Shown here one piece after another: positions 1 through 64,000 of a DNA stretch of 64,000 bases. Below the pieces are notes generated by a model. The model had not been told where the DNA came from. It ran no database searches and saw only the letters and a list, made by a program, of their open reading frames with translations. Origin of the DNA: Aeromicrobium erythreum (GTDB taxonomy: Bacteria > Actinomycetota > Actinomycetes > Propionibacteriales > Nocardioidaceae). The first letter of the stretch is position 1. Each line of letters opens with the position of its first letter. A program made the translations under genes and the position numbers. The DNA is taken from NCBI RefSeq assembly GCF_001509405.1, contig NZ_CP011502.1, positions 3,472,001 through 3,536,000 of the forward strand. Reading direction: 5' to 3'.

Positions 1-89
1 ACGGAGGCGCCTGCGAGGGCGAGCGAACGGCCGTAGGACTGGTGCACCTCGTGAGCGCGTGCGACGACGGCGGGCGGGGACGTGGTCAT
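1..89 (-). CDS. ABC transporter ATP-binding protein, N-terminal fragment
   Basis: Only the first 29 codons lie in the window. The ATG at 87-89 overlaps the stop codon of the upstream PadR gene as ATGA, so the two are translationally coupled. The visible peptide includes RAHEVHQSYGRSLALAGAS, which matches the first strand and A-loop region of ABC ATPases (a Tyr before G-x-x-x-A-L). The Walker A motif would follow outside the window. A PadR gene beside an export-type ABC ATPase is a common drug-resistance or lipoprotein-export arrangement, so an exporter ATPase is likely. The substrate cannot be told from this fragment. Confidence 0.75.
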   Translation of the reverse strand, partial: MTTSPPAVVARAHEVHQSYGRSLALAGAS

Positions 90-640
90 CGGGTGACTCC
101 TGCACTGGAGGGGCGTCGGGGTTCGAGGGAGGCTCGCGCAAAGCGGTCGGCGGCGGCCTGGAGCCACTGCAGGTCGGCGTCGAGGTGGGCGACGGCATGG
201 TCGACGCTGACACGCGCGGCGACGTCGGTGGCAGCGTCACGCTCTCGAACGAGCCGGCGCATGGCCTCGAGGTGGGCCTCGCGCTGCCGGCGGAGGTAGG
301 CGACGGCGTCGCCTCCAGCATGAAGGGCGGTGATCGTCTTGCGGACGACGTCGTCCGCCGCCGCAGGCGCGGGGGGCTCGACGTCGTCGAGCCACGCCTG
401 CAGGCGGCTGCGACCTTCGTCCGTCAGGGCGTACGTGATGCGCTCGGGACCGCCCGACGGGTCCGCAGTCTCCACCACCTCGACCGCCCCGTCGTCCGAC
501 AGCTTGCTGAGCGTCGCGTACACCTGCCCGTAGGCGAGCGGCTTGGCTGCTGGGAAGCGGGCGTCGTGGGCGCGCTTCACGTCGTAGCCGTGCGCGGGTC
601 CGTCGGCGAGGATGCCGAGCAGCACGTGGGCGAGAGCCAT
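86..640 (-). CDS. PadR family transcriptional regulator
   Basis: This 184-aa protein has an N-terminal winged helix (about residues 1-80, with LGILADGPAHGYDVKRA and YATLSKLSDDGAVEV) and a helical C-terminal dimerization part (PadR_C, Vir family). The length is usual for PadR proteins with that extension. I chose the ATG at 638-640 (MALAHVLLGIL) because PadR proteins begin just before this helix; a start 15 bases further upstream would overlap the palindrome at 650-664. It overlaps the downstream ABC ATPase by 4 bases. By family knowledge it probably represses its own operon and releases DNA on binding a small molecule. Confidence 0.9.
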   Translation of the reverse strand: MALAHVLLGILADGPAHGYDVKRAHDARFPAAKPLAYGQVYATLSKLSDDGAVEVVETADPSGGPERITYALTDEGRSRLQAWLDDVEPPAPAAADDVVRKTITALHAGGDAVAYLRRQREAHLEAMRRLVRERDAATDVAARVSVDHAVAHLDADLQWLQAAADRFARASLEPRRPSSAGVTR

Positions 641-649
641 GGCGCAACT

Positions 650-664
650 ATACACATCATGTAT
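650..664. promoter_or_regulatory. Candidate PadR operator palindrome
   Basis: The 15-bp sequence ATACACATCATGTAT has 5-bp outer arms (ATACA/TGTAT) and lies about 10 bases upstream of the padR start. PadR sites are often AT-rich ATAC/GTAT-type dyads placed over their own promoter, so autoregulation is a reasonable inference. It is also one of the few AT-rich stretches nearby. Confidence 0.5.
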
Positions 665-703
665 TCATGTGGTGAAGAGTCGCGTACGACCATGCGGACG
701 CAG

Positions 704-736
704 GACGCCCTCCCACCCGAGGGGTGGGAGGGCGTC
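704..736 (-). terminator. Strong GC hairpin after the oxidoreductase
   Basis: Perfect 15-bp arms (GACGCCCTCCCACCC and its complement) enclose a 3-base loop. The hairpin begins 17 bases past the stop of the minus-strand oxidoreductase. There is no U-tract, as is usual for actinobacterial hairpin terminators. Confidence 0.65.
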
Positions 737-753
737 GACGTCGCTGCGGCGGC

Positions 754-1683
754 TCAGTCCTCGCTGACGCGGATGGCGAGCTTGCCGTGGACGTGGCCCT
801 CGCGGCTGCGCGCGAACGCGTCGGCGAGGTCCTCGAGGTCGTAGACGCCGTCGACCTCCACGCGGACGGTGCCGTCGTCGACCAGGCCGACGAGGCGGCC
901 GAGGTCGTCGGCGTCGGGGCGGACCCACAGCCAGAGCCCACCGTGCTCGAGCACGTCGGGGTCGGCGATGGACGCGTGGCGCCCGTCGTCCTCCAGCACG
1001 GCGACGGTCTGCTCGACCACGCCGCCGACGAGGTCGAGCACCACCGAGACGCCGTCGGGCGCGAGCTCGCGGACCGCGTCGACGAGACCGTCGCCGTACT
1101 CGACGGGCTCGCCGCCGAGGTCGCGGATGCGGTCGTGCTGCGACGCGGACGCCGAACCGATCACGCGGGCCCGGAAGGCACGGGCCGCGAGCTGGACGGC
1201 GAAGGAGCCGACGCCGCCGCCGGCGCCGTGGACGAGCACGGTGTCCTCGGGGCCGACCTCGAGCCGCTCGAGCGCCTGGAACGCCGTGAGTCCGGCGAGC
1301 GGCAGCGACGCTGCCTCCTCCCAGGACAGGTCGCGTGGCTTGCGGGCGGCGGCTCGCACCGGCACCGTCGTCAGCTCGGCGAAGGTCCCGCGGTGCACGT
1401 AGTCCTGGCGGTTGTAGGCGACGACCTCGTCACCCACCGCGAACTCGGGGGTGTCGATGCCGACGGCGGAGACGACGCCGGCGACGTCCCAGCCCGGGAC
1501 CACCGGGAAGCGGACGTCCATCATCGCGTCGAGGCCGCCACTCATCAGCTTCCAGTCGACCGGGTTGACCGAGGCGGCGCGCACCTCCACGAGGATCTCG
1601 CCCGGCCCGACCTTGGGGGTCGGCTGGTCGGTGAGCTCGAGGACGTCGTCGTCGCCGTACTGGGCATAGGTCATGGCACGCAT
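754..1683 (-). CDS. NADP-dependent MDR oxidoreductase (quinone oxidoreductase-like)
   Basis: This is a 309-aa member of the zinc-independent medium-chain dehydrogenase/reductase superfamily. The N-terminal GroES-like domain (residues 1-120) contains ASVNPVDWKLMSGG and PGWDVAGVV. The Rossmann domain has VLVHGAGGGVGSFAVQLA (around 150-168), the cofactor-binding glycine signature. Structural zinc cysteines are absent, and the length is typical of quinone-reductase-like members. It is followed by a hairpin terminator and appears monocistronic. The substrate is unknown; reduction of quinones or enones with NADPH is the family expectation. Confidence 0.9.
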   Translation of the reverse strand: MRAMTYAQYGDDDVLELTDQPTPKVGPGEILVEVRAASVNPVDWKLMSGGLDAMMDVRFPVVPGWDVAGVVSAVGIDTPEFAVGDEVVAYNRQDYVHRGTFAELTTVPVRAAARKPRDLSWEEAASLPLAGLTAFQALERLEVGPEDTVLVHGAGGGVGSFAVQLAARAFRARVIGSASASQHDRIRDLGGEPVEYGDGLVDAVRELAPDGVSVVLDLVGGVVEQTVAVLEDDGRHASIADPDVLEHGGLWLWVRPDADDLGRLVGLVDDGTVRVEVDGVYDLEDLADAFARSREGHVHGKLAIRVSED

Positions 1684-1738
1684 GGAGGTGTCAACGGACG
1701 CGACCGGTGGACCATTCCGCGGCGTCTAGGCTCGGGGC

Positions 1739-2218
1739 ATGGCCACCCCGGACTTCGTCCTCGCCCTGCGCGCCAAGATCGGCACGGACCCGCTCTGGCT
1801 GCCGGGCGCCATCGCCGTCGTGTGCAAGGACGATCTCGTACTGATGGTGCGCAGATCCGACACCGGTGCGTGGACGCCGGTGACCGGCATCATCGATCCC
1901 GGCGAGCAACCTGCTGCGGCAGCCGTGCGCGAGACCCTCGAGGAGACTGGCGTGGTCGCCGATCCGATCCGACTCGCCTCGGTCGACGTCAGCGGCGAGG
2001 TCGTCTACCCCAACGGTGACCGAACCCGGTTCGTCGACCTGACGTTTCGACTGGCTTGGGTCTCGGGCGAGCCCTACCCGGCAGACGGCGAGAACACGGA
2101 GGCTCGCTGGTTCCCGCGCGATGCGCTGCCCGAGATGACCGCGGAGATGCGCACGCGCGTCGACGCGGGGCTCTCGGACGAGGTGTCCGCTCGTTTCAAG
2201 ACGTCGCCGCCCGACTGA
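1739..2218 (+). CDS. NUDIX hydrolase
   Basis: This 159-aa protein carries the Nudix box: GIIDPGEQPAAAAVRETLEE followed by TGVV (around residues 45-70), matching GX5EX7REUXEEXGU. The N-terminal part (PDFVLALRAKIGTDPLWLPG) and the pattern of conserved residues resemble small actinobacterial NUDIX proteins that hydrolyse nucleoside-diphosphate derivatives. The substrate cannot be deduced. The start is the ATG at 1739. It is divergent from the MDR oxidoreductase across a 55-bp gap that must hold both promoters. Confidence 0.9.
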   Translation: MATPDFVLALRAKIGTDPLWLPGAIAVVCKDDLVLMVRRSDTGAWTPVTGIIDPGEQPAAAAVRETLEETGVVADPIRLASVDVSGEVVYPNGDRTRFVDLTFRLAWVSGEPYPADGENTEARWFPRDALPEMTAEMRTRVDAGLSDEVSARFKTSPPD

Positions 2219-2246
2219 ACGTCGCTCGCGAGGACCGTCGGGGATC

Positions 2247-2867
2247 TCAGCCCTCGGCGGCGAGGGCGGTCGCGAAGCCGAGCATGACCACGCCCGTGCC
2301 GCCGTCCACGCCGCGGCGGAAGCCAGGGCGGGCGATGCGCGACGCCGCGCCCGAGGCGGCCACGACGACCGCGAGCAGCACGACCGCGCCGACGACCACG
2401 AGCGTCAACGCGTAGGCCGCGAGCACCGCGACCCCCTGGTCGTGGCCGACGAACTGCGGCAGCACGGCCAGGTTGAACGCGAGCACCTTCGGGTTCGTCA
2501 CGTTGCAGACGAAGCCCTGCCGGAAGGCGGTGCGTCGACGCACCTGGGCGCGACCGGAGCCGACGGTCCAGGCCGACCCGTCGCGACGCAGCGCCGCGCG
2601 CAGGGCCCCGACGCCCAGCCACGTCAGGTAGACGACGCCGGCCCAGCGGATGGTCTGGAACACCGGCTCCGACGCGGCGAGCACCGCGCCGAGACCCATG
2701 GCGGCCAGCAGGCCCTGCAGCGCACCGGCCGTCGAGATGCCGGCCGCGGTGAACAGGCCCCGACGTCGTCCGCCGACCACGCTGGCGCGCAGGGTCAGGA
2801 AGGTGTCGGGGCCCGGCGCGACGGCGAGGAGCGCTGCGAACGCCAGGAAGGAGAGGTAGGTCGCCAC
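2247..2867 (-). CDS. LysE/RhtB family amino-acid exporter
   Basis: This is a 206-aa integral membrane protein with about six hydrophobic segments and the family signature AVAPGPDTFLTLRASVVGGR near the N-terminus. LysE/RhtB proteins export amino acids such as lysine, threonine or homoserine lactone. I placed the start at the GTG at 2865-2867 (VATYLSFLAF), which gives the usual N-terminal helix; upstream in-frame codons encode charged, non-homologous sequence. It is convergent with the NUDIX gene (28-bp gap). The exported substrate is unknown. Confidence 0.88.
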   Translation of the reverse strand: MATYLSFLAFAALLAVAPGPDTFLTLRASVVGGRRRGLFTAAGISTAGALQGLLAAMGLGAVLAASEPVFQTIRWAGVVYLTWLGVGALRAALRRDGSAWTVGSGRAQVRRRTAFRQGFVCNVTNPKVLAFNLAVLPQFVGHDQGVAVLAAYALTLVVVGAVVLLAVVVAASGAASRIARPGFRRGVDGGTGVVMLGFATALAAEG

Positions 2868-3006
2868 CCGAGGATCGTAGGCCTCGCGGCCGGTCGCGCG
2901 GACCTCTTCACGACCTCGCACGACTCGCCTCACATGAGCCGCGCGGAACTCGACTCAGCAGTCGTTCGTCTCTTACACGTACCGTCCACGTACCTCGGGG
3001 GTTCCC

Positions 3007-3444
3007 ATGTCCACCATCGCTCGCACGCTCGACCACCGCCGCCACGCCACCGCGCAGGACCTCGGCCTCCTCATCGGGCGGGCGGTCGTCGGCGTCACGT
3101 TCGTCGTCCACGGCTGGCAGAAGTGGTCCGGCGGCATCGGCGGGACGCAGGACGGCTTCGCCGCGATGGGCGTGCCGCTGGCCGACGTGTCCGCGGTCGC
3201 GCTGGCCACGCTCGAGGTGGTCGGCGGCGCCCTGCTGGTGCTCGGCGCGCTGACGACCGTCGTCGCCCCGCTGCTCGGGCTCGGCATGCTCGGCGCGGCC
3301 TGGTACGCCCACCGCGACGCGTTCCTCGTCTCCGACGGCGGGTCGGAGTTCGTGCTCGTCCTCGCGGCCGTGGCGTTCCTGCTCGCGCTCGTCGGACCCG
3401 GCAGCTGGAGCGTCGACGCGCTCGCCGCGCGTGGCCGCCGCTGA
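3007..3444 (+). CDS. DoxX family membrane protein
   Basis: This 145-aa protein has four predicted membrane segments. The first contains LLIGRAVVGVTFVVHGWQKW, the characteristic DoxX/DoxD opening (R...G..F..HG..K). Later motifs include LEVVGGALLVLGALT and LGMLGAAWYAHRD. DoxX proteins are small membrane subunits linked to redox and sulfur stress in actinobacteria, where some partner with superoxide dismutase and thiosulfate enzymes. Here it precedes a universal stress protein by 34 bp, possibly as one stress-related unit. Confidence 0.85.
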   Translation: MSTIARTLDHRRHATAQDLGLLIGRAVVGVTFVVHGWQKWSGGIGGTQDGFAAMGVPLADVSAVALATLEVVGGALLVLGALTTVVAPLLGLGMLGAAWYAHRDAFLVSDGGSEFVLVLAAVAFLLALVGPGSWSVDALAARGRR

Positions 3445-3478
3445 GGGCTACGGTGGGAGGGACCGACCAGGAGGAAGC

Positions 3479-3865
3479 ATGACCACGATCGTCGCCGGAT
3501 ACGTCCCGACCCCCGAGGGTGAGGCCGCGCTCGCGTGGGCACTCGCCCAGGCCCAGCGCGACTCCGCGCGGCTCACGGTGGTCGCGACGCCGGGCGCCGA
3601 CACGGCCGAGGCGATCTCGGAGGAGCAGCAGATCGACGCGCTGCAGGCGCGGCTGGCGGAGGCCGGCGTCGAGGGCGACGTCGTGCACTTCCGCGGCGCC
3701 GGCGGTGCCGCCGACTCGATCCTCGACCACGCGAAGGGCGACGACGTGTCGCTCGTGGTCATCGGCCAGCGACGCCGCTCGCCCGTCGGCAAGCTGGTGC
3801 TTGGCAGCACCTCGCAGCGCATCCTCCTCGAGGCCGACGCGCCCGTCGTGGCCGTCAAGGCCTGA
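3479..3865 (+). CDS. Universal stress protein (UspA family)
   Basis: This 128-aa single-domain Usp has the N-terminal strand TTIVAGYVPTPEGEAALAWA and the ATP-binding signature G-x2-G-x9-G(S/T), seen as GQRRRSPVGKLVLGSTSQ. This indicates the ATP-binding class. The start at 3479 is preceded by an excellent AGGAGGA ribosome site; longer in-frame starts lack one. Usp proteins bind ATP and support survival under starvation or hypoxia. The stop TGA (3863-3865) lies directly against the start region of the next ORF. Confidence 0.92.
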   Translation: MTTIVAGYVPTPEGEAALAWALAQAQRDSARLTVVATPGADTAEAISEEQQIDALQARLAEAGVEGDVVHFRGAGGAADSILDHAKGDDVSLVVIGQRRRSPVGKLVLGSTSQRILLEADAPVVAVKA

Positions 3866-3867
3866 CC

Positions 3868-4191
3868 CTGAGCGACGCCGGCCCCTCGGACGGCCCTGCC
3901 GAGGACGAGCACTACTTCGTCGTCAAGGGCCGACGCTGGCGCCGCACCGACCCCTCCCTGCCCGACGACGTCGTCGAGCGGCTGACGTCGCACCTGGGTC
4001 GCGGCCGCTCCGGCGTGCGCGTGGCGAAGAAGGCGGGCGACGACGACGCAGTGGCGGCCGCCCGACACCGCGTCGGCCTGGCGAAGCACGGTCTCGGGGA
4101 GCGCGGACCCCGCTGGTGGGACGACGAGCCCGCCGCCCGCCTCGCCCGAGCCCGCGAGGCGCTCGACGAGCTGGACGCGCTCGACGACTGA
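3868..4191 (+). CDS. Conserved actinobacterial small protein, non-canonical start
   Basis: The frame encodes about 107 aa with a central EDEHYFVVKGRRWRRTDPS motif and an Arg/Lys-rich body. Similar small proteins are found across actinobacteria and are sometimes labelled 'biopolymer transporter Tol' without functional evidence. No ATG or GTG occurs in frame between the end of the usp gene and this motif. The best candidates are CTG at 3868 (used here) or CTG at 3862, which overlaps the usp TGA and would fit translational coupling. No signal peptide or membrane segment is visible, and the function is unknown. Confidence 0.6.
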   Translation: MSDAGPSDGPAEDEHYFVVKGRRWRRTDPSLPDDVVERLTSHLGRGRSGVRVAKKAGDDDAVAAARHRVGLAKHGLGERGPRWWDDEPAARLARAREALDELDALDD

Positions 4192-4203
4192 GCGCCGGGA
4201 CTC

Positions 4204-4959
4204 TCAGCCGCCGACCACACGCGGCGACGTCGAGCCGACCTGAGCGAGGACGCGGACGAGTCGTTGGCCGGTGGTCGCGTCGGTCGATCCACCGAGGACG
4301 GCGGCGTGCACGCCGCGGACCCCGGCGACGATCCCGACGGCGAGGTGGTCGGGGTCGTCGTCCGGGCCGAGCTGGCCGAGCCGCTGCGCCTCGTGCAGGA
4401 GCCGCGCGACCACGTCGACGAACAGCTGGTGCCAGCGGCCGGTGTCGACGACCTCGCGCGGGAGGCCGACGTCGCAGAACAGCACGTGGGCGCCCTGGAC
4501 GGCGTAGACGCATCGCGCCGCGACCACCAGGAGCTCCTCCAGCTGCTCCAGGGGCTCCGGGCTGAGGTGGCGAGGCGTCTCCTGCGCGATCCGCTCGATG
4601 ATCTCGGTCGCGGCCGCGTCGACGGCGGCACCGAAGACGTCCTGCTTGGTGTCGAAGCGCTGGTAGGCGGACCGCACGGAGACCCCGGCGCCGCCCGCCA
4701 GCATCTTCATGGTGACGGCCGCGTACTCGTGCTCGCGCAGGAGCTGCTGGGCGCTGCGCACCAGCCGGCTCGACACGTCCTCGTGCCCGTCGGAACGCTG
4801 CTCGGCGCGGCTCCCGGTGAGCTCTCCCGCCCACCGGTAGATCGTGGCGGGGTGGACGTCGAGCTCGGTCGCGACCTGCTCGGGGCCCACCCCCTCGTCG
4901 AAGGCGCGGGCGACCGCGGCGCGACGTCGCGCGACGTCGAAGCGGGACGGTCGGCTCAC
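4204..4959 (-). CDS. TetR-family regulator with two HTH segments
   Basis: This 251-aa protein starts at a GTG (4957-4959). Residues 10-45 (VARAFDEGVGPEQVATELDV then HPATIYRW) form a resolvase-type helix-turn-helix. A second, TetR-type DNA-binding domain follows at about 65-115 (MKMLAGGAGVSVRSAYQRFD). The remainder is a helical ligand-binding domain. The extra N-terminal HTH is not part of classical TetR proteins, which are about 200 aa. It is convergent with the small ORF at 3868 and followed upstream by the damaged SDR gene, a plausible target. The ligand is unknown. Confidence 0.85.
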   Translation of the reverse strand: MSRPSRFDVARRRAAVARAFDEGVGPEQVATELDVHPATIYRWAGELTGSRAEQRSDGHEDVSSRLVRSAQQLLREHEYAAVTMKMLAGGAGVSVRSAYQRFDTKQDVFGAAVDAAATEIIERIAQETPRHLSPEPLEQLEELLVVAARCVYAVQGAHVLFCDVGLPREVVDTGRWHQLFVDVVARLLHEAQRLGQLGPDDDPDHLAVGIVAGVRGVHAAVLGGSTDATTGQRLVRVLAQVGSTSPRVVGG

Positions 4960-5000
4960 GGGCTCAGCATAGGGACGACGACGACACTGACCGCCGGCCG

Positions 5001-5921
5001 TCAGACGGGGAACGCGAGACCCACCGCCTGCTCGGAGGCCGACCAGAGGCGCGCGGCGAGCTCCTCGTCGTGCGCGCGGGACGGCATGCGCACGAGGACG
5101 GGGCGGCCCCGGGTGTGGCCCGGCCACGAGGGTCCGACGCAGTCGCCCGACGAGAGCGTGGGGTCGAGGGCGGCTCGCAGGATCGGCTGGGCGCCGGCGT
5201 GCGCGCTCTGCAGACCGGGTCGGATCGCGCGGGTCAGGAGCCACCCGAGCACCGGGTGGCCCATCGCCATGCCGGTCTGCGTGATCTCGGTCGCGGCCAG
5301 GCCGGGATGCGCCGCCACGGCCGTCCGCGCGCTCGCGCCTGCCGAGAGTCGTCGGGCCAGCTCCCGCGTGAACAGCAGGTTCGCGAGCTTGGACTCCGCG
5401 TAGGCGCGCCACCGCCGGTCACGGCGTCGCGTCGACGACGCAGCCCACGCGTCGAGGTCGAGGCGTCGCGCGCTGGCGGCGGCGACCGAGCTCACCGTGA
5501 CGACGCGGCCGGCGGGCGCCAGGTGGGTCCACAGGTGCGCGGTCCAGGCGAAGTGGCCGAGGTGGTTCGTCCCCATCTGCAGCGGGAGGCCGTCGACGGT
5601 GCGGACGTCGGGCGCGAGCATGATGCCGGCGTTGTTGACGAGGACGTCGACCGACGGCGTCCGCTCCCGGAGCTCTCGCGCCGCGCGCTCCAGCGACCCC
5701 AGGTCGGCGAGGTCCGCCTCGAGCAGCTACATACGCGCCTGCGGGGCTTCTTCGGTCAGCCGCTCGACGAGCCCGGCGCCGCGGCGGAGGTCGCGCACGG
5801 TCATGTAGACCTCGGCCCCACGGTCCGCCAGCGAACGTGCCACGTGGAAGCCGAGGCCGCCGGTGGCACCGGTCAGCACGACGCGTGTGCCGGTCACGTC
5901 CGGCGGAGGTGTCCAGGTCAT
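5001..5921 (-). pseudogene. Short-chain dehydrogenase with in-frame amber codon
   Basis: The frame encodes a complete classical SDR of about 306 aa. It has the N-terminal cofactor motif TGATGGLGFHVARSLADRG, then VDVLVNNAGIM, the active-site tyrosine region (RRWRAYAESKLANLLF) and the C-terminal part. A TAG at 5727-5729 interrupts it after QARM, and the same frame continues without any shift as LLEADLADLGSL. Homologous SDRs read ...(V/M)ELLEADLADL, so a single GAG-to-TAG change explains it. Either the gene has been recently inactivated or it is a sequencing error. It is divergent from the NmrA-like gene. Confidence 0.85.
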
Positions 5922-5953
5922 ACGACGAGACGGTAGAGCAGATCCGTGAGTTT

Positions 5954-5986
5954 TGCGAATGACGTTTGCATCGTGCATAGTTCGCA
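5954..5986. promoter_or_regulatory. Candidate operator between divergent SDR and NmrA genes
   Basis: The dyad TGCGAA (5954-5959) and TTCGCA (5981-5986) is separated by 21 bases in an AT-richer stretch of the 112-bp divergent intergenic region. A HxlR- or TetR-type repressor commonly controls such NmrA/SDR pairs, and the double-HTH regulator at 4204-4959 is nearby. This is a pattern-based suggestion only. Confidence 0.35.
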
Positions 5987-6033
5987 TCAAGGAGCCCGCG
6001 GCCGAGGCCGCCAGAGGTGAAGGGTGGACGCCC

Positions 6034-7011
6034 ATGTCGGACCTGATCGTCGTGACGAGCGCTGCGGGCGGGGTCGGTCGACCGCTCGTCGAGCGCCTCT
6101 CCGCCGCGGGCGAGCACGTCCGCGCCTTCGTCAAGAACGATCAACAGGCGGGCGTCGCGCGGCGGGCAGGCGCCGCCGAGGTCGTCGTCGGCGACCTGCG
6201 CGACGCGTCCGCCCTGACTGACGCGCTGCGCGGCGCTGGTCGCGCGTACCACGCGGCCCCGACGCAGATCATCGACGAGCAGCCGCTGCTCGACGCCTTC
6301 ATCGACGCGGCGACGAGCGGCGACCTGCGGCACCTCGTGTTCCACTCGGTGGTCCACCCCGACCTGCACGTCCTCCCGCACCATCACCAGAAGGACGTCG
6401 CCGAGCAGCGGTTGAAGGAGTCCGGGATCCCGGTCACCGTGCTGCGGCCGTCGCACTACATGCAGAACTACCTCGAGCTGTGGGACTTCATCCGCGTCGG
6501 ATCCATGCCCTACCCGGTGAGCACGCAGAGCGTCATGGGCGTGGTCGACGTCGAGGACGTGGCCGAGGCGGCCGTGCGGGTGCTGCGCGACCCGTCAGGT
6601 CACGTGGGGCAGACGTACGACCTGTCGGCGCAAGAGCTGACGCGCGAGGAGATGGCGACCGCCTGGTCGGAGGTCGTTGGGCATCGCGTCACGGCAGTGC
6701 GGATCCCGCCGGCGTCGATCACGAACCCGCTGCGGTCGGTGCACGTCCTCCCGCAGCTGGTCGCGGCCCTCCCCTCGCCGCGGGCGACGTCGGTGGTGCG
6801 TCTGCTCAAGGCGCTCGACGGTGCGCGGAACGTCCGGGGGATCAACACCTGGAGCAGGGACGCCGTCGACACGTACCGGACGATGATGAGCCACTACGAC
6901 GAGCACGGCCTGCCGGCCGGCGACCTCTCGCACCTGCCGACCCTGCTCGACCGGGCGCCGACGTCGTACGAGCAGTTCGCGCGTCGCGAGGCCGCGCGCC
7001 GCGGCGTCTGA
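6034..7011 (+). CDS. NmrA-like NAD(P)-binding protein
   Basis: This 325-aa atypical SDR has the N-terminal motif VTSAAGGVGRPLVERL (G-x-x-G-x-x-G) followed by the strand-turn typical of the NmrA/HSCARG group. PVTVLRPSHYMQNYLE is characteristic of NmrA-type quinone reductases and redox sensors. The classical catalytic tyrosine motif is lacking, as in the family. The start is the ATG at 6034 (MSDLIVVTS), preceded by a purine-rich AGAGGTGAAGGG. An alpha/beta hydrolase pseudogene begins 16 bases downstream, so these were probably one operon. Confidence 0.88.
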   Translation: MSDLIVVTSAAGGVGRPLVERLSAAGEHVRAFVKNDQQAGVARRAGAAEVVVGDLRDASALTDALRGAGRAYHAAPTQIIDEQPLLDAFIDAATSGDLRHLVFHSVVHPDLHVLPHHHQKDVAEQRLKESGIPVTVLRPSHYMQNYLELWDFIRVGSMPYPVSTQSVMGVVDVEDVAEAAVRVLRDPSGHVGQTYDLSAQELTREEMATAWSEVVGHRVTAVRIPPASITNPLRSVHVLPQLVAALPSPRATSVVRLLKALDGARNVRGINTWSRDAVDTYRTMMSHYDEHGLPAGDLSHLPTLLDRAPTSYEQFARREAARRGV

Positions 7012-7027
7012 GGGAAGGGGCCGGGCG

Positions 7028-7848
7028 ATGGGTCGCGAGGTCGAGTGGGAGAGCAGCGAGCGCACGGTGCAGGTGGGCGGCGCGGACCTGCGGCTGGTCG
7101 ACGTCGGCGACCCGGACGCCGAGCGCGTCGTCGTGCTGCTGCACGGCATCGCGGCCAGCTGGCGCTGGTTCACGCCGGTCATCCCGGCCTTGTCCGAGCG
7201 GGCACGCGTGCTCGCCGTCGACCTTCCCGGCTTCGGGCGCTCGGCCATGCCGCCCGCCGGGCTGACGTTCGACGCCATGGCCGCCGCGGTCGACGAGCTG
7301 GCGGACCAGCTGGGGCTGGGCGCCGTCGACGTCGTGGGCCACTCGATGGGGTCGATCGTCGGCACGCGCCTCGCCGTCGACCACCCGCGGCGGGTCCGGC
7401 GCCTCGTGCTCACCGGGGGTCCGGTGCTCGCCCTGACGGACCTCCCCCGGCACCCGCTGCGCACCCTGACCAGCGGGCCGCGCGCGGTGACCACCCTCGT
7501 CAAGCAGCTCGCGACCATCGGGCTCCCGCTGCCGTCGGCGGCGGCCGATGTCGTCGCGGAGTCGGCGTTCGTGCGGCGCGTCCTCATGCGCGGCTACGTC
7601 GCCCACCCCGAGGACCCTGTCGCCCGACGTCGCCCGCGACGTGATGCGCGAGCTGGGCGCCCGCGGATCGCTGCCGACGCTGCTGTCGGCGTTCACGAGC
7701 GATCCCTCAGCCGGCCTCGAGCACGTGTCCGCACCGACGCTGATCATCCGCGGCGCCCAGGACCCCCTCTCCACCGCCCGTGACGTCGAGCGCTTCGCCC
7801 GCACCGTCCCCGACGTCCGCGTCGTCACCCTCGACGGAGTCGGGCTCC
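7028..7848 (+). pseudogene. Alpha/beta hydrolase, frameshifted and 3'-truncated
   Basis: The first 196 codons encode a normal alpha/beta hydrolase: oxyanion motif LLHGIAASW, nucleophile elbow GHSMGS, and cap sequence to GYVAHPED. An extra C within 7615-7617 shifts the frame. The product resumes in the next frame as LSPDVARDVMREL through APTLIIRGAQDPLS, including the acid residue region. Around 7845 the expected G-H-(L)-P catalytic-histidine motif is replaced by GVGLLPRK and unrelated sequence follows. The 3' end was evidently lost where the foreign island begins. It is not expected to be functional. Confidence 0.8.
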
Positions 7849-7858
7849 TGCCACGAAA

Positions 7859-7896
7859 GCTGACGGCAGATCATCGCTACCGAGCGTGCCGTCAGC
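7859..7896. repeat. Perfect 10-bp inverted repeat at island edge
   Basis: GCTGACGGCA (7859-7868) and TGCCGTCAGC (7887-7896) flank an 18-base spacer, about ten bases inside the point where hydrolase homology ends. Read on the minus strand it lies 145 bases past the histidine-phosphatase stop and is followed by a short T-run, so it could be that operon's terminator or a recombination site. Confidence 0.55.
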
Positions 7897-8040
7897 GGCG
7901 CGCCCTCGGCGAGCGAGGCGGCTTTCCCAAGGCCCCCACGATTCGTGAAGTTGGTCCTGCCGCCGCCTCGATGCTCCGGACGACTTTCCGTTCCCGAGGC
8001 ATCGACTGTCCATGGTCGAGCTCTGGGTCCCTGCGCAACC

Positions 8041-8622
8041 TTACTGCGGCTCGAGACCCGTCGGATTCTCGAGTCGCCCCAGCCTGAACGCGTCTAGTAG
8101 CGCCGGGAACCCTCGCCGCGGCGGTTCACAGTCTGGCAGGAAGTGCGCAAGCAGCATGCGTGCCACAGCAAAATGGCTGATGAGAATGATCCGCCGCTTC
8201 CCCTCGCAAGCAGTCAGCGTTGCTACCGCTTCGCTTAGGCGTCGAAGCACGGCATCACCGGACTCGCCGTTCGGAGGTGCTGCATTCAAGTTCCGTCCGG
8301 CTTCCCAGTCCCTGAGCAGGCTGGCGTGTTGATGTGTTCCTTCTGAACAGTCGTCGCGGCCCCAGTCCCCTGGGTCGACTTCCGCGAATCCAGAAACGAT
8401 CGTGCTCTCAGACTCCGGGAAAAGGATGTCGGCGGTCTGGATGGCCCGAGCAGCAGGGCTGACGAATACTTCGTGCGGCGGCAGTTGAGCCCGCCAGTAG
8501 GCGCGTTTCGCCGTTGCGGCAGATCGTCCGGCGGCTGAGAGCGGTGGTCCTGGCACTCCGACGGCCATTCGTCCGACTTCGTTGGCGTCCGTGGCGGCGT
8601 GCCGCACGAAGACGATGGTCAT
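8041..8622 (-). CDS. Histidine phosphatase superfamily protein (phosphoglycerate-mutase-like)
   Basis: This 193-aa protein has an N-terminal phospho-acceptor motif VRHAATDANE (RHG variant with Ala), a second conserved region VSPAARAIQTADI, and the C-terminal histidine in IILISHFAVARM. These are the branch-1 histidine phosphatase signatures. The start ATG (8620-8622) overlaps the glycosyltransferase stop as ATGA, so translation is coupled. It is the last gene of the SIR2-GT4-phosphatase operon. A role in dephosphorylating a sugar or nucleotide product of its partners is inferred; the substrate is unknown. Confidence 0.85.
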   Translation of the reverse strand: MTIVFVRHAATDANEVGRMAVGVPGPPLSAAGRSAATAKRAYWRAQLPPHEVFVSPAARAIQTADILFPESESTIVSGFAEVDPGDWGRDDCSEGTHQHASLLRDWEAGRNLNAAPPNGESGDAVLRRLSEAVATLTACEGKRRIILISHFAVARMLLAHFLPDCEPPRRGFPALLDAFRLGRLENPTGLEPQ

Positions 8623-9821
8623 AGAACTCGCTCCATGACAGCGAGCAGATCGTCGCCGAACGTCTCCACTGTCGGGAGGACTCGCGAGGATATGCCACCA
8701 TCGATCGGCATCGAGCGGTTCAGTGCCAGCCGCATCGCGCCGTACAGGTGATCGAGCGCTCGGCGATAAGCACGTGAACCTTCCTCGGCACGGAGACCTG
8801 ACTCGTTGAAATAGGAGGCTGCGGACCCGTAGATCTCTCGCATCGAGGTCTCGGAACCGACGAGGACCCGTGCCCCAGCCTCCAAGGCTTCCAACCCGGG
8901 GAACCCGAAGCCTTCGGAAACGGATGCCGACACGAAGAGATCGCACGACCGGTAGAGGTCGGCCAGCAACGCGTCTGATGCGTCTTCCAACAACGTCACC
9001 CAGTCAGCTCGTCTAGCGGCTTGTCTGACTGAGTCTGCATAAGCGGGGAAACTGGCTGTCGCACCACCCACCAGCACCAGGCGGAGATGGGGATGTTCGG
9101 ACCGAAGCCGATTCGCCGCATTGATCAGTGCAAGCTGGTTCTTGCGCGGCTCCATCTTGCTGACCCCGATGATCATCGGGTCGCCTCTCGGGACCGGTGC
9201 GTTCGATGGCGCGAGGGTAGACGAGACGAACGGATAGGCAACGTGCCACCGTCCCTTGGTCTGGGGAAGGTATCTGACGAGGTCAGTTGCGCTGAAGTGG
9301 GATACCGTCATCAACTCGTCGGCGCTCTCGGATCCCTTCTCGTACATACGCTGGATGAGGTTCGCAACAGCGGAACGCGAGTCTCTATCCAGCCAGGCCG
9401 ACTCGACGCCTAGTTCCCGTGCGAGGCCCAGGAGGACGTCCGCGCCATAGAGAGTCTCGAAGACGTCTCGGGATGGCGACGGGAAGTCACCCCAGAAGGG
9501 CTGAGCGTCGTGGAGGACTCTGACCAGTGGCACCACGTCGACCGGCGGCACGTAGTACTGCGGGGCGATGAACAGTCCGGCGCCGACGTCTTTCAGTGCT
9601 TGCGAAAGACCATTGCTCGCCCACGTGGAAAGAAGCGCCGCGTCCCAAGGGTACTGGGTCTGGCTCATGCGGGCCGAGGGGTTTACTAGTTCGACCAGCT
9701 CGAAGCGATGCCGGAGTGCTTCGGAGAATCGGAAGGCCTCGACCAGACACTGGGTGTATCGACCGATGCCGCTCGCGCCTGCTCGGCGCGCATCGACGGC
9801 CACCACAGTTCGCTTAGCCAC
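8619..9821 (-). CDS. GT4-family glycosyltransferase
   Basis: This is a 400-aa GT-B fold enzyme. The N-terminal acceptor domain includes VDARRAGASGIGRYTQ, typical of GT4 enzymes. The C-terminal donor domain has GVSKMEPRKNQLALI and the EX7E-like motif EGFGFPGLEALEAG. The family transfers sugars from nucleotide-sugars, usually to surface glycans. The start overlaps the SIR2 gene by 8 bases and the stop overlaps the phosphatase by 4. No other glycan-assembly genes surround it, which is odd for a polysaccharide locus and points to a system-specific job. Confidence 0.88.
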   Translation of the reverse strand: MAKRTVVAVDARRAGASGIGRYTQCLVEAFRFSEALRHRFELVELVNPSARMSQTQYPWDAALLSTWASNGLSQALKDVGAGLFIAPQYYVPPVDVVPLVRVLHDAQPFWGDFPSPSRDVFETLYGADVLLGLARELGVESAWLDRDSRSAVANLIQRMYEKGSESADELMTVSHFSATDLVRYLPQTKGRWHVAYPFVSSTLAPSNAPVPRGDPMIIGVSKMEPRKNQLALINAANRLRSEHPHLRLVLVGGATASFPAYADSVRQAARRADWVTLLEDASDALLADLYRSCDLFVSASVSEGFGFPGLEALEAGARVLVGSETSMREIYGSAASYFNESGLRAEEGSRAYRRALDHLYGAMRLALNRSMPIDGGISSRVLPTVETFGDDLLAVMERVL

Positions 9822-12204
9822 GGACGTTCCATCCTTTCGCCTGTTCCGATTTCGCCACGTAGTACCGAAGGAGGGGACTGAGCGACTCCCATACCGGTTC
9901 GCGAGTCACTTGAGCGTGGATGTCATCGAGGACATCTTGTACGAGCGGAGTCGACTCGGGCAGTCGGGAAAGGTGGACCGACACGTTGAGAAGATTCTCG
10001 ACCATCCATTGATGGGACCCACTGAGCCTTGCAAGTCGTTTAGTCAGATGGACGAAGCGGTCGGCTTCGACACCCGACATCATCTGTCGTTGCTCCAACG
10101 TGCGTGTCCCGTACAGCAGATCCCGGCACATAGCTGTGGCGAAATGGCTCGCACGGCTGGACTGCACACTGGAGCCGTCCGGGTCGGCCTCGAGGTCGTC
10201 GATCGCATCGTTGGCTGCAATCATTAGCTGCCGGTGCGCGGTGGACAGCGTCGCGTCGTCGCAATTGGGGTCTTTGAGAAGCGCTGAAAGATGTTCCAGC
10301 AGGACGAAGGACGCGAAGAAGGGTTCGACGACGTCCGAATGTCGGTCGCTGCCTCGGAGCTCGAGGTCGATTCCTTCGAGCAGAGTCACTACCGCTGCGG
10401 GTCCAGCCGAACGCGCTCGATCCAGTTCCGCTCGCAAAGATGCACGGCGGCTGAGCGGGGCCGTTGCGAGCGAACTCCAGGATTCTGCGGAGGGTCCGGT
10501 AAGTCTGCGAATCCATCGGCTGTCTACCCTTACACCGTCTGACAGACGTCTCACCTGCTCGGGTTCGTCCGAGAGCCGCACGGGTCGTCCGCTGACTTTG
10601 CTGAGTTCCCAGGAGAGCAAGAGATCTCCCCAGGTCTGTTGGTCGGCCGGACGAAGAAAGTCCTCGTAGCCCCCGACTCGGCAAAGGATCCACGCCAGGC
10701 GGGGGACCACGGGCCGGCATTGCGACCCAGCTCGGGAGTTCGGCTCTGCCCGCCAGGAACGTGCTTCACCGATCACGAATCCGTTGAGTGCTGTCAGTTC
10801 GTCCGGGTCGGTTTTCATCTGGAGATCCCGGACGAGTTGGAGAGTCAACCACTTGGAGAGCGAGTCCGAGTGCACTTGTGAGTTCTTTCGCACGAGCTCC
10901 ACTACGCGTCTCACATGGTCGTCGTCGAGTTCCGGTGCCGAGAGTCCGAGACATTCGAGGGTACGGTGCCAGTTCGGTCGCGTCGGAGTTACGTGGAGTG
11001 TGTGGCTCTTCAACCACTCGCGTATCGCGGTCTTGCGGGCGACAAGCATCTGCTGCGCGCCGGGATCCGTAGATTCGACTCGCTTGGCCCTCATGAAGAA
11101 GTAGAGGGCGGCTACTGGGTCACTGCCGCAGGAGGAAAGGTCAACCGTTGAAGCGAATGTTCGTGACGATCGCCATGTCTCGCGCGCCACGGCAGTCTTG
11201 ATACTCATCAGTTCGGCCGTGTCGTACTTATCGTCGTTTCCGTTGCGACTGGTGACGGCGTAGTCGACGTAACCGGCATCGTGACTGGTCCTGAAGTCGG
11301 TGAGTGCTTCGTTGAGCCTGCCCGCGAGGCGGACCAAGTCTTGCGACCTTCTCACCTTGAAGTTCCGGAGTCGCAGGTAGTTCCACCACGGCTCTTCAGC
11401 CGTCCCTCGCGTCTGCACGTACAAGGAACGCGGCGTATGGGATATCGCCCGCGAGACCTCCCGGATGACCGTGTCGAGGTTCTCGTCTTGCAGCCCGTAT
11501 CCAAGAAAGAGGACGTCGCGTTGAGCGAGGTTGACTCTGAGTTCGTCCAGGAGAAGCCCGCGTGTCCATCCAAAACTCGCGTAGTCGTCGGAAGTCACGA
11601 CAAGGGGAAGCTCGCGATCTAGGTGTACTTCGTCGATGCTGCCGTGAATCTTCACGATCTCGAGACGGTCGCCAGCCCGTTCAACTAGGTCGCTGGGCCT
11701 GCTCGTGACCTGATACGGGACGCCGATCGCCGCCAGCGTGGACTCGACGAGCGAGTCGTAGTTCGTCGTGTAGATGGATGACCATGGCAGGGACAGCAGC
11801 GGTGCCGCCGCCGTGACCGTCTCCAGGCTGAACGACTGGCCGGTCTCCTCGACAAGTAGCTCGACCAGGTCCTCTCGCGCCACCTCAGGATCGATGTTTC
11901 CGTACCGCACGAGTTCAGAGATGAAGAATTGGGACGCGAGTCGCAATTGATAGGTCCGCCTGCCGTCCTCGGTCAGGCTCGTGGTCGCGGCGATGACGCG
12001 CGCAGGGACGTGGGAGCTCCCGTCGAGTCGTTCGATCAGCGACTTCACAATCGACTCGCCGAGTTCTGAGGCTGTCTTCACGTTCTCGCCGCCGACGCTG
12101 CTGAATGCGCTCGTGAATCCCGCACCCAGGAACAGAACGCAGGTCCCGTCCGCGATTGACGCGATCAGCTCCCCGTCGAGGAGATCGTCTTGTGGCGTTG
12201 TCAT
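9814..12204 (-). CDS. SIR2-like domain protein (SIR2_2), putative NADase effector
   Basis: This 796-aa protein begins with a SIR2-like domain (about residues 1-290). It has the nucleotide-binding motif FLGAGFTSAF (GAG at 27-29), the catalytic-type motif TTNYDS (146-151) and the histidine in KIHGSID (His187), then FLGYGLQDENL (around 233). This order matches prokaryotic SIR2 proteins that degrade NAD+ in anti-phage systems such as Thoeris, DSR and Avs-linked effectors. The remaining 500 residues are helical, without a recognisable domain, and may sense a trigger. The start ATG at 12204 was chosen over an upstream basic extension. It heads a three-gene coupled operon. Confidence 0.85.
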   Translation of the reverse strand: MTTPQDDLLDGELIASIADGTCVLFLGAGFTSAFSSVGGENVKTASELGESIVKSLIERLDGSSHVPARVIAATTSLTEDGRRTYQLRLASQFFISELVRYGNIDPEVAREDLVELLVEETGQSFSLETVTAAAPLLSLPWSSIYTTNYDSLVESTLAAIGVPYQVTSRPSDLVERAGDRLEIVKIHGSIDEVHLDRELPLVVTSDDYASFGWTRGLLLDELRVNLAQRDVLFLGYGLQDENLDTVIREVSRAISHTPRSLYVQTRGTAEEPWWNYLRLRNFKVRRSQDLVRLAGRLNEALTDFRTSHDAGYVDYAVTSRNGNDDKYDTAELMSIKTAVARETWRSSRTFASTVDLSSCGSDPVAALYFFMRAKRVESTDPGAQQMLVARKTAIREWLKSHTLHVTPTRPNWHRTLECLGLSAPELDDDHVRRVVELVRKNSQVHSDSLSKWLTLQLVRDLQMKTDPDELTALNGFVIGEARSWRAEPNSRAGSQCRPVVPRLAWILCRVGGYEDFLRPADQQTWGDLLLSWELSKVSGRPVRLSDEPEQVRRLSDGVRVDSRWIRRLTGPSAESWSSLATAPLSRRASLRAELDRARSAGPAAVVTLLEGIDLELRGSDRHSDVVEPFFASFVLLEHLSALLKDPNCDDATLSTAHRQLMIAANDAIDDLEADPDGSSVQSSRASHFATAMCRDLLYGTRTLEQRQMMSGVEADRFVHLTKRLARLSGSHQWMVENLLNVSVHLSRLPESTPLVQDVLDDIHAQVTREPVWESLSPLLRYYVAKSEQAKGWNVRG

Positions 12205-12647
12205 GTGCTGATCCTGGCTCTGCCGGAAGGCCGGGAAACGAAGAATGACAGAAATAGTCGTTCGAACAACGATGAACGCCCTTGTGACGCATGCACTGAG
12301 ACCAGGTCGCCGTCTAAGCCGCGCGTTCACTACCCCACGTAGCCACATCGAGCATCGAGAAAGCACTGGAGACACTAGCCCCCGATCGGCCGTTCGAGCG
12401 TGGAGGCGGATCCGCGTCGGTCTCTGTCCGGTTCGAAGCGATGCTGGGCAGACTTCGATAGCTTAAGGCTTTTTCACCGGCACCGACTGAAACGGCATGC
12501 CGTCGGTCTCGGTCGTGTTGGTCGGTATGGCCACCCCACCTCGGCCTGGCACACCGGGACCGACCACAATGTGACGATGCGCCATCTAAGATATGGATGA
12601 GCCAACGTGCGCCTCATGCAGCCACCGCGCTGCTCGCGACAGACCAA
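12205..12647. other. Intergenic region upstream of SIR2 operon
   Basis: These 443 bp lie between the SIR2 start and the IS3-type element. They are comparatively AT-rich and contain the palindrome GTTCGAAC (12260-12267) about 56 bases upstream of the SIR2 start, which may mark its promoter or operator. No supported gene was found on either strand. Confidence 0.5.
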
Positions 12648-12672
12648 GGGACTGCTGCACCGATAGGTGACA
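12648..12672 (+). repeat. Left terminal inverted repeat of IS3-type element
   Basis: This 25-bp end (GGGACTGCTGCACCGAT..) matches the inverse of 13945-13969 at 24 of 25 positions, and is preceded by the target-duplication triplet CAA. Confidence 0.85.
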
Positions 12673-12716
12673 TCTGATCTGTGGTGCCGTGAGGTGCCGC
12701 TGGAAGGATGTGCACC

Positions 12717-13049
12717 ATGCCCAAGCCCTATCCCCGTGATTTCCGCGAGGACGTCGTGCGGGTCGCCAGGAGCCGCGAGCCAGGAGTCCTGTTGAAGGAC
12801 ATCGCCGCTGACTTCGGGATCAGCGAGTCGTGCCTGGCCAACTGGATGAAGACTGCGGACGTCGAGGACGGCCTCAAGCCCGGAACCACCGCGGCAGAGA
12901 ACGCCGAACTGCGCGAGGCGAAGAAGCGGATCCGCCTGCTCGAGCAGTGGGGGCACCTCCCGCTCGCGGGGGCGAACGAGGTCCTGCGCCGCGCGGCGGC
13001 CTACCTGTCTCAGGCGAATCTGCCGGGAAAAGGCTCTTCCCACTCGTGA
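12717..13049 (+). CDS. IS3-type transposase OrfA (HTH) with in-frame insertion
   Basis: This 110-aa product has an N-terminal HTH (PKPYPRDFREDVVRVA to FGISESCLANWMKTADVEDG) and the leucine-zipper KKRIRLLEQ...NEVLRRAAAYLSQ used for OrfA/OrfAB multimerization. The sequence WGHLPLAGA replaces the expected single Glu between LLEQ and NEVLRRA. It is encoded by a 27-bp palindromic insert that keeps the frame but breaks the zipper heptads. The start ATG at 12717 has GGAAGGA eight bases upstream. Probably impaired. Confidence 0.75.
   Translation: MPKPYPRDFREDVVRVARSREPGVLLKDIAADFGISESCLANWMKTADVEDGLKPGTTAAENAELREAKKRIRLLEQWGHLPLAGANEVLRRAAAYLSQANLPGKGSSHS
12948..12974. repeat. Palindromic insertion in orfA
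   Basis: The 27-bp insert begins TGGGGGCACCTCCC and ends with a G-run, forming a hairpin of the G5...C5 type. Its inverse complement shares GGGAGGTGCCCCCA with the insert in orfB (13429-13461). It resembles short mobile palindromic repeats scattered in actinobacterial genomes. Confidence 0.6.
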
Positions 13050-13937
13050 GGGAGCTCGCGGCTGACGGGATCGGAGTCTCGCTCAGCTGCCGCGTGCTCG
13101 GGCTGTGTCGCCAGCAGTACTACCGCTGGCTCGCTGCCCCGGTCACGACCTCAGAGTGGGACAACGCCCACCTGGCCAACGCCGTCTTCGACGCTCACGA
13201 CCAGGACCCCCAGTTCGGGTATCGGTTCATGGTCGATGAGGTCCGCGAGGCCGGGTTCGGACCGGCCGAGCGGACCGTTTGGCGGATCTGCTCAGACAAC
13301 CAGTGGTGGTCCTCCTTCGGAAAGAAGCGCGGCAGGAACGGCAAGAAGCCCGGCCCGCCGGCCCACGACGACCTGCTCAACCGGGTCTTCCAGGCCGGGA
13401 GGGCGAACCAGATCTGGCTGACCGACATTCCCCCGAGCACTCCGTGCAGGGAGGTGCCCCCACCGAACACCCCACCCATGAGGGAAAGGTCTACCTCTGC
13501 GCGATCAAGGACACTGGTCCAACCGGATCGTGGGCTACTCCATCAGCGACCGCATGACCTCCCACCTCGCCGTCCGAGCCTTGGAGAACGCTGTCGCCCG
13601 CCGCGGCGACGTAGCCGGCTGCATCGTGCACTCAGACCGCGGCAGCCAATTCCGAAGCCGCCGCTTCATCGCCCCACTCGCCCGCCACGACATGGTCGGA
13701 TCGATGGGACGAGTCGGCGCAGCAGGAGACAACGCCGCCATGGAGTCCTTCTTCGCCTTACTGCAGAAGAACGTCCTCAACACCCGTCACTGGACCACCC
13801 GCGAAGAGCTGCGGATCGCGATCGTGACCTGGATCGAACGGACCTACCACCGCCGACGCAGACAAGCCGTCCTCGGCCGATTGACCCCCATCGAGTGGGA
13901 GACCATCATGAACCAGACCGTCGCCCTGGCGGCCTAA
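13046..13937 (+). pseudogene. IS3-type transposase OrfB (rve integrase core), disrupted
   Basis: The first part (RELAADGIGVSLSCRVLGLC through ANQIWLTDI) is in one frame and contains the HTH_21 region and the first catalytic Asp (LTDI). A roughly 33-bp GC-rich insert and a short deletion near 13510 shift the frame. The rest, from VGYSISDRM onward, lies in another frame and carries the second Asp (VHSDRGSQF) and the Glu (DNAAMESFF) of the DDE triad, ending with TYHRRRRQAVLG. No intact OrfB or fused OrfAB can be made. Confidence 0.85.
13429..13461. repeat. Palindromic insertion in orfB
   Basis: This roughly 33-bp stretch splits the expected codons for LTDI-TEHPTHEGKVY. It ends in GGGAGGTGCCCCC and starts with a C-run, so it folds into a hairpin and matches the inverse of the orfA insert over 14 bases. 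Confidence 0.6.
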
Positions 13938-13944
13938 CCCCACC

Positions 13945-13969
13945 TGTCACCCATCGGTGCAGCAGTCCC
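13945..13969 (-). repeat. Right terminal inverted repeat of IS3-type element
   Basis: This is the inverse of the left end with one A/G difference, followed by the CAA target duplication. Confidence 0.85.
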
Positions 13970-15102
13970 CAAGGCCATAGCTGCGTCTGGAGAGGGACCG
14001 GTCCACTCTCGTCCGTTGGAGATCTAGCTGTAGATCCCGCACGCGCGCTCGCGCGGAGCAGTTGGCCTACTCCAACCGACCTGTGTGGAAGAGGTGATCC
14101 ATAAACAACTCGTGGAGTCCCGCTGCCAAGATCTCGCCCTCTGCGTCAGTGAGCCCATCAACTCGCGCCCGCTGGCCGATTCCACACTTTTTCCGGTCAG
14201 ACCGAGCGAGACATTGAAGTCAGGTCGCAGAGCTTCTCTCTTCCTCGCCCTATGGATCTGCATCCGAGACTGGCCTTCGTTTCCCCTGACCTCCCGGTCG
14301 AGGCGGGGCATCAAGTCTCTGGAGACTCGCTCTCCTGGGTGCGCAGGTACCACGAATACGGCGGGCCGAGGCTAGAACTTGATCAGTGCCTGAAAAGCCA
14401 GGTCCCGCAGACACGCCCACTCCGGGGAGTCAGGCACGGAGTCGAGGTGCCAGAAGTCCTCATGAACCGAACCGCTCCACTCTCCGAGCACAGCATCCAG
14501 TGCTTCGGCAGCATGGCGAGCGGTCAGTCGCGACCCAGCCGGCTCGTTCGAACTGCGGCAGCAAGAGCACGCCGCTCTCGAGCGCGAGCTCATCGGCGTA
14601 TGGAGGAGCACCCAGGCCCAGCGACTCGAGCCAAGCGATCTAGCGCTTGCCGGCATTGCCAGCAGAGCGACACTCCTCACGAACATCGCGAGAACACGCG
14701 GATGGAGGTTTGTCACTGGTGGGAATCTTACTGTGCCACTGGCTCCGCTAGAGACCTTCCAGTACGGCACGCCGCCGAGTCGGCTACGGCGACGCGTTCG
14801 CCTTCAGCGCAGCCTTCAAGCGACTGCACGCCGTCAGTCCCGCACACTTCCGGCGTGCGAGCGCACCCGGACGAGCTGCCGCACGTCTAATCAGTGCACC
14901 GATCCGGCGGCGCGGGCCCTCGCACCGTGGGCGATCCCTCTAGGCACGATGAGAACCGCGTCGACAGGCACGCTCGTCTCGACGAAGCCCCGGTCCGGAG
15001 GATCCCCCATCGCGACAGGTGCACACCCCAGACGGCCACCCCGAGCACGACGCCCTGGATCGAGCGGGAGCGCCCCTCGACCATCCACTCTGCTGCGTGC
15101 GA
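13970..15102. other. Decayed sequence between IS element and protease cassette
   Basis: This stretch of about 1.1 kb has no convincing intact gene. Reading frames change repeatedly and codon usage is not coherent on either strand. The only protein-like traces are on the minus strand at 14372-14770, listed separately. It is probably remnants of older island genes. Confidence 0.5.
14372..14770 (-). pseudogene. Remnant of an unknown gene, multiple frameshifts
   Basis: One minus-strand frame ends with EALDAVLGEWSGSVHEDFWH and SPEWACLRDLAFQALIKF, which reads like a genuine protein C-terminus. Immediately upstream, protein-like sequence (IAWLESLGLGAPPYADELAL and VLLLPQFERAGWVATDR) is in another frame. 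Two frameshifts would be needed to join them. The family is not recognised. Confidence 0.25.
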
Positions 15103-16476
15103 TCAGCTTGGCCAGGGGAGGGTCATATCCGGATGGGGGCACCGTCCGATCAACGTAGAGATGAACCCGAGGATCTGCGGGCTACCACTGACGACGCCAG
15201 AGGCACCCGGCACCATGCGCAGGTGACGCGTTGACGGTTCGCTGTAAGCGTTGAGACTGAATGGGCCGTAGCGCACTTCCCGCCCTGCTTCGATCTTGTC
15301 GAGTATCCAGTCATACGCTTCGCGCGAGGAGAGGATGAGCTCGACATCTTTGACCAGGAGAGCCGTGGTCGGCAGGATGGGAAGAACTCCGGTGGCGGGT
15401 TCATTGCCCACGACTGATCCGCCGGTTGAGATGACGGTGCCGCGTCCGATGCTCTGCGCTGACCACTTCCATAATCGGCTCGAGAAGACAGAGGAGTCCA
15501 TCCACGGTCGGACGATCGAGATCCGTTTCATCGAGCACGACAGGAAGAACGGACTCTCCGCGCCGCTCGCCGCTGGGCCTGCTTCGTCCATCCCGCTCTC
15601 GACGTGTCGAGCGGCAAGGATGGAGGACTGCCGGTTCCACGCAGGCATTCGCCCTGGAGATACTTCGTCTCCTGAGCGGACGCTGCAGCAACATCTGCCG
15701 TCGCACCCTCGCATCCCTGTCCCACCTGAGCGGGGTTGGTTGGCGAAGTCGTCCGGGTCGAAGCGGAACGGAGTCCACTGTTCATCGCGAAACCAGTCCT
15801 TGTAGCGCGGCACGCTGTCCACGACCTGGAACGCACTCCCATTCGCGAGCCGTTCGGTGCCTGTGTCGAATCGGTCTGCCAGCTGCTGCCAGTACACGTA
15901 GGGTTCACGGGCCTGCAGCTGCTTCACGGTTGCCAGAGCGGTCTCGACCTCTTCTCTGTGACCATGCTCGTCCCAGGCCTGACGAGCCTCGCGGTAGCGA
16001 GCGATCACCTCTGGCGGGACGAGAGGTCCGCCGTTCTGTTCAGTCGCGCGAGCCTCGAAGAGCAGATCCTGCGCCGCGTAGAAGACCGCCTCGTACTCGA
16101 CGTAGTCACGCAGCTGCGGGCTCGGCTCACCGTCCACCTCGAGGTAACCCTCAGCTTTCGCCAACTCAGCCTTCTGCTCCGGCGAGAGTCCGATCTCGGG
16201 AGTCTCCTTGCCGTTGAGGATCAGCTGATAGATGTCGGAGACCAGGCCGGCCTTCGGTGTCACGACGTAGTTGCACTCCAGTGCCGCGTTGAGCAAATTG
16301 CTGACCATGTACTTGGTCTCGGGGTCGTCAGGGTCGAGGTGCGGCGTGACGACGATTCCCGGCCACTGGATGCTGAGGAGCGCATCGGGACTCTGCCCGA
16401 CCACCCCGGAGACCGCCAACGCCTGGGCAATCTTGCTGTACAGCTGGACGAACTCGGCTGAATCGGTTCGGCTCAT
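15103..16476 (-). CDS. Unknown protein A, paralog of 16532-17836, with an internal out-of-frame segment
   Basis: This 457-aa protein has no recognised family. It aligns end to end with its neighbour: the N-terminus (LYSKIA vs LYSKLA, both 11 residues after Met), TVKQLQAREP vs IMKQLQGRDG, ISIVRPWMDSSVFSSRLWKW vs VTISRNWMNPLVFNSRAWKF, and the C-terminal HPDMTLPW vs NPDPNLPW. That alignment and a GGAGAGGG site set the start at 16476. Between about 15545 and 15735 the main frame gives Cys/Arg-rich sequence, whereas the next frame gives SAQETKYLQGE, like the paralog's SYQEDKEYIKVEE. Two compensating frameshifts are likely, so activity is doubtful. Confidence 0.55.
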   Translation of the reverse strand: MSRTDSAEFVQLYSKIAQALAVSGVVGQSPDALLSIQWPGIVVTPHLDPDDPETKYMVSNLLNAALECNYVVTPKAGLVSDIYQLILNGKETPEIGLSPEQKAELAKAEGYLEVDGEPSPQLRDYVEYEAVFYAAQDLLFEARATEQNGGPLVPPEVIARYREARQAWDEHGHREEVETALATVKQLQAREPYVYWQQLADRFDTGTERLANGSAFQVVDSVPRYKDWFRDEQWTPFRFDPDDFANQPRSGGTGMRGCDGRCCCSVRSGDEVSPGRMPAWNRQSSILAARHVESGMDEAGPAASGAESPFFLSCSMKRISIVRPWMDSSVFSSRLWKWSAQSIGRGTVISTGGSVVGNEPATGVLPILPTTALLVKDVELILSSREAYDWILDKIEAGREVRYGPFSLNAYSEPSTRHLRMVPGASGVVSGSPQILGFISTLIGRCPHPDMTLPWPS

Positions 16477-16531
16477 GCCGGCGTCGCCCTCTCCCATGGC
16501 TGAGAAGCGCTCTGCCACGCCCCAGCACCGA

Positions 16532-17836
16532 TCACGCGGGAGCCCACGGGAGGTTCGGGTCGGGGTTCGGCACCTGAGGAAGAACCTGGCTGATCGCGGC
16601 GATGATCTGCGTGTTGTTGATCGAGATTTTGTTCTCAGCGAACGTCCCCTTGATGCTTTCGCGGCGGTCCTTGTACTGCACCGAGCCAGCGATCGAGAAC
16701 GGTCCGATGCCGAGACTGGCCTCAGCCTCGATCTCGCGCTTCATGCGTTCCTCGACGGTGTTCTGGAACTTGCCGAGGATCTCGACGTTGCGCGCCAGGA
16801 TGACGGTCGTCGGGATGGCGACGAAGGCGCCCGTCGGGACGATCTTGTCCTTCAGGCTCCCGCCAGACGACAGCTCCGCAGCGGGTGCCGTGGGCTCGAA
16901 CTTCCACGCCCGACTGTTGAAGACCAATGGGTTCATCCAGTTGCGACTGATGGTGACCCTCATCAGCTCGCACTTGAAGGAGAGACTGGTCTCCTCGACC
17001 TTGATGTACTCCTTGTCCTCCTGATAGCTGCCGGAGCCAGAGATAGTGACGATGCCGAACTTGCCATCGAGGTTGCCGGCGACACCGATGTTGGTCGACG
17101 TCGACTGGTTGTTGAGGTCTTTCTCGACGAACTCGAACTTCGTCCATCCTTCGTCCTTGAACCAGCTTGCGTACCGGGGCGCGAGAGTGGCGGGGGGAAA
17201 GCGCAGACCACTCGGCAGCTCGCGCTCGTTCTCGGCGAACCGCTGGTCGAGCTTGTCCCAGAACGCCGACCCGTCTCGGCCCTGGAGCTGCTTCATGATG
17301 GCGAGATTGGTCTGCTGCTTGATCTTGCCAGCCGCGACCCACTTGTCCATGGCCGACTTGACCTTGGCCTTGAGGGCCGCCGACGGTGCCGGCCCGGTCT
17401 TGTTCTCGTAGTTGGCCTGCGCGGCGTCGTACTCAGACACCACGGCCCAGTACGCGGTCTCGGCGGCGTCGCACTTCTCTTGACGCTCCTCGTAGTCTTT
17501 CTCAGCCGCTGCGAGCTTCGCCTTCTCCTTCTCGCTCAGATCGGCGATGGGGTAGGTCTTGAGGTCGAGAATGCTCTTGTACGCATCGGAGACGCGCAGA
17601 GCACCGGGCGTGTAGGTGAAGTTGAACATGGGCGCCGTGTCGAACAGCTGCGAGATCTCCTGGTCGTCGTCCGCGTTGTTGACCGGGTCGAGGTTGACGG
17701 GCAGGTACTGACCCGGGTTGTAGATGGAGAGGAGAGACTCTCCGATGGTTCCCGGATTCTCCTTCGAACCGGCACCGACCGCGATCGCAAGCTTGGAGTA
17801 CAGCTTCTCGTAGAGGGTGGCATTGTAGTCAGTCAT
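16532..17836 (-). CDS. Unknown protein B, protease-linked, possible beta-hairpin effector
   Basis: This 434-aa protein lacks a signal peptide and obvious membrane helices. It has an N-terminal globular part, a charged coiled-coil-like stretch at about 95-170 (KEKAKLAAAEKDYEERQEK), a conserved SWFKDEGWTKFEF, then alternating polar/apolar beta-type sequence at about 245-290 (GKFGIVTISGSGSYQEDKEY). A long C-terminal domain ends in NPDPNLPW. Alternating Ser/Gly-rich strands are seen in some pore-forming toxins, but no homology is claimed. It lies 138 bp downstream of a serine protease and 55 bp before its paralog, in one orientation, suggesting joint function. Confidence 0.7.
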   Translation of the reverse strand: MTDYNATLYEKLYSKLAIAVGAGSKENPGTIGESLLSIYNPGQYLPVNLDPVNNADDDQEISQLFDTAPMFNFTYTPGALRVSDAYKSILDLKTYPIADLSEKEKAKLAAAEKDYEERQEKCDAAETAYWAVVSEYDAAQANYENKTGPAPSAALKAKVKSAMDKWVAAGKIKQQTNLAIMKQLQGRDGSAFWDKLDQRFAENERELPSGLRFPPATLAPRYASWFKDEGWTKFEFVEKDLNNQSTSTNIGVAGNLDGKFGIVTISGSGSYQEDKEYIKVEETSLSFKCELMRVTISRNWMNPLVFNSRAWKFEPTAPAAELSSGGSLKDKIVPTGAFVAIPTTVILARNVEILGKFQNTVEERMKREIEAEASLGIGPFSIAGSVQYKDRRESIKGTFAENKISINNTQIIAAISQVLPQVPNPDPNLPWAPA

Positions 17837-17974
17837 GGTTCCATCGCCTTTATCGTTGATCGATCATGCGAACTGATTCCCTCGTTCGCGGCAGGGTCAA
17901 GCTGTAGAAAACTGAGATCACGAACGCGAGCACGGATCCTCGCGCGACTCGTCGTTGGGAAGCACGGCAGGTTC

Positions 17975-18739
17975 CTAGAGCCACGTCTCGATGGTCCTGA
18001 TGACGTCGCTGGTCAATCTGACGGCAAAGTTGGACTGCAGCTCGCTGCTGCCGGCCACGTGGATGCCTACGATCCGAGGAACGTCGCCTTCCTCGTCCTC
18101 TTCGAAGGTGCACCTCACAGCCGCGCCACTCTGACCGTTGAACGTGCTGATGCGGTACCACAGGAACTCAGCAGCGGGCGGCGGCGTCAAGGGGCCAGCC
18201 GCGTTCCACATGGTGCCGGCCGTCTTGTCGCCCGGGTACCCAGCGATATCAGCGGTTCGATCCACGAGAGTCTCGTCGCTGGCGTCGTACAGGAAGGGGA
18301 AGGCACCTTCCGCGGGGTCGAGTCCTGTCTGCAGGGACACCACGCCAAAGTCGTAGAGGTACCGGGAGTAATCACGAACCACTCCGCCGGTCGCGGCGGG
18401 GTCCGCGGGCGACAGCGTCCTGTACTCCTCACTCACGTGAGCATCCCTGAAGCCGACCGGAGGGTACGGCCGGTCCGTGCCGTTCTGCGCGAGCGAGAAA
18501 ATGACCGAGCTCGCCCTCCCCCCGCGCCTGTCTTGATAAAGGTTGTGACCGCAGGTGAGCACCCGGTCTCGGTCGATGAGCGTGCCGGTTCCGGTGCCGC
18601 GGCTCCCGTCGGGAAAGGTGATGGCGAGCTGGCCGACCCACGAGAACGGCGTGACGGTGGTCGGATCCACCCGGACACGTCCGTCTGGGGGAAAGACACT
18701 GTTGAGGATAGGCGCACCTGTCCGAGACTGATCTTCCAT
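17975..18739 (-). CDS. Trypsin/V8-like serine protease
   Basis: This 254-aa chymotrypsin-fold peptidase has a complete triad: His65 in LTCGHNLYQD, Asp130 in YLYDFGVVSL, and Ser204 in FNGQSGAAV (GxSG). The pattern is that of glutamyl endopeptidase/V8-like proteases. There is no signal peptide: the N-terminus is EDQSRTGAPILNSVFPPDG, so it is probably cytosolic, unlike most family members. The ATG at 18739 has AGGGGTG six bases upstream; a start at 18766 is also possible. It precedes two paralogous unknown proteins, which may be its substrates. Confidence 0.85.
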   Translation of the reverse strand: MEDQSRTGAPILNSVFPPDGRVRVDPTTVTPFSWVGQLAITFPDGSRGTGTGTLIDRDRVLTCGHNLYQDRRGGRASSVIFSLAQNGTDRPYPPVGFRDAHVSEEYRTLSPADPAATGGVVRDYSRYLYDFGVVSLQTGLDPAEGAFPFLYDASDETLVDRTADIAGYPGDKTAGTMWNAAGPLTPPPAAEFLWYRISTFNGQSGAAVRCTFEEDEEGDVPRIVGIHVAGSSELQSNFAVRLTSDVIRTIETWL

Positions 18740-19244
18740 GCGAAACACCCCTGACTGATCGATCATGAAAACTGATAGATAAAACCGTGCAACCCATCCC
18801 AGCGAAGACTCGAAATCCCCAAGATCCCTACGCTGCCGGAGGGGCCATCGCTGAACTCGTGGCGAGGAAGTTCAGAATCGGGATGCACTGCCACCTCGTC
18901 AATGGACGGGGCGATAAATGGGACGTACAACCCGCCGAACCCGATCGAGACGCGAAAAAGGGGCTCTCGATAGTTCCTGCGAACTACGGCGTCACGCTTC
19001 GGCCGGCTAGACGTTGCAGGACAGGAACGTGATGACGCGGGGCAGCGTGACTCGTTCAGAGCCCAGGAGCTCGACGACCTCCGTCAGCGTCGGAGTCCAC
19101 GCCTGAACCCGCCTCCTCCGCGTTGCCGACGCCCCAGGTCGTGAAGGTTGATCACCTCATGACTCGGCGAGATGAGGGCATTCGCCTTCGCTTTCGTGGC
19201 AAGCGGGTTAGCGTCCGACATCCCTCTCACGATCTGGACCGCTC
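18740..19244. other. Gap between protease and thiaminase-like gene
   Basis: This region of about 500 bp must contain the protease promoter. A plus-strand ORF at 18787-19032 (81 codons) has no recognisable features or good ribosome site. A minus-strand frame ending at 19007 (TEVVELLGSERVTLPRVITF) looks protein-like but has no start codon. At 19172 an alternative frame encodes a signal-peptide-like stretch discussed in the findings. Confidence 0.4.
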
Positions 19245-20483
19245 ATGCCCAAGGACACCCCGCTTCTTCGACCACTCAGACTTCCTCGGCCGTCGACGAC
19301 GACCGAACCCGTCCTCAACGTCGCCATCTACCCCTACCTGCCCCGCCCCCTCCAGTTCGAGGACGCGATCCGAGCCCAGTGGCAAGCGGTACGACCCGAC
19401 GGCCCAGAGCTCAACTTCGTCGACTACGACTGCTACTCCGCCGATCCACCGAGCACGCTCGACGTGTTCACCTTCGACGCGATCTTCATCAACCACTTCC
19501 AGACAGCCGGCTACCTCCTGCCGATCAGCGAGCCCCTCGACGGCGACTTCATGGACTTCGCCCAGCGAGCGGTCACCGTCGAAGGGCAGGTCGTCGCCTA
19601 CCCCCAGCTCGGCTGCCTCAGCTCCCTGATCGTCCGCAGCCTCGACGTCGACCTGCTCGACGCTGTCGGCAGCGACGGCATCCTCGACGTCCTCGGCGTC
19701 GCCACGGACCCCACCACACCCCAACCGCCGACCGACTCGGGCCTGCTCCTGGACTACACGGGCCGCACCACCGACGCCTGCGAGTACGCCCAAGCACTCC
19801 AGCAGCAGGACCACGGCTACGACGTGCCGTTCCAGCCGCCACCGACGGTCGATGAGAACGCCATCGCCTCCCTGCTGAACTACACCAAGGCCGCAGGCCG
19901 CGCGCAGGCTGGATACGAGGATCCCGCCTCCCAACGGCTGCAGTGGTTCACGACCGGATCAGGGCGCGCCCTCGCCGGCGTCACCGAGAGCCTCGCGACG
20001 TTCCCCGTCGACCAGATCCAGAACTACACCGTCCGAGCCAAACCACTCGCCCCCGCGAGCGCCCAGGGCGAGAACTGCTTCTTCGTCGACGGAGTCGGCA
20101 TCAACCCTCGAACACCCGACACCGCATCCGCACAGGCGCTGGCGCAGGTAATGACGTCCCTGCAGGTGCTCGGGCAGGGCTGCAGAGCCCGCACCGCAGA
20201 CGAGAACCCCCAGTACCTCATCCCGGCACGCCAGTCCGTTCTCGACGACCTCGCCAACCAGTACCCCCTCTACAGCACCATCCGCACCATCGTCATGGGC
20301 TCCCCCCGCCACGCCTTCACCGTCGACGCGAGCGTGCGCGACTGGCTCACCGCACAAGGCGCGGTCATCCGCGACCAGCTCCTCGAGAACACCGTGCCCG
20401 AGAACGACACCATCGTCGTCAACGACCACCCCATCCACCCCTCGCTCGCGCACCTGCCAGTGAATCTGGCACGCAAGAGGTGA
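19245..20483 (+). CDS. Thiaminase I-like protein (thiamine pyridinylase)
   Basis: The 412-aa sequence follows bacterial thiaminase I throughout: VAIYPYLPRPLQFEDAI, YDCYSADPPSTLDVFTFDAI, the catalytic-cysteine region YPQLGCLSS (Cys124), WFTTGSGRALAGVTES with the catalytic Glu (Glu248), FFVDGVGINPRT, and NPQYLIPARQSV. The Cys-Glu spacing (124) is close to the 128 of the Paenibacillus enzyme. The fold is that of periplasmic binding proteins, and the family cleaves thiamine by base exchange. Known members are secreted, but this frame has no signal peptide and a weak ribosome site. A 5' frameshift or a cytosolic role must be considered. Confidence 0.75.
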   Translation: MPKDTPLLRPLRLPRPSTTTEPVLNVAIYPYLPRPLQFEDAIRAQWQAVRPDGPELNFVDYDCYSADPPSTLDVFTFDAIFINHFQTAGYLLPISEPLDGDFMDFAQRAVTVEGQVVAYPQLGCLSSLIVRSLDVDLLDAVGSDGILDVLGVATDPTTPQPPTDSGLLLDYTGRTTDACEYAQALQQQDHGYDVPFQPPPTVDENAIASLLNYTKAAGRAQAGYEDPASQRLQWFTTGSGRALAGVTESLATFPVDQIQNYTVRAKPLAPASAQGENCFFVDGVGINPRTPDTASAQALAQVMTSLQVLGQGCRARTADENPQYLIPARQSVLDDLANQYPLYSTIRTIVMGSPRHAFTVDASVRDWLTAQGAVIRDQLLENTVPENDTIVVNDHPIHPSLAHLPVNLARKR

Positions 20484-20694
20484 ACACCGCGGCAGACTCC
20501 GAGACCCGGGTCCTGCACGTTGCGTCGACGACGACGGATCGGTGCGCCAGGGCGTCCTCGAACGCGCCTGCGCAACAATCGGAGACGGGCACGACGGGGG
20601 CCTGTCCCTGCTCGTCCAGCCCGACATCGATGCACGAAAAAAGCCGCCGGCGTTGCCGCCCACGGCTCTCTCGTTCTTCCTCGTGCTTCTCGTC

Positions 20695-20780
20695 TGGTGC
20701 GCGAGGGGGGATTTGAACCCCCACGCCCTTGCGGACACTGGCACCTGAAGCCAGCGCGTCTGCCGTTCCGCCACTCGCGC
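20695..20780 (-). tRNA. tRNA-Leu (anticodon CAG)
   Basis: Read on the minus strand, a 7-bp acceptor stem (GCGCGAG/CTCGCGC) is followed by discriminator A and an encoded CCA. The anticodon arm is CTGGC-TTCAGGT-GCCAG with anticodon CAG, there is a long class II variable arm, and the T-arm has GGTTCAAATC. The location beside fhaA matches other actinobacteria. It marks the right edge of the putative island. Confidence 0.95.
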
Positions 20781-21063
20781 GTCGTTCCCTGAGGAACAGT
20801 CGCCGAGTCTAACACCACGGCTCCCACGCACCCGCACCCGCCCGTCGGTGGCTGGGCAACCGCAGCAGGGCTCCTGGGGGTGCTGGGGCACCGATGCCGG
20901 CGCGCGGGTTGATGAGCCACCGATGGAGAGGGCGGCGGGGCTGGGGTGGGGCAGGAAGAATGGAACGCGTTCCCACGTCAATTCGCGTGCGTCGTGCCTG
21001 CCGATACCATCGTCGGGACCACCGACGACCCCACGCACGTGACCCGGCAGGAGGCGAGAACCG

Positions 21064-21789
21064 ATGGCAGGTGTGCTCAGCCGCTTCGAGCAGCGGCTCG
21101 AGGGCGCAGTCACCGGCGCGTTCGCCCGAGCCTTCCGCAGCGCCGTGCAGCCGGTGGAGATCGCCGCCGCGATCCAGCGCGAGGTCGACAACTCCGCCCA
21201 CGTGCTCTCGCGCCAGCGGATGCTCGTCCCCAACGACTTCACCGTCGAGCTCTCGCCCACCGACCACGGCCGGCTCGCCCCCTTCGGCGACACCCTCACC
21301 ACCGAGCTCGCCACGCTCGTGCAGGAGCACGTCACCGAGCAGCGCTACACCCTCGCCGGGCCCCTGCGCATCGAGCTCGTCGAGGCGCCCGACCTCGGCA
21401 CCGGACGCTTCCGCGTGCGCAGCCGCACCAACGCGGCCGTCCGGCCCGTCGAGGGCGCCCGCATGACCGAGACCGCCGTGCGCAGCTCGCAGGTCGTGCT
21501 CGAGGTCAACGGCCTCAAGCACCCCCTCACCCCGCCCGGCGTCGTCGTCGGACGCGGCAGCGAGGCCGACCTGCGCATCGACGACCCCGGCATCTCCCGC
21601 CGGCACGCCGACATCAAGGTCCACGAGTCCGGCGGCAACACCACCGTCACCATCACCGACCTGCAGTCGACCAACGGCGTCGTCCTCAACGGGCACCGCG
21701 TGCAGACCGCCTCGGTCGGCAACGGCTCGGAGATCCGCCTCGGCAACACTGTCCTCACCATCCGCATCACGACGAGCGAGGACCGATGA
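21064..21789 (+). CDS. fhaA: FhaA: DUF3662 and FHA domain protein
   Basis: This 241-aa protein has an N-terminal DUF3662 domain ([20 protein letters not shown], residues 1-115) and a C-terminal FHA domain (about 155-235) with [20 protein letters not shown] and [12 protein letters not shown], the phosphothreonine-binding loops. FhaA binds phosphorylated PknB targets and the lipid-II flippase MviN in mycobacteria, controlling peptidoglycan synthesis. It is shorter than the mycobacterial protein (527 aa) because the disordered linker is short. It heads a coupled six-gene operon, and its stop overlaps the fhaB start (ATGA). Confidence 0.93.
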
Positions 21790-22271
21790 CGGACCTGACC
21801 CTCACCCTCATCAAGATCGGCTTCCTCGCCGTCCTGTGGCTGTTCGTGCTGTCGGCCGTGTCGGTCATCCGCTCCGACATCTTCGGCGCGAAGGCACCGA
21901 ACCAGAAGCCCGCCAAGCAGCCCCGCGCCGCAGCCGCCGCGAAGCCCGCCAAGAGCCGCAAGCAGCGCACCCCGCGCGGCGCGCCCACCAAGCTGCAGGT
22001 CGTCTCCGGCCCCAACTCCGGCCAGAGCGTGCCGCTCGGCGACGGTCCCGTCCTCCTCGGCCGCGGCACCGACGCCGCGATCCGCCTCGACGACGACTAC
22101 GTCTCCACCCGCCACGCCCGCTTCGCCACCAACGGCGAGCAGTGGTTCGTCGAGGACCTCGGCTCCACCAACGGCACCTACCTGGGCAGCCAGCGGATCA
22201 CGTCCCCCACCCCGATCGGCCTGGGCATCCAGGTCCGGCTGGGCAAGACCATCGTCGAGCTGCGGAAGTAG
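21786..22271 (+). CDS. fhaB: FhaB/FipA: membrane-anchored FHA protein
   Basis: This 161-aa protein has an N-terminal membrane helix ([20 protein letters not shown]), a basic Ala/Lys/Pro-rich linker and a C-terminal FHA domain with [20 protein letters not shown] and [11 protein letters not shown]. FhaB (FipA) links Ser/Thr kinase signalling to FtsZ/FtsQ and cell division in mycobacteria. The start overlaps fhaA's stop by 4 bases; the phosphatase gene follows after 4 bases, so expression is coupled. Confidence 0.93.
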
Positions 22272-22275
22272 GACG

Positions 22276-23589
22276 ATGTCCCTCACCCTGCGCTACGTCG
22301 CGCTCACCGACGTCGGTCTGCGCCGCTCCAGCAACCAGGACTCCGGCTACGCGAGCAGCCGCCTCATCGCCGTCGCCGACGGCATGGGCGGCGCGGCCGC
22401 CGGCGACCTCGCCTCGGCCGAGACCATGAACGTCATCCGCCAGCTCGACCGCGAGCTGCCCGAGATCGACCCGCTCGAGGCGCTCCAGAAGGCCGTCGCC
22501 CACGCCAACCAGCGCCTCGGCGAGCTCGTCGCCGAGGACCCGTCGGTCGAGGGCATGGGCACCACGCTCGAGGCGATGCTGTGGGACGGCGAGCGCTTCG
22601 CCACCGCCCACATCGGCGACTCGCGCGCGTACCTCCTGCGCGACGGCGAGCTGACCCAGATCAGCACCGACCACACGTTCGTGCAGAGCCTCGTGGAGGA
22701 GGGGAAGCTGACGCCCGAGGAGGCGCGCGTGCACCCGCACCGCTCCCTCCTGCTGCGCGTCATGCTCGGCCGCGACGACAACGACGCCGACCTCGAGTGG
22801 TTCGAGGGGCAGGTTGGCGACCGCTTCCTGCTGTGCAGCGACGGTCTGTCCGACATGGTCGACGACGCCACCATCCAGCAGCTGCTCAGCGCCGAGACCA
22901 TCGACCAGGCCGCGTCCGACCTGGTCCGCACTGCGCTCGAGAACGGCGGCTACGACAACGTCACCGTCGTCATCGGCGAGCTCGTGCCCTCCGGTGCCGT
23001 GTCGGAAGAGGAGCTCTCGTCGGCCGACGGACGCCCGCAGCTCGTCGGCGCGGCCGCAGAGGGACCCCGCCCCCGCACCGGCAACGCCTCCGGTGGCTCC
23101 GGGAAGGCCCGCTCGCGCGAGGAGCGCAAGGAGCGCAGGCGCGAGAAGGAGGTCGACCCCGAGGAGCTGCGCTACGCGCCGCGCCCGCCGAGCAAGTGGC
23201 GCTGGGTGCGCCGCCTCGTCGCCCTCGCCGTCGTCGTAGGCATCGTCGCCGCCGGCGCGTTCTACGCCTACCGCTGGTCGCAGGACCAGTACTACGTGGC
23301 CTCCGCCGACGGCAAGGTCGTCATCTACCGCGGCGTCCAGGCCGACCTGCCGCTCGTCACCCTCAAGCACGTCGACGAGGTCACCGACGTCGAGCTCGAC
23401 ACCCTGCCCACCTTCCGCGCGCAGCAGGTGCGCGGCGGCATCGAGGCCGACAGCCGCGCCGACGCCGAGCAGATCGTCGAGAACCTGCGCGGCCTCGCCG
23501 AGGAGCCCGAGCCGTCGCCCTCGCCGAGCCCCTCCCCCTCGCCGTCCCCCTCCGCGTCGCGCACCGCCGACCGGGAGCGGTCCGCATGA
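22276..23589 (+). CDS. pstP: PstP: PP2C-family Ser/Thr phosphatase
   Basis: This 437-aa membrane phosphatase has an N-terminal PP2C domain (1-240) with SNQDSGY, VADGMGGAAAGD, HIGDSRAYLL, LLCSDGLSDMV and YDNVTVVIGE, the metal-binding aspartates of bacterial PPM enzymes. A basic linker, one membrane helix (LVALAVVVGIVAAGAFYAY, around 315-333) and an extracytoplasmic tail ending in a Ser/Pro repeat follow. It removes phosphates from PknB and its substrates. The stop overlaps the rodA start (ATGA). Confidence 0.95.
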   Translation: MSLTLRYVALTDVGLRRSSNQDSGYASSRLIAVADGMGGAAAGDLASAETMNVIRQLDRELPEIDPLEALQKAVAHANQRLGELVAEDPSVEGMGTTLEAMLWDGERFATAHIGDSRAYLLRDGELTQISTDHTFVQSLVEEGKLTPEEARVHPHRSLLLRVMLGRDDNDADLEWFEGQVGDRFLLCSDGLSDMVDDATIQQLLSAETIDQAASDLVRTALENGGYDNVTVVIGELVPSGAVSEEELSSADGRPQLVGAAAEGPRPRTGNASGGSGKARSREERKERRREKEVDPEELRYAPRPPSKWRWVRRLVALAVVVGIVAAGAFYAYRWSQDQYYVASADGKVVIYRGVQADLPLVTLKHVDEVTDVELDTLPTFRAQQVRGGIEADSRADAEQIVENLRGLAEEPEPSPSPSPSPSPSPSASRTADRERSA

Positions 23590-24962
23590 GCACACCCACC
23601 CTGGTCCCGCGCAAGCGACGCGGGGCCGAGCTCACCCTGACCCTGCTCGCCGTGCTCATCGGCGTCGGCGCCTACTGCGCCGTCGGCCTCGGCGCCGAGG
23701 GTCGCGTGCCGGCCGACGCGCTGCGGCTCGTGATCTTCCTGGTCGCGGCCGCCGTCGCCACGCACCTGCTCGTCCGCAAGGTCGCGCCCTACGCCGACCC
23801 CGTCCTGCTGCCGCTGGTCATCTGCCTCAACGGGCTGGGACTGGCGATGATCTACCGCATCGACCTCGGCTACCAGGCGATGGGCAACGACGCGTTTGGC
23901 CCGCTCGCCACCAACCAGCTCATGTGGTCGGGCATCGGCATCGCCCTGTTCGCCGTCGTGCTGCTCGTCATCCGCGACCACCGTCGTCTGCAGGCCTACA
24001 CCTACACCTTCGGCTTCGTCGCGCTCGCGCTGCTGGTGCTGCCGCTGCTGCCCGTCATCGGGCAGAACATCCGCGGCGCGCGCATCTGGATCAACATCGG
24101 CCCGTTCAGCTTCCAGCCCGGCGAGGCCGCCAAGATCTGCCTGGCCATCTTCTTCGCCGGCTACCTCGTCGTGAAGCGCGACGCCCTCGCGCTCGCCGGC
24201 CGACGCTTCGCCGGGATCGACCTCCCGCGCGGCCGCGACCTCGGCCCCATCGGCGCGGCCTGGCTGATCAGCATCGCCATCCTCGTCTTCCAGCGCGACC
24301 TCGGCTCGTCGCTGCTGTTCTTCGGCCTGTTCGTCGTCATGCTCTACATCGCCACCGAGCGGCCGGGCTGGCTCGTCGTCGGCGGCAGCCTGTTCGTGGC
24401 CGGCGCCTACTTCGGCTACCTCGCGTTCGGGCACGTGCGCGTGCGCTTCGACGCCTGGCTCGACCCCTTCTCCGACCCCGACCGCAACGGGCAGATCATC
24501 AACGGTCTGTTCGGGATGGCCTACGGCGGCGTGCTCGGCACCGGCTGGGGGCAGGGCAGCCCCCAGCTCACCCCGTTCGCGTTCTCGGACTTCATCGCCT
24601 CCGCGATGGGCGAGGAGCTCGGCCTGACCGGACTCATGGCGATCCTCGTCATCTACGGCCTGGTCGTCGAGCGCGGCATGCGCATCGCGCTCACCTGCCG
24701 TGACGCGTTCGGCAAGCTGCTCGCCGCCGGCCTCGCCGTCTCGATGGCGCTGCAGATCTTCGTCGTCATCGGCGGCGTCACCCGCCTCATCCCGCTGACC
24801 GGCCTGACCACGCCGTTCATGGCGCAGGGCGGCTCGTCCGTGGTCATGAACTGGGCCATCATCGCGCTGCTCCTGCGCATCAGCGACCAGACCCGACGCC
24901 CCGCGCCCGAGGTGTCGCAGTTCGACCACGACGAGGAGACCCAGGTGGTGAAGCTGTCGTGA
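23586..24962 (+). CDS. rodA: RodA/FtsW-type SEDS peptidoglycan polymerase
   Basis: This 458-aa polytopic protein has roughly ten to twelve membrane segments. SEDS motifs include GARIWINIGPFSFQPGEAAK with the conserved Gln-Pro-(G/S)-Glu, RDLGSSLLFFG with the catalytic Asp, and DPDRNGQIINGLFG plus SDFIASAMGEELG near the C-terminus. It polymerises lipid II for cell elongation together with the class B PBP encoded next door. It overlaps the pstP stop and pbpA start by 4 bases each. Confidence 0.94.
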   Translation: MSTPTLVPRKRRGAELTLTLLAVLIGVGAYCAVGLGAEGRVPADALRLVIFLVAAAVATHLLVRKVAPYADPVLLPLVICLNGLGLAMIYRIDLGYQAMGNDAFGPLATNQLMWSGIGIALFAVVLLVIRDHRRLQAYTYTFGFVALALLVLPLLPVIGQNIRGARIWINIGPFSFQPGEAAKICLAIFFAGYLVVKRDALALAGRRFAGIDLPRGRDLGPIGAAWLISIAILVFQRDLGSSLLFFGLFVVMLYIATERPGWLVVGGSLFVAGAYFGYLAFGHVRVRFDAWLDPFSDPDRNGQIINGLFGMAYGGVLGTGWGQGSPQLTPFAFSDFIASAMGEELGLTGLMAILVIYGLVVERGMRIALTCRDAFGKLLAAGLAVSMALQIFVVIGGVTRLIPLTGLTTPFMAQGGSSVVMNWAIIALLLRISDQTRRPAPEVSQFDHDEETQVVKLS

Positions 24963-26428
24963 ACAAGCCCATCCGCAACCTCGCCGTCGCCTGCCTCGTG
25001 CTGTTCGCGGCGCTGCTGATCAACGTCAACTACGTGCAGTTCGTCGAGGCCGGCGACCTCAACGCGCGCCAGGGCAACAAGCGCGTCATCGACGCCGACT
25101 TCAGCCGCGACCGCGGCGCGATCCTCGTGGGCGACGAGCCCGTCGCCGAGAGCAAGCCGAGCAAGGACCAGTACAAGTTCCAGCGGGTGTACCCGCAGTC
25201 GACGCTGTACGCCCCGCTCACCGGCTACTTCTCCTACATCTACGGCAGCGCCAACCTCGAGCGCTCGCAGAACCAGGTGCTGTCCGGCAGCGACAACCGG
25301 CTCTTCGTCAGCCGCGTCGTCGACCTGCTCGCCAACAAGAAGCCCCAGGGCGGCAGCGTCGAGCTGACCATCAACCCGCGCGCGCAGAAGGTCGCCGCGA
25401 GCGGCCTGGAGGCGCTCGGCGAGGGCACGAAGGGCGCCGTCGCGGCGCTCGACCCCAAGACGGGCGCCGTGCTCGCGATGGTCAGCCAGCCCTCCTACGA
25501 CCCCAACGTGCTCGCCAGCCACGACTTCTCGAAGGTCACCGAGGCGATGAAGCGTCTGCAGGCCAACGAGGACGACCCGCTGACCAACCGCGCGACGCAG
25601 CAGATCCTCCCGCCCGGCTCGACGTTCAAGCTCGTCACGGCCGCCGCGGCGCTGGAGGACCTCAACCTCAAGGCCGACAGCCGCGTGAAGGGTGGCGCCA
25701 GCCTCTCCTTCCCCGGCATCCAGTACACGCTGCCCAACGAGAACGGCGGCAACTGCGGCGGCGACCCGATCACCTTCGAGCAGGCCCTGCAGGTCTCCTG
25801 CAACGTCTCCTTCGGCGACCTGGCCGGCAAGATCGGCCAGGACAAGCTCGACGAGCAAGCCCGCAAGTTCGGCTTCGGCACCGACCCGCTCGAGGGCCTG
25901 GCCAGCAACGCCAGCCAGTTCACGGCCGAGGGCACCGACCTGGAGGCCCCGCAGCTCGCGCAGAGCGGCATCGGTCAGTTCGAGGTCGCGGCCACCCCGC
26001 TGCAGATGGCGATGGTGGGCGCCGGCATCGCCAACGACGGCGTCGTCATGAAGCCGCAGGTGGTCAAGTCGGTCCGCTCGCCCAGCCTGCGCGTGCTCGA
26101 CTCGCTGGAGCCGGAAGAGCTCGACCGCGCCATGAGCGCCGACAACGCGGCGATCCTGCGCTCGATGATGGTGGCGACCGTCCAGTCGGGCACCGCCACG
26201 TCGGCGCAGATCCCCGGCGTCCAGGTGGGCGCCAAGACCGGCACCGCGCAGTCGACCCCCGACCGACCCCCCTACGCCTGGTTCGTGGCCCTCGCCCCGG
26301 CGAACGACCCCAAGGTCGCCGTCGCCGTCGTCGTCGAGTCCTCGAGCACGGCCCGCAACGAGATCGCCGGTGGACGCCTCGCCGGCCCCATCGCACGCTC
26401 CGTCATCGAGGCGGTGCTCGGTGAGTGA
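24959..26428 (+). CDS. pbpA: PbpA: class B penicillin-binding protein
   Basis: This 489-aa protein starts at GTG within ATGA-like overlap with rodA. It has a short cytoplasmic tail and one membrane anchor (AVACLVLFAALLINVNYVQF). The transpeptidase domain has the SxxK motif in PPGSTFKLVTAA, SxN in SCNVSFGD and KTGTAQ near the C-terminus. The compact N-terminal domain is typical of actinobacterial PbpA. It crosslinks peptidoglycan made by the adjacent SEDS protein, in the periplasmic space. pknB follows after 28 bases. Confidence 0.95.
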   Translation: MNKPIRNLAVACLVLFAALLINVNYVQFVEAGDLNARQGNKRVIDADFSRDRGAILVGDEPVAESKPSKDQYKFQRVYPQSTLYAPLTGYFSYIYGSANLERSQNQVLSGSDNRLFVSRVVDLLANKKPQGGSVELTINPRAQKVAASGLEALGEGTKGAVAALDPKTGAVLAMVSQPSYDPNVLASHDFSKVTEAMKRLQANEDDPLTNRATQQILPPGSTFKLVTAAAALEDLNLKADSRVKGGASLSFPGIQYTLPNENGGNCGGDPITFEQALQVSCNVSFGDLAGKIGQDKLDEQARKFGFGTDPLEGLASNASQFTAEGTDLEAPQLAQSGIGQFEVAATPLQMAMVGAGIANDGVVMKPQVVKSVRSPSLRVLDSLEPEELDRAMSADNAAILRSMMVATVQSGTATSAQIPGVQVGAKTGTAQSTPDRPPYAWFVALAPANDPKVAVAVVVESSSTARNEIAGGRLAGPIARSVIEAVLGE

Positions 26429-26456
26429 CTTCGACCCCCCTAGGGAGAGTGACCCC

Positions 26457-28232
26457 ATGACCGGATCCGGCGACGAGCCCATCCTGCTCGGCGAGCGCTA
26501 CGAGCTCGGCGGGCTGCTCGGTCGCGGAGGCATGGCCGACGTCCGCGTCGCGCGCGACCTGCGCCTCGGCCGCACCGTGGCCATCAAGCAGCTGCGCGCC
26601 GACCTGTCCTCCGACGACACCTTCCAGGCCCGCTTCCGCCGCGAGGCGCAGTCGGCCGCCGCACTGAACCACCCCGCGATCGTCGCCGTCTACGACACGG
26701 GCGAGTCGACCGACAAGCACGGCAACCACATCCCGTACATCGTCATGGAGTACGTGGAGGGCCAGACGCTGCGCGAGATCATGCGCGACGACCGCAAGAT
26801 CCTGCCCGAGCGCGCCCTGTCGATCACGGCCGACGTGCTCAGCGCGCTCGACTACTCGCACCGCTCCGGCATCATCCACCGCGACATCAAGCCCGCCAAC
26901 GTCATGCTGACGCCGTCGGGCCAGGTCAAGGTCATGGACTTCGGCATCGCCCGCGCGATCGCCGACTCCTCCAGCGCGATGACGCAGACCGCGGCGGTCA
27001 TCGGCACCGCTCAGTACCTGTCGCCCGAGCAGGCCCGGGGCGAGACCGTCGACGCCCGCTCCGACATCTACTCCACCGGCTGCCTGCTGTACGAGCTGCT
27101 CACCGGACGTCCGCCGTTCGTCGGCGACAGCCCCGTGTCGGTCGCCTACCAGCACGTCCGCGAGGACGCCCGACCGCCGTCGCAGCTGAACCCCGAGGTG
27201 ACGCAGGCCGTCGACCACATCGTCGCGAAGTCGCTCGCGAAGCGCACCGACGACCGCTACCAGTCGGCCGCCGACATGCGCAAGGACCTCGAGCGGGCCA
27301 TCGCCGGCCAGCAGGTCGAGGCCCCGACCGCGGCCACCTCGGTCGTGCCGGCCGCGACCGCCGTCGCCCCGGCCGTGGCGGCCGCCGCGGCCACCGGCAC
27401 GCAGCCCGCCGTCGAGGACGAGGAGGAGCGCAAGAACCGCAAGCCGCTGTACTGGGCGCTCGCGATCCTGCTGCTCCTGCTGCTCGCCGGCATCGGCATC
27501 TACGCCTACAACCAGGCCAACCAGCCCCCGCCGGCGCCCGCCCAGGTCGAGGTCCCCGACGTCACCGGCCAGGACGCCGTCGCGGCGCAGCGGACGCTCG
27601 AGCGCGACGGCTTCACCGTGCAGACGCAGGAGCGCGCCGACGGCGACGTCGAGGAGGGCAACGTCGTCTCCCAGGACCCCGAAGGCGGCACCGAGGTCGA
27701 CAAGGGGACCGAGGTGACGCTGGTCGTCTCCACCGGACCGGCGCAGGTCCAGGTGCCCAACGTCGTCGGCTACACCTTCGACGAGGCGAAGGCCGCGCTC
27801 GAGGGGCAGGGGCTCAAGGTCAAGCGCGAGGAACGCGCGTCGGACCAGAGCCGCAACTCCGTCATCAACACCAACCCCGCGGCCGGCGTCAGCGTCGACG
27901 CCGGCACGACGGTCACCGTCATCGTGTCGCAGGGCGAGGTACAGGTGCCCAACCTGGTCGGCATGACGCAGGAGGAGGCGGAGAAGACCCTGCAGGAGGC
28001 CGACCTCGAGGTCTCGGTCACCGAGGACCCGATCGCCACCGCACCGAAGGGCCAGGTCACCAACCAGGGCACGCCGGCGGGCACGTCGGTGCCGCCGGGC
28101 ACCACCATCGAGATCACGGTGTCGAGCAACGAGGGCGACGACCAGGGCGGCGACCAGGCCGACGGCAACGGTGACGCCCCGGACGGCAACGGCGACGGCG
28201 CCGCCGACCTCGACCTCACCCCCGGGCAGTAG
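26457..28232 (+). CDS. pknB: PknB: PASTA-domain Ser/Thr protein kinase
   Basis: This 591-aa receptor kinase has a cytoplasmic kinase domain (10-275) with GLLGRGGMADV, the lysine in AIKQLRADL, HRDIKPANVM, DFGIAR and SPEQARGE. Next come an Ala-rich juxtamembrane part, a membrane helix (LYWALAILLLLLLAGIGIYA) and three PASTA repeats, each starting V-x-VP(D/N)(V/L)xG. The Asp/Gly-rich tail is disordered. PASTA domains bind muropeptides or lipid II, linking wall status to division. The ATG at 26457 has AGGGAGAG upstream; a GTG at 26421 overlapping pbpA is an alternative. Confidence 0.94.
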   Translation: MTGSGDEPILLGERYELGGLLGRGGMADVRVARDLRLGRTVAIKQLRADLSSDDTFQARFRREAQSAAALNHPAIVAVYDTGESTDKHGNHIPYIVMEYVEGQTLREIMRDDRKILPERALSITADVLSALDYSHRSGIIHRDIKPANVMLTPSGQVKVMDFGIARAIADSSSAMTQTAAVIGTAQYLSPEQARGETVDARSDIYSTGCLLYELLTGRPPFVGDSPVSVAYQHVREDARPPSQLNPEVTQAVDHIVAKSLAKRTDDRYQSAADMRKDLERAIAGQQVEAPTAATSVVPAATAVAPAVAAAAATGTQPAVEDEEERKNRKPLYWALAILLLLLLAGIGIYAYNQANQPPPAPAQVEVPDVTGQDAVAAQRTLERDGFTVQTQERADGDVEEGNVVSQDPEGGTEVDKGTEVTLVVSTGPAQVQVPNVVGYTFDEAKAALEGQGLKVKREERASDQSRNSVINTNPAAGVSVDAGTTVTVIVSQGEVQVPNLVGMTQEEAEKTLQEADLEVSVTEDPIATAPKGQVTNQGTPAGTSVPPGTTIEITVSSNEGDDQGGDQADGNGDAPDGNGDGAADLDLTPGQ

Positions 28233-28237
28233 CCGGA

Positions 28238-28271
28238 CTCTCCTGACCGGCGGCCACGCCGGTCAGGAGAG
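28238..28271. terminator. Bidirectional terminator between pknB and DUF881 gene
   Basis: Perfect 14-bp arms (CTCTCCTGACCGGC) with a 6-base loop begin 5 bases after the pknB stop and overlap the stop of the convergent DUF881 gene. Confidence 0.75.
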
Positions 28272-29006
28272 CGCCGACGCGTACCGCAGGACGGTCGCGC
28301 CACCGTAGGGCGCGACCACCAGGTCGTCGCCCGTGGTGACCTTCAGGCCGAGCCGGAACTTCGTCACGTAGCGCTCGAAGTTCGCCACCTCGGGGGACGA
28401 GCCGAGCGAGTAGGTCATGCCGGGCACGTCGCCCACCGCCTCGATGACGTACGGCGGCGAGAACGGCCGCCCGTCGATGATGACGTTGGAGCCGACGCAC
28501 ACGATCGCCGTCGTCGACACGAGCCGCTGGCCCTGCAGGCTCACGGCCTCGGCGCCCCCGGCCCACAGGGCGTTGACGAACGCCTGCAGGTCCTGCTGGT
28601 GCACGACGAGGTAGTTCGGGTCGATCCCGGCGGAGTCGGCGTCGCGCGGGGCGTCGGTCAGCGTGACCCGCATGCCCGGCCCGCGCACCGTGCTGAGCCC
28701 GGCCAGGTCGCGCAGGGTGCGCAGCCGTCGCACGATCGCCTCGACCCCGCTGGCGTCGTCGGCAGCGGCGGTCGCGGCGTCGATCTCGCGCTGCAGGTCG
28801 ACCACGTCGGCCTGTCGCTGCTCGACCCGACGCTCCCGCTCGCCGACCAGCGACGCGACGTCGCCACCGGCCGGTCGCAGGTCCTGGCCGTCGGACGTGC
28901 GGTGCGCGGCCGCGGCGGTGAGGCCGGCCACCAGGCAGACCCCGAGCACCGCGACGGACCAGCCGCGCGACGACCTCGTCCGCGAGCGTGCACGCGTCCC
29001 CGACAT
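28263..29006 (-). CDS. DUF881 family membrane protein
   Basis: This 247-aa protein has a basic N-terminus and a single membrane anchor (WSVAVLGVCLVAGLTAAAAH). A short coiled coil (RRVEQRQADVVDLQREIDAA) and the DUF881 domain with GPGMRVTLTDAP, DLQAFVNALWAGGAEAVSLQ and PPYVIEAVGD follow. DUF881 proteins resemble SpoIIQ/YlxW-like division-associated proteins and in actinobacteria are encoded near crgA and pknB, as here. The biochemical role is unknown. The ATG at 29006 places the anchor at the usual distance. Confidence 0.88.
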   Translation of the reverse strand: MSGTRARSRTRSSRGWSVAVLGVCLVAGLTAAAAHRTSDGQDLRPAGGDVASLVGERERRVEQRQADVVDLQREIDAATAAADDASGVEAIVRRLRTLRDLAGLSTVRGPGMRVTLTDAPRDADSAGIDPNYLVVHQQDLQAFVNALWAGGAEAVSLQGQRLVSTTAIVCVGSNVIIDGRPFSPPYVIEAVGDVPGMTYSLGSSPEVANFERYVTKFRLGLKVTTGDDLVVAPYGGATVLRYASALS

Positions 29007-29056
29007 GCGAGCACCTCTCCCCACTCCGACACCGTCCGCGACGCCGACTACGCTAG

Positions 29057-29092
29057 CCCAGAACCTGCAGACGGCCCAGAACCTGCAGACGG
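29057..29092. repeat. Two tandem 18-bp repeats upstream of crgA
   Basis: CCCAGAACCTGCAGACGG occurs twice head to tail (29057-29074 and 29075-29092) in the divergent promoter region between the DUF881 gene and crgA, ending 17 bases before the crgA start. Confidence 0.85.
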
Positions 29093-29109
29093 CACCGAAA
29101 GAGATCCCC

Positions 29110-29565
29110 GTGGCCAAGAACAGCACCCCGAGCACGGTCCGCACGCGCCGAGGCGGCTGGGCGCACCCGCTCGCCCTGCTGCTGCTGGTGGTGGCCGTCG
29201 CCTGGGCGGTCGGCGCCTTCTTCACGGTCTCCGACCGCTCGTTCCCGAAGATCGGCGCGATCCCGGGCCTGTTCGACCTCGGCGCCTGGAACTTCGCGAT
29301 CGCCGCGGTCATCGCGTTCGCCGCCTCGTCGGTCGCCTCGCGCACCCGCCCCGAGCCCGAGCCCGGCACGCCCACCGGCAGCCGGTTCGCCGCGCCGCTG
29401 ATGATCGCGTCGGCCGTCGTCGGCCTGCTGTGGATCGTGGTCTTCTACGTCATCTCCGGCACCGACATCACCATCCCGGTCTACTCCGACCTCGGCGACT
29501 GGAACATCGTCATCGGCATGGGCTTCATCGTGGCCGCGTTCGGCTTCGCGATGAAGTGGGAGTGA
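29110..29565 (+). CDS. crgA: CrgA-like cell division protein with duplicated domain
   Basis: This 151-aa protein has four membrane helices; ordinary CrgA has about 80-95 aa and two. The second half (SRFAAPLMIASAVVGLLWIV, then VFYVISG, IPVY, DLGDWNIVIGMGF, FAMKWE) is a standard CrgA. The first half has the same plan: HPLALLLLVVAVAWAVGAFF, IPGLFDLGAWNFAIAAVIAF. An internal tandem duplication is therefore likely. CrgA recruits FtsZ, FtsQ and PBPs at the septum. The start is a GTG at 29110 with a GAAAGAG site; it is located near pknB as in other actinobacteria. Confidence 0.85.
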   Translation: MAKNSTPSTVRTRRGGWAHPLALLLLVVAVAWAVGAFFTVSDRSFPKIGAIPGLFDLGAWNFAIAAVIAFAASSVASRTRPEPEPGTPTGSRFAAPLMIASAVVGLLWIVVFYVISGTDITIPVYSDLGDWNIVIGMGFIVAAFGFAMKWE

Positions 29566-29568
29566 GCC

Positions 29569-30201
29569 CTACCGGAACGTGACCTGGTCGGCGGGCACGT
29601 GGCCGTGCTCGTTGTAGGTGAGCAGCCGCGTGCCGCCGCGCCCGACGATGAGCGTGGTCACCGACGCGTTCACCACCACCCGGTTGAGCGGGATGAACAG
29701 CGACGCGTCACCCGCCAGCAGGTGCGACGCGACCAACGCGATCGGCCCGCCCGACGTGAACACCGCGACGCGTCGGCCCGACCCGGCCTGCGCGACGGCC
29801 TCGTCGAGTGCGCGCAGCACCCGGGCGGAGAACTCCGCGAACGACTCGACCGGTGACGGCGCCCCGCTGACCCACGCGCCGAGCGCGGCGTCGAGGTGCG
29901 CCTGGAACTCGCGAGGGTCCGTCGTCGGCGTGACCTTCTCGCCCGCCAGGGCGAGGTGGTCGTACTCGTCCCACCCGGCGTCGACGTCGTAGAGGTCGCC
30001 GTCGACCGCGTCGAGCACCGCGACGGCGGTCTGGGCGTGCCGTCGCAGCGAGCCGGCCACCGACCAGTGCGGCCGGAAGTCGGCCGCCTCCCAGGCGAGC
30101 CCGAGCCAGCTCCCCTGACGGGTGCCGAGGGCGGAGAGCTGGTCGTAGTCGTCGCTGCCGAACGAGGCCTGGCCGTGCCGGATCAGATGGATGGCGCCCA
30201 C
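29569..30201 (-). CDS. Histidine phosphatase family protein
   Basis: This 210-aa branch-1 histidine phosphatase has the N-terminal HLIRHGQASFGSDDYDQLS (catalytic RHG) and the conserved GSLRRHAQTAVAVLD. The second histidine region is replaced by VFTSGGPIALVASHLL, the TSGG variant seen in many actinobacterial members. It is convergent with crgA (3-bp gap) and divergent from the carotenoid operon. The substrate is unknown. Confidence 0.88.
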   Translation of the reverse strand: MGAIHLIRHGQASFGSDDYDQLSALGTRQGSWLGLAWEAADFRPHWSVAGSLRRHAQTAVAVLDAVDGDLYDVDAGWDEYDHLALAGEKVTPTTDPREFQAHLDAALGAWVSGAPSPVESFAEFSARVLRALDEAVAQAGSGRRVAVFTSGGPIALVASHLLAGDASLFIPLNRVVVNASVTTLIVGRGGTRLLTYNEHGHVPADQVTFR

Positions 30202-30300
30202 GGTCGCAGGCTAGCGGGTGTCGGGCGGGCCCGTCGCCGGGCGGACCGGCGGCGTGTCCGAGAGGATGGAGGGGACCCAGGGGACGGAGGCGGCACCGCG

Positions 30301-31956
30301 ATGACCGCGATCGAGAGCGAGCAGGACCTGGTCGTCCTGCTGGACGACGACGGCACACCCACCGGCACGGCGCCGCGCCTCGACGTGCACGGCGCCGACA
30401 CGCCGCTGCACCAGGCGTTCTCGGTGCACCTGTTCGACGACGCCGGCCGGGTGCTCCTGACCCGCCGGGCGCTCTCGAAGCGGACCTGGCCCGGCGTCTG
30501 GACCAACTCGTGCTGCGGGCACCCCCGGCCCGGCGAGGCGGTCGAGGACGCCGTGCGTCGGCGCGTCCGCGAGGAGCTCGGAGTGGAGGTGCGCGACCTG
30601 CGTCTGCTGCTGCCCGACTTCCGTTACCGCGCCGTCGACGCCAGCGGTGTGGTCGAGAACGAGGTCTGCCCCGTCTTCGTCGCCCGCGCGGACGGGCCCC
30701 TCTCGCCCGACCCGGACGAGGTCGGCGAGCACGCCTGGGTCGCCTGGTCCGACCTCGTGGCCGCCGCGCGTGCCACGCCGGCCGTCTACAGCCCGTGGTC
30801 GGTGCTTCAGGTGCCGCAGCTCGACGCCGAGCGTGCCCGGCTCCCCCTCGGCCCGCCGCCCGCGGGCCGGCTCGAGTCGTCGGACGCCGACGCGCCGGTG
30901 CGCGTCACGCTCGACGCCGTCAGCGACCTGCTGTCGGCCGAGCTCGCCTGGATGGGCACCGTCTGGGAAGGCCTCGCGCCGGCGGGCACCCCCGGACCCC
31001 TCACCGACGACCTGCCCGGATGGCTGCACACGCTGCTGCAGGGTCGGGGCAAGCGGCTGCGTCCGCAGATGTGCCACTGGGGCTTCGTCGCCGCCGGCGG
31101 GACGCTCGCGACACCCGCCCACGACGACGTCGTCCGCGTGGCTGCCGCGCTGGAGACCCTGCACCTCTTCGCGCTGGTGCACGACGACGTGATGGACCAG
31201 TCGGGCGAGCGACGCGGCGCTGCGGCCGCGCACGTCGTCGCCGCGGCCCAGCACCGCGCAGCACGGGCGCACGGCGACGCCACCCGCTTCGGCGAGAACG
31301 TCGCCATCCTTCTCGGCGACCTGGCCCACCACGAGGCCGACCGGCTCGTGCACACGCTGCCCGCGGTCCTGCGCGAGTCCTGGTACCAGCTGACCCTCGA
31401 GCTGATCGCCGGCCAGCGGGCCGACCTCACCGGGGCGGCCAGCCGTCGGACCGACCTCGCGCACGTCGAGGCGGTCGCGGTGCTCAAGTCCGGCGCGTAC
31501 ACCGTGGCCCGACCGCTGCAGCTCGGCGCGATCGCCGCCGGTGCCACCGCGGCGCAGCGCGAGGTGCTCGACCGCTTCGGGCTGCACCTCGGCCGCGCGT
31601 TCGCCTGGCGCGACGACGTGCTGGGCGTCTGGGGCGACCCCGACGTCACCGGCAAGCCGTCGGGCGACGACCTGCGCGAGGGCAAGACCACCATGATCTG
31701 GGCGCTCGGTGCCGAGCGGCTCACGGGCGAGGCCGCCGCCGCGATGACGCGGGTCGGCACGGCCGAGGCACGTCCCGGCGACGTCGCCCTGCTGCAGCGC
31801 GCGCTCGAGGAGTCCGGCGTCCGCCAGGACGTCGAGCAGCGCATCGTCGACGAGACCGAGCGTGCCGAGCAGGCCCTCGTCGGCTCCCCCCTGACCGCGG
31901 CCGGCGTCGCCGGACTGCGCGCGGTCGCCCGCACCGTCTCCTGGAGGTCCGCATGA
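30301..31956 (+). CDS. crtE: Fused isopentenyl-diphosphate isomerase / polyprenyl diphosphate synthase
   Basis: This 551-aa bifunctional protein joins two carotenoid-precursor enzymes. Residues 1-185 are type I IDI: TNSCCGHPRPGE with the catalytic Cys around 71-72, and ENEVCPVF with the catalytic Glu. Residues about 205-551 are a trans-prenyltransferase with first Asp-rich motif HDDVMDQ (295-299) and second motif WRDDVLGVWGD (438-446). Type I IDI interconverts IPP and DMAPP and the synthase extends them to GGPP, so fusion channels substrates. The stop overlaps the crtI start (ATGA-type). It heads the carotenoid operon. Confidence 0.9.
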   Translation: MTAIESEQDLVVLLDDDGTPTGTAPRLDVHGADTPLHQAFSVHLFDDAGRVLLTRRALSKRTWPGVWTNSCCGHPRPGEAVEDAVRRRVREELGVEVRDLRLLLPDFRYRAVDASGVVENEVCPVFVARADGPLSPDPDEVGEHAWVAWSDLVAAARATPAVYSPWSVLQVPQLDAERARLPLGPPPAGRLESSDADAPVRVTLDAVSDLLSAELAWMGTVWEGLAPAGTPGPLTDDLPGWLHTLLQGRGKRLRPQMCHWGFVAAGGTLATPAHDDVVRVAAALETLHLFALVHDDVMDQSGERRGAAAAHVVAAAQHRAARAHGDATRFGENVAILLGDLAHHEADRLVHTLPAVLRESWYQLTLELIAGQRADLTGAASRRTDLAHVEAVAVLKSGAYTVARPLQLGAIAAGATAAQREVLDRFGLHLGRAFAWRDDVLGVWGDPDVTGKPSGDDLREGKTTMIWALGAERLTGEAAAAMTRVGTAEARPGDVALLQRALEESGVRQDVEQRIVDETERAEQALVGSPLTAAGVAGLRAVARTVSWRSA

Positions 31957-33437
31957 GTCACGTCGTCGTCGTCGGAGCAGGGCTCGCCGGCCTGGCCGCC
32001 GCCTGCCACCTGGTGGGCGACGGCCACCGCGTGACGGTGCTGGAGCGCGAGGACGTGCCCGGCGGTCGGGCCGGCATCCTGCAGCGCGACGGGTTCACGT
32101 TCGACACCGGACCGACCGTGCTGACGATGCCCGACCTGATCGACCGGCCGCTGCGCGCGGCAGGGTCGAGCCTGGCCGAGCGGCTCGAGCTGACGCTGCT
32201 CGACCCCGCCTACCGCGCGTTCTACGCCGACGGGTCGACCCTGGAGGTGCGGCACGGCCACGAGGCCATGCGCGCCGAGATCCACCGCGAGTGCGGCAGC
32301 GTCGACGCCGCCGCGTTCGATGAGTTCGTCACCTGGCTGCGGCGGCTGTACCTCACGGAGATGCCGCACTTCATCGACCGCAACTTCGACCGGCCGACCG
32401 ACCTGCTGTCGCGTCCGGCCGCGGCGGCGCGGCTGCTCGCGATGGGCGGCTTCGGGCGGCTGGGGCCGATGATCCGGCGTCGGTTCGCCGACGAGCGCCT
32501 GCACCGCCTGTTCTCCTTCCAGGCGATGTACGCGGGGCTCGCCCCGGACGACGCGCTCGCCCTCTACGCCGTGATCACCTACATGGACTCGATCGAGGGC
32601 GTCTACTTCCCGAAGGGCGGCATGCGTGCCGTGCCGCGGGCGCTCGCCGACGCGGCCACCGACGCCGGCGCGGAGATCCGCTACGGCACCACGGTGACGG
32701 CGCTCGTGCGCGACTCCGGAGGTCGGGTGCGCGGGGTCGCGACGGGCGAGGGCACGGTCGCCGCCGACGCCGTCGTGTGCACCATCGACCTGCCGACCGC
32801 GTACACATGGCTGCTGCCCGACCTGCGCCCGCCGCGTGCGGTGCGGGGCATCGGCGGACGCCTGGGCGGCGACTACTCGCCGTCGTGCGTCGTCTGGCAC
32901 GTGGGCGTCAAGGGCGTGCCGGAGGGTAAGGCGCACCACAACATCCACTTCGGCCAGCAGTGGAACGAGGCCTTCGAGGACCTCATGAAGCGCGGCACGC
33001 TCATGCGCGACCCGTCGCGGCTGGTGACGGTGCACTCGCTCGACGACGACGAGGCCGCGCCCGAGGGTCACAGCACCCTCTACGTGCTGGAGCCGACGCC
33101 CAACCTCGACGTCGGACGGCTGGACTGGAAGGCCGAGCGCGAGCCGATGCGCGAGCGGCTGCTGGCGTTCCTGGAGCGGTCGGGCTACCCGACCGACGTG
33201 GTCGTCGACGAGCTCGTGACTCCGTTGGAGTGGCACGAGCAGGGCATGGCCGCGGGCACCCCGTTCGCGCTGGCGCACACGTTCGCCCAGACGGGCCCGT
33301 TCCGTCCCGCCAACGTCGACAAGCGGGTCCCCGGCCTCGTCTTCGCCGGCTCGGGCACCGTCCCCGGCGTCGGCGTCCCCATGGTCCTCCCGTCGGGCCG
33401 CCTGGCGGCCGAGCGCGTCAACCAGCTCGTCCGCTGA
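31953..33437 (+). CDS. crtI: Phytoene desaturase CrtI
   Basis: This 494-aa FAD enzyme has the N-terminal dinucleotide motif VVVVGAGLAGLAAACHLVGD and GGRAGILQRDGFTFDTGPTV, both classical for CrtI. YFPKGGMRAVPRALAD is central. The C-terminal FAD motif appears as PGLVFAGSGTVPGVGVPMVL. CrtI converts phytoene to lycopene by stepwise desaturation at the membrane. The ATG at 31953 is preceded by GGAGGT inside the end of the crtE-type gene, and the 4-base overlap couples the two. Confidence 0.93.
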   Translation: MSHVVVVGAGLAGLAAACHLVGDGHRVTVLEREDVPGGRAGILQRDGFTFDTGPTVLTMPDLIDRPLRAAGSSLAERLELTLLDPAYRAFYADGSTLEVRHGHEAMRAEIHRECGSVDAAAFDEFVTWLRRLYLTEMPHFIDRNFDRPTDLLSRPAAAARLLAMGGFGRLGPMIRRRFADERLHRLFSFQAMYAGLAPDDALALYAVITYMDSIEGVYFPKGGMRAVPRALADAATDAGAEIRYGTTVTALVRDSGGRVRGVATGEGTVAADAVVCTIDLPTAYTWLLPDLRPPRAVRGIGGRLGGDYSPSCVVWHVGVKGVPEGKAHHNIHFGQQWNEAFEDLMKRGTLMRDPSRLVTVHSLDDDEAAPEGHSTLYVLEPTPNLDVGRLDWKAEREPMRERLLAFLERSGYPTDVVVDELVTPLEWHEQGMAAGTPFALAHTFAQTGPFRPANVDKRVPGLVFAGSGTVPGVGVPMVLPSGRLAAERVNQLVR

Positions 33438-33461
33438 GCACCCCCCCCCACCCCACCCCAC

Positions 33462-33527
33462 CCGACTTTTGGACACGTCCGGGGCACTTCCGGTGCCCCG
33501 GACGCCCCGCAACTGTCCAAAAGTCGG
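33462..33527. terminator. Nested bidirectional hairpin between crtI and crtY
   Basis: The outer arms CCGACTTTTGGACA (33462-33475) and its complement (33514-33527) enclose an inner 12-bp stem CGTCCGGGGCAC (33476-33487) paired with 33493-33504. The outer arms supply a T-tract in one direction and, inverted, in the other. The location between two convergent genes fits a two-way terminator. Confidence 0.7.
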
Positions 33528-33548
33528 TGGGGGGTGGGTGGGGAGGGG

Positions 33549-34682
33549 CTAGGGGAGGAGGGTGGCGCGGGCGAGCTCGCGGCGGCCCGACCAGGGCATC
33601 CGGCGGAACATCGACCACATGGCCGCCGCGACGTCGGTGAGGTCGCCGTCGCGCGCCATGTAGGCGCGCTGCAGGTGGGCGGGGAGGTGGCCGAAGCCGT
33701 CGAAGAGGGCGAGCGTGCCGTCGACGTCGAGCCGCAGCACCGCCCGCAGACCCGCCTCGCGCAGCGCGTCGGCCGGTGCCACCGCATCGACCCGACGCGG
33801 CACCTGACCGGTGGCCAGCTCGTCCGCCAGCGCGCGCGAGCGACGCAGCGCGTGCGCCACCGAGTAACCCGTCACCACGTGGCCACCCCGGCCGGCCACG
33901 CCGTGCGCGAGTGTGCCCGGCACCGGCGGTCGACCCCGACCACGCATCGGGATGTGCACGACCTCGCGGTGCAGCGGGGCGTCGACGGCCGACGGGTCGA
34001 CGCCGCGCGCCGCGAGCCGACGCCGCAACCGCGCCTTCAGCTCCGCCACGGGCAGGGGCGGCGAGGCGGCCAGGCAGGTCTCCTCCAAAAGCACGGTCCC
34101 GTCGCCGAGCGGGATCGCGTAGAGGAACGACGGTCGCAGACCCGCGGTCCCGCCGCCCCCATCCCCCCGCCAGTCCGTCCGCCAGTCCATCAGCAGCCCC
34201 TCCGCGCCCTGCAGCGCCGGGGCCGCGACGTCGTCGGGCACGACCACCCCGAACGCGGTCTGCGCGGGGGCGGGATCGTCGGCACACAGGCCCTGCGGCC
34301 GGGCGCCGCGCGCGTCGACCACCACGCGCGCCGACGACGACAGCGCCGCGACCTCGGCGTCGTCGAGCCGGCCGCGGCGCACGTCCACGTCGTCGAGGGC
34401 CAGGGCGGCCTGCAGCGCGACGTTGTCGATCACGACGTACGGACGCGACAGCTGGTGCGCCTCGTGGGCCCGGACCTCCGGCGCCGCCAGCCGGGACCGG
34501 ACCACCGTCGCGGGCAGCCCGGCGAGCTCGTCCTCCCAGACCCCGTACGTGGGCGTCCAGACCGCGTCGGGACGCGGGTCGACGGCGACGACGCGCAGAC
34601 CCCGCGCCGCGCACGCCGACGCCAGCGAGCGACCTGCTGGCCCGAGGCCGACCACCGCCACGTCGACCCGTCCGCCGCTCAC
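33549..34682 (-). CDS. crtY: Lycopene beta-cyclase (CrtY/CrtL type)
   Basis: This 377-aa FAD/NAD(P)-binding cyclase has the N-terminal motif VAVVGLGPAGRSLASACAAR, then the plant/bacterial CrtL signature YGVWEDELAGLP, then LLMDWRTDW and LYAIPLGDGTVLLEETCLA, which contains the conserved cyclase motif around the catalytic acidic residue. It converts lycopene to beta-carotene. The start is a GTG (34680-34682). It is divergent from crtB across 62 bp and convergent with crtI, so lies on its own transcript. Confidence 0.9.
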   Translation of the reverse strand: MSGGRVDVAVVGLGPAGRSLASACAARGLRVVAVDPRPDAVWTPTYGVWEDELAGLPATVVRSRLAAPEVRAHEAHQLSRPYVVIDNVALQAALALDDVDVRRGRLDDAEVAALSSSARVVVDARGARPQGLCADDPAPAQTAFGVVVPDDVAAPALQGAEGLLMDWRTDWRGDGGGGTAGLRPSFLYAIPLGDGTVLLEETCLAASPPLPVAELKARLRRRLAARGVDPSAVDAPLHREVVHIPMRGRGRPPVPGTLAHGVAGRGGHVVTGYSVAHALRRSRALADELATGQVPRRVDAVAPADALREAGLRAVLRLDVDGTLALFDGFGHLPAHLQRAYMARDGDLTDVAAAMWSMFRRMPWSGRRELARATLLP

Positions 34683-34744
34683 GTCCGCCCGCGCTCCACG
34701 GCACCCATCGTGGCACGGCCGCACGTCCTAGGCTGGGTGTCACC

Positions 34745-35701
34745 ATGGCCCGTCCCCTGCACCCCGACCCGCGGCTCGCGGCCGGCTACGCCCGGTGCGC
34801 CGAGCTGACGCGGGCGCACGGCACCACCTACTACTGGGGCGCCCGGCTGCTGCCGCGCGAGCAGCGGATCGACGTGTACACCGTCTACGCCCTCTGTCGG
34901 CTGGCCGACGACATCGTCGACGAGCCCGAGCGCGTCGACCCCGCGGTGCCCGGGCACGACGAGACCGACCCGGCCGCGCGGCTGCGACGCTTCGAGCAGC
35001 ACTTCTGGGACAGCGTCGCGGCGGGCGGCGCCGACGAGCCGGTCATGGCGGCCGTCGTCGACAGCCTGCAGCGCCGGGGCACCGACCCCGAGTGCTTCGA
35101 CCGGTTCTTCCGGGCGATGGAGCTCGACCTGACCCGCACCACCTGGGCCACCTGGGAGGAGCTGCGCGACGGCTACATGGAGGGCTCCGCCGCCGTGATC
35201 GGGGAGATGATGCTGCCCGTGCTGCAGCCGCTCACGCCGGCGGCGAAGGAGCCGGCACGCGCGCTCGGGCACGCGTTCCAGCTGACGAACTTCCTGCGCG
35301 ACGTCGGCGAGGACCTCGACCGCGGGCGCGTGTACCTGCCGCAGGAGGACCTCGCCCGCTACGGCGTCGACCCCGCCGAACGACGCGTGACGCCGGCGTG
35401 GCGCTCGATGATGGCCGAGCAGGTCGAGCGCAACCGCGCCCTCTACCGCCAGGCGGCGCCCGGCGTCGCGATGCTGCCGCCCCCGGGCGCCCGCTGCGTC
35501 GCCACCGCCCTGCGCATGTACGCGCGCATCCTCGACCTCGTCGAGGCTGCCGACTACGACGTCTTCTCGGGCCGCCACCGGGTGAGGCCGCGCACGAAGG
35601 TAGCGATCCTGGCCGACGTGCTCGTGCGGGGTCCCCGCCGCGGGCTGCCGCCGTCGGGTCCGCCGTCGCCGAGGGCGAGCCTGGCCCCGCGCAGCCAGTA
35701 G
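34745..35701 (+). CDS. crtB: Phytoene synthase CrtB
   Basis: This 318-aa trans-isoprenyl synthase (squalene/phytoene synthase family) has the first Asp-rich motif ALCRLADDIVDEP and the second QLTNFLRDVGEDLDRGRVYL, the conserved YMEGSAAVIGEMM, and VYLPQEDL. It condenses two GGPP to phytoene. The last 49 codons overlap the 3' end of the convergent P450 gene by 148 bp, an unusual arrangement. The ATG at 34745 agrees with family N-termini. Confidence 0.93.
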   Translation: MARPLHPDPRLAAGYARCAELTRAHGTTYYWGARLLPREQRIDVYTVYALCRLADDIVDEPERVDPAVPGHDETDPAARLRRFEQHFWDSVAAGGADEPVMAAVVDSLQRRGTDPECFDRFFRAMELDLTRTTWATWEELRDGYMEGSAAVIGEMMLPVLQPLTPAAKEPARALGHAFQLTNFLRDVGEDLDRGRVYLPQEDLARYGVDPAERRVTPAWRSMMAEQVERNRALYRQAAPGVAMLPPPGARCVATALRMYARILDLVEAADYDVFSGRHRVRPRTKVAILADVLVRGPRRGLPPSGPPSPRASLAPRSQ

Positions 35702-36873
35702 CCCGCGACGAGGTGGTCCCACCCCAGCTCGGGCTCGGCCACCAGACGCGGCTCGAGCGCGAGCAGCCGGACGAGCAGCGCGTCGGTCTCGAGCAGGGCG
35801 AGGGGCTGGCCGGGGCACTTGTGCTCGCCGTCGCCGAACGCCAGCACCGGCTCGCCCACGCCGGCAGGCAGCGAGCGTCCGGGGCAGAGGTCGAGCGGCG
35901 CGGCGCCGACGGCCTCGGGGTCGGCGTTGGTGGAGCGCACGCACACGTCGACCAGGTCGCCCGGCTGGATCGTCCAGGACTGTCCGCCGTCGCTGACGTC
36001 GATGGGCTGCTGAGCCCGCCGGTAGAGGTGCCCGACGACCGGCTCCAGACGGATGACCTCGCCGAGGATCGCCAGCCGTTCCGGTTCGGGCGCGACGAGG
36101 TACCGCGCACGCAGCGCGTCGTCGTCGAGCAGGTGCAACGCCGCCATGACCACGAACTCGCGCGTCGTCACCATCCCCGCGGTGCCGTAGGTGACGCACT
36201 CGACGAGGATGCTGGCCGTCGAGTACCCCTCGGCGAGCAGGTGGCTGACGATGTCGTCGCGCGGCTCCCGCCGACGCGCCCGGACCGCCGGACGGACGTC
36301 GGCCAGGAAGAGCCGCCCCACGGGGACGAGCCCGTTGACGGCGGCCTGCATCCACTGGCGTCGGGTGCGGCCGAGGTCGCGGCGGGTGACGTCGAACGGC
36401 GGCTGGCTGAACATGGCCTCGAGCCGACGCGCCATGCGCGGCACCGACGACTCCGTGAGGCCGACCACCTCGGCCGTGACCTCGACGGTGTAGAGCAGGG
36501 CCAGCTCGTCGAGCGTGCAGCCGCCGTCGGCGACCGCCTGGGCGAGCAGCCGGTCGGCGGTGGTGTGCATCAGGTCGGTGTAGCGGACCGCGACGACGGT
36601 GGGCGCGAGGAAGCGCGCGACCTTGCGTCGCTGCTCGTCGTGCTGCGGACCGTCGGACACGAGGATCGGGTGGTGCTCGAGGTAGCCCTGCGGGATGGCC
36701 TCGGCGGTGAACCCGGCCTGCGTGGTGGCGTGCCGCGCGCGCAGCACCTGACGCGCGGCCTCGAGCGAGCGCAGCCGCCACACGGTGCTCACACCGGGCC
36801 TGCCCGCGGCGTCGACGCGCTCGACGCGGGGTGCGTCGGGCTCGTCCGCCACCACGGCGCGACGCCGGCTCAC
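35554..36873 (-). CDS. Cytochrome P450, probably carotenoid-modifying
   Basis: This 439-aa P450 has the heme-ligand motif FGDGEHKCPGQPLAL (Cys ligand), a K-helix ExxR in GEVIRLEPVVG, and the I-helix region VECVTYGTAGMVTTREF. In the I-helix the usual (A/G)Gx(D/E)T-T is altered to AGMVTT, so the acid of the acid-alcohol pair is missing. The start overlaps the stop of crtU by 4 bases, putting it in the carotenoid operon. A P450 in an aryl-carotenoid cluster suggests ring hydroxylation, as proposed for 3-hydroxyisorenieratene, but this is inference. The ferredoxin partner is not in the window. Confidence 0.85.
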   Translation of the reverse strand: MSRRRAVVADEPDAPRVERVDAAGRPGVSTVWRLRSLEAARQVLRARHATTQAGFTAEAIPQGYLEHHPILVSDGPQHDEQRRKVARFLAPTVVAVRYTDLMHTTADRLLAQAVADGGCTLDELALLYTVEVTAEVVGLTESSVPRMARRLEAMFSQPPFDVTRRDLGRTRRQWMQAAVNGLVPVGRLFLADVRPAVRARRREPRDDIVSHLLAEGYSTASILVECVTYGTAGMVTTREFVVMAALHLLDDDALRARYLVAPEPERLAILGEVIRLEPVVGHLYRRAQQPIDVSDGGQSWTIQPGDLVDVCVRSTNADPEAVGAAPLDLCPGRSLPAGVGEPVLAFGDGEHKCPGQPLALLETDALLVRLLALEPRLVAEPELGWDHLVAGYWLRGARLALGDGGPDGGSPRRGPRTSTSARIATFVRGLTRWRPEKTS

Positions 36874-38450
36874 GACGGTCGCCGACCGCGACCGGGGAGC
36901 CGGTGCACCAGACCCTGCAGGGGTACCGTCCAGACGTCCTCGCCGCGCACGCCCCAGCCCTCGAGCAGCCGGTTCGCCGCCAGGACGCCCGTGGTCGCGG
37001 CGCGCTCCATGAGGGCGATCGGCCAGTCGACGCGCAGTCCGTCACCGGCCAGGACCAGCCCGGGGTACGGGGTCTGGACGGTGAGCCGGTCGCGCCAGGG
37101 TCCCGTGCCGACGAGACCGCAGTCGTCCTCGACCAGGAGCTCCTCGTGCCTCACGACCAGGTCGCGCGTCTCCGGGTACACGTCGTGCAGACCGGCGAGC
37201 AGACGGCTGCGCAGCCGCTCGACGTCGATCCCGTGTGGTCCGTCGCCCGCCAGGTCGGGGTCGCGGGACGGGTCGGCTGCGTAGGCGTGCAGCTCGACGA
37301 CCGATCCGCCGTGCTCCGCCGTCCACCGCGACGCGCCTGCCTCGAAGCGCTCGAGCACGGTGACGTTGTCGAGCAGGTCGTAGCCGCTCGTGCCGAGGAA
37401 CGCCTCCCGCTCGGGCGCCACGCGCCCGTCGAGCCACACGCGCAGCACACCGAAGGGCGGCGCGTTGCGGCCCTCCGCGACCCTGCGCTGCCACGCGACG
37501 CGCTCGTCGTCGTCCGCCGGCAGTGCCCCGACGAGCGCACGCGTGGCGCGCGGGTCGGTGGCGACGACGACCGCGTCGGCCGTGACCGACCCGTCCGCGA
37601 CGTCGACCCGCCAGCCGTCGCCCTCGGGCCGGACACCCTTCACGGCGGTCCCGAGCCGCACGTCGGCACCGAGCCCCTCCAGGTAGCGGCCGAGCGGCGC
37701 CCACAGGACGGTGTCGTAGTCGTCGTCGGGGACGTCGAACATCAGCCCCTCGGAGCTGCCCGTGAAGTAGGCGTGGAACATGCCCACCAGCTCGCCGGCG
37801 CCGAACTCGCTCGGGTGCGCGAAGAACGACCGCGCGAACACCTCGAGCGCGAGGTGGCGGGCACCCTCGGGGAAGTTCAACCGGTCGAGGAAGGCCTGCG
37901 CCGACTCGCCGTCGTAGCGCTCGTGGCTGGCCGGGTAGTCGGTGGCGACGAGCTCGAGCGCGCTCGGCACGTGCACCGACGGCAGCGCCGAGACCGGGAA
38001 CGTCGGGCTGCGCAGCACGAACGCGAGCAGGTTGAACGGTGGTGTGGTCGGCAGGGCGGCGAAGGAGTCGGTGAGGCCGTCGCCGCGACGCAACGGGTAG
38101 TCGGGCACCGGCACGAGGTGCGCGAGCGTCGGGTCGACGCGGCGCAGCAGCGAGCGCAGCGTGTAGTACTGCCGGAAGAACGCGTGGAAGCCGCGGCTCA
38201 TCGTGCGCCCGGCTCCACCCGCCTCGGCGTCGCCGACGGGCCACGACCGCACGCGCCCGCCGAGCTGCTCGCAGGCCTCCAGCAGCGTCACCCGCACCCC
38301 GCGTTCGGCCAGCACGACCGCGGCTCCGAGGCCGGCGATGCCGCCACCGACCACGACGACGTGTCGCGGCTCCTGCAGCTTGGCGGTCCCCGGCGCGGCG
38401 GCGTGCAGGACGGCGTGGCGGTCACGCCCCGGCGGGATGCGTCGGACCAT
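36870..38450 (-). CDS. crtU: CrtU: isorenieratene synthase / beta-carotene desaturase-methylase
   Basis: This 526-aa FAD-dependent protein has VVVVGGGIAGLGAAVVLAER and GGRVRSWP near the N-terminus. A CrtU-typical block follows: SRGFHAFFRQYYTLRSLLRR, VPVPDYPLRRGDG, LPTTPPFNLLAFVLRSPTFP. The C-terminus reads PGLVLAGDGLRVDWPIALME. CrtU turns beta-ionone rings into aromatic phi-rings with methyl migration, giving isorenieratene. The methyltransferase lies 3 bases upstream and the P450 4 bases overlapping downstream, so all three are co-transcribed. Confidence 0.85.
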   Translation of the reverse strand: MVRRIPPGRDRHAVLHAAAPGTAKLQEPRHVVVVGGGIAGLGAAVVLAERGVRVTLLEACEQLGGRVRSWPVGDAEAGGAGRTMSRGFHAFFRQYYTLRSLLRRVDPTLAHLVPVPDYPLRRGDGLTDSFAALPTTPPFNLLAFVLRSPTFPVSALPSVHVPSALELVATDYPASHERYDGESAQAFLDRLNFPEGARHLALEVFARSFFAHPSEFGAGELVGMFHAYFTGSSEGLMFDVPDDDYDTVLWAPLGRYLEGLGADVRLGTAVKGVRPEGDGWRVDVADGSVTADAVVVATDPRATRALVGALPADDDERVAWQRRVAEGRNAPPFGVLRVWLDGRVAPEREAFLGTSGYDLLDNVTVLERFEAGASRWTAEHGGSVVELHAYAADPSRDPDLAGDGPHGIDVERLRSRLLAGLHDVYPETRDLVVRHEELLVEDDCGLVGTGPWRDRLTVQTPYPGLVLAGDGLRVDWPIALMERAATTGVLAANRLLEGWGVRGEDVWTVPLQGLVHRLPGRGRRPS

Positions 38451-38453
38451 GCG

Positions 38454-39188
38454 TCAGAGGGGCTTGCGCGCGAGGACGGTGTGCAGGGTGCCGTGCTGCC
38501 ACCCGCCGGCGGTCGACCACGTGACGTCGGTCAGCCCGGCCCGCTCGAGCCTGGCCTGCAGCTCGGCGGTGGAGTCGTTCTCGAGCACGCTGCGCCAGAG
38601 GTAGCGGTAGATGGAGGGGTTGCCGCGCACCGCGACGGACAGCGGCGTGACCACGCCCCAGCAGACCGCGCTCCACACCGCCTGCGCCGCCGGGGAGCCC
38701 TTCACGTGGTAGTCCTGCAGCGCGATCCAGCCGCCCGGACGGACCTGGTCGGCGATCGCCGCGACCGTGGCGTCGCGCTGGTCGACCGGCACGTTGCGCA
38801 GCAGGTAGGCGCCGAACGCGCCGTCGGCGGGGCCGTCGAGGTGCAGCAGCGCGACGTCGGGCAGGTCCTGCGCGAGGGCCTGGACGAAGCTGACGCCGTC
38901 GGGCCAGGTCTTCTCCTGCGCCTGCGCGAGCATGCCGGCGGAGGCGTCGAGCCCGACGATGCGGGCCTCGGGGCCGGCGGCGTCGACCAGGGCCTGCGTC
39001 GACAGTCCGGAGCCGCAGCCGAGGTCCCAGAGCGTCGGCCACGTCTCGCGACGGGGCAGCCGCGCCACGAGCTGGCGGGCCGCGTCGCGCAGGGCGCCGT
39101 GGTAGCCCGGATTGAGGGCGGTGAGCAGGTCGTAGCGTGGGGCTGCGCGGTCGAACTCGTCCGCGAGCCGGGTCCCAGGTGTCGGCAC
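38454..39188 (-). CDS. crtT: Class I SAM-dependent methyltransferase (CrtT-like)
   Basis: This 244-aa methyltransferase has motif I in LWDLGCGSGLSTQALVDAAG, motif post-I in IVGLDASAGMLAQAQEKT, then VRPGGWIALQDYH, in the UbiE/Coq5-like fold. Its place at the head of the crtU-P450 transcript matches crtT of Streptomyces griseus-type isorenieratene clusters, whose function remains unclear. It might methylate a carotenoid or be an unrelated methyltransferase; the symbol rests mainly on context. Confidence 0.7.
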   Translation of the reverse strand: MPTPGTRLADEFDRAAPRYDLLTALNPGYHGALRDAARQLVARLPRRETWPTLWDLGCGSGLSTQALVDAAGPEARIVGLDASAGMLAQAQEKTWPDGVSFVQALAQDLPDVALLHLDGPADGAFGAYLLRNVPVDQRDATVAAIADQVRPGGWIALQDYHVKGSPAAQAVWSAVCWGVVTPLSVAVRGNPSIYRYLWRSVLENDSTAELQARLERAGLTDVTWSTAGGWQHGTLHTVLARKPL

Positions 39189-39237
39189 GTCAGCAGCCTA
39201 CGGGCGAACCAGCCGGGCCGCCGGGCCCGGCAACGGG

Positions 39238-39274
39238 ACGGGGCCCGACTCCCCCGAGGAGAGCCGGGCCCCGT
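39238..39274 (-). terminator. Hairpin after fasciclin gene
   Basis: ACGGGGCCCG (39238-39247) pairs perfectly with CGGGCCCCGT (39265-39274), 20 bases beyond the minus-strand fasciclin stop. Confidence 0.6.
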
Positions 39275-39293
39275 GACCGGAGGGATGCCGTGA

Positions 39294-39953
39294 TCAGCTG
39301 GCCGGCGGCATGAGCACCGAGTCGATCAGGTACACCGTGGCGTTGGCGGTCTTGACGCCACCGCAGATGACGGCGGCGTTGCCGTTCACCTTGATGTCGT
39401 CGCCGGAGCCGGTGACCTCGAGGTCGGCGCCGTTGACCGTCTTGTGCGTGCCGTCGATCTCGTCGGGCGCGATCTGGCCGGGGATGACGTGGTAGGTCAG
39501 GACCGACTCGAGGGTCTTGGCGCCCTCGGGGGTACCGAGCGTCTTCACCGTGTCGGCGGGCAGCTTGGCGAACGCGTCGTCGACCGGCGCGAACACCGTG
39601 AACTCGCCACCGTTGAGGGTGTCGACGAGGTTCACGTCGGGGTTGAGCTTGCCCGAGACGGCCTGGACGAGCGTCTTCAGCAGCGGGTTGTTGCTGGCGG
39701 CCGTGGCGACCGGGTCCTGGGCCATGCCCTCGACCGAGCCGGCGCCGTCCGGGACGGCCTTGGCGTAGTCGGCGCAGCCCGGGCCGACGAGGTCGGAACC
39801 GGCGTCGGACGCGGCCTCCGAGGACGGGGTCGAGGAGGACTCGCTGTCGGACGAGGCGCTGTCGTCGCTGGACGAGCCGCAGGCCGCGGTGAACAGGGAC
39901 AGCGAGGCCACGGCTGCGATCGCGAGGCTCTTGCTCTTGGTGGTCGTGCGCAT
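39294..39953 (-). CDS. Fasciclin-domain lipoprotein
   Basis: This 219-aa secreted lipoprotein has a Lys-rich N-terminus and hydrophobic segment ending in the lipobox LFTAACGSS (lipidated Cys). A Ser/Asp/Glu-rich linker and one FAS1 domain follow, with [46 protein letters not shown] and [14 protein letters not shown]. The domain resembles mycobacterial MPT70/MPT83. A 32-bp gap to the molybdoenzyme gene upstream suggests one operon. A cell-surface adhesion or redox-associated role is possible; the true function is unknown. Confidence 0.92.
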
Positions 39954-39985
39954 GTTTCTTCTCCTTGGTTGGGTGTTTCGTCCTG

Positions 39986-41557
39986 CTACTCGACACGGAA
40001 TCTGACGTTGTGCCAGCCGGTCGACCCGTCCGGTGCGATGGGCACACGGTCGGAGGTCTGTGTGGTGCCGTCGGCGTCGGTCGCCCGCACGGTCACCTGG
40101 TGGGTGCCCTCGGTGGCGTCCTCCCAGGTCCAGGACCACTGGCGCCACGTGTTGACGTTGTCCTGGGCGGCGAGGTCGACGTCCTGCCAGTCACCGTCGT
40201 CGATCTTCACCTCGACGCGCTCGATGCCGACGGACTGGGCCCAGGCGACGCCGCCGATGCGGACGTTGTCGCGCGGGAGGGCCTCGAACGCCTTGGGGAC
40301 GTCGATGCGGGAGGAGAGCTTGATGGGCGCCTCGGCGTCGTAGCCGCGCGTCGTCCAGTAGGCCTTGAAGTCCGAGAACTTCGTGACCTCGATGTCGACC
40401 AGCCACTTGGTCGCCGAGACGTAGCCGTAGAGGCCGGGGACGACCATCCGCACCGGGAAGCCGTGCTCCAGCGGGAGCGGCTCGCCGTTCATGCCGATGG
40501 CGATGAGAGCACCGCGCTCGGTGTCGGTGAGCGCCTCGAGGGGCGTGCCGATGGTCATGTCGTCGGCGCTGGTGGTCTTGACCGCGTCGGCGCCGTCCTT
40601 CACGCCGGCCCGGGCGAGCAGCTCGGCCACGGGGACGCCGAGCCAGGCGGCGTTGCCGACGTAGGGCCCGCCGACCTCGTTCGAGACGCAGGTCAGGGTG
40701 ATGCGGCTCTCGACGAGACGCTCCTTGAGCAGGTCCTCGAAGGAGAGGTTGAGCTCCTTCTCGACCATGCCGTGGATGCGAAGGTTGAAGGTGTCCGCCG
40801 GGACCTGCGGGACGCGCAGGGCGGTGTCGATGCGGTAGAAGTCGCGGTTGGGCGTGATGTAGGGGCTGATGCCCTTCACGTCGGCCTGCGCGCCCGCCGG
40901 GACGGCCGGGGCCGGGGTCGCGGGCTGGGGCAGCATCACGTCGGCACGCGAGTCCTTCGCCGCGGACGAGCCGAGGAAGCGGGTGACGCCGCCACCGATG
41001 GCCATGGCGGCGCTGGCGATGAGCACGGCCTGCAGGAACGCGCGGCGGTCGAAGCCGGCGGGGGTCTCGTCGCCGACCTTGCGGGACAGCTCGAGGGCCT
41101 TGAGCAGACGGACCAGCAGCAGCAGGCTCACGGCCAGCGTGACGAGCGAGGGGATGACGGTGACGACGACGTTCGCGGTCGACGTGCGGTCGAGTGCGGC
41201 GGTCACGAGGGCGGCCAGGCCCAGCAGGGCGGTGATGCCGAGGGCGAGCCGCGGCCGTCGCAGGCCCAACCAACCGGCGACGGCCGCGGCGACCAGGAGG
41301 GTCGCAGCGACGCTGCCGATGAGCACGGGCTTGTCGTTCGTCCCGAACTGCTCGATGGCGAACTCCTTGAGCGGCCTCGGGACGAGGTCGATCACCCGGT
41401 TGCCGACCGACTCGATCGGGGTGGGCACGCCGAGCAGCGTCGCGACACCCGATCCGAGGGCGACGCCCGCGACCGCGGCGAGCAGACCCGACAGCGCGCC
41501 GGTCCACCACGGGGCGGTGGCCCGGGTGGCAGGTGCTGCGGTGGTCGTCTCGCTCAT
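39986..41557 (-). CDS. Membrane sulfite-oxidase-like molybdopterin oxidoreductase
   Basis: This 523-aa protein has four N-terminal membrane helices ([40 protein letters not shown] and two more). A Tat-like segment ([20 protein letters not shown]) then leads to an outward-facing sulfite-oxidase fold: [12 protein letters not shown] with the Mo-coordinating Cys, [14 protein letters not shown], and a C-terminal Mo-co dimerization domain ([20 protein letters not shown]). Homologs are SorA/YedY-like periplasmic enzymes; the substrate may be sulfite or sulfoxides. The ATG at 41557 is preferred; a GTG at 41599 would add 14 residues. Confidence 0.87.
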
Positions 41558-41706
41558 GCCCCTGATTCGGGGCCCGTCGCCGTCTGGATGGGTGCTCACG
41601 GAAAAAATTGTTCAGGGGGTCCGCGGATGAGCAACCTGGTACGTCACTCCCAGTTACCTTCGATGCCCGTTCTGCCCTGCCCTTGCAGGGTTCCTAGGGT
41701 GGTCCC

Positions 41707-43152
41707 ATGAGCACGCACGAGGGAGTCGCGTTCCGTTCCGAGAGCACGTCGGCGACCGCCCGGGAGGTACTGGCCGACGCCCTGCGGGCGGCCGACCCGG
41801 TCGGCTCGCGCGCCGTCGAGCGGGAGACCGCCTGGCGTCGGCAGTACCTCGAGCACTTCCGGCGAGCCGTCGAGGCGGGGATCGGCGACGCGGCGGCCGC
41901 GCAGGCCATCGCCTCCGCCGGGCTGCGCAGCGCGCACGCGGCGATGCGGTTCGGCGACGTCGACCTCGACGCCGCCGTCACGGGCGCTCCGCTCGACCAG
42001 GTGCTCCACACGACGACCCTCGAGGGAGGCGCCGAGCCGGAGACGGAGCTGACGCTGCCCTACCGCGGGGAGCGGCTCCGGGGCGACGCCCTGCTGCGCC
42101 AGCTCGACGCGTGGGTCGAGCGAGGCGTGGTGACGGCCTCGTGCGCCGAGGCCGTGCGGCGCGTGCACGAGAACCCCGACTGGCTGCGGCTCGAGGGCGA
42201 CGTCGTGGCGGTGCTCGGCGCGGGGGCGGAGATGGGTCCGTACCGCGCGCTGCAGCGCTGGGGTGCCGAGGTCGTCGCGCTCGACCTCCCGCGCGCCGAC
42301 GTGCAGGAGCGCATCGCCCGGGTGGCGACCGACGGTGCGGGGCGGGTGCACGTGCCCACGCGGATCGTCACGAGCGGGCGCGGCGACGGCGGCTGCGACG
42401 TCGGCGCCGACCTCGTCCGCGAGCTGCCGGCCGTCGCGCACTGGCTGGGGTCGTTCGCCGGGGCGTCGCGACTCGTGCTCGGCAACTACTGCTACGCCGA
42501 CGGCGCCATGCACGTGCGCGTGTCGATGGCGGCCGACGCGCTGGCCGCGCACCTGGTCGCGGAGCACCCGCGGACGGCGCTGGCGTTCCTCGCCACCCCG
42601 ACCGACGTGTTCGCCGTGCCCGCCGAGGAGGTGGCCCGGTCGCAGGAGGCGTACCGCAAGGGTCGGGTGGGGCGGGTGGCCCGGCACGCGACGCGGGTGG
42701 TGAGCGGCGGCCGGCTGCTGCAGCGCAACTACCCGCCGGGCGCCGACCCGGGCCTCTGCGACGCGCTCGTGCCTCAGCAGGGCCCGAACTACGCCCTGGC
42801 CAAGCGCGTCCAGCGGTGGCGCGCCACCGACGCCCGAGCCGCAGGCACCACGGTGTCGCTCAACGTCGCGCCCGCCACCCGCACGCGGTCGGTGGTGAAG
42901 AACAAGGCGCTGGCCGCCGCGTACGCAGGCGCGCACCGCTTCGGCGTCGAGATCTTCGACCCGGCGACGTCGAACACGCTCATGGCGGCGCTGCTCGTGC
43001 ACGACCTGCGGGCCGGCCTGCAGCCGGAGACCGAGCCGTGGAGGGACGAGGCGCGCGGAGCTGCGCACGGCGGGCTCTGGACCGCCGCCTACCACCCCCG
43101 GTCAGCCCTCGGCCTCGCCGCCGTGCTCGGCGTCGGCGCCCTCCGCAGCTGA
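41707..43152 (+). CDS. Conserved actinobacterial protein with Rossmann-like segment
   Basis: This 481-aa protein has no signal peptide or membrane helix. A nucleotide-binding-like motif VVAVLGAGAEMGPYRALQRW followed by AEVVALDLPRADVQ (about residues 168-205) indicates a Rossmann fold. Other blocks are RLVLGNYCYADGAMHVRVSM and QQGPNYALAKRVQRWRATDA. The residues would suit an NAD-dependent enzyme, but I cannot name the family. It is transcribed alone, divergent from the molybdoenzyme and convergent with the nitroreductase. Confidence 0.8.
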   Translation: MSTHEGVAFRSESTSATAREVLADALRAADPVGSRAVERETAWRRQYLEHFRRAVEAGIGDAAAAQAIASAGLRSAHAAMRFGDVDLDAAVTGAPLDQVLHTTTLEGGAEPETELTLPYRGERLRGDALLRQLDAWVERGVVTASCAEAVRRVHENPDWLRLEGDVVAVLGAGAEMGPYRALQRWGAEVVALDLPRADVQERIARVATDGAGRVHVPTRIVTSGRGDGGCDVGADLVRELPAVAHWLGSFAGASRLVLGNYCYADGAMHVRVSMAADALAAHLVAEHPRTALAFLATPTDVFAVPAEEVARSQEAYRKGRVGRVARHATRVVSGGRLLQRNYPPGADPGLCDALVPQQGPNYALAKRVQRWRATDARAAGTTVSLNVAPATRTRSVVKNKALAAAYAGAHRFGVEIFDPATSNTLMAALLVHDLRAGLQPETEPWRDEARGAAHGGLWTAAYHPRSALGLAAVLGVGALRS

Positions 43153-43156
43153 GTCG

Positions 43157-43822
43157 TCAGAGGCGGAGGTCGGCGGCCTGGTCGAGGGGGGCGCGGGTGG
43201 TGCGGTAGGAGGCGGTGGGGTGGTCGGGGTCGGGGTGGCCGAAGGAGATGCCGCAGACCACCTGGCGGTCGTCGTCGAGCTCGAACCACTCCCGCAGCAG
43301 CTCCGAGCGCATGGCGAGCGCCGCCTGCGCGCACGCGCCGAGGCCGAGCGCCTGCGCGGCGAGCAGGAACGACTGCACGTAGAGCCCGCAGTCGACCGCG
43401 CCGTACACACTGAGCGACTTCGCGGTCGTCACGATCGCGACGTGCGGTGCGCCGAAGAACTCGAAGTTGCGCATCGTCTGGGCGGCCGAACCCGCCCGGT
43501 CACCCTTCACGACGCCCACCGCCTCGTAGAGCTGCCAGCCCGACTCACGGCGACGCTCCGCGTACACGCCCTCGTAGGAAGGCGGGAACTCCAGGTCGGG
43601 ACCGAACCGCTCGTCGTCGGCCATCGCCTGCTTGAGCCGCTCGGTCTCGCCGCCGGCCGTGACGACCACGTGCCACGGCTGCGTGTTGCACCACGACGGC
43701 GTGCGCTGCGCGGCGGCGAGCAGCCTCTCGATGGTGGCGGTGTCGACCTGCTCGTCGGTGTAGCCGCGACAGCTCCAGCGGTCCGCGAGCAGACCCTCCA
43801 GGACGTCGATCGGCGCGCTCAT
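43157..43822 (-). CDS. Nitroreductase family protein
   Basis: This 221-aa FMN-dependent enzyme has the N-terminal FMN-binding sequence RWSCRGYTDEQVD and AAQRTPSWCNTQPWHVVVT, and the C-terminal VVCGISFGHPDPDHPTASYR, all standard for nitroreductases. It would reduce nitro-compounds or quinones using NAD(P)H. The start overlaps the enoyl-CoA hydratase stop by 4 bases, so they form a two-gene operon. Confidence 0.9.
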   Translation of the reverse strand: MSAPIDVLEGLLADRWSCRGYTDEQVDTATIERLLAAAQRTPSWCNTQPWHVVVTAGGETERLKQAMADDERFGPDLEFPPSYEGVYAERRRESGWQLYEAVGVVKGDRAGSAAQTMRNFEFFGAPHVAIVTTAKSLSVYGAVDCGLYVQSFLLAAQALGLGACAQAALAMRSELLREWFELDDDRQVVCGISFGHPDPDHPTASYRTTRAPLDQAADLRL

Positions 43823-44601
43823 CGACCCTCGAAGCGGGCGGGCCGCTTGTCGAGGAAGGCCTGGATGCCCTCCTGCGAGTCGGCGGTGTCGGCCAGCTCG
43901 CGCTGCAGGCGCAGCTCACGCTCGAGCGTCTCGTCGAGGCTGCGCAGCGTGGTGGCGTTCATGGCCTGCTTGGTGGCGGCGTAGGCACGCGTCGGCCCGC
44001 CGGCCAGCTTCGCGACGAGCTCGGCCACCTGGTCGGCGTGGTCGTCGCCGCAGCACCGGTCGATGAGTCCCATCTCCGCCGCCCGCGCCGCGGGGAGACG
44101 TTCGCCGAGCAGCGACAGCCGAGCCGCCCGGGCCCGACCCACCGACGCCGCCAGCAGCTCGGTGGCGCCGCCGTCGGGCATCAGGCCGATGTTGACGAAC
44201 GCCTGGAGGAAGTACGCCGACTCGTGCGCGACGGTGACGTCCGCGGCCAGCGCCACCGACATCGCGATGCCGGCGGCGGGCCCGTTGACGGCCGCGACGA
44301 CCGGACGCTCGGTGGCCACGATCGCCCGGACGAGCCGGTTGCCGTTCTCGTGCGTGCCGCCGCGCTCGAGGCGACGCAGGTCGGCGCCCGCGCTGAACGC
44401 GGCGCCGGCGCCGGTGACCACGACGACGCGGGCGTCGGTGGTCTCCACGGCCTCGGCGGCGCGCGCGAGCATGGCGCCGTCGACGGCGTTCATGACCTGC
44501 GGCCGGTTGATGGTGATCGTGAGGACGCCCTCGGCGTCGTGGAGCAGCAGCTCGGACGCGGTGTCGGGGCTCGACTCGGGCTCGGTCACGGTCGTCTCCA
44601 T
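43819..44601 (-). CDS. Enoyl-CoA hydratase/isomerase family protein
   Basis: This 260-aa crotonase-fold protein has the oxyanion-hole segments TGAGAAFSAGADLRRLERGG and AVNGPAAGIAMSVALAADVT, and the downstream VNIGLMPDGGATELLAASVG. The last resembles PaaG-type isomerases (Asp in PDGG) more than two-glutamate hydratases. It ends with QEGIQAFLDKRPARFEGR, typical of the family. A start at ATG 44601 or at GTG 44589, which has a better spaced GGAGA, is possible. Likely role is in fatty or aromatic acid degradation; the substrate is unknown. Confidence 0.88.
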   Translation of the reverse strand: METTVTEPESSPDTASELLLHDAEGVLTITINRPQVMNAVDGAMLARAAEAVETTDARVVVVTGAGAAFSAGADLRRLERGGTHENGNRLVRAIVATERPVVAAVNGPAAGIAMSVALAADVTVAHESAYFLQAFVNIGLMPDGGATELLAASVGRARAARLSLLGERLPAARAAEMGLIDRCCGDDHADQVAELVAKLAGGPTRAYAATKQAMNATTLRSLDETLERELRLQRELADTADSQEGIQAFLDKRPARFEGR

Positions 44602-44819
44602 TCTCCGATGATCGCCTGCACGACGGCGGCGAGGACGAGGGATCGGTCGGGCATCACGTGGCGCCGTCGACCTCGACGGACGGGGACTCCGGCGCGCAGG
44701 CGAGTGCGTCGTCGAACCACGCGGTCGATCCACGTCGCCTCCAGAGAAACCATCAGCCTTGACTGTTCCTGATCCCGCCAGCAGGCTACCGATGACAGCG
44801 GACCACCTCGGAGGCACCC

Positions 44820-45674
44820 ATGACCCTGGCCGGAACCACGATGATCATGTCCGGCGGGAGCCGCGGCATCGGCGAGGCGATCGCCGTCCGCGCGGCTCGC
44901 GACGGCGCCAACGTCGTGCTGCTCGCAAAGACCTCCGAGCCGCACCCGCGGCTGCCCGGCACGATCCACACGGCGGCCGCGGCCATCGAGGCGGCGGGCG
45001 GTCGCGCCCTGCCGCTCGTCGGCGACGTCCGCGACGACGCGTTCGTGGAGGACGCGGTCGCCCGAGCCGTGGAGACGTTCGGTGGCATCGACGTCGTCGT
45101 GAACAACGCCAGCGCGATCGACCTGTCCCGCACCGAGGACATCTCGATGAAGAAGTACGACCTCATGACGCAGATCAACGCCCGCGGGACGTTCCTGCTC
45201 TCGAAGCTGTGCATCCCGCACCTGCGCGCGTCGACCAACCCGCACGTCCTCACCCTCAGCCCGCCCATCAGCACCGACCCCCGCTGGTTCGGCACGTTCA
45301 CGGCCTACGCGATCGCGAAGTACGCGATGAGCCTCGTGACGCTCGGGCTGGCCGAGGAGCTGCGCGCCGACGGCATCGCCTGCAACTCGCTCTGGCCGCG
45401 CACGGCCATCGACACCGCCGCGGTGCGCAACGTCGTCGGCCCGGGCCTGGAGTCGAGCTCGCGGACGCCGGCGATCATGGCCGACGCCGCCTACGCGATC
45501 CTCACGCGCCCGAGCCGCGAGTGCACGGGCCACTTCTTCATCGACGACGACGTGCTGGAGGCCGAGGGCGTCACCGACTTCTCGGTCTACCTGAACGGAG
45601 GCCGCGAGGAGGACCTCGCGCTGGACTTCTGGGTCGACCCGAAGGGTCCGCACGACGCGAGCAAGCGCCTGTAG
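44820..45674 (+). CDS. SDR family oxidoreductase (HSDL2-like)
   Basis: This 284-aa SDR has the N-terminal cofactor motif MSGGSRGIGEAIAVRAARDG, then VVLLAKTSEPHPRLPGTIHT (typical of the HSDL2-like subgroup), VVVNNASAIDLS, the active-site LSPP and YAIAKYAM (YxxxK), and PRECTGH-like C-terminal (SRECTGHFFIDDDVLEAEG). Human HSDL2 is linked to fatty-acid metabolism in peroxisomes; here it lies near an enoyl-CoA hydratase, so a lipid role is plausible. Confidence 0.88.
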   Translation: MTLAGTTMIMSGGSRGIGEAIAVRAARDGANVVLLAKTSEPHPRLPGTIHTAAAAIEAAGGRALPLVGDVRDDAFVEDAVARAVETFGGIDVVVNNASAIDLSRTEDISMKKYDLMTQINARGTFLLSKLCIPHLRASTNPHVLTLSPPISTDPRWFGTFTAYAIAKYAMSLVTLGLAEELRADGIACNSLWPRTAIDTAAVRNVVGPGLESSSRTPAIMADAAYAILTRPSRECTGHFFIDDDVLEAEGVTDFSVYLNGGREEDLALDFWVDPKGPHDASKRL

Positions 45675-45712
45675 GAAGTGCCTTGGTGCGCCGGTCGTGC
45701 GACGGTCGGCGC

Positions 45713-45928
45713 ATGAGCACTGAGCCCCACCGCTCCATCGCGCGTGCCGTCGTCGGCGGTGCCGTCCTGCTGGTCGTCGCCCTCGTCGCGGGGGCCGTCG
45801 CCATCGCGACGCAGACCTGGCCGGTCCTCTACGTGGCAGGCGTCGTCGCCGTGGCGGGGCTCGTCTGGCTGGGGTTCGGGCTGGTGGCTCGTGCGGTCGA
45901 GCTCGGGGTGCGCGCCAGCCGCGACTGA
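45713..45928 (+). CDS. Small two-helix membrane protein
   Basis: This 71-aa protein has two hydrophobic helices (VVGGAVLLVVALVAGAVAIA and VLYVAGVVAVAGLVWLGFGL) and a basic C-terminal tail. There is no recognisable family. Codon usage with high third-position GC supports coding. It sits alone between the SDR and the convergent EAL gene. Confidence 0.6.
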   Translation: MSTEPHRSIARAVVGGAVLLVVALVAGAVAIATQTWPVLYVAGVVAVAGLVWLGFGLVARAVELGVRASRD

Positions 45929-45935
45929 CGGGACG

Positions 45936-46700
45936 TCAGCTCGCGGCGGCGGCCACGACCTGCGCCCGCGGGTGGACGGGCGAGAGCGCCTCGAGCGTGG
46001 GGCGACCGAACCAGTACCCCTGGAAGAGGGGTACGCCGAGGTCCAGGAGGGTCGCGTACTCGGCCTCGGTCTCCACCCCTTCGGCCAGGACGACGACGTC
46101 GAGCGTGGATGCCATGACGACGACGGCCTGGACCACGGCCTGGCGGGAAGCGTCGGTGTCGATCCCGCGTACGAGGTGCATGTCGATCTTCACCAGGTCC
46201 GGGCGCAGGTCGACGAGGCGGGAGAGCCCGGCGTGACCGGCGCCGAAGTCGTCGACGGCCATCGTGAACCCCTGGCGCCGGTACTCCTCGACGATCGCCA
46301 CGAGGTGCTCAGGCTCGTCGACCCGCTCGTCCTCGGTGAGCTCGAAGACGAGGGAGGCGAGCGGGAAGCCGACACGAGCGGCCGCGGCCAGGGTCGCGCG
46401 CAGGCAGGCCACCGGCTCGTAGACCGCGTTCGGCATGAAGTTGATGGAGAGCCTCAGGTCGTCCTCGGCCGGGAACAGACGTGCGGCCAGCTCGATCGCC
46501 CGCTCGCGACAGTCCTGGTCGAACCGGTAGCGATTGCGGTCGTTGACCTGGCCGAGCACCGACATCGCCGACTCACCGCCGGGGCCGCGGACGAGCGCCT
46601 CGTGCCCCCACACGCGCCCGTGCTCGGCGTCGAAGATCGGCTGGAAGGCCATCGTGAAGTCCAGCGACTCGACGTCGTCGCGACATCCTGCACACGGCAC
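45936..46700 (-). CDS. EAL-domain protein (c-di-GMP phosphodiesterase-like)
   Basis: This 254-aa single EAL-domain protein has most catalytic motifs: GHEALVRGPG (EAL), LSINFMPNAV (Asn), FELTEDERVD (Glu), VDDFGAGHAGLS (Asp-Asp), VKIDMHLVRGI (Lys), AEGVETEAEY (Glu) and FQGYWFGRP. Hydrolysis of cyclic-di-GMP is expected. The short N-terminus has a CAGC cysteine pair. The GTG at 46700 has AGGGAG seven bases upstream; an upstream GTG at 46769 would add 23 residues. Confidence 0.88.
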   Translation of the reverse strand: MPCAGCRDDVESLDFTMAFQPIFDAEHGRVWGHEALVRGPGGESAMSVLGQVNDRNRYRFDQDCRERAIELAARLFPAEDDLRLSINFMPNAVYEPVACLRATLAAAARVGFPLASLVFELTEDERVDEPEHLVAIVEEYRRQGFTMAVDDFGAGHAGLSRLVDLRPDLVKIDMHLVRGIDTDASRQAVVQAVVVMASTLDVVVLAEGVETEAEYATLLDLGVPLFQGYWFGRPTLEALSPVHPRAQVVAAAAS

Positions 46701-46812
46701 GAGCACACTCCCTGGTGTCCCGGTCCGGGCAGGACGCGAGTCTGACCATTCTCTCAGGTTTTCCGCCACGCCGCAGGCGCTGCACCGCAGCGGGTCGGCG
46801 TCCGGGCCCGGC

Positions 46813-47289
46813 TCACGGGATCACCTTGACGAACTGCGCGCCGCGGAGCGCTGCGCAGGCAGGTGGAAGAGTGACGGAGCCCTCCGTCGCACCGCTCTCC
46901 AGCGACCGGACGACGCCGCCGACCTCGATCTCCTGCCCGATGCGCGTGACCTCCCGGGTCCCGTCCACCCGACGCCGGACCAGCGTCGTGCCGTCCCACG
47001 AGACCAGCGTCCGCGCGAAGGCAGGGACCACGATCCCCGTCCCACGCCGCATCACGACGCAGCCGAGCACCGCGGAGAGCGTCCCGCGCTGCGCCGGCAG
47101 CCTGAAGAACTCATGGGGGTCGTAGGTGAACGTCGCCAGCGCGGCCGGCGGCCCGGTGGGCTCGGCCGACGCGGCCGCCGTCGCCCTCGGCCCAGGCGCG
47201 TCGTCGGCGACCACCGACGCGACCACGCCGGTGGCGCCGCCGAGCGCGAGCGCGACGCACAGGGCGGCGACCGCGAGCCTGGTCCTCAC
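46813..47289 (-). CDS. Secreted protein of unknown function
   Basis: This 158-aa protein has a Sec-type signal peptide (MRTRLAVAALCVALALGGAT). The mature part contains two cysteines (GCVVMRRG and PPACAAL) that could form a disulfide, and a WDGTTLVRRR strand segment. It is encoded 7 bases after another secreted protein with a similar leader, in the same orientation as the sigma factor gene. No family recognised; a surface sensor or accessory of the sigma factor unit is possible. Confidence 0.7.
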   Translation of the reverse strand: MRTRLAVAALCVALALGGATGVVASVVADDAPGPRATAAASAEPTGPPAALATFTYDPHEFFRLPAQRGTLSAVLGCVVMRRGTGIVVPAFARTLVSWDGTTLVRRRVDGTREVTRIGQEIEVGGVVRSLESGATEGSVTLPPACAALRGAQFVKVIP

Positions 47290-47296
47290 GCCGGCC

Positions 47297-47902
47297 TCAG
47301 CAGCCGTCGCGGACGAGCTCGGGCCGCGCGCCCTTCGTCACCTCGACGAACGAGACGCGCGACGCGTCCGTCAGCCGGTCCGGCGACTCGTCGAACAGGA
47401 ACCCGACCCAGGTGCCCGCCGCGCTGTCCTCGAGGAACACACCGGTCTGCCCGAAGCCGACCGACTCGGGCTCCGACGTCGAACCCTTCAGCTCCCCGTA
47501 GGTGGTGCCGACGCCGAAGCCCGCCTCGGTGTCCACGCCCTCACCACGCACGCCGATCGAGCGCACCTCGCCGGCTCGCGACGTCTGCACGTCGACGGCG
47601 TTCACGTACTCGTCGCGCCACGCGAGGGGACGGACGGGGCACCCGTCGGTGGGGTCGGCGACGTCGGCGACGAAGTAGCCGGTCGCGAGCGCCTGCTGAC
47701 GAGTCATGCCCACCCGCACGGGACCGACGGCACCCGGCGCGACGACGAGCTGGTCCGGTGCCAGCAACCCTGGGCCGGCCGACGGCGCGCCCTGCTCGCC
47801 GCCCCGCGAGCCACGCTCGGGGGCTGCAGCGACCCACGCGGTGGCGACGCCGAGCACGACGGCGATCCCGAGCACGGCGGCGGCGATCCTGGTCCTCATC
47901 AT
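47297..47902 (-). CDS. Secreted protein of unknown function
   Basis: This 201-aa protein begins with a signal peptide (MMRTRIAAAVLGIAVVLGVA), followed by a Gly/Ala/Pro-rich segment. The mature domain has VGPVRVGMTRQQALATGYFV, a fold start seen in many actinobacterial secreted proteins (VGMT..q(A/V)), then GVGTTYGELKG. This suggests a BLIP/SmpA-type repeat fold. It lies 32 bp downstream of the sigma factor gene on the same strand and may be in its regulon. Function unknown. Confidence 0.72.
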   Translation of the reverse strand: MMRTRIAAAVLGIAVVLGVATAWVAAAPERGSRGGEQGAPSAGPGLLAPDQLVVAPGAVGPVRVGMTRQQALATGYFVADVADPTDGCPVRPLAWRDEYVNAVDVQTSRAGEVRSIGVRGEGVDTEAGFGVGTTYGELKGSTSEPESVGFGQTGVFLEDSAAGTWVGFLFDESPDRLTDASRVSFVEVTKGARPELVRDGC

Positions 47903-47934
47903 GGTGTTCCTCTTCCTGAAGGTGGTGTCACCCT

Positions 47935-48504
47935 TCAGATGCCGGCCGGGCCCGAAAAGTTGTCGACGTCGCGCAGCTTCTCGCGCACCTCGCGCCGCGC
48001 GGCGTGGATCCGTGCCTTCACGGTGCCGAGCGGGGCGCCCGTGAGCGCCGCGACCTCCTCGTAGGGCAGCGTGCCCAGGTCACGCAGCACGAACGCCTCC
48101 ACCGCCGCCGGGTGCGTGCGCTCCAACTGCTCGAGCGCCTCGAGGAGGTCGATGCGCGTGCCTGCGATGACGCTCGTCGTGCGGGGGTCGACGGCGTCCG
48201 GCAGCACGTCCCGCGACTGCTCGTCGAAGCGTCGCCGCAACGAGCGGTAGACCTGGCGGGCGGTGTTGGAGGTGACGACGGTGACCCATCCACCGAACGA
48301 GCCCCGGCCGCTGTACGTGTCGAGCTTCTGCGCCACCAGCAGGAGCGCCTCCTGCGCCGCCTCCTCCGCGTCGTGCGCGTACGGCAGGAACGCGGCGCAC
48401 CGGCGCACGACGTGCGGGCGCAGCCGGCGCAGCAGGTCGTCGAGGGCGTCCGGATCCCCGGCCCGAGCACGCTCCACGAGCGGAAGCAGCTCCTGGTCGT
48501 CCAT
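47935..48504 (-). CDS. RNA polymerase sigma factor, ECF type
   Basis: This 189-aa ECF sigma factor has region 2 (about 10-80: LRPHVVRRCAAFLPYAHDAE and EEAAQEALLLVAQKLDTY) and region 4 (about 125-180: HPAAVEAFVLRDLGTLPYEE and GTVKARIHAARREV with the DNA-recognition helix). ATG at 48504. No anti-sigma gene with a zinc motif is adjacent, but a membrane-anchored kinase is divergent 21 bp away and two secreted proteins are downstream. Control by kinase phosphorylation, as proposed for the ECF43 group, is an attractive inference. Confidence 0.88.
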   Translation of the reverse strand: MDDQELLPLVERARAGDPDALDDLLRRLRPHVVRRCAAFLPYAHDAEEAAQEALLLVAQKLDTYSGRGSFGGWVTVVTSNTARQVYRSLRRRFDEQSRDVLPDAVDPRTTSVIAGTRIDLLEALEQLERTHPAAVEAFVLRDLGTLPYEEVAALTGAPLGTVKARIHAARREVREKLRDVDNFSGPAGI

Positions 48505-48525
48505 GACACCCCATACTGTCGCGTG

Positions 48526-49374
48526 ATGAGACAGATCGGACGCTACCGGCTCGACGCCGTCCACGGGTCGGGCTCGTTCGCGACCGTGTGGCGCGGGCAC
48601 GACACGGCGCTCCACGTGCGCGTGGCCGTCAAGGTGCTCGCCGACAACTGGTCGCACCACGCCGACGTCCGCGAGCGCTTCCTCGAGGAAGCACGCCTGC
48701 TGCGCCGCATCGAGAGCCCGCGGGTCGTGCGCGTCCACGACGTCGGCACCGACGAGGACGACCGGCCGTACTTCGTCATGGACTTCGCGGGAGGCGGGTC
48801 GCTCGACGCGGTGGCCGACGGGTCCCTCGAGCCCGACGTCGCCCTTGGCCTCGCGGTCGAGGCGTGCCGGGCCGTGCAGGTGCTGCACGACGCCGGGGTG
48901 GTGCACCGCGACGTGAAGCCCGCGAACCTGCTCCTCGCCGACGACGGCCGCGTGCTCGCGGCCGACCTCGGCAGCGCCAAGCGGGTCGCCGAGGCGTCGG
49001 GCTACACGGTCACGACCGGCACGCCCGCCTACATGGCCCCGGAGCAGGCCCGCGGCGACGGGATCAGCGTCCGCACCGACGTGTACGCCCTCGCGGTGCT
49101 CACCTGCGTCCTGCTCACCGGCGCGTTCCCGTCGGACCCGTCCCGTCCGCTGGCCCGCACCGATCCGCGGACCGCCGCGGTGCTGCAGCGTGCGCTCTCC
49201 AGCGATCCGGCCCGACGTCATGCCACAGCGGCCGACCTGGGCGCGGACCTCGACGCCGTCCTCACCGGCGAGGCGGCAGGCGAGGGTCGTCGCTGGCCAA
49301 CGCGGTGGGTCGCGGCGGCGGCCGTCGGCGCCTACGCCGGGTCGGCCACCGGGGCCTACTACCTCCTGACCTGA
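48526..49374 (+). CDS. Membrane-anchored Ser/Thr protein kinase
   Basis: This 282-aa protein has a kinase domain (5-255): GSGSFATVWRGHD, AVKVLADNW (Lys), HRDVKPANLLL (catalytic Asp/Asn) and APEQARGDG. The magnesium motif is ADLGS instead of DFG, a tolerated variant. One C-terminal membrane helix (WVAAAAVGAYAGSATGAYYL) follows with almost no extracellular part. It is divergently transcribed from the sigma factor gene, sharing a 21-bp intergenic region. Confidence 0.88.
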   Translation: MRQIGRYRLDAVHGSGSFATVWRGHDTALHVRVAVKVLADNWSHHADVRERFLEEARLLRRIESPRVVRVHDVGTDEDDRPYFVMDFAGGGSLDAVADGSLEPDVALGLAVEACRAVQVLHDAGVVHRDVKPANLLLADDGRVLAADLGSAKRVAEASGYTVTTGTPAYMAPEQARGDGISVRTDVYALAVLTCVLLTGAFPSDPSRPLARTDPRTAAVLQRALSSDPARRHATAADLGADLDAVLTGEAAGEGRRWPTRWVAAAAVGAYAGSATGAYYLLT

Positions 49375-49386
49375 GAGGCGCCGCGC

Positions 49387-49800
49387 CTACTGCGTGTCGA
49401 CCGGCGTGCCCAGCTCGACCGTGCGGCTCACCGTGCACAGGCGGTCGTGGGAGCGGCGGATCGCGTCGGGCAGGCGCTCCGTCGCGGCGCGACCGGCCTC
49501 GTCGTCTCCGAACGCGACGTCGAAGCGGACCGTCAGCCCCTCCATGCGGTTGCCGTCGTCGTCGCGCACCTTCTCCCCCGCCGAGGTCACCGAGAACCGC
49601 TCGGGCTCGGTGCGCTTGGTGGTGAGGAGGTCGACGTCGATCGCCGTGCAGCCGGCGACGGCGGCCAGCAGCAGCTCGACGGGCGTGAAGTCGTCGCTGG
49701 AGCCGTCGCCGATCACCATCTCCCCGCCGCGCGCGTTCGTGACCCGGTACCGGCCCCGGCCGAGCCGCTCGAGGCCGACCTGACGATGCGTGTCGCTCAT
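49387..49800 (-). CDS. OsmC family peroxiredoxin-like protein
   Basis: This 137-aa protein has the OsmC/Ohr motif FTPVELLLAAVAGCTAIDVD containing the first redox cysteine. The C-terminal part has LCTVSRTVELGTPV with the second cysteine. The spacing fits the OsmC fold, which reduces organic hydroperoxides. The ATG at 49800 matches the family; an upstream start adds unrelated sequence. It is convergent with the kinase gene. Confidence 0.88.
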   Translation of the reverse strand: MSDTHRQVGLERLGRGRYRVTNARGGEMVIGDGSSDDFTPVELLLAAVAGCTAIDVDLLTTKRTEPERFSVTSAGEKVRDDDGNRMEGLTVRFDVAFGDDEAGRAATERLPDAIRRSHDRLCTVSRTVELGTPVDTQ

Positions 49801-49921
49801 GCCCCCATCCTGCCGAACTAGTCCGACCGGATCATCTTCGGCGGGTTCGCCCCGCGTCATGACCTGGCCGTTCTACCGTCTTCATCACGACGGCAACAGC
49901 TGGATCTCGGGAGCTGAACCC

Positions 49922-50245
49922 ATGAGTGACTACCTCTACGACCTTGACGGCGACGTGATCGCCTTCCGACGGTCCTGGGACGACGAGCACGTCTTCGACA
50001 CGTCCGGTCGCTGGATCGGGTGGATCCCGTGGGACGGCAACGACGTCGTCGACGAGCGCGGCCACTACCTCGCCTCGATCGTCGGCGACCGGCTCGTGCG
50101 CCGCAACGACTGCGGCAACCGGCGCTGCGCCCAGGCCGTCGAGCACCCCGACCGCGCGGAGCCGTCGGGCCGGCCGACCCGTCCGCTCGAGTTCCCCAAC
50201 CGGTTCGCCTACGACGACGTGGAGCAGCTGCACCGCGCAGGCTGA
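49922..50245 (+). CDS. Conserved unknown protein with YD-like repeats
   Basis: This 107-aa protein is rich in Asp, Trp and Tyr with repeated strand-turn units: YDLDGDVIAF, FDTSGRWIGWIPWD, VVDERGHYLASIVGDRL. Each has a (D/E)x(D/R/S)Gx turn, suggesting a small beta-meander. The ATG at 49922 has a GGGAG site eight bases upstream; an ATG at 49859 would add 21 residues. No function can be assigned. Confidence 0.7.
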   Translation: MSDYLYDLDGDVIAFRRSWDDEHVFDTSGRWIGWIPWDGNDVVDERGHYLASIVGDRLVRRNDCGNRRCAQAVEHPDRAEPSGRPTRPLEFPNRFAYDDVEQLHRAG

Positions 50246-50298
50246 CCGGCCCGGCGACTCGGGATGCCCCGAGCTCCCGCCACCCCGACGATGGAGGC

Positions 50299-51807
50299 AT
50301 GACCCTCTCGCTCGTCACCGGTTCGACCGGCTACGTCGGCGGCCGCCTCGTGCCCCAGCTGCTCGACGCGGACCACGACGTCCGCGTCCTCGTCCGCAGC
50401 CCCGAGAAGGCCGAGGCGCACGAGTGGGCCGACCGCGTCGAGATCGTGCCTGGCGACGCCACCTCCGACGACGACGTCCGGCGGGCGATGGAGGGCGTCG
50501 ACGTCCTCTACTACCTGCTGCACTCGATCGGCGCGGGCCGCGACTGGGTCGAGACCGAGCGTCGCATGGCGCAGACGTTCGCCGACGCCGCCGCGTCGGC
50601 CGGCGTGCAGCGGATCGTGTACCTCGGCGGCATGGACCCCGAGGGCGAGGAGCTCTCGGAGCACCTGCGCTCGCGCAAGCAGGTCGGCGAGGTGCTGCTC
50701 GCGTCGGGCGTCCCGACGACGGTGCTGCAGGCCGGCGTGGTGATCGGGTCGGGCTCGGCGTCGTTCGAGATGCTCCGCTACCTCACCGAGCGGCTGCCGG
50801 TGATGGTCACCCCGACGTGGGTGCACACCCGCATCCAGCCCATCGCCGTCCGCGACGTGCTGCGCTACCTCGTGGGGAGCGCGTCGATGCCGTCCGAGGT
50901 GAACCGGACCTTCGACATCGGCGGCCCCGACGTCCTCACCTACCTGGAGATGATGCAGGGCTACGCGCAGGTCGCGGGCCTGACCCGACGTCGCGTGGTG
51001 CCCGTGCCCGTGCTGACGCCGGGCCTGTCGAGCCACTGGGTCGGCATCGTGACCCCCGTCCCGGCGAGCATCGCCCGCCCGCTGGTGGACTCGTTGAAGA
51101 ACACCGTCGTCGCGGCCGAGGACGACATCAGGCAGTACGTGCCCGACCCACCCGAGGGGCTGATCGGCTTCCAGCGGGCCTGCGAGCTGGCGCTCACCAA
51201 GATCCAGACGCTCGACGTACCCACCCGGTGGTCGTCGGCCGCGACCGCCGGCGCACCGTCGGAGCCTCTGCCGTCGGACCCCGACTGGGCGGGCGGGTCG
51301 CTGTACAAGGACGAGCGGACGCGTGAGGTCGACGCGTCGCCGGAGTCGCTCTGGACGATCATCGAGGGCATCGGCGGACGCAACGGCTGGTACTCCTGGC
51401 CGCTCGCCTGGTGGATCCGTGGTCTCATGGACCGGCTCGTCGGCGGACCGGGGCTGCGGCGCGGTCGGCGCAACCAGAAGGACCTCGTGGTCGGCGACGC
51501 GCTCGACTTCTGGCGCGTCGAGGCCACCGACGACAGCACGTTCCTGCGGCTGCGGGCGGAGATGCGGGTACCGGGCCTGGCCTGGCTGGAGCTGCAGGTC
51601 GGCTCCACCGAGGGCGGCACGACCACGTTCCACCACCGTGCGCTCTTCCACCCGCGCGGTCTGCTGGGCCACGCGTACTGGTGGGCCGTCTGGCCGTTCC
51701 ACGGCATCGTCTTCGGCTCCATGCAGCGCAACATCGCCCAGGCGGCGGAGCGGCTCGAGCGCGGCGAGGAGCCGAAGGCCCACCAGGGCATCAGACGTCG
51801 CCCGTAG
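50299..51807 (+). CDS. NAD(P)-binding SDR-like protein with C-terminal DUF2867 domain
   Basis: This 502-aa two-domain protein has an N-terminal atypical SDR (1-290): LVTGSTGYVGGRLVPQLLDA, then LYYLLHSIGAGRDWVETERR and IVYLGGMDPEGEELSEHLRS. The C-terminal DUF2867 domain (about 330-490) includes GRNGWYSWPLAWWIRGLMDR, LRLRAEMRVPGLAWLELQV and HRALFHPRGLLGHAYWW. The YLLHS sequence is typical of the YbjT-type group. ATG at 50299 has GGAGG. The physiological role is unknown; the C-terminal domain may bind a lipid. Confidence 0.87.
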   Translation: MTLSLVTGSTGYVGGRLVPQLLDADHDVRVLVRSPEKAEAHEWADRVEIVPGDATSDDDVRRAMEGVDVLYYLLHSIGAGRDWVETERRMAQTFADAAASAGVQRIVYLGGMDPEGEELSEHLRSRKQVGEVLLASGVPTTVLQAGVVIGSGSASFEMLRYLTERLPVMVTPTWVHTRIQPIAVRDVLRYLVGSASMPSEVNRTFDIGGPDVLTYLEMMQGYAQVAGLTRRRVVPVPVLTPGLSSHWVGIVTPVPASIARPLVDSLKNTVVAAEDDIRQYVPDPPEGLIGFQRACELALTKIQTLDVPTRWSSAATAGAPSEPLPSDPDWAGGSLYKDERTREVDASPESLWTIIEGIGGRNGWYSWPLAWWIRGLMDRLVGGPGLRRGRRNQKDLVVGDALDFWRVEATDDSTFLRLRAEMRVPGLAWLELQVGSTEGGTTTFHHRALFHPRGLLGHAYWWAVWPFHGIVFGSMQRNIAQAAERLERGEEPKAHQGIRRRP

Positions 51808-51878
51808 GCGAGCCGACACGGGCGGGACGCGGGACCGGGGAATTTGCGTCACACCCCGGGCGGGTGCACGATCCTTCG

Positions 51879-53351
51879 GTGAGCCTCTTCCGCACGAAGA
51901 CCGTCGAACGGTCGATCGCCGAGACCGACGAGCCCGACCACCGCCTGAAGAAGGACCTCTCGGCCTGGGACCTCACGGTCTTCGGCGTGGGCGTCATGAT
52001 CGGCACGGGCATCTTCGTGCTCACCGGCCAGGAGGCGCACAAGAACGCCGGTCCGGCCATCGTGCTGTCGTTCGTGATCGCCGGCGTCGTGTGCGGCCTG
52101 GCGGCGCTCTGCTACGCCGAGTTCGCGTCGACCGTCCCGGTCGCGGGCAGCGCGTACACGTTCTCCTACGCGACCCTGGGCGAGTTCATCGCCTGGATCA
52201 TCGGGTGGGACCTCGTGCTCGAGCTCGCCCTCGGGGCGGCCGTCGTGTCGCGCGGCTGGTCGGCCTACCTGCAGGAGCTGTTCGACCTGCCGACGTGGCT
52301 CGCCGGCGGCGACGCCCTGCCCGACATCGCCGCCATCGCGATCGTCGTCGGACTCACGACCCTCGCCGTCTTCGGCACCAAGCTGTCGGGACGCTTCACC
52401 GGCGTGCTCGTGGTGGTCAAGGTCGCCGTCGTGCTGTTCGTGATCGTGGCCGGCCTGTTCTTCGTGAAGGCCGCGAACCTCACGCCCTTCGTGCCCGCGT
52501 CGCAGCCTGCCGACCCGAAGAACGTCGGCTCCGGCCTCGACTCGACGCTGCTGCAGTCGATCTTCGGCGTCGAGCCGACGGTCTTCGGCATCTACGGGAT
52601 CATCGCCGCCGCGTCGGTCGTGTTCTTCGCCTTCATCGGCTTCGACATCGTCGCCACGTCGGCCGAGGAGACCAAGAACCCGCAGCGCGACATGCCGCGC
52701 GGCATCATCGGGTCCCTCGCGATCGTCACCGTCCTCTACGCCGCGGTGGCGTTCGTCGTCACCGGCATGCTCAAGTACAGCGACGACCGCATGAACACGG
52801 GCGCGCCGCTCGCCGCCGCCTTCTCGGCCAACGGCCTGGAGTGGGCCAGCAAGATCATCTCCGTCGGCGCCGTCGCCGGCCTGACCACCGTCGTGCTCGT
52901 GCTCATGCTCGGCCAGGCGCGCGTGCTGTTCGCGATGGCGCGCGACGGCCTGCTGCCGCAGGGCCTCGCGAAGGTGCACCCCCGCTTCGGGACGCCCTAC
53001 AAGATCACGATCATCACGGGTGCGTTCGTGGCCGTGCTCGCGGGCTTCGTCCCGCTCGACGAGCTCAGCAAGCTGGTCTCGATCGGCACCCTGTTCGCCT
53101 TCGTGGTCGTCTCGGCCGGCGTCATCGTCCTGCGTCGCACCCGACCCGAGCTCGACCGCGCCTTCCGCGTGCCGCTCGTGCCGCTGATCCCCGTCCTGTC
53201 CATCGCGGCCTGCCTGTGGCTGATGGTCAACCTGTCGGTCGAGACGTGGCTGCGGTTCCTGGTGTGGATGGTGCTCGGCATCGTCCTGTACTTCGTGTAC
53301 GGACGCCGTCACTCCCGGCTGGGGATCGACCAGGCGGCCGGCAAGGCCTAG
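51879..53351 (+). CDS. APC family amino-acid permease (cationic amino-acid transporter-like)
   Basis: This 490-aa protein has about 12 membrane helices. Helix 1 has the substrate-binding GVGVMIGTGIFVLTGQEAHK, helix 3 includes AALCYAEFASTVPVAGSAYT, and helix 6 has FFAFIGFDIVATSAEETKNP, all signatures of the YfnA/CAT-like APC group. It probably imports a neutral or cationic amino acid by proton symport. The start is a GTG at 51879 (VSLFRTKTVE) matching family N-termini. It overlaps the convergent methyltransferase by 4 bases. Confidence 0.9.
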   Translation: MSLFRTKTVERSIAETDEPDHRLKKDLSAWDLTVFGVGVMIGTGIFVLTGQEAHKNAGPAIVLSFVIAGVVCGLAALCYAEFASTVPVAGSAYTFSYATLGEFIAWIIGWDLVLELALGAAVVSRGWSAYLQELFDLPTWLAGGDALPDIAAIAIVVGLTTLAVFGTKLSGRFTGVLVVVKVAVVLFVIVAGLFFVKAANLTPFVPASQPADPKNVGSGLDSTLLQSIFGVEPTVFGIYGIIAAASVVFFAFIGFDIVATSAEETKNPQRDMPRGIIGSLAIVTVLYAAVAFVVTGMLKYSDDRMNTGAPLAAAFSANGLEWASKIISVGAVAGLTTVVLVLMLGQARVLFAMARDGLLPQGLAKVHPRFGTPYKITIITGAFVAVLAGFVPLDELSKLVSIGTLFAFVVVSAGVIVLRRTRPELDRAFRVPLVPLIPVLSIAACLWLMVNLSVETWLRFLVWMVLGIVLYFVYGRRHSRLGIDQAAGKA

Positions 53352-54016
53352 CCGCGCTTGACGCCCGCGTGGAAGACGCGGACGTTCTCGCGCCAGCCGC
53401 CCAGCGCGTCGTACGGCATCGGGTCCTCCGCGGCCTTCTTGCGCACGTCGCGCCGCCGCTCGGTGGTGTCGAAGCCGAGGTCGAGGGTGTCGGTGCCGCG
53501 CATCAGCGACTCCAGCGCCTCGGGCGTGTAGCGCCAGTAGTCGATCGGGCACGGGTGGTAGCGCCAGCTGAACAGGGTCGAGGTGTACACGAGCCCGCCG
53601 GGTCGCAGGATCCGCACGATCTCCTCGCCCGCGAGCCAGGGGCGGTCGATGTGCTCGAACACGTCGACGCTGAGGACCACGTCGAACGAGGCGTCCTCGA
53701 TCTCGGGGCAGTGCGTGATGTCGCCGAGGATGACGCCGGGGCCCGTCTCGGCGAGGTCGAGGTTGAGGTACTCGAAGCGCTCGGCGTCGAACACGCGGTC
53801 GCGGGGGTGAGCGCGGCCGCCGATCTCCAGGACCCGACCCCCCGTGACGCCGGACTTCGCGAGGACGAGCGCGAGGTGCTCGTTGATGCGCTCGTCGCGC
53901 ACGGGCCCGTGCGTCCACTCGTCGCGCAGCCGGTCGAGCTCGACCAGCTCCGGGTCGCGCGGCGGGGGCGGCGGCGTCCAGATCCGCCGCGCGAGACGTT
54001 CACGGAGTCCGGGCAT
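53348..54016 (-). CDS. Class I SAM-dependent methyltransferase
   Basis: This 222-aa protein has motif I RVLEIGGRAHPRDRVFD (an altered glycine pattern, lacking the third Gly), then LNLDLAETGPGVILGDI, SFDVVLSVDVFEHIDRPWLA and ILRPGGLVYTSTLFSWRYHP. It belongs to the Methyltransf_11 type and the substrate is unknown. The C-terminus overlaps the permease stop. Confidence 0.83.
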   Translation of the reverse strand: MPGLRERLARRIWTPPPPPRDPELVELDRLRDEWTHGPVRDERINEHLALVLAKSGVTGGRVLEIGGRAHPRDRVFDAERFEYLNLDLAETGPGVILGDITHCPEIEDASFDVVLSVDVFEHIDRPWLAGEEIVRILRPGGLVYTSTLFSWRYHPCPIDYWRYTPEALESLMRGTDTLDLGFDTTERRRDVRKKAAEDPMPYDALGGWRENVRVFHAGVKRG

Positions 54017-54068
54017 GCGCGCGACGCTAGGCCCGTCGCATGACGATCGGGTGGAGTGCAGGCGAACG

Positions 54069-54926
54069 TCAGACGGCCGCCGGCGACTCCGCCTCCGACG
54101 TCAGCGCACGCACGTGGTGGCGGCTGCGCGGCACCACGAGCGGCGTCCCGCTGACCGGGTCGGGGACGACCTGGCAGGCCAGCCCGAACACGTCCTCGAC
54201 GACGTCGGCGTCGATGACGTCGGCCGGACGTCCCTGCGTGACGATCGCGCCGTGCTTCATCGCGATGATGTGGTCGGCGTAGCGGAACGCGAGGTTGAGG
54301 TCGTGCAGGACCATCGCGATGGTCTTGCCGTGCTCGCGGTTCAGGTCGGTGAGCAGGTCGAGCAGCTCCACCTGGTGGTTGATGTCGAGGTAGGTGGTCG
54401 GCTCGTCGAGCAGGAGCAGGTCGGTGTCCTGCGCGAGCGCCATCGCCACCCAGACGCGCTGGCGCTGTCCGCCCGACAGCGCCGTGATCTGCCGGTCGGC
54501 GAGGTCGGCCGTGCCGGTGGCCTCCAGCGCCTGCGCCACGGCCGCGTCGTCCTCCGGGCTCCACCGCCGGAACCAGCCCTGGTGCGGGTAACGGCCGCGA
54601 CCGACCAGGTCGGCCACCGTGATGCCGTCGGGGGCGACCGGGGTCTGCGGCAGCAGCCCCAACACCCGCGCCACGTCGGTCGGACGCTGGTCGTGCACCG
54701 ACGTGCCGTCGAGCAGGACCGTGCCGGTGCGGGGCTTGAGCAGACGCGCGAGCCCGCGCAGGAGCGTCGACTTGCCGCAGGCGTTGGCGCCCACGATCAC
54801 CGTGACCTGGCCGGGCGGCACCTGGACGTCGAGGTGCGACACGACGTCGGTGTCGGCGTAGCCGAGGGTGAGGTCCTCAGCGCGCAAGTCATGGGTCCTG
54901 GGGTCATGCTCGCGGGAGTCGGTCAT
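54069..54926 (-). CDS. Iron-siderophore ABC transporter, ATP-binding protein
   Basis: This 285-aa FecE/FepC-type ATPase has Walker A GANACGKSTLL, Q-loop LGLLPQTPVAPDG, signature LSGGQRQRVWVAMALAQDT, Walker B LLLLDEPTTYLD and H-loop VLHDLNLAFRYAD. The DLNLA...AD pattern is typical of ferric-siderophore importers. ATG at 54926 overlaps the permease stop (ATGA). It is the last of four coupled genes. Confidence 0.93.
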   Translation of the reverse strand: MTDSREHDPRTHDLRAEDLTLGYADTDVVSHLDVQVPPGQVTVIVGANACGKSTLLRGLARLLKPRTGTVLLDGTSVHDQRPTDVARVLGLLPQTPVAPDGITVADLVGRGRYPHQGWFRRWSPEDDAAVAQALEATGTADLADRQITALSGGQRQRVWVAMALAQDTDLLLLDEPTTYLDINHQVELLDLLTDLNREHGKTIAMVLHDLNLAFRYADHIIAMKHGAIVTQGRPADVIDADVVEDVFGLACQVVPDPVSGTPLVVPRSRHHVRALTSEAESPAAV

Positions 54927-55966
54927 CCTCCGCGTCCTTCCCGGTTGACGGTGGCGAGGAGCCAGATGAGGTACGGCGCCCCGACGGCGCCGGTGACGAC
55001 ACCCGTCGGCAGCGAGACGGGCAGGGCGTGCTGGGCGACGAGGTCGGCGGTGAGCACGATGATCGCGCCGACGAACGCGGCAGCCGGCAGGCTCGCGGCG
55101 TTGCCGATCAGCCGGACCGCGATGGGTCCGGCGATCAGCGCGACGAACGACAGCGGCCCGGCCGCGGCCGTCGCGAGGGCGACGAGCACGACCGAGAGCG
55201 CCAGCAGGCCGAGCCGCGAGCGCTCGACCCGGACCCCGAGCGCCGACGCGGCGTCGTCGCCGAGCTCGAGCGCGCCGAGGCGTCGCGAGAGGACGAAGGC
55301 GACGGGCAGCAGCACGGCCACGGCGACGAGCAGGGTGCGCAGCTCGAACGGGCCGGCCGATCCGACGGACCCGACCAGCCAGGTCATCGCCTCGCGCGCG
55401 TCGGTGAGGTCGGCGCGGGCGATGACGTAGCCGGTGAGGGCGGTGAACAGCTGGGAGAGGCCGATGCCGACGAGGATGAAGCGGTAGCCGGTGATGCCGC
55501 CGCGCCACGCCAGCAGGTAGATCGCGATCGAGGCGAGCAGGGCCCCCAGCAGCGCCATCGTCGACGTCGCGACGGCACCCCAGCCGGTGAACAGGATCGC
55601 CGAGACGGCGAACAGGCTCGCGCCGCCGGAGATGCCGACGAAGTCGGGAGAGGCGAGCGGGTTGGCGAGCAGACGCTGGAACACCAGCCCCGCCACGCCG
55701 AGCGCGAGGCCCGACCCGAGGGCGGTCGCCGCGGTGGGCAGGCGCAGGTCGAGGACGATGAAGTCGACGCTCGGGTCGTCGGTGAGCCGGAACGCGCTGC
55801 CGACGACCTCCCAGGGCGACAGGACGTAGCTGCCGATCATCATCGTGACCACGAAGAGGGCGAAGGTGATCGCGGCGAGCACCAGCGTGATGGTCGTGGT
55901 GCGGGCGCGGTGGGCGCGGCGCTGGGCGCGGACGGCGCGCCGCAGGGGCGTCTCGAGGGTGCTCAC
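54923..55966 (-). CDS. Iron-siderophore ABC transporter, permease 2 (FecCD)
   Basis: This 347-aa permease has about nine or ten helices. Family motifs include LRLPTAATALGSGLALGVAG, NPLASPDFVGISGGASLFAV, WLVGSVGSAG and GPLSFVALIAGPIAVRLIG, placing it with FepG/FecD. GTG start at 55966 overlaps the first permease's stop by 4 bases. Confidence 0.92.
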   Translation of the reverse strand: MSTLETPLRRAVRAQRRAHRARTTTITLVLAAITFALFVVTMMIGSYVLSPWEVVGSAFRLTDDPSVDFIVLDLRLPTAATALGSGLALGVAGLVFQRLLANPLASPDFVGISGGASLFAVSAILFTGWGAVATSTMALLGALLASIAIYLLAWRGGITGYRFILVGIGLSQLFTALTGYVIARADLTDAREAMTWLVGSVGSAGPFELRTLLVAVAVLLPVAFVLSRRLGALELGDDAASALGVRVERSRLGLLALSVVLVALATAAAGPLSFVALIAGPIAVRLIGNAASLPAAAFVGAIIVLTADLVAQHALPVSLPTGVVTGAVGAPYLIWLLATVNREGRGG

Positions 55967-57018
55967 AGCTGGGCCAGGTCCTTGCGTCGGACCAGCAGGA
56001 TGAAGGCCGGCGCACCGACCACTCCGAGCACCACGCCCACCTGGAGCTCGCTGGGGCTGACGAGCACCCGGCCGAGCACGTCGGCGCAGAGCAGGATGAT
56101 CGGGCTCAGCAGGAACGTGTACGGCAGGATCCAGCGGTAGTCGGGCCCGCAGAGGGCGCGCGCGACGTGCGGGACGACGAGGCCGACGAACACGATCGGG
56201 CCGCAGGCGGCGGTCGCGGCGCCACCGAGCAGCGCGACCGTGACGAAGACGACCACGCGGGTCAGGCGCACGCGCTGGCCGAGGGCGACGGCGAGGTCGT
56301 CGCCGAGGGCGAGCCCGTTGAGCGAGCGACCCATCAGCAGGGCCACGGCGATGCCGGCGACCAGGAACGGCCACGTCTGCGACAGCACCGGCAGGTAGCG
56401 TCCGCTGAGCGAGCCGACCTGCCAGAAGCGCAGCTCGTTGAGCGCCTGCAGGTCGGTCATGGTGACGCCCGTGGTGACCGAGTACAGCGACGCGCTGACC
56501 GCGGCACCGGCGAGGGCCAGCTTGACCGGCGTCGCGCCCTCGCGGCCGAACGAGGCCACGCCGTAGACCACGACGGTCGCGATGCCCGCCCCGGCGAACC
56601 CGACCCACACCGACGTCGACTGGCTGAGCCCGTCGAACAGCATGACGGCGACGACGATGCCGGCCGCGGCGCCCATGTTGATGCCCATGATGCCGGGGTC
56701 GGCGAGCGGGTTGCGGGTGACGCCCTGCAGGAGTGCTCCGGCGAGCCCGAGGCCGGCGCCGACGAGCAGGCCGAGGAGCGTCCGGGGCACGCGCAGCTCG
56801 CGGATGACCGTCTGCTCCGCCGACGTCGGGTCGTAGTCGGTGAACGCGGTCCAGATGGTGTGCAGCCCGACGCCGCGCGCGCCGATCGTGATGCTGATGA
56901 ACATCACGACGGCGAGCACGCCGAGGAGCAGGAGGGCGCCGAGCCCGAGCCCCACGGTGGAGCGGTGTCGCGGGGTGGGCGCCTCGACGGGCTGCAGACG
57001 CTGGACGGTGGCGGTCAC
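55963..57018 (-). CDS. Iron-siderophore ABC transporter, permease 1 (FecCD)
   Basis: This 351-aa permease has RELRVPRTLLGLLVGAGLGL, NPLADPGIMGINMGAAAGIV, FWQVGSLSGRYLPVLSQTWP and GPIVFVGLVVPHVARALCGP, the standard FecCD signatures; it is FepD-like. GTG start at 57018 overlaps the binding protein's stop by 4 bases. With the second permease it forms a heterodimeric channel for a ferric siderophore. Confidence 0.92.
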   Translation of the reverse strand: MTATVQRLQPVEAPTPRHRSTVGLGLGALLLLGVLAVVMFISITIGARGVGLHTIWTAFTDYDPTSAEQTVIRELRVPRTLLGLLVGAGLGLAGALLQGVTRNPLADPGIMGINMGAAAGIVVAVMLFDGLSQSTSVWVGFAGAGIATVVVYGVASFGREGATPVKLALAGAAVSASLYSVTTGVTMTDLQALNELRFWQVGSLSGRYLPVLSQTWPFLVAGIAVALLMGRSLNGLALGDDLAVALGQRVRLTRVVVFVTVALLGGAATAACGPIVFVGLVVPHVARALCGPDYRWILPYTFLLSPIILLCADVLGRVLVSPSELQVGVVLGVVGAPAFILLVRRKDLAQL

Positions 57019-58010
57019 GTGAGGTCCGGGTCGGCCTTCTCGACGGCGTCGCTGAGCTGGTCGAGCTGCTCGGCGTAGTCGCGGTAGGTGCTGATCCAGT
57101 AGGCGGGCCACGGGGTGACCGCGCCGGCCTCGACAGCCTTGATCTTGCGCCACGTCGGCTGCTTCTCGGCGGTCTTCGTGCTCTGCTCGAGGGTGCGGTC
57201 GTCCATGAGGACGAGGTCGGGCTGGTACTTGTCGGCGTTCTCCCACGACAGGTTCTCCCAGTAGGAGAAGTCGGGGTCCGGGGAGTCGGGCACGATGATG
57301 TCGAGGCCGTAGCGGGCGAAGTCGGCCAGCTCGGCCGAGTGCTTCGGCACGGCCACGTACAGGATGTCGTCGGCCGGGGAGACGCCCATCGCGGTGAGGC
57401 CGTCGGCGTCGGCGACCGTCGTCCTGAACCGCTCGCGCGCCTGCTCGAAGGCCTCCTTGTCGGACACGATCTCCGCGGAGTCGAGGTCGGCGCCGAGGGT
57501 CCCGGAGAGCTCCTCGAAGCCGTCCAGCATCTTCTCGACGGACTGGTCGGCGACCGGCCCGACGACGGGCGCGAGCTTCGCGACCTTCTTGCTCGACTCC
57601 TCGACACCGTTCTCGAGGCCGCCGTAGGCCTTCTCGGTGGTCCAGTAGCCGCTGACGATGAGGTCGGGCTTGAGGGCCGCGGCCTTCTCGGCGTCGATCT
57701 TGCCCCACGTCTCGCCGAGGATCTCGATGCCGTCGAGGTCGACGCCCTGCAGCGACTTGGTGTCCTTGAGCGGCTGGCTGAGGTAGATGCCGACGGGCCG
57801 GATGCCGTGCGCGATGAGCGCGGCGGCGGACTCGCCCTGCGCGATGATGCGGGTCGGCACCTCGTCGGCGGTGTACGTCTTGCCGTCGCCGGAGGTGTAG
57901 GTCCAGGCGTTCTCGCCCGACGCCTCCCCGCTCTCGGTGCCGAAGCCGCAGCCGGTGAGCACAAGTGCTGCCGCGGCGGCCAGCAGGGTGAAGCGGGGGC
58001 GCAGGGTCAT
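57015..58010 (-). CDS. Iron-siderophore ABC transporter, substrate-binding lipoprotein
   Basis: This 331-aa lipoprotein has a signal peptide and lipobox ALVLTGCGFG. The binding-protein domain shows TRIIAQGESAAALIAHGIRP, AAALKPDLIVSGYWTTEKAY and DDILYVAVPKH. It belongs to the FecB/FepB class III, two lobes joined by a helix. The siderophore cannot be predicted. A DtxR/IdeR-like box lies 36 bases upstream of the ATG, so iron repression is expected. Confidence 0.92.
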   Translation of the reverse strand: MTLRPRFTLLAAAAALVLTGCGFGTESGEASGENAWTYTSGDGKTYTADEVPTRIIAQGESAAALIAHGIRPVGIYLSQPLKDTKSLQGVDLDGIEILGETWGKIDAEKAAALKPDLIVSGYWTTEKAYGGLENGVEESSKKVAKLAPVVGPVADQSVEKMLDGFEELSGTLGADLDSAEIVSDKEAFEQARERFRTTVADADGLTAMGVSPADDILYVAVPKHSAELADFARYGLDIIVPDSPDPDFSYWENLSWENADKYQPDLVLMDDRTLEQSTKTAEKQPTWRKIKAVEAGAVTPWPAYWISTYRDYAEQLDQLSDAVEKADPDLT

Positions 58011-58045
58011 GGGACGTCCTCTCGTAGGCCGTAGGACACACTAAC

Positions 58046-58064
58046 TTAGGTGAGCCTCAACTAC
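58046..58064 (-). promoter_or_regulatory. DtxR/IdeR-like iron box
   Basis: TTAGGTGAGCCTCAACTAC matches the IdeR consensus TTAGGTTAGGCTAACCTAA at 14 of 19 positions by eye. It sits just upstream of the siderophore importer operon. Confidence 0.6.
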
Positions 58065-58119
58065 GCAAGGGGCGGTGAGCGGGGTCACGCGCCTCCGTCG
58101 CTGCGGTGAGCCGGAGATT

Positions 58120-58153
58120 CTGCGTTCGTGACGGGATCCCGTCGTGAACGCAG
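58120..58153. repeat. 34-bp near-perfect palindrome
   Basis: CTGCGTTC and GAACGCAG form the outer 8-bp arms, and GACGGGATCCCGTC is a perfect 14-bp core. Only two GT dinucleotides break the symmetry. It lies between divergent genes, 110 bases from each start, so it is not an ordinary terminator. Confidence 0.8.
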
Positions 58154-58264
58154 AGGCTTCCCAGCTCGAGGCAGGAACGCAGGGTCCCGCGTCTTGGTCC
58201 TCCAGCGGCAGGTCACCTAACCTTCACGACCGATCAGCTCTGCGACGAGCGAAGGAGGAGCGAC

Positions 58265-58855
58265 GTGACACTGGAGTTCATCGACGACATCCGCGAGACC
58301 GCCTGGCTGAGGCCCCCGGAGTCGGGCCACGCCGCCGCCGAGGCGACCCTGTGGCTCGGGCCGGCGCGGTTCGAGGCCTACGCCCGCGTACTCCAGCTGC
58401 CCGACCCCGTGTACGACCGGCAGCCCGAGGCCGAGCTGGCCGACGCGGTGTTCGACGGGGCGCCGAGCGACGACGAGCTCGTCACGCGTGTCGTCGAGGT
58501 GCTCGGCGGGTCATCGGACGACCTCTTCCTCCTCCTGTGGGAGGGGTATCCCTACCGACCCGCGCTGCCCGCGACGGCGCGGTTCGACCTGGCGGGCCTG
58601 CGTCGGTACGCACTCGCCCGGGGCACGGTCGAGGACTGGGCTCGCTGGGTCCACGAGGCCACCGAGCCGCCCGGACGGGCCTTCCCGCCCGCGTTCGCGT
58701 GGCCCGCCGCCCGAGCGTGGTGCATCGCCTTCGACGTCGACGCGCACTTCGCCGGCGTCGGTGCGTCGGAAGAGGCGATCACCCGCCTCCTCGACGCCGA
58801 GGGACTCTCGACGGCCCGGGCGTCTCGCGAGTCCACACCCCCGCTCTACGGCTGA
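58265..58855 (+). CDS. Conserved actinobacterial hypothetical protein
   Basis: This 196-aa acidic soluble protein with a GTG start preceded by AAGGAGG has conserved-looking blocks FIDDIRETAWLRPPESG, DDLFLLLWEGYPYRP and RRYALARGTVEDWARWV. It has no membrane or signal segment. Small tryptophan-rich proteins like this are found in actinobacteria without assigned roles. It is divergent from the iron importer. Confidence 0.72.
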   Translation: MTLEFIDDIRETAWLRPPESGHAAAEATLWLGPARFEAYARVLQLPDPVYDRQPEAELADAVFDGAPSDDELVTRVVEVLGGSSDDLFLLLWEGYPYRPALPATARFDLAGLRRYALARGTVEDWARWVHEATEPPGRAFPPAFAWPAARAWCIAFDVDAHFAGVGASEEAITRLLDAEGLSTARASRESTPPLYG

Positions 58856-58913
58856 TCCACAGGGCAGATCCGGGCCGAGGGATGGTGTCGGAGGGTGTCC
58901 CTAGGTTGGAGAC

Positions 58914-60113
58914 ATGGACGGGAACGGCAACGCGGGCGTGCTCGAGGGACTCACCTCCCTCGGCCGTGAGCGCGCGCGGGCCGAGGCGGCCGAGCTGGTC
59001 GCGATGCTGCGGTTCCGCGACGCCGAGCTGGTGCGCACCGCCGGCATCGAGTCGCCGATGGTGCGGCTCGTCGAGCGGTCCGCGATCGCGCTCGAGATCG
59101 GCCAGGCGATGGGCCTGTCCGAGGGGCAGGTGACCAACCGCCTGGCCGCCGCCGAGCGCCTGCGCGAGCGAGGACCCCAGACCTGGCTCGCGTTCCGGCG
59201 GGGCGACGTCGACTGGGCCCGCAGCCGCGAGATCGCGTCCACCCTCCTCCTGCTCCAACGACCCGAGTCCCACGACCGGCTCGACGACACCGTCGTCGCC
59301 TACGCGGCGACCCACACCGTGGCCGAGCTGCGCGCCTGGCTGAAGCGGTTCGTCGCCCGCGTCGAGGCCGAGGAAGCCGCCCAGCGGGCCGAGGCCGCCC
59401 GCCGCCAGCGCGACGTGCAGGTCACCCACGTCGACGACGCCATGGCCTGGGTCAACGCCTTCGTCCCCTCGCACCAGGCCGCCGCCATCGACGCCCGCCT
59501 GCGCCGCACCCCACGCCCCGACGGCGACGACCGCACCCGCGGGCAACTGCGCGCCGACGCGTTCGTCGACCTCCTCCTCGCCGAGGACACCCCCACCACC
59601 GGCCGCGCCCGCACCGACATCGGCGTCGTCATCGACGCCGACGTCCTGGTCGGTGCCGAGCCCGGACCCGCCGTCTCCGACGACGGCACCTGGACCGTCC
59701 CCGCCGAGTGGGTCCTCGAGCACCTCGACCCCGACGACACCTTCTTCCACCGGCTGCTCGTCGACCCCATCACGCGCGACGTCCTCGCCCACGAGTACGT
59801 CGGCCGGTTCGCGCCCGACGTCCTCGCGACCGCCATCAGCTTCCGCGACGGCGTCTGCCAGGCCCCCGGCTGCCTGAGACCCGCCCGCGACTGCGACCTC
59901 GACCACCGAGAACCCCACCCCAGAGGTCCCACGAAGGGATCGAACCTCTGGGCACTGCACCGCCGACACCACACCATGAAGAGCCACCGCACCCTGCGCT
60001 GGATCCTGCCCTCCGGCCGCACCGTCGACGCCGAACCCGCCACCCACGGCGTCCCCCACGGCAACACCTCCGACGTCGAGCGTGCCCTGGCCCGAGGCCT
60101 CACCGCCGAGTGA
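58914..60113 (+). CDS. DUF222 and HNH endonuclease domain protein
   Basis: This 399-aa protein has an N-terminal DUF222 domain (about 30-230; ARSREIASTLLLLQ, HVDDAMAWVNAFVP) and a C-terminal HNH nuclease motif CQAPGCLRPARDCDLDHREP...NLWALHRRHH with two Cys and the His residues of the beta-beta-alpha-metal site. This family is multicopy in actinobacteria such as Nocardioides, often linked with mobile introns or repeats, with unproven function. It is monocistronic, followed by a hairpin. Confidence 0.9.
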   Translation: MDGNGNAGVLEGLTSLGRERARAEAAELVAMLRFRDAELVRTAGIESPMVRLVERSAIALEIGQAMGLSEGQVTNRLAAAERLRERGPQTWLAFRRGDVDWARSREIASTLLLLQRPESHDRLDDTVVAYAATHTVAELRAWLKRFVARVEAEEAAQRAEAARRQRDVQVTHVDDAMAWVNAFVPSHQAAAIDARLRRTPRPDGDDRTRGQLRADAFVDLLLAEDTPTTGRARTDIGVVIDADVLVGAEPGPAVSDDGTWTVPAEWVLEHLDPDDTFFHRLLVDPITRDVLAHEYVGRFAPDVLATAISFRDGVCQAPGCLRPARDCDLDHREPHPRGPTKGSNLWALHRRHHTMKSHRTLRWILPSGRTVDAEPATHGVPHGNTSDVERALARGLTAE

Positions 60114-60116
60114 ACG

Positions 60117-60154
60117 CCGACGCCCCCACGACCAGCAGGTCGCGGGGGCGTCGG
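60117..60154. terminator. Bidirectional hairpin between HNH gene and fadB
   Basis: CCGACGCCCCC(A)CGACC pairs with GGTCGCGGGGGCGTCGG with one mismatch, between two convergent genes. Confidence 0.65.
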
Positions 60155-60167
60155 GCGAGCGGTCGGC

Positions 60168-62354
60168 TCAGACGAACTTCTCGCCGTTCTTCGCCTTCTC
60201 CAGCAGCAGGGCCGGGGGCTCGAAGCGGTCGCCGTAGGTGGCGGCCAGCTCCTGGGCGCGGCGCGTGAACGCCTCGACACCGATCGAGCCGTCAGCGGCC
60301 TCGTAGCCGTTGACGTACTGGATCGCACCACCCTGCAGAGCCGGGAAGCCGATGCCGAAGATCGAGCCGATGTTGGCGTCGGGGACGGTGCGGAGCACGT
60401 TCTCCTCGAGGCACTTGATCGTCTCGAGGCTCATGATGAACGTCAGACGCTCCTTGAGGTCCTCGAAGTCGGGCTGCGTGTCCGACGTCGGGAACTGCTC
60501 GCGCAGACCCGACCAGAGGCCGACGCGCTTGCCGTCCTCGTAGTCGTAGAAGCCCGCACCCTTGAGGCGGCCCGAGCGGCCGAGCTCGATCATCGTGTCG
60601 ATGACGCCCTCGCCCGCGTTGCCCTCCCACGTGCCGCCGGCAGCCTCGACGGCCGCCTTCGACTCGTTGCGGATCTTCGTCATCAGCTCGAGGTTCAGCT
60701 CGTCGCTGAGCTGCAGCACCGGCGCCGGGAAGCCCGCGATGGTCGTGGCGCGCTCGATCGAGACCGGGTCGACACCCTCGGCGAGCATGCCGATGCCCTC
60801 GTTGACGAACGTGCCGATGACGCGGCTCGTGAAGAAGCCGCGGCTGTCGTTGACGACGATCGGCGTCTTGCGGATCTGCTGGACGTAGTCGAGCGCACCC
60901 GCGATGGCGGCGTCGTCGGTCTTCTCACCGGCGATGATCTCCACCAGCGGCATCTTGTCGACCGGGGAGAAGAAGTGGATGCCGATGAAGTCCTCAGGAC
61001 GCTCCACGCCCTCGGCGAGACCCGTGATGGGCAGCGTCGACGTGTTGGAGCCGAGCAGTGCGTCGGGCTTGACGACCTTCTGGATCTCGCCGAACACGTC
61101 GTGCTTGAGCTTGACCGACTCGAAGACGGCCTCGACGACGAGGTCGCAGCCCTCCAGGTCGGCGTAGTCGGCCGTCGGCGTGATGCGCGCGAGGAAGGCG
61201 TCGACCTTCTCCTGCGTCGTGCGGCCGCGCTCGAGCTTCTTGGCCAGCAGCTTCTCGCTGTAGGCCTTGCCCTTCTCGGCCGCCTCGAGCGAGACGTCCT
61301 TCAGCACGACCTCCATGCCCGCCTGCGCCGAGACGTACGCGATGCCCGCGCCCATCATGCCGGCGCCGATGACGGCGACCTTCTGGAACTTCTTCGGCTC
61401 GATGCCGGCCGGACGCGAACCGCCGGCGTTGATCGATCCGAGGTCGAAGAAGAACGCCTGCGTCATGTTCTTGAACTGCTGGCCGACGAGGAGCTCCACG
61501 AGGTAGCGGGACTCGATGCGGCTGGCGGTCTCGAAGTCGACCTGCGCGCCCTCGACCGCGGCGGCGAGGATGTTGCGCGGCGCCTTGTACGGCGCACCCT
61601 TCGTCTGCTTGCGCAGCATGGCCGGGAACGCGGGCAGGTTGGCGGCGAGCTTCGGGTTCGACGGGGTGCCGCCGGGCATGCGGTAGCCCTGGCGGTCCCA
61701 CGGCTGCTTCGCCGCGTCGTCGTCGCCCTGCACCGACTCGATCCACGCCTTCGCGGCGTCGAGGAGCTGGTCGGCCGGCACGATCTCGTCGATCAGGCCG
61801 ATCGACTTCGCCTTGGCCGGCTGCATGCGCGGACCCTGGAGCAGGATGTTCATGAGCGCGTCCTGCAGGCCGAACATGCGGACCGTGCGGGTCACGCCGC
61901 CGCCACCGGGCAGCAGGCCGAGGGTCACCTCGGGCAGGCCGACCTCGAGGCGAACGTCCGCGGCGATGCGGTGGTGGGCGGCGAGCGCGATCTCCAGGCC
62001 GCCACCGAGCGCGGCGCCGTTGATCGCCGCGACGACGGGCTTGCCGGCCGTCTCGAGCTTGCGGAGCGTGGCCTTGATGCCCTCGACGTTGTCGAAGAGC
62101 TTCTGCGCGTCGGCCGGGGTGGCCTGCGTCATCAGCTTGAGGTCGCCGCCGGCGAAGAAGGTCTTCTTCGCCGAGGAGATGATGACGCCCTTGATGCTGT
62201 CGGCGTCGGCCGCGATCTCGTCGACCAGGCGGTCGACGGCCTTCGCCATGGACGTCGCGTAGGCGTCGTTCATGGTGTTGGCGTTCTGGTTGGGGTCGTC
62301 GAGGACGAGGTTGACGATGCCGTTCTCGACCTCGTAGCGCACTGCTTCGGTCAT
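60168..62354 (-). CDS. fadB: Multifunctional fatty-acid oxidation protein (enoyl-CoA hydratase / 3-hydroxyacyl-CoA dehydrogenase)
   Basis: This 728-aa FadB/FadJ-type protein has a crotonase domain (1-260) with FFAGGDLKLMTQA and AINGAALGGGLEIALAAHHR plus the catalytic Glu regions. It also has an NAD-binding domain (around 345) AVIGAGMMGAGIAYVSAQAG, IHFFSPVDKMPLVEIIAGE, and a C-terminal dehydrogenase dimerization domain with GFFTSRVIG. It hydrates enoyl-CoA and oxidises the 3-hydroxyacyl-CoA. ATG at 62354 leaves a 20-bp gap to the thiolase upstream, so they form the alpha/beta trifunctional pair. Confidence 0.94.
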   Translation of the reverse strand: MTEAVRYEVENGIVNLVLDDPNQNANTMNDAYATSMAKAVDRLVDEIAADADSIKGVIISSAKKTFFAGGDLKLMTQATPADAQKLFDNVEGIKATLRKLETAGKPVVAAINGAALGGGLEIALAAHHRIAADVRLEVGLPEVTLGLLPGGGGVTRTVRMFGLQDALMNILLQGPRMQPAKAKSIGLIDEIVPADQLLDAAKAWIESVQGDDDAAKQPWDRQGYRMPGGTPSNPKLAANLPAFPAMLRKQTKGAPYKAPRNILAAAVEGAQVDFETASRIESRYLVELLVGQQFKNMTQAFFFDLGSINAGGSRPAGIEPKKFQKVAVIGAGMMGAGIAYVSAQAGMEVVLKDVSLEAAEKGKAYSEKLLAKKLERGRTTQEKVDAFLARITPTADYADLEGCDLVVEAVFESVKLKHDVFGEIQKVVKPDALLGSNTSTLPITGLAEGVERPEDFIGIHFFSPVDKMPLVEIIAGEKTDDAAIAGALDYVQQIRKTPIVVNDSRGFFTSRVIGTFVNEGIGMLAEGVDPVSIERATTIAGFPAPVLQLSDELNLELMTKIRNESKAAVEAAGGTWEGNAGEGVIDTMIELGRSGRLKGAGFYDYEDGKRVGLWSGLREQFPTSDTQPDFEDLKERLTFIMSLETIKCLEENVLRTVPDANIGSIFGIGFPALQGGAIQYVNGYEAADGSIGVEAFTRRAQELAATYGDRFEPPALLLEKAKNGEKFV

Positions 62355-62374
62355 GGTGTCTCTCTTCTCCTGGG

Positions 62375-63589
<1,215 letters not shown>

Positions 63590-63719
63590 GTCAGTGTCCT
63601 TCGTGTAGAACCTTCGGTGCCGATTGTGACACCACTACTGTCAGAGTTGCTAGGGGCCTGGCGGATCGTGACACGGGTCACGCCGGGCGGACGACGGGGA
63701 TGACGCTACGCTCTCGCAG

Positions 63720-64000
63720 GTGACCGACGGGCCGAACGAGACGATGAGCGTGGAGCAGCTGGCCACGCGTGTCGACATGACGGTGCGGACGGTCCGCTTC
63801 TACGCCGGTCGGGGGCTCATCCCGCCACCCCGGCGGGCGGGGCGCAACGGCTACTACGGGCCCGACCACCTCGCGCGGCTCGAGCTCGTCAAGGAGCTGC
63901 AGGCGCACGGCTTCACCCTGGCCGCCATCGAGGGCTACCTCGAGCAGATCCCCGCCGACGCGACGCCCGAGCAGGTGGCGCTGCACCGCACGCTCCTCGC
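63720..64000 (+). CDS. MerR family transcriptional regulator, N-terminal fragment
   Basis: The first 93 codons are visible. The winged HTH is clear: SVEQLATRVDMTVRTVRFYA then GRGLIPPPRRAGRNGYYGPD and HLARLELVKELQAHGFTLAA, the canonical MerR DNA-binding domain, followed by the start of the dimerization helix. A GTG at 63720 directly follows a TACGCT-like -10 element at about 63705, so translation may be leaderless; an ATG at 63744 is the alternative. The ligand domain is beyond the window. It is divergent from fadAB, which it may regulate. Confidence 0.85.
   Translation, partial: MTDGPNETMSVEQLATRVDMTVRTVRFYAGRGLIPPPRRAGRNGYYGPDHLARLELVKELQAHGFTLAAIEGYLEQIPADATPEQVALHRTLL

Follow-up and report, generated by a model that had tools for sequence, protein, structure and literature searches.

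We assign the gene at positions 19245..20483 (+ strand) of the window, the whole 64,000-nucleotide stretch of the Aeromicrobium erythreum chromosome that was analysed, to the thiaminase I (thiamine pyridinylase) family. With a probability of about one half, we consider that it encodes an intact, leaderless enzyme that would act in the cytosol, either as a route to TMP through pyrimidine and thiazole salvage or in the clearance of thiamine analogues. Thiaminase I is enigmatic, being usually exported and destroying a vitamin that its own producer needs; a leaderless enzyme whose host lacks both ThiC and thiamine pyrophosphokinase (TPK) and carries a pyrimidine/thiazole salvage operon offers a single organism in which the salvage hypothesis can be tested directly.

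Identification of a thiaminase I gene

The 412-residue product (ATG to TGA) scored 248.3 bits against TIGR04541 (thiaminase_BcmE, EC 2.5.1.2), passing the equivalog cut-off of 175, and 61 bits against Pfam PF22141 (Thiaminase-1_dom; cut-off 27). It also matched the Paenibacillus thiaminase I structure PDB 2thi (E=1e-57), with 130 of 351 aligned residues (37%) identical in the HMMER alignment. In this alignment, Cys124 (codon 19614..19616, +) and Glu248 (codon 19986..19988, +) fall on the catalytic Cys113 and Glu241 of 2thi, and Tyr29, Tyr31, Tyr64, Asp78 and Asp282 are kept (Y16, Y18, Y50, D64 and D272 of 2thi, respectively). Both the homology to thiaminase I and the conservation of Cys124 and Glu248, catalytic Cys included, had been claimed in a preliminary description of this DNA and are borne out by these matches. 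The host protein has S229, V246 and F280 where 2thi has Y222, Y239 and Y270; these three tyrosines, together with Y16, Y50, D64 and D272, are presumably the pocket residues around thiamine. A C-terminal extension (residues 376-412, ...VND...NLARKR; 20370..20480, +) lies past the end of the 2thi match and is recognisably common to this protein and a homologue from Rhodococcus fascians. A structure predicted from a two-sequence alignment had a mean pLDDT of 31. Altogether, membership of the thiaminase I family is firmly indicated by sequence comparison.

Other identities were tried and rejected. A solute-binding protein had been named beforehand as the match that would speak against a thiaminase; when this comparison was run, with NMT1/ABC-type binding proteins, the significant matches of the frame were to thiaminase models only, and the PF09084 matches of the host genome fall at other loci. 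A phage or viral gene was dismissed after a search of phage records and viral contigs returned no match, and a pseudogene was dismissed given an intact reading frame and purifying selection in both comparisons available, with the closest homologue and with a second copy in the same genome.

This second copy lies on the same chromosome (L026:7698-8455, -) and lacks the 5' part of the gene, running from about codon 163 to the stop; positions 19726..20481 (+) of the window are thus present twice in the genome (L026 8455-7700, 98% identical). Over the 250 common codons, 13 differ, all of them synonymously (13 synonymous, 0 nonsynonymous), which at a transition weight of 4 has a probability of about 1e-7 for 13 random changes; the copies therefore diverged while functional, which suggests either that the gene was acquired twice or that it was duplicated long ago and one copy was later truncated. 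Their similarity breaks off sharply at the stop codon, which is TGA in the window and TAG in L026. Genes for a PIN-domain protein and an RHS-repeat protein and a resolvase-HTH fragment lie around the truncated copy. A small resolvase-type HTH protein is encoded both there (L026:7021-7434, -) and at the locus of the closest homologue (L025:448-780, -), the two being 62% identical and lying ~0.3 kb and ~7 kb, respectively, from the thiaminase genes; it was not found in the window and is possibly a mobile-element remnant.

A conserved leaderless N-terminus

As first described, the frame opens after a TAG with ATG at 19245 and no leader: the TAG lies at 19209-19211, no other start codon is found between it and the ATG, and ahead of the conserved domain ATG 19245 is the sole start. 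The first 22 residues (MPKDTPLLRPLRLPRPSTTTEP; 19245..19310, +) have no hydrophobic core, and neither a signal peptide nor a lipoprotein signal was detected in the protein, in its closest homologue or in the R. fascians homologue (P0002). The closest homologue found (L025/L027) belongs to a Propionibacteriales MAG of the same genus (G039, JAPLCA010000005.1) and is 70% identical and collinear without gaps over residues 1-412. It begins at the same Met, MPKDTPLLRPRRLAQPSTSDAPVLNVAIYPYLP (MPKDTPLLRP-RL), with 15 of the first 18 residues identical. Between the two genes, the first 22 codons gave dS 0.98 and dN 0.21 by NG86 (pS 0.55, pN 0.18), much as the whole gene did (dS ~0.98, dN ~0.23; pS 0.55, pN 0.20), and these codons are therefore taken to be protein-coding in the annotated frame.

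The preliminary description had also pointed to an overlapping +1 frame (19172..19855, +) that reads MRAFAFAFVASGLAS...AHA at its start, and had suggested that a 5' frameshift lay behind the missing signal peptide. The frame does exist, ends its leader-like stretch in AHA and passes a simple leader rule, but 35 of the 422 window ORFs of at least 40 codons (~8%) pass that rule, so its likeness to a leader is not clearly above chance. Nor is it conserved: in the homologue the corresponding frame reads LGNEPSIQRGCRH, then a stop at the matching place and GSHPRRSDPHH, and has no hydrophobic core. With no family match either, we judged the frame spurious. The proposed frameshift thus fails against a leaderless N-terminus that is conserved at 70% identity while the leader frame is not, and the comparison firmly supports a genuine leaderless state. 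Within this family, the lack of a signal peptide can hence be a trait that a lineage conserves and need not mark a broken gene.

Genomic context and distribution

The gene had been said to lie in an island, which comparison with relatives confirms. Relative G018 lacks a variable region of ~16 kb (4192..20631) and has the same flanking genes ~0.8 kb from the tRNA-Leu; the region is bordered by tRNA-Leu(CAG) (20695..20780, -). Conserved synteny with the window runs rightwards from ~20632 in G028 and G039 and from 20697 in G018; to the left of ~20632, beside the tRNA, the genes of G028 and G039 are different ones. This places the thiaminase gene at the border of a variable region, next to tRNA-Leu(CAG), and the site is a hotspot. 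At the same site, G028 and G039 (L055:9140-18662, L056:1852-4638) share a 928-residue protein with a secreted-type start, which in G028 is accompanied by a 2244-residue neighbour.

The neighbours within the island are a trypsin-like peptidase, two proteins of unknown function, an IS3-type transposase pair, a SIR2 protein and a GT4-conflict glycosyltransferase. The two unknown proteins are adjacent (15103-17836, -), of 471 and 434 residues, with similar opening motifs (LYSKIAQALA and LYSKLAIAVG) and no Pfam or padloc family; the peptidase (17975-18766) comes after them, and the three may form an unknown conflict system. Further to the left (8041-12375, -) lie the 853-residue SIR2-domain protein (best padloc match ThsA), the glycosyltransferase and a histidine phosphatase, all candidate defence genes, while the IS3-type element (12648-13969) comprises two transposase ORFs flanked by 25-bp inverted repeats that are 96% complementary.

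Thiaminase I is very rare among sampled actinobacteria. In each survey that contained both genomes (99 relatives, 395 genomes of the class and, by protein, 397 of the order), it was found above the cut-off in the host's own genome and in G039, and in a draw of 397 genomes from the phylum the host was the sole match. These samples overlap, and the figure of ~1,000 different actinobacterial genomes, two of which carry the gene, is an estimate.

Host thiamine metabolism and the proposed role

ThiC was not found in the host genome, nor was a TPK catalytic domain; the ThiG profile gave short partial matches only, which are probably other TIM barrels. Of the 49 genomes searched in the genus, 45 lack ThiC and none has a TPK domain above the cut-off, and the genus appears to rely on salvage of thiamine precursors. 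The host carries two TPP riboswitches, one ahead of a thiM-thiE-thiD-tenA operon and the other ahead of a YkoE-like/ABC/CbiQ-type transporter. None was found at the thiaminase gene, which is unlinked to thiamine genes.

The thiaminase does not have the export signal found in most relatives, so it probably works inside the cell, which is also the simplest reading. If it acts as the solved enzymes do, Glu248 would activate Cys124, which would attack the pyrimidine of thiamine or of an analogue and expel the thiazole, after which a second nucleophile would release the enzyme. The freed thiazole could then pass to ThiM, and the freed pyrimidine, directly or after TenA, to ThiD and ThiE; TPP would be built from imported pyrimidine and thiazole, and intracellular cutting of thiamine or its analogues could feed this pathway. 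In a host without ThiC and TPK, cleavage of imported, damaged or antivitamin thiamine inside the cell would thus be a route to TMP and no waste. Thiaminase I yields adducts instead of HMP, and these would need processing by TenA or another enzyme. The gene is dispensable for auxotrophy, because most of the genus lacks ThiC, yet only these two members are seen to carry it. A salvage function has been proposed for the thiaminase I of Paenibacillus (PMC5627462), and a report of one for the exported enzyme of Burkholderia thailandensis is cited in PMC10147936. Salvage or analogue clearance is the best-supported putative role.

Alternative explanations

A wider proposal, possible but held tentatively, is that Actinomycetota harbour a cytosolic, horizontally mobile branch of thiaminase I to which the gene belongs; it would cut vitamin B1 inside the cell, either as an unusual salvage step in hosts without ThiC and TPK or as island cargo for defence, depleting thiamine in the infected cell.

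Thiaminase I can suppress thiamine auxotrophs, as shown for CcThi1 against Phytophthora, and CcThi1 is active without its leader (PMC10499793). The host enzyme could likewise be a public-goods weapon, freed from the cytosol by lysis or a non-classical route to destroy the thiamine of competitors, and its position in a variable island with conflict-like genes (SIR2, GT4-conflict, trypsin-like) would suit such a use. We nevertheless find this unlikely: the protein has no signal peptide, secretion genes were not seen beside its gene, no export route for a secreted weapon was found, and a host lacking ThiC would itself be harmed by loss of extracellular thiamine unless the pieces were salvaged. 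Given the absence of ThiC and TPK and the presence of the thiM-thiE-thiD-tenA operon, intracellular salvage fits this host better than a secreted, vitamin-depleting weapon.

Three replaced tyrosines raise a different issue. Since Y222, Y239 and Y270 of 2thi have become Ser, Val and Phe, the preferred substrate may differ, and the same three residues occupy these places in the 70% identical homologue; with the C-terminal tail past the 2thi match, this could indicate a thiaminase fold now directed at a different substrate (a pyrimidine or thiamine analogue) or used for binding only. Yet the protein retains the catalytic pair, D282, D78, Y29, Y31 and Y64, it exceeds the TIGR04541 equivalog cut-off by a wide margin, and a Cys/Glu pair would be useless to a binding protein, which makes such a shift rather improbable.

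Cytosolic thiamine depletion might also slow an infected cell in the manner of abortive infection, the gene then being cargo of a phage-defence island. The rarity of the gene, its place in the variable region and the nearby SIR2-domain protein (with Thoeris/Dsr-like matches), GT4-conflict glycosyltransferase and trypsin-like peptidase accord with this. We hold it to be very unlikely, however, because the homologues in G039 and R. fascians adjoin unrelated genes, no padloc model covers the thiaminase, neither a regulator nor a partner accompanies it, and TPP already bound to enzymes would be hit slowly.

Finally, a secreted enzyme whose true leader, the 19172 frame, was recently lost to a 5' frameshift or is hidden by a sequencing error can be set aside as barely credible: the leader-like opening ending in AHA and the export of most studied thiaminase I proteins would favour it, but the residue-by-residue conservation of the annotated N-terminus, the unrelated and stop-interrupted leader frame of the homologue, a synonymous/nonsynonymous ratio in the first 22 codons equal to that of the whole gene and the ~8% chance rate of leader-like ORFs all stand against it.

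Comparison with known systems

The cytosolic thiaminase that we favour resembles several characterised or sequenced proteins in part. With the Paenibacillus thiaminolyticus enzyme (PDB 2thi/3thi/4thi) it shares 37% identity over 351 residues, the catalytic Cys/Glu pair, D64, D272, Y16, Y18 and Y50. That enzyme is extracellular and is encoded in an operon that also includes thiamine and bacimethrin genes (PMC5627462), whereas the host protein is leaderless, is encoded by an orphan gene, bears a C-terminal extension and has replaced Y222, Y239 and Y270. Neither thiamine genes nor bacimethrin genes turned up in the vicinity of the host gene, the G039 homologue or the R. fascians homologue, and bcmA-D-type genes (deoxyribosyltransferase, thymidylate synthase, methyltransferase, kinase) were absent from the examined window neighbours and from beside L025 and L029. 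The G039 homologue has the same leaderless start but different neighbours (a cytochrome P450 and an Ig-like secreted protein).

A bcmE thiamine pyridinylase on plasmid pFiD188 of R. fascians D188 (WP_032364993.1) is 33% identical over nearly the whole length; like the host protein, it matches TIGR04541 (230 bits), is leaderless, stands as an orphan among hypothetical genes and has a related C-terminal tail, but it lies on a plasmid, has retained Tyr at positions 222 and 270 of 2thi and differs in its N-terminal residues. A literature search returned no paper naming thiaminase together with Rhodococcus fascians.

TenA (thiaminase II), an intracellular thiamine-salvage enzyme of which the host has a separate copy, is non-homologous and uses water. 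CcThi1 and the myxobacterial thiaminase I proteins have the catalytic Cys/Glu pair in common with the host protein; these are mostly lipoproteins exported in vesicles and are ~18-19% identical to the Paenibacillus and Clostridium enzymes (PMC10499793). The earlier statement that known enzymes are secreted thus holds for the most part, with recorded exceptions: of 138 myxobacterial homologues, 3 have no signal peptide of any kind, so that the leaderless protein described here has precedents within the family (PMC10499793).

Follow-up and report, generated by a model that had tools for sequence, protein, structure and literature searches.

The crgA gene in the analysed part of the genome of the soil bacterium Aeromicrobium erythreum (hereafter the window; the whole stretch of 64,000 nucleotides at positions 3,472,001 to 3,536,000 of contig NZ_CP011502.1) encodes a protein of 151 aa. 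By its usual description, CrgA is a minimal division protein of two helices. The locus raises the question of whether this protein is composed of two tandem CrgA domains, as an earlier note on the same DNA had proposed, and if so, what the additional domain might do.

Genomic context and organization of the crgA gene

The neighbours of crgA encode FHA, PP2C, RodA/FtsW, penicillin-binding transpeptidase, PknB, and DUF881 proteins (Table 1). A gene order beside pknB, pbpA, and rodA together with a DUF881 gene is what we take to be the standard actinobacterial crgA locus, and the window shows this arrangement; the window protein is therefore regarded as an orthologue and not as a paralogue of CrgA. 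Because the DUF881 ORF as listed overlaps crgA, its true start is placed further in. The GTG start of crgA is backed by relatives that contain VAKN at the same place in their frames (e.g. L033-L036, L062, and L071). The product is organized in the order of a basic tail, an extra hairpin, and the canonical hairpin. Residues 1-17 contain four K/R and no D/E residues, and by analogy with canonical CrgA the tail may serve the same role as there. The linker between the two units is probably cytoplasmic, judging from the expected topology.

Two other features of the window were recorded. A tRNA-Leu (cag) gene lies at 20695-20780 on the reverse strand, on the side of the locus that carries the FHA and PP2C genes. 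An open frame at 29896-31956 on the forward strand combines a NUDIX (IPP isomerase-like) domain with a downstream polyprenyl synthetase domain; it looks like a fused isoprenoid gene and adjoins an ORF for a phytoene-desaturase-like amine oxidoreductase.

Table 1. Features of the crgA locus, with positions in the window.
Feature	Position	Strand	Basis
ORF holding RodA/FtsW; open frame longer than the gene	22581..24962	+	Context
Penicillin-binding protein (PbpA-like)	24959..26428	+	Context
PknB-like kinase with three PASTA domains; true start further in	26370..28232	+	Context
DUF881 protein ORF	28263..29375	-	Context
crgA, two-unit form, 151 aa, GTG start	29110..29565	+	ORF list and PF06781 matches
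N-terminal tail, short and basic (VAKN...), residues 1-16	29110..29157	+	Charge count
First (extra) CrgA unit, residues 17-79	29158..29346	+	PF06781 (24.9-25.5 bits), hhalign, AF2
Predicted helices of the first unit	29161-29229, 29287-29343	+	AF2 residues 18-40 and 60-78, low confidence
Inter-unit linker, residues 80-92	29347..29385	+	Alignment and charges
Second, canonical CrgA unit, residues 93-151, C-terminal FAMKWE	29386..29562	+	PF06781 (66 bits), invariant columns, AF2
Predicted helices of the second unit	29389-29457, 29500-29559	+	AF2 residues 94-116 and 131-150, low confidence

Two homologous units in a single ORF

The whole window protein scored 86.8 bits against the CrgA family PF06781, above the curated cut-off of 24.8 bits. 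The second half alone scored 66.1 bits, and the first half, which the earlier note had considered might fail against a CrgA profile, only just exceeded the cut-off (24.9 bits when scored on its own, 25.5 bits in the scan of the genome). The scan of the whole genome (a single contig of 3,629,239 bases) yielded exactly two matches, both of which are units of this ORF, and the ORF is the sole CrgA of the genome. The profile search that had been proposed as a check thus returned the two matches in one ORF that the tandem arrangement predicts.

The elements PL, VV, W.V, IP, and DLG.WN..I are common to both halves over ~60 aligned columns and occur in the same order, as had been read from the sequence. 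Local alignment of residues 15-80 with residues 87-151 gave a score of 66, which was reached by none of 2000 plain shuffles and by none of 2000 hydropathy-pattern shuffles. When 10 Aeromicrobium first units were compared with 13 single CrgAs by hhalign, a probability of 97.3 and an E-value of 1.6e-11 were obtained over 57 columns. The first units of the relatives G093, G120, and G011 scored 48-50 bits against PF06781. With a profile built from 107 two-unit proteins, the Mycobacterium tuberculosis CrgA structures (2mmu and 9nm2) matched best at the first unit (E = 3.7e-7); with the window protein alone as the query, the chains of both entries aligned best to the second unit. The CrgA equivalog models of NCBIfam (NF002595, NF002597, NF002593, NF001194, and others) matched both halves below their narrow cut-offs (best score, 70.7 bits vs a cut-off of 109), the best alignment of each covers the second unit alone, and none spans both units end to end. 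The first unit has no terminal KWE/KWR signature but keeps the loop motif DLGxWN.

That the ORF contains two tandem CrgA units is practically certain from these results. A chance likeness of an unrelated two-helix segment would agree with the marginal Pfam score of the first half and with the absence from the Pfam matches of the first halves of Nocardioides G162, G200, G258, and G286, whose ORFs are nevertheless two-unit, but this explanation is in effect refuted by the hhalign E-value, the shuffles (0/4000), the higher scores of the relatives' first units, and the best match of the PDB chains, which in the two-unit profile falls on the first unit.

Predicted structure

Four helices, instead of the usual two, were predicted by AF2 both for the window protein and for the Nocardioides form, in line with the earlier note. 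The model of the window protein (49 sequences; pLDDT 66.9, pTM 0.43) is poor, and its two transmembrane helices per unit are predicted with low confidence; that of the Nocardioides sp. JS614 form (L245; 107 sequences; mean pLDDT 87.2, pTM 0.82) is confident and shows a compact arrangement of four long helices plus two short ones in the loops. In the Nocardioides form, the two hairpins are thus very likely to be packed into a single body, and, because the window model is poor, the four-helix packing is carried over to the window protein from this relative by homology.

Foldseek returned nothing at E <= 0.001 for either model. The best VIA-align rows for the Nocardioides model were mostly designed repeat or helical proteins with Z < 8 and are unspecific. 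CrgA entries were absent among the structure-search matches listed, and among these matches neither model clearly resembles a solved structure. The weak Foldseek list for the window model includes chains of the mycobacterial respiratory supercomplex.

Distribution in the family Nocardioidaceae

CrgA was found in 288 of the 294 genomes of the family by the profile survey. Match counts alone are misleading because the first unit often scores below the Pfam cut-off, and the ORFs were therefore read directly. In Aeromicrobium, 15 two-unit and 30 one-unit forms were identified in 45 of the 49 surveyed genomes, the CrgA loci of G151, G167, G169, and G171 being left out. In Nocardioides (g7), 212 of 215 genomes (190 of the 191 good genomes) match the first-unit profile (A1), and the weakest best match (8.8e-19) is far above what the second unit alone reaches (15-36 bits in the loci read). 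All 59 further Nocardioides ORFs read contain two units; these were chosen among the A1 matches and thus inform on architecture, not on frequency. Twenty more ORFs of this genus, when inspected, had two units as well. The code g7 was identified as Nocardioides through G288, in which plasmid pNOCA01 of Nocardioides sp. JS614 is present with 100% identity and matching coordinates. Two units are also present in seven further genera (codes g5, g12, g14, g19, g20, g23, and g24), and one unit is present in the loci read of Mumia (g21), g2, g4, g6, g8, g9, and more genera. The survey of relatives suggested by the earlier note therefore revealed a widespread form: it is the norm in Nocardioides, is mixed within Aeromicrobium, and is not peculiar to this genome. 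We conclude that two-unit CrgA is a genuine variant of a known protein and is conserved across the lineage.

A longer version occurs in Nocardioides G277 (L131/L208), where four tandem units, the last of them canonical, form one open frame of 284 aa with PknB nearby. The four units differ from each other, so that they are not an assembly echo, and by homology the protein would contain eight helices. Four matches were also obtained in G683, at least two of them on two different contigs; the ORF read from one of these has two units, and G683 is probably a mixed assembly.

CrgA outside the family

CrgA is near-universal in Actinomycetes according to the family, order, and class surveys. No tandem form was found among 95 genomes from the order's other families or among 269 genomes of the class outside the order, and when 393 class genomes (family members included) were searched with the unit profile, those outside the family had a single match each. 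Two matches were found in 6 of the 269 genomes outside the order, with the second match located elsewhere in the genome and never in tandem; these second matches fall in independent CrgA-like ORFs or, for G552, in a Rieske-like one. Among the 95 order genomes, the double match in G373 consists of two identical matches near the two contig ends and was interpreted as an overlap of these ends.

In four genomes outside Nocardioidaceae, a second CrgA-like hairpin is encoded by a free-standing gene (L136 in G538, L137 in G529, L142 in G648, and L145 in G472), in each case lacking the terminal KWR signature. The CrgA profile also weakly matches the membrane hairpin of Rieske-type (QcrA-like) proteins, with 24.0 and 20.9 bits (G552:C29:27133-27351, L143, and G002:C315:719-898, L147).

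History and selection of the additional unit

For these analyses, identical or near-identical rows were removed before the alignments and the unit tree were made, and L005, a single unit passing the threshold, was left out of the two-unit alignments. A PknB tree of 59 rows requires a minimum of three changes of the one/many state and divides Aeromicrobium into three two-unit groups and two one-unit groups; this tree is a quick stand-in for the species tree with open forks, on which gain and loss look alike. On the unit tree, all first units fall on one side (support, 98/86), although this tree is based on 66 columns and long branches meet there. The grouping of the first units favours a single old duplication with later losses, but AU tests did not reject separate duplications, be it in Aeromicrobium (p = 0.29) or in Nocardioides (p = 0.25). 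The other ORFs of 43 Aeromicrobium loci contained no free-standing first unit.

The dN/dS of the first unit was <1 in 25 of 25 pairs of relatives, and the extra unit is under purifying selection. Its dN was higher than that of the second unit in 23 of these pairs, equal to three decimals in L102/L103, and lower in L067/L073. In the alignment of 49 two-unit proteins, 14 columns are invariant, all of them located in the linker or the second unit. Over evolutionary time, the extra unit is dispensable because 30 of the 45 Aeromicrobium genomes read have one unit.

Possible roles of the additional hairpin

To our knowledge, the mechanism and the oligomeric state of CrgA are poorly known. Our main reading, to which we assign a probability of ~0.4, is that the tandem hairpin acts as a fixed asymmetric pseudo-dimer in which the second unit is canonical and the first replaces a protomer. 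The hairpin of the sole crgA, at its usual pbpA-pknB locus, is duplicated in tandem; the second unit would keep the usual CrgA contacts with the septal peptidoglycan machinery, the first would stand in for a second CrgA protomer, and each molecule would be a pseudo-dimer by construction, in which a single FtsZ-facing tail serves two hairpins. This is consistent with the pair of PF06781 matches within a single ORF and their absence from the rest of the genome, the shuffles, the hhalign comparison, and the alignments of the M. tuberculosis CrgA chains, as well as with the counts in Nocardioides (212/215 genomes and 59/59 ORFs), the dN/dS values (25/25), the JS614 model, the four-unit form, and the two CrgA chains in PDB entry 9nm2, which may or may not correspond to a biological dimer. 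Against it stand the poor window model (pLDDT 67, pTM 0.43), the lack of a clear structural match, the one-unit state of 30/45 Aeromicrobium genomes, and the absence of text on CrgA dimers in the accessible portions of the literature searched. Because the KWE/KWR signature is absent from the first unit and its dN is higher in 23/25 pairs, this unit may not do the job of a second CrgA. The idea in the earlier note that a covalent dimer could alter the stoichiometry at the septum is no more than a plausible hypothesis, since the units are unequal, with all invariant columns in the linker and the second unit, and since the two-unit form is usual in Nocardioides and mixed within Aeromicrobium.

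The chief alternative, which we consider quite possible, is that the first unit serves as an additional docking hairpin for a different or lineage-specific partner and not a mimic of a CrgA dimer. The asymmetric conservation, with invariant columns confined to the linker and the second unit, the faster evolution of the first unit, the longer and variable outer loops of the Nocardioides first units, and the four unlike units in one species all point in this direction, but the first unit retains the family loop motif DLGxWN and packs with the second unit in the confident Nocardioides model. Fixation of a duplicated small hairpin without functional gain, by neutral drift or a ratchet with freely varying copy number, is unlikely: the 15 two-unit and 30 one-unit ORFs in the 45 Aeromicrobium genomes read and the three or more state changes on the PknB tree would fit such a process, but the dN/dS of the first unit is <1 in all 25 pairs, and the retention in 212/215 Nocardioides genomes argues against a dispensable passenger there.

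A broader and somewhat unlikely proposal is that CrgA of Nocardioidaceae is an evolving tandem-repeat scaffold, in which the hairpin number (1, 2, or 4) would set the number of septal partners per FtsZ-tethered molecule. Returning to the pseudo-dimer, a tandem lineage with close one-unit relatives would allow one to test directly by genetics whether CrgA acts in pairs and which of the hairpins faces which partner, and the Nocardioides form supplies a confident four-helix model open to testing.

Comparison with known CrgA proteins

In the published accounts, S. coelicolor CrgA is a small protein of 84 aa with one hairpin (PMC4255298), and M. tuberculosis CrgA depends on FtsZ for its localization to the septum, interacts with FtsZ via its N-terminal part, binds FtsQ, FtsI, and PbpA, is required for septal FtsI (PMC3989709), and also binds MmpL3 (PMC6656915). 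The literature search, which did not reach the primary CrgA papers tried, gave no mention of a two-unit CrgA in the portions seen, and the tandem variant is apparently undescribed. The second unit of the window protein matches CrgA (PF06781; Rv0011c of M. tuberculosis and SCO3854 of S. coelicolor) over the hairpin, and the gene resides at the same locus. Canonical CrgA has one hairpin, whereas the window protein does not fit this description, carrying an extra unit that follows the basic tail and precedes the canonical hairpin; with 151 aa and two hairpins, it is thus a variant rather than an ordinary member of the family.

The two-unit CrgA of Nocardioides (JS614, L245) shares the order of tail, unit, linker, and unit with the window protein, to which it is 33% identical, and the Nocardioides first units group with the other first units on the unit tree (98/86). 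The linkers differ, with a conserved TPLGRGRGVVVGM in Nocardioides vs the TRPEPEPG type in the window protein. The CrgA of G277 has the same terminal canonical unit and PknB nearby, and differs from the window protein by its four units in 284 aa.
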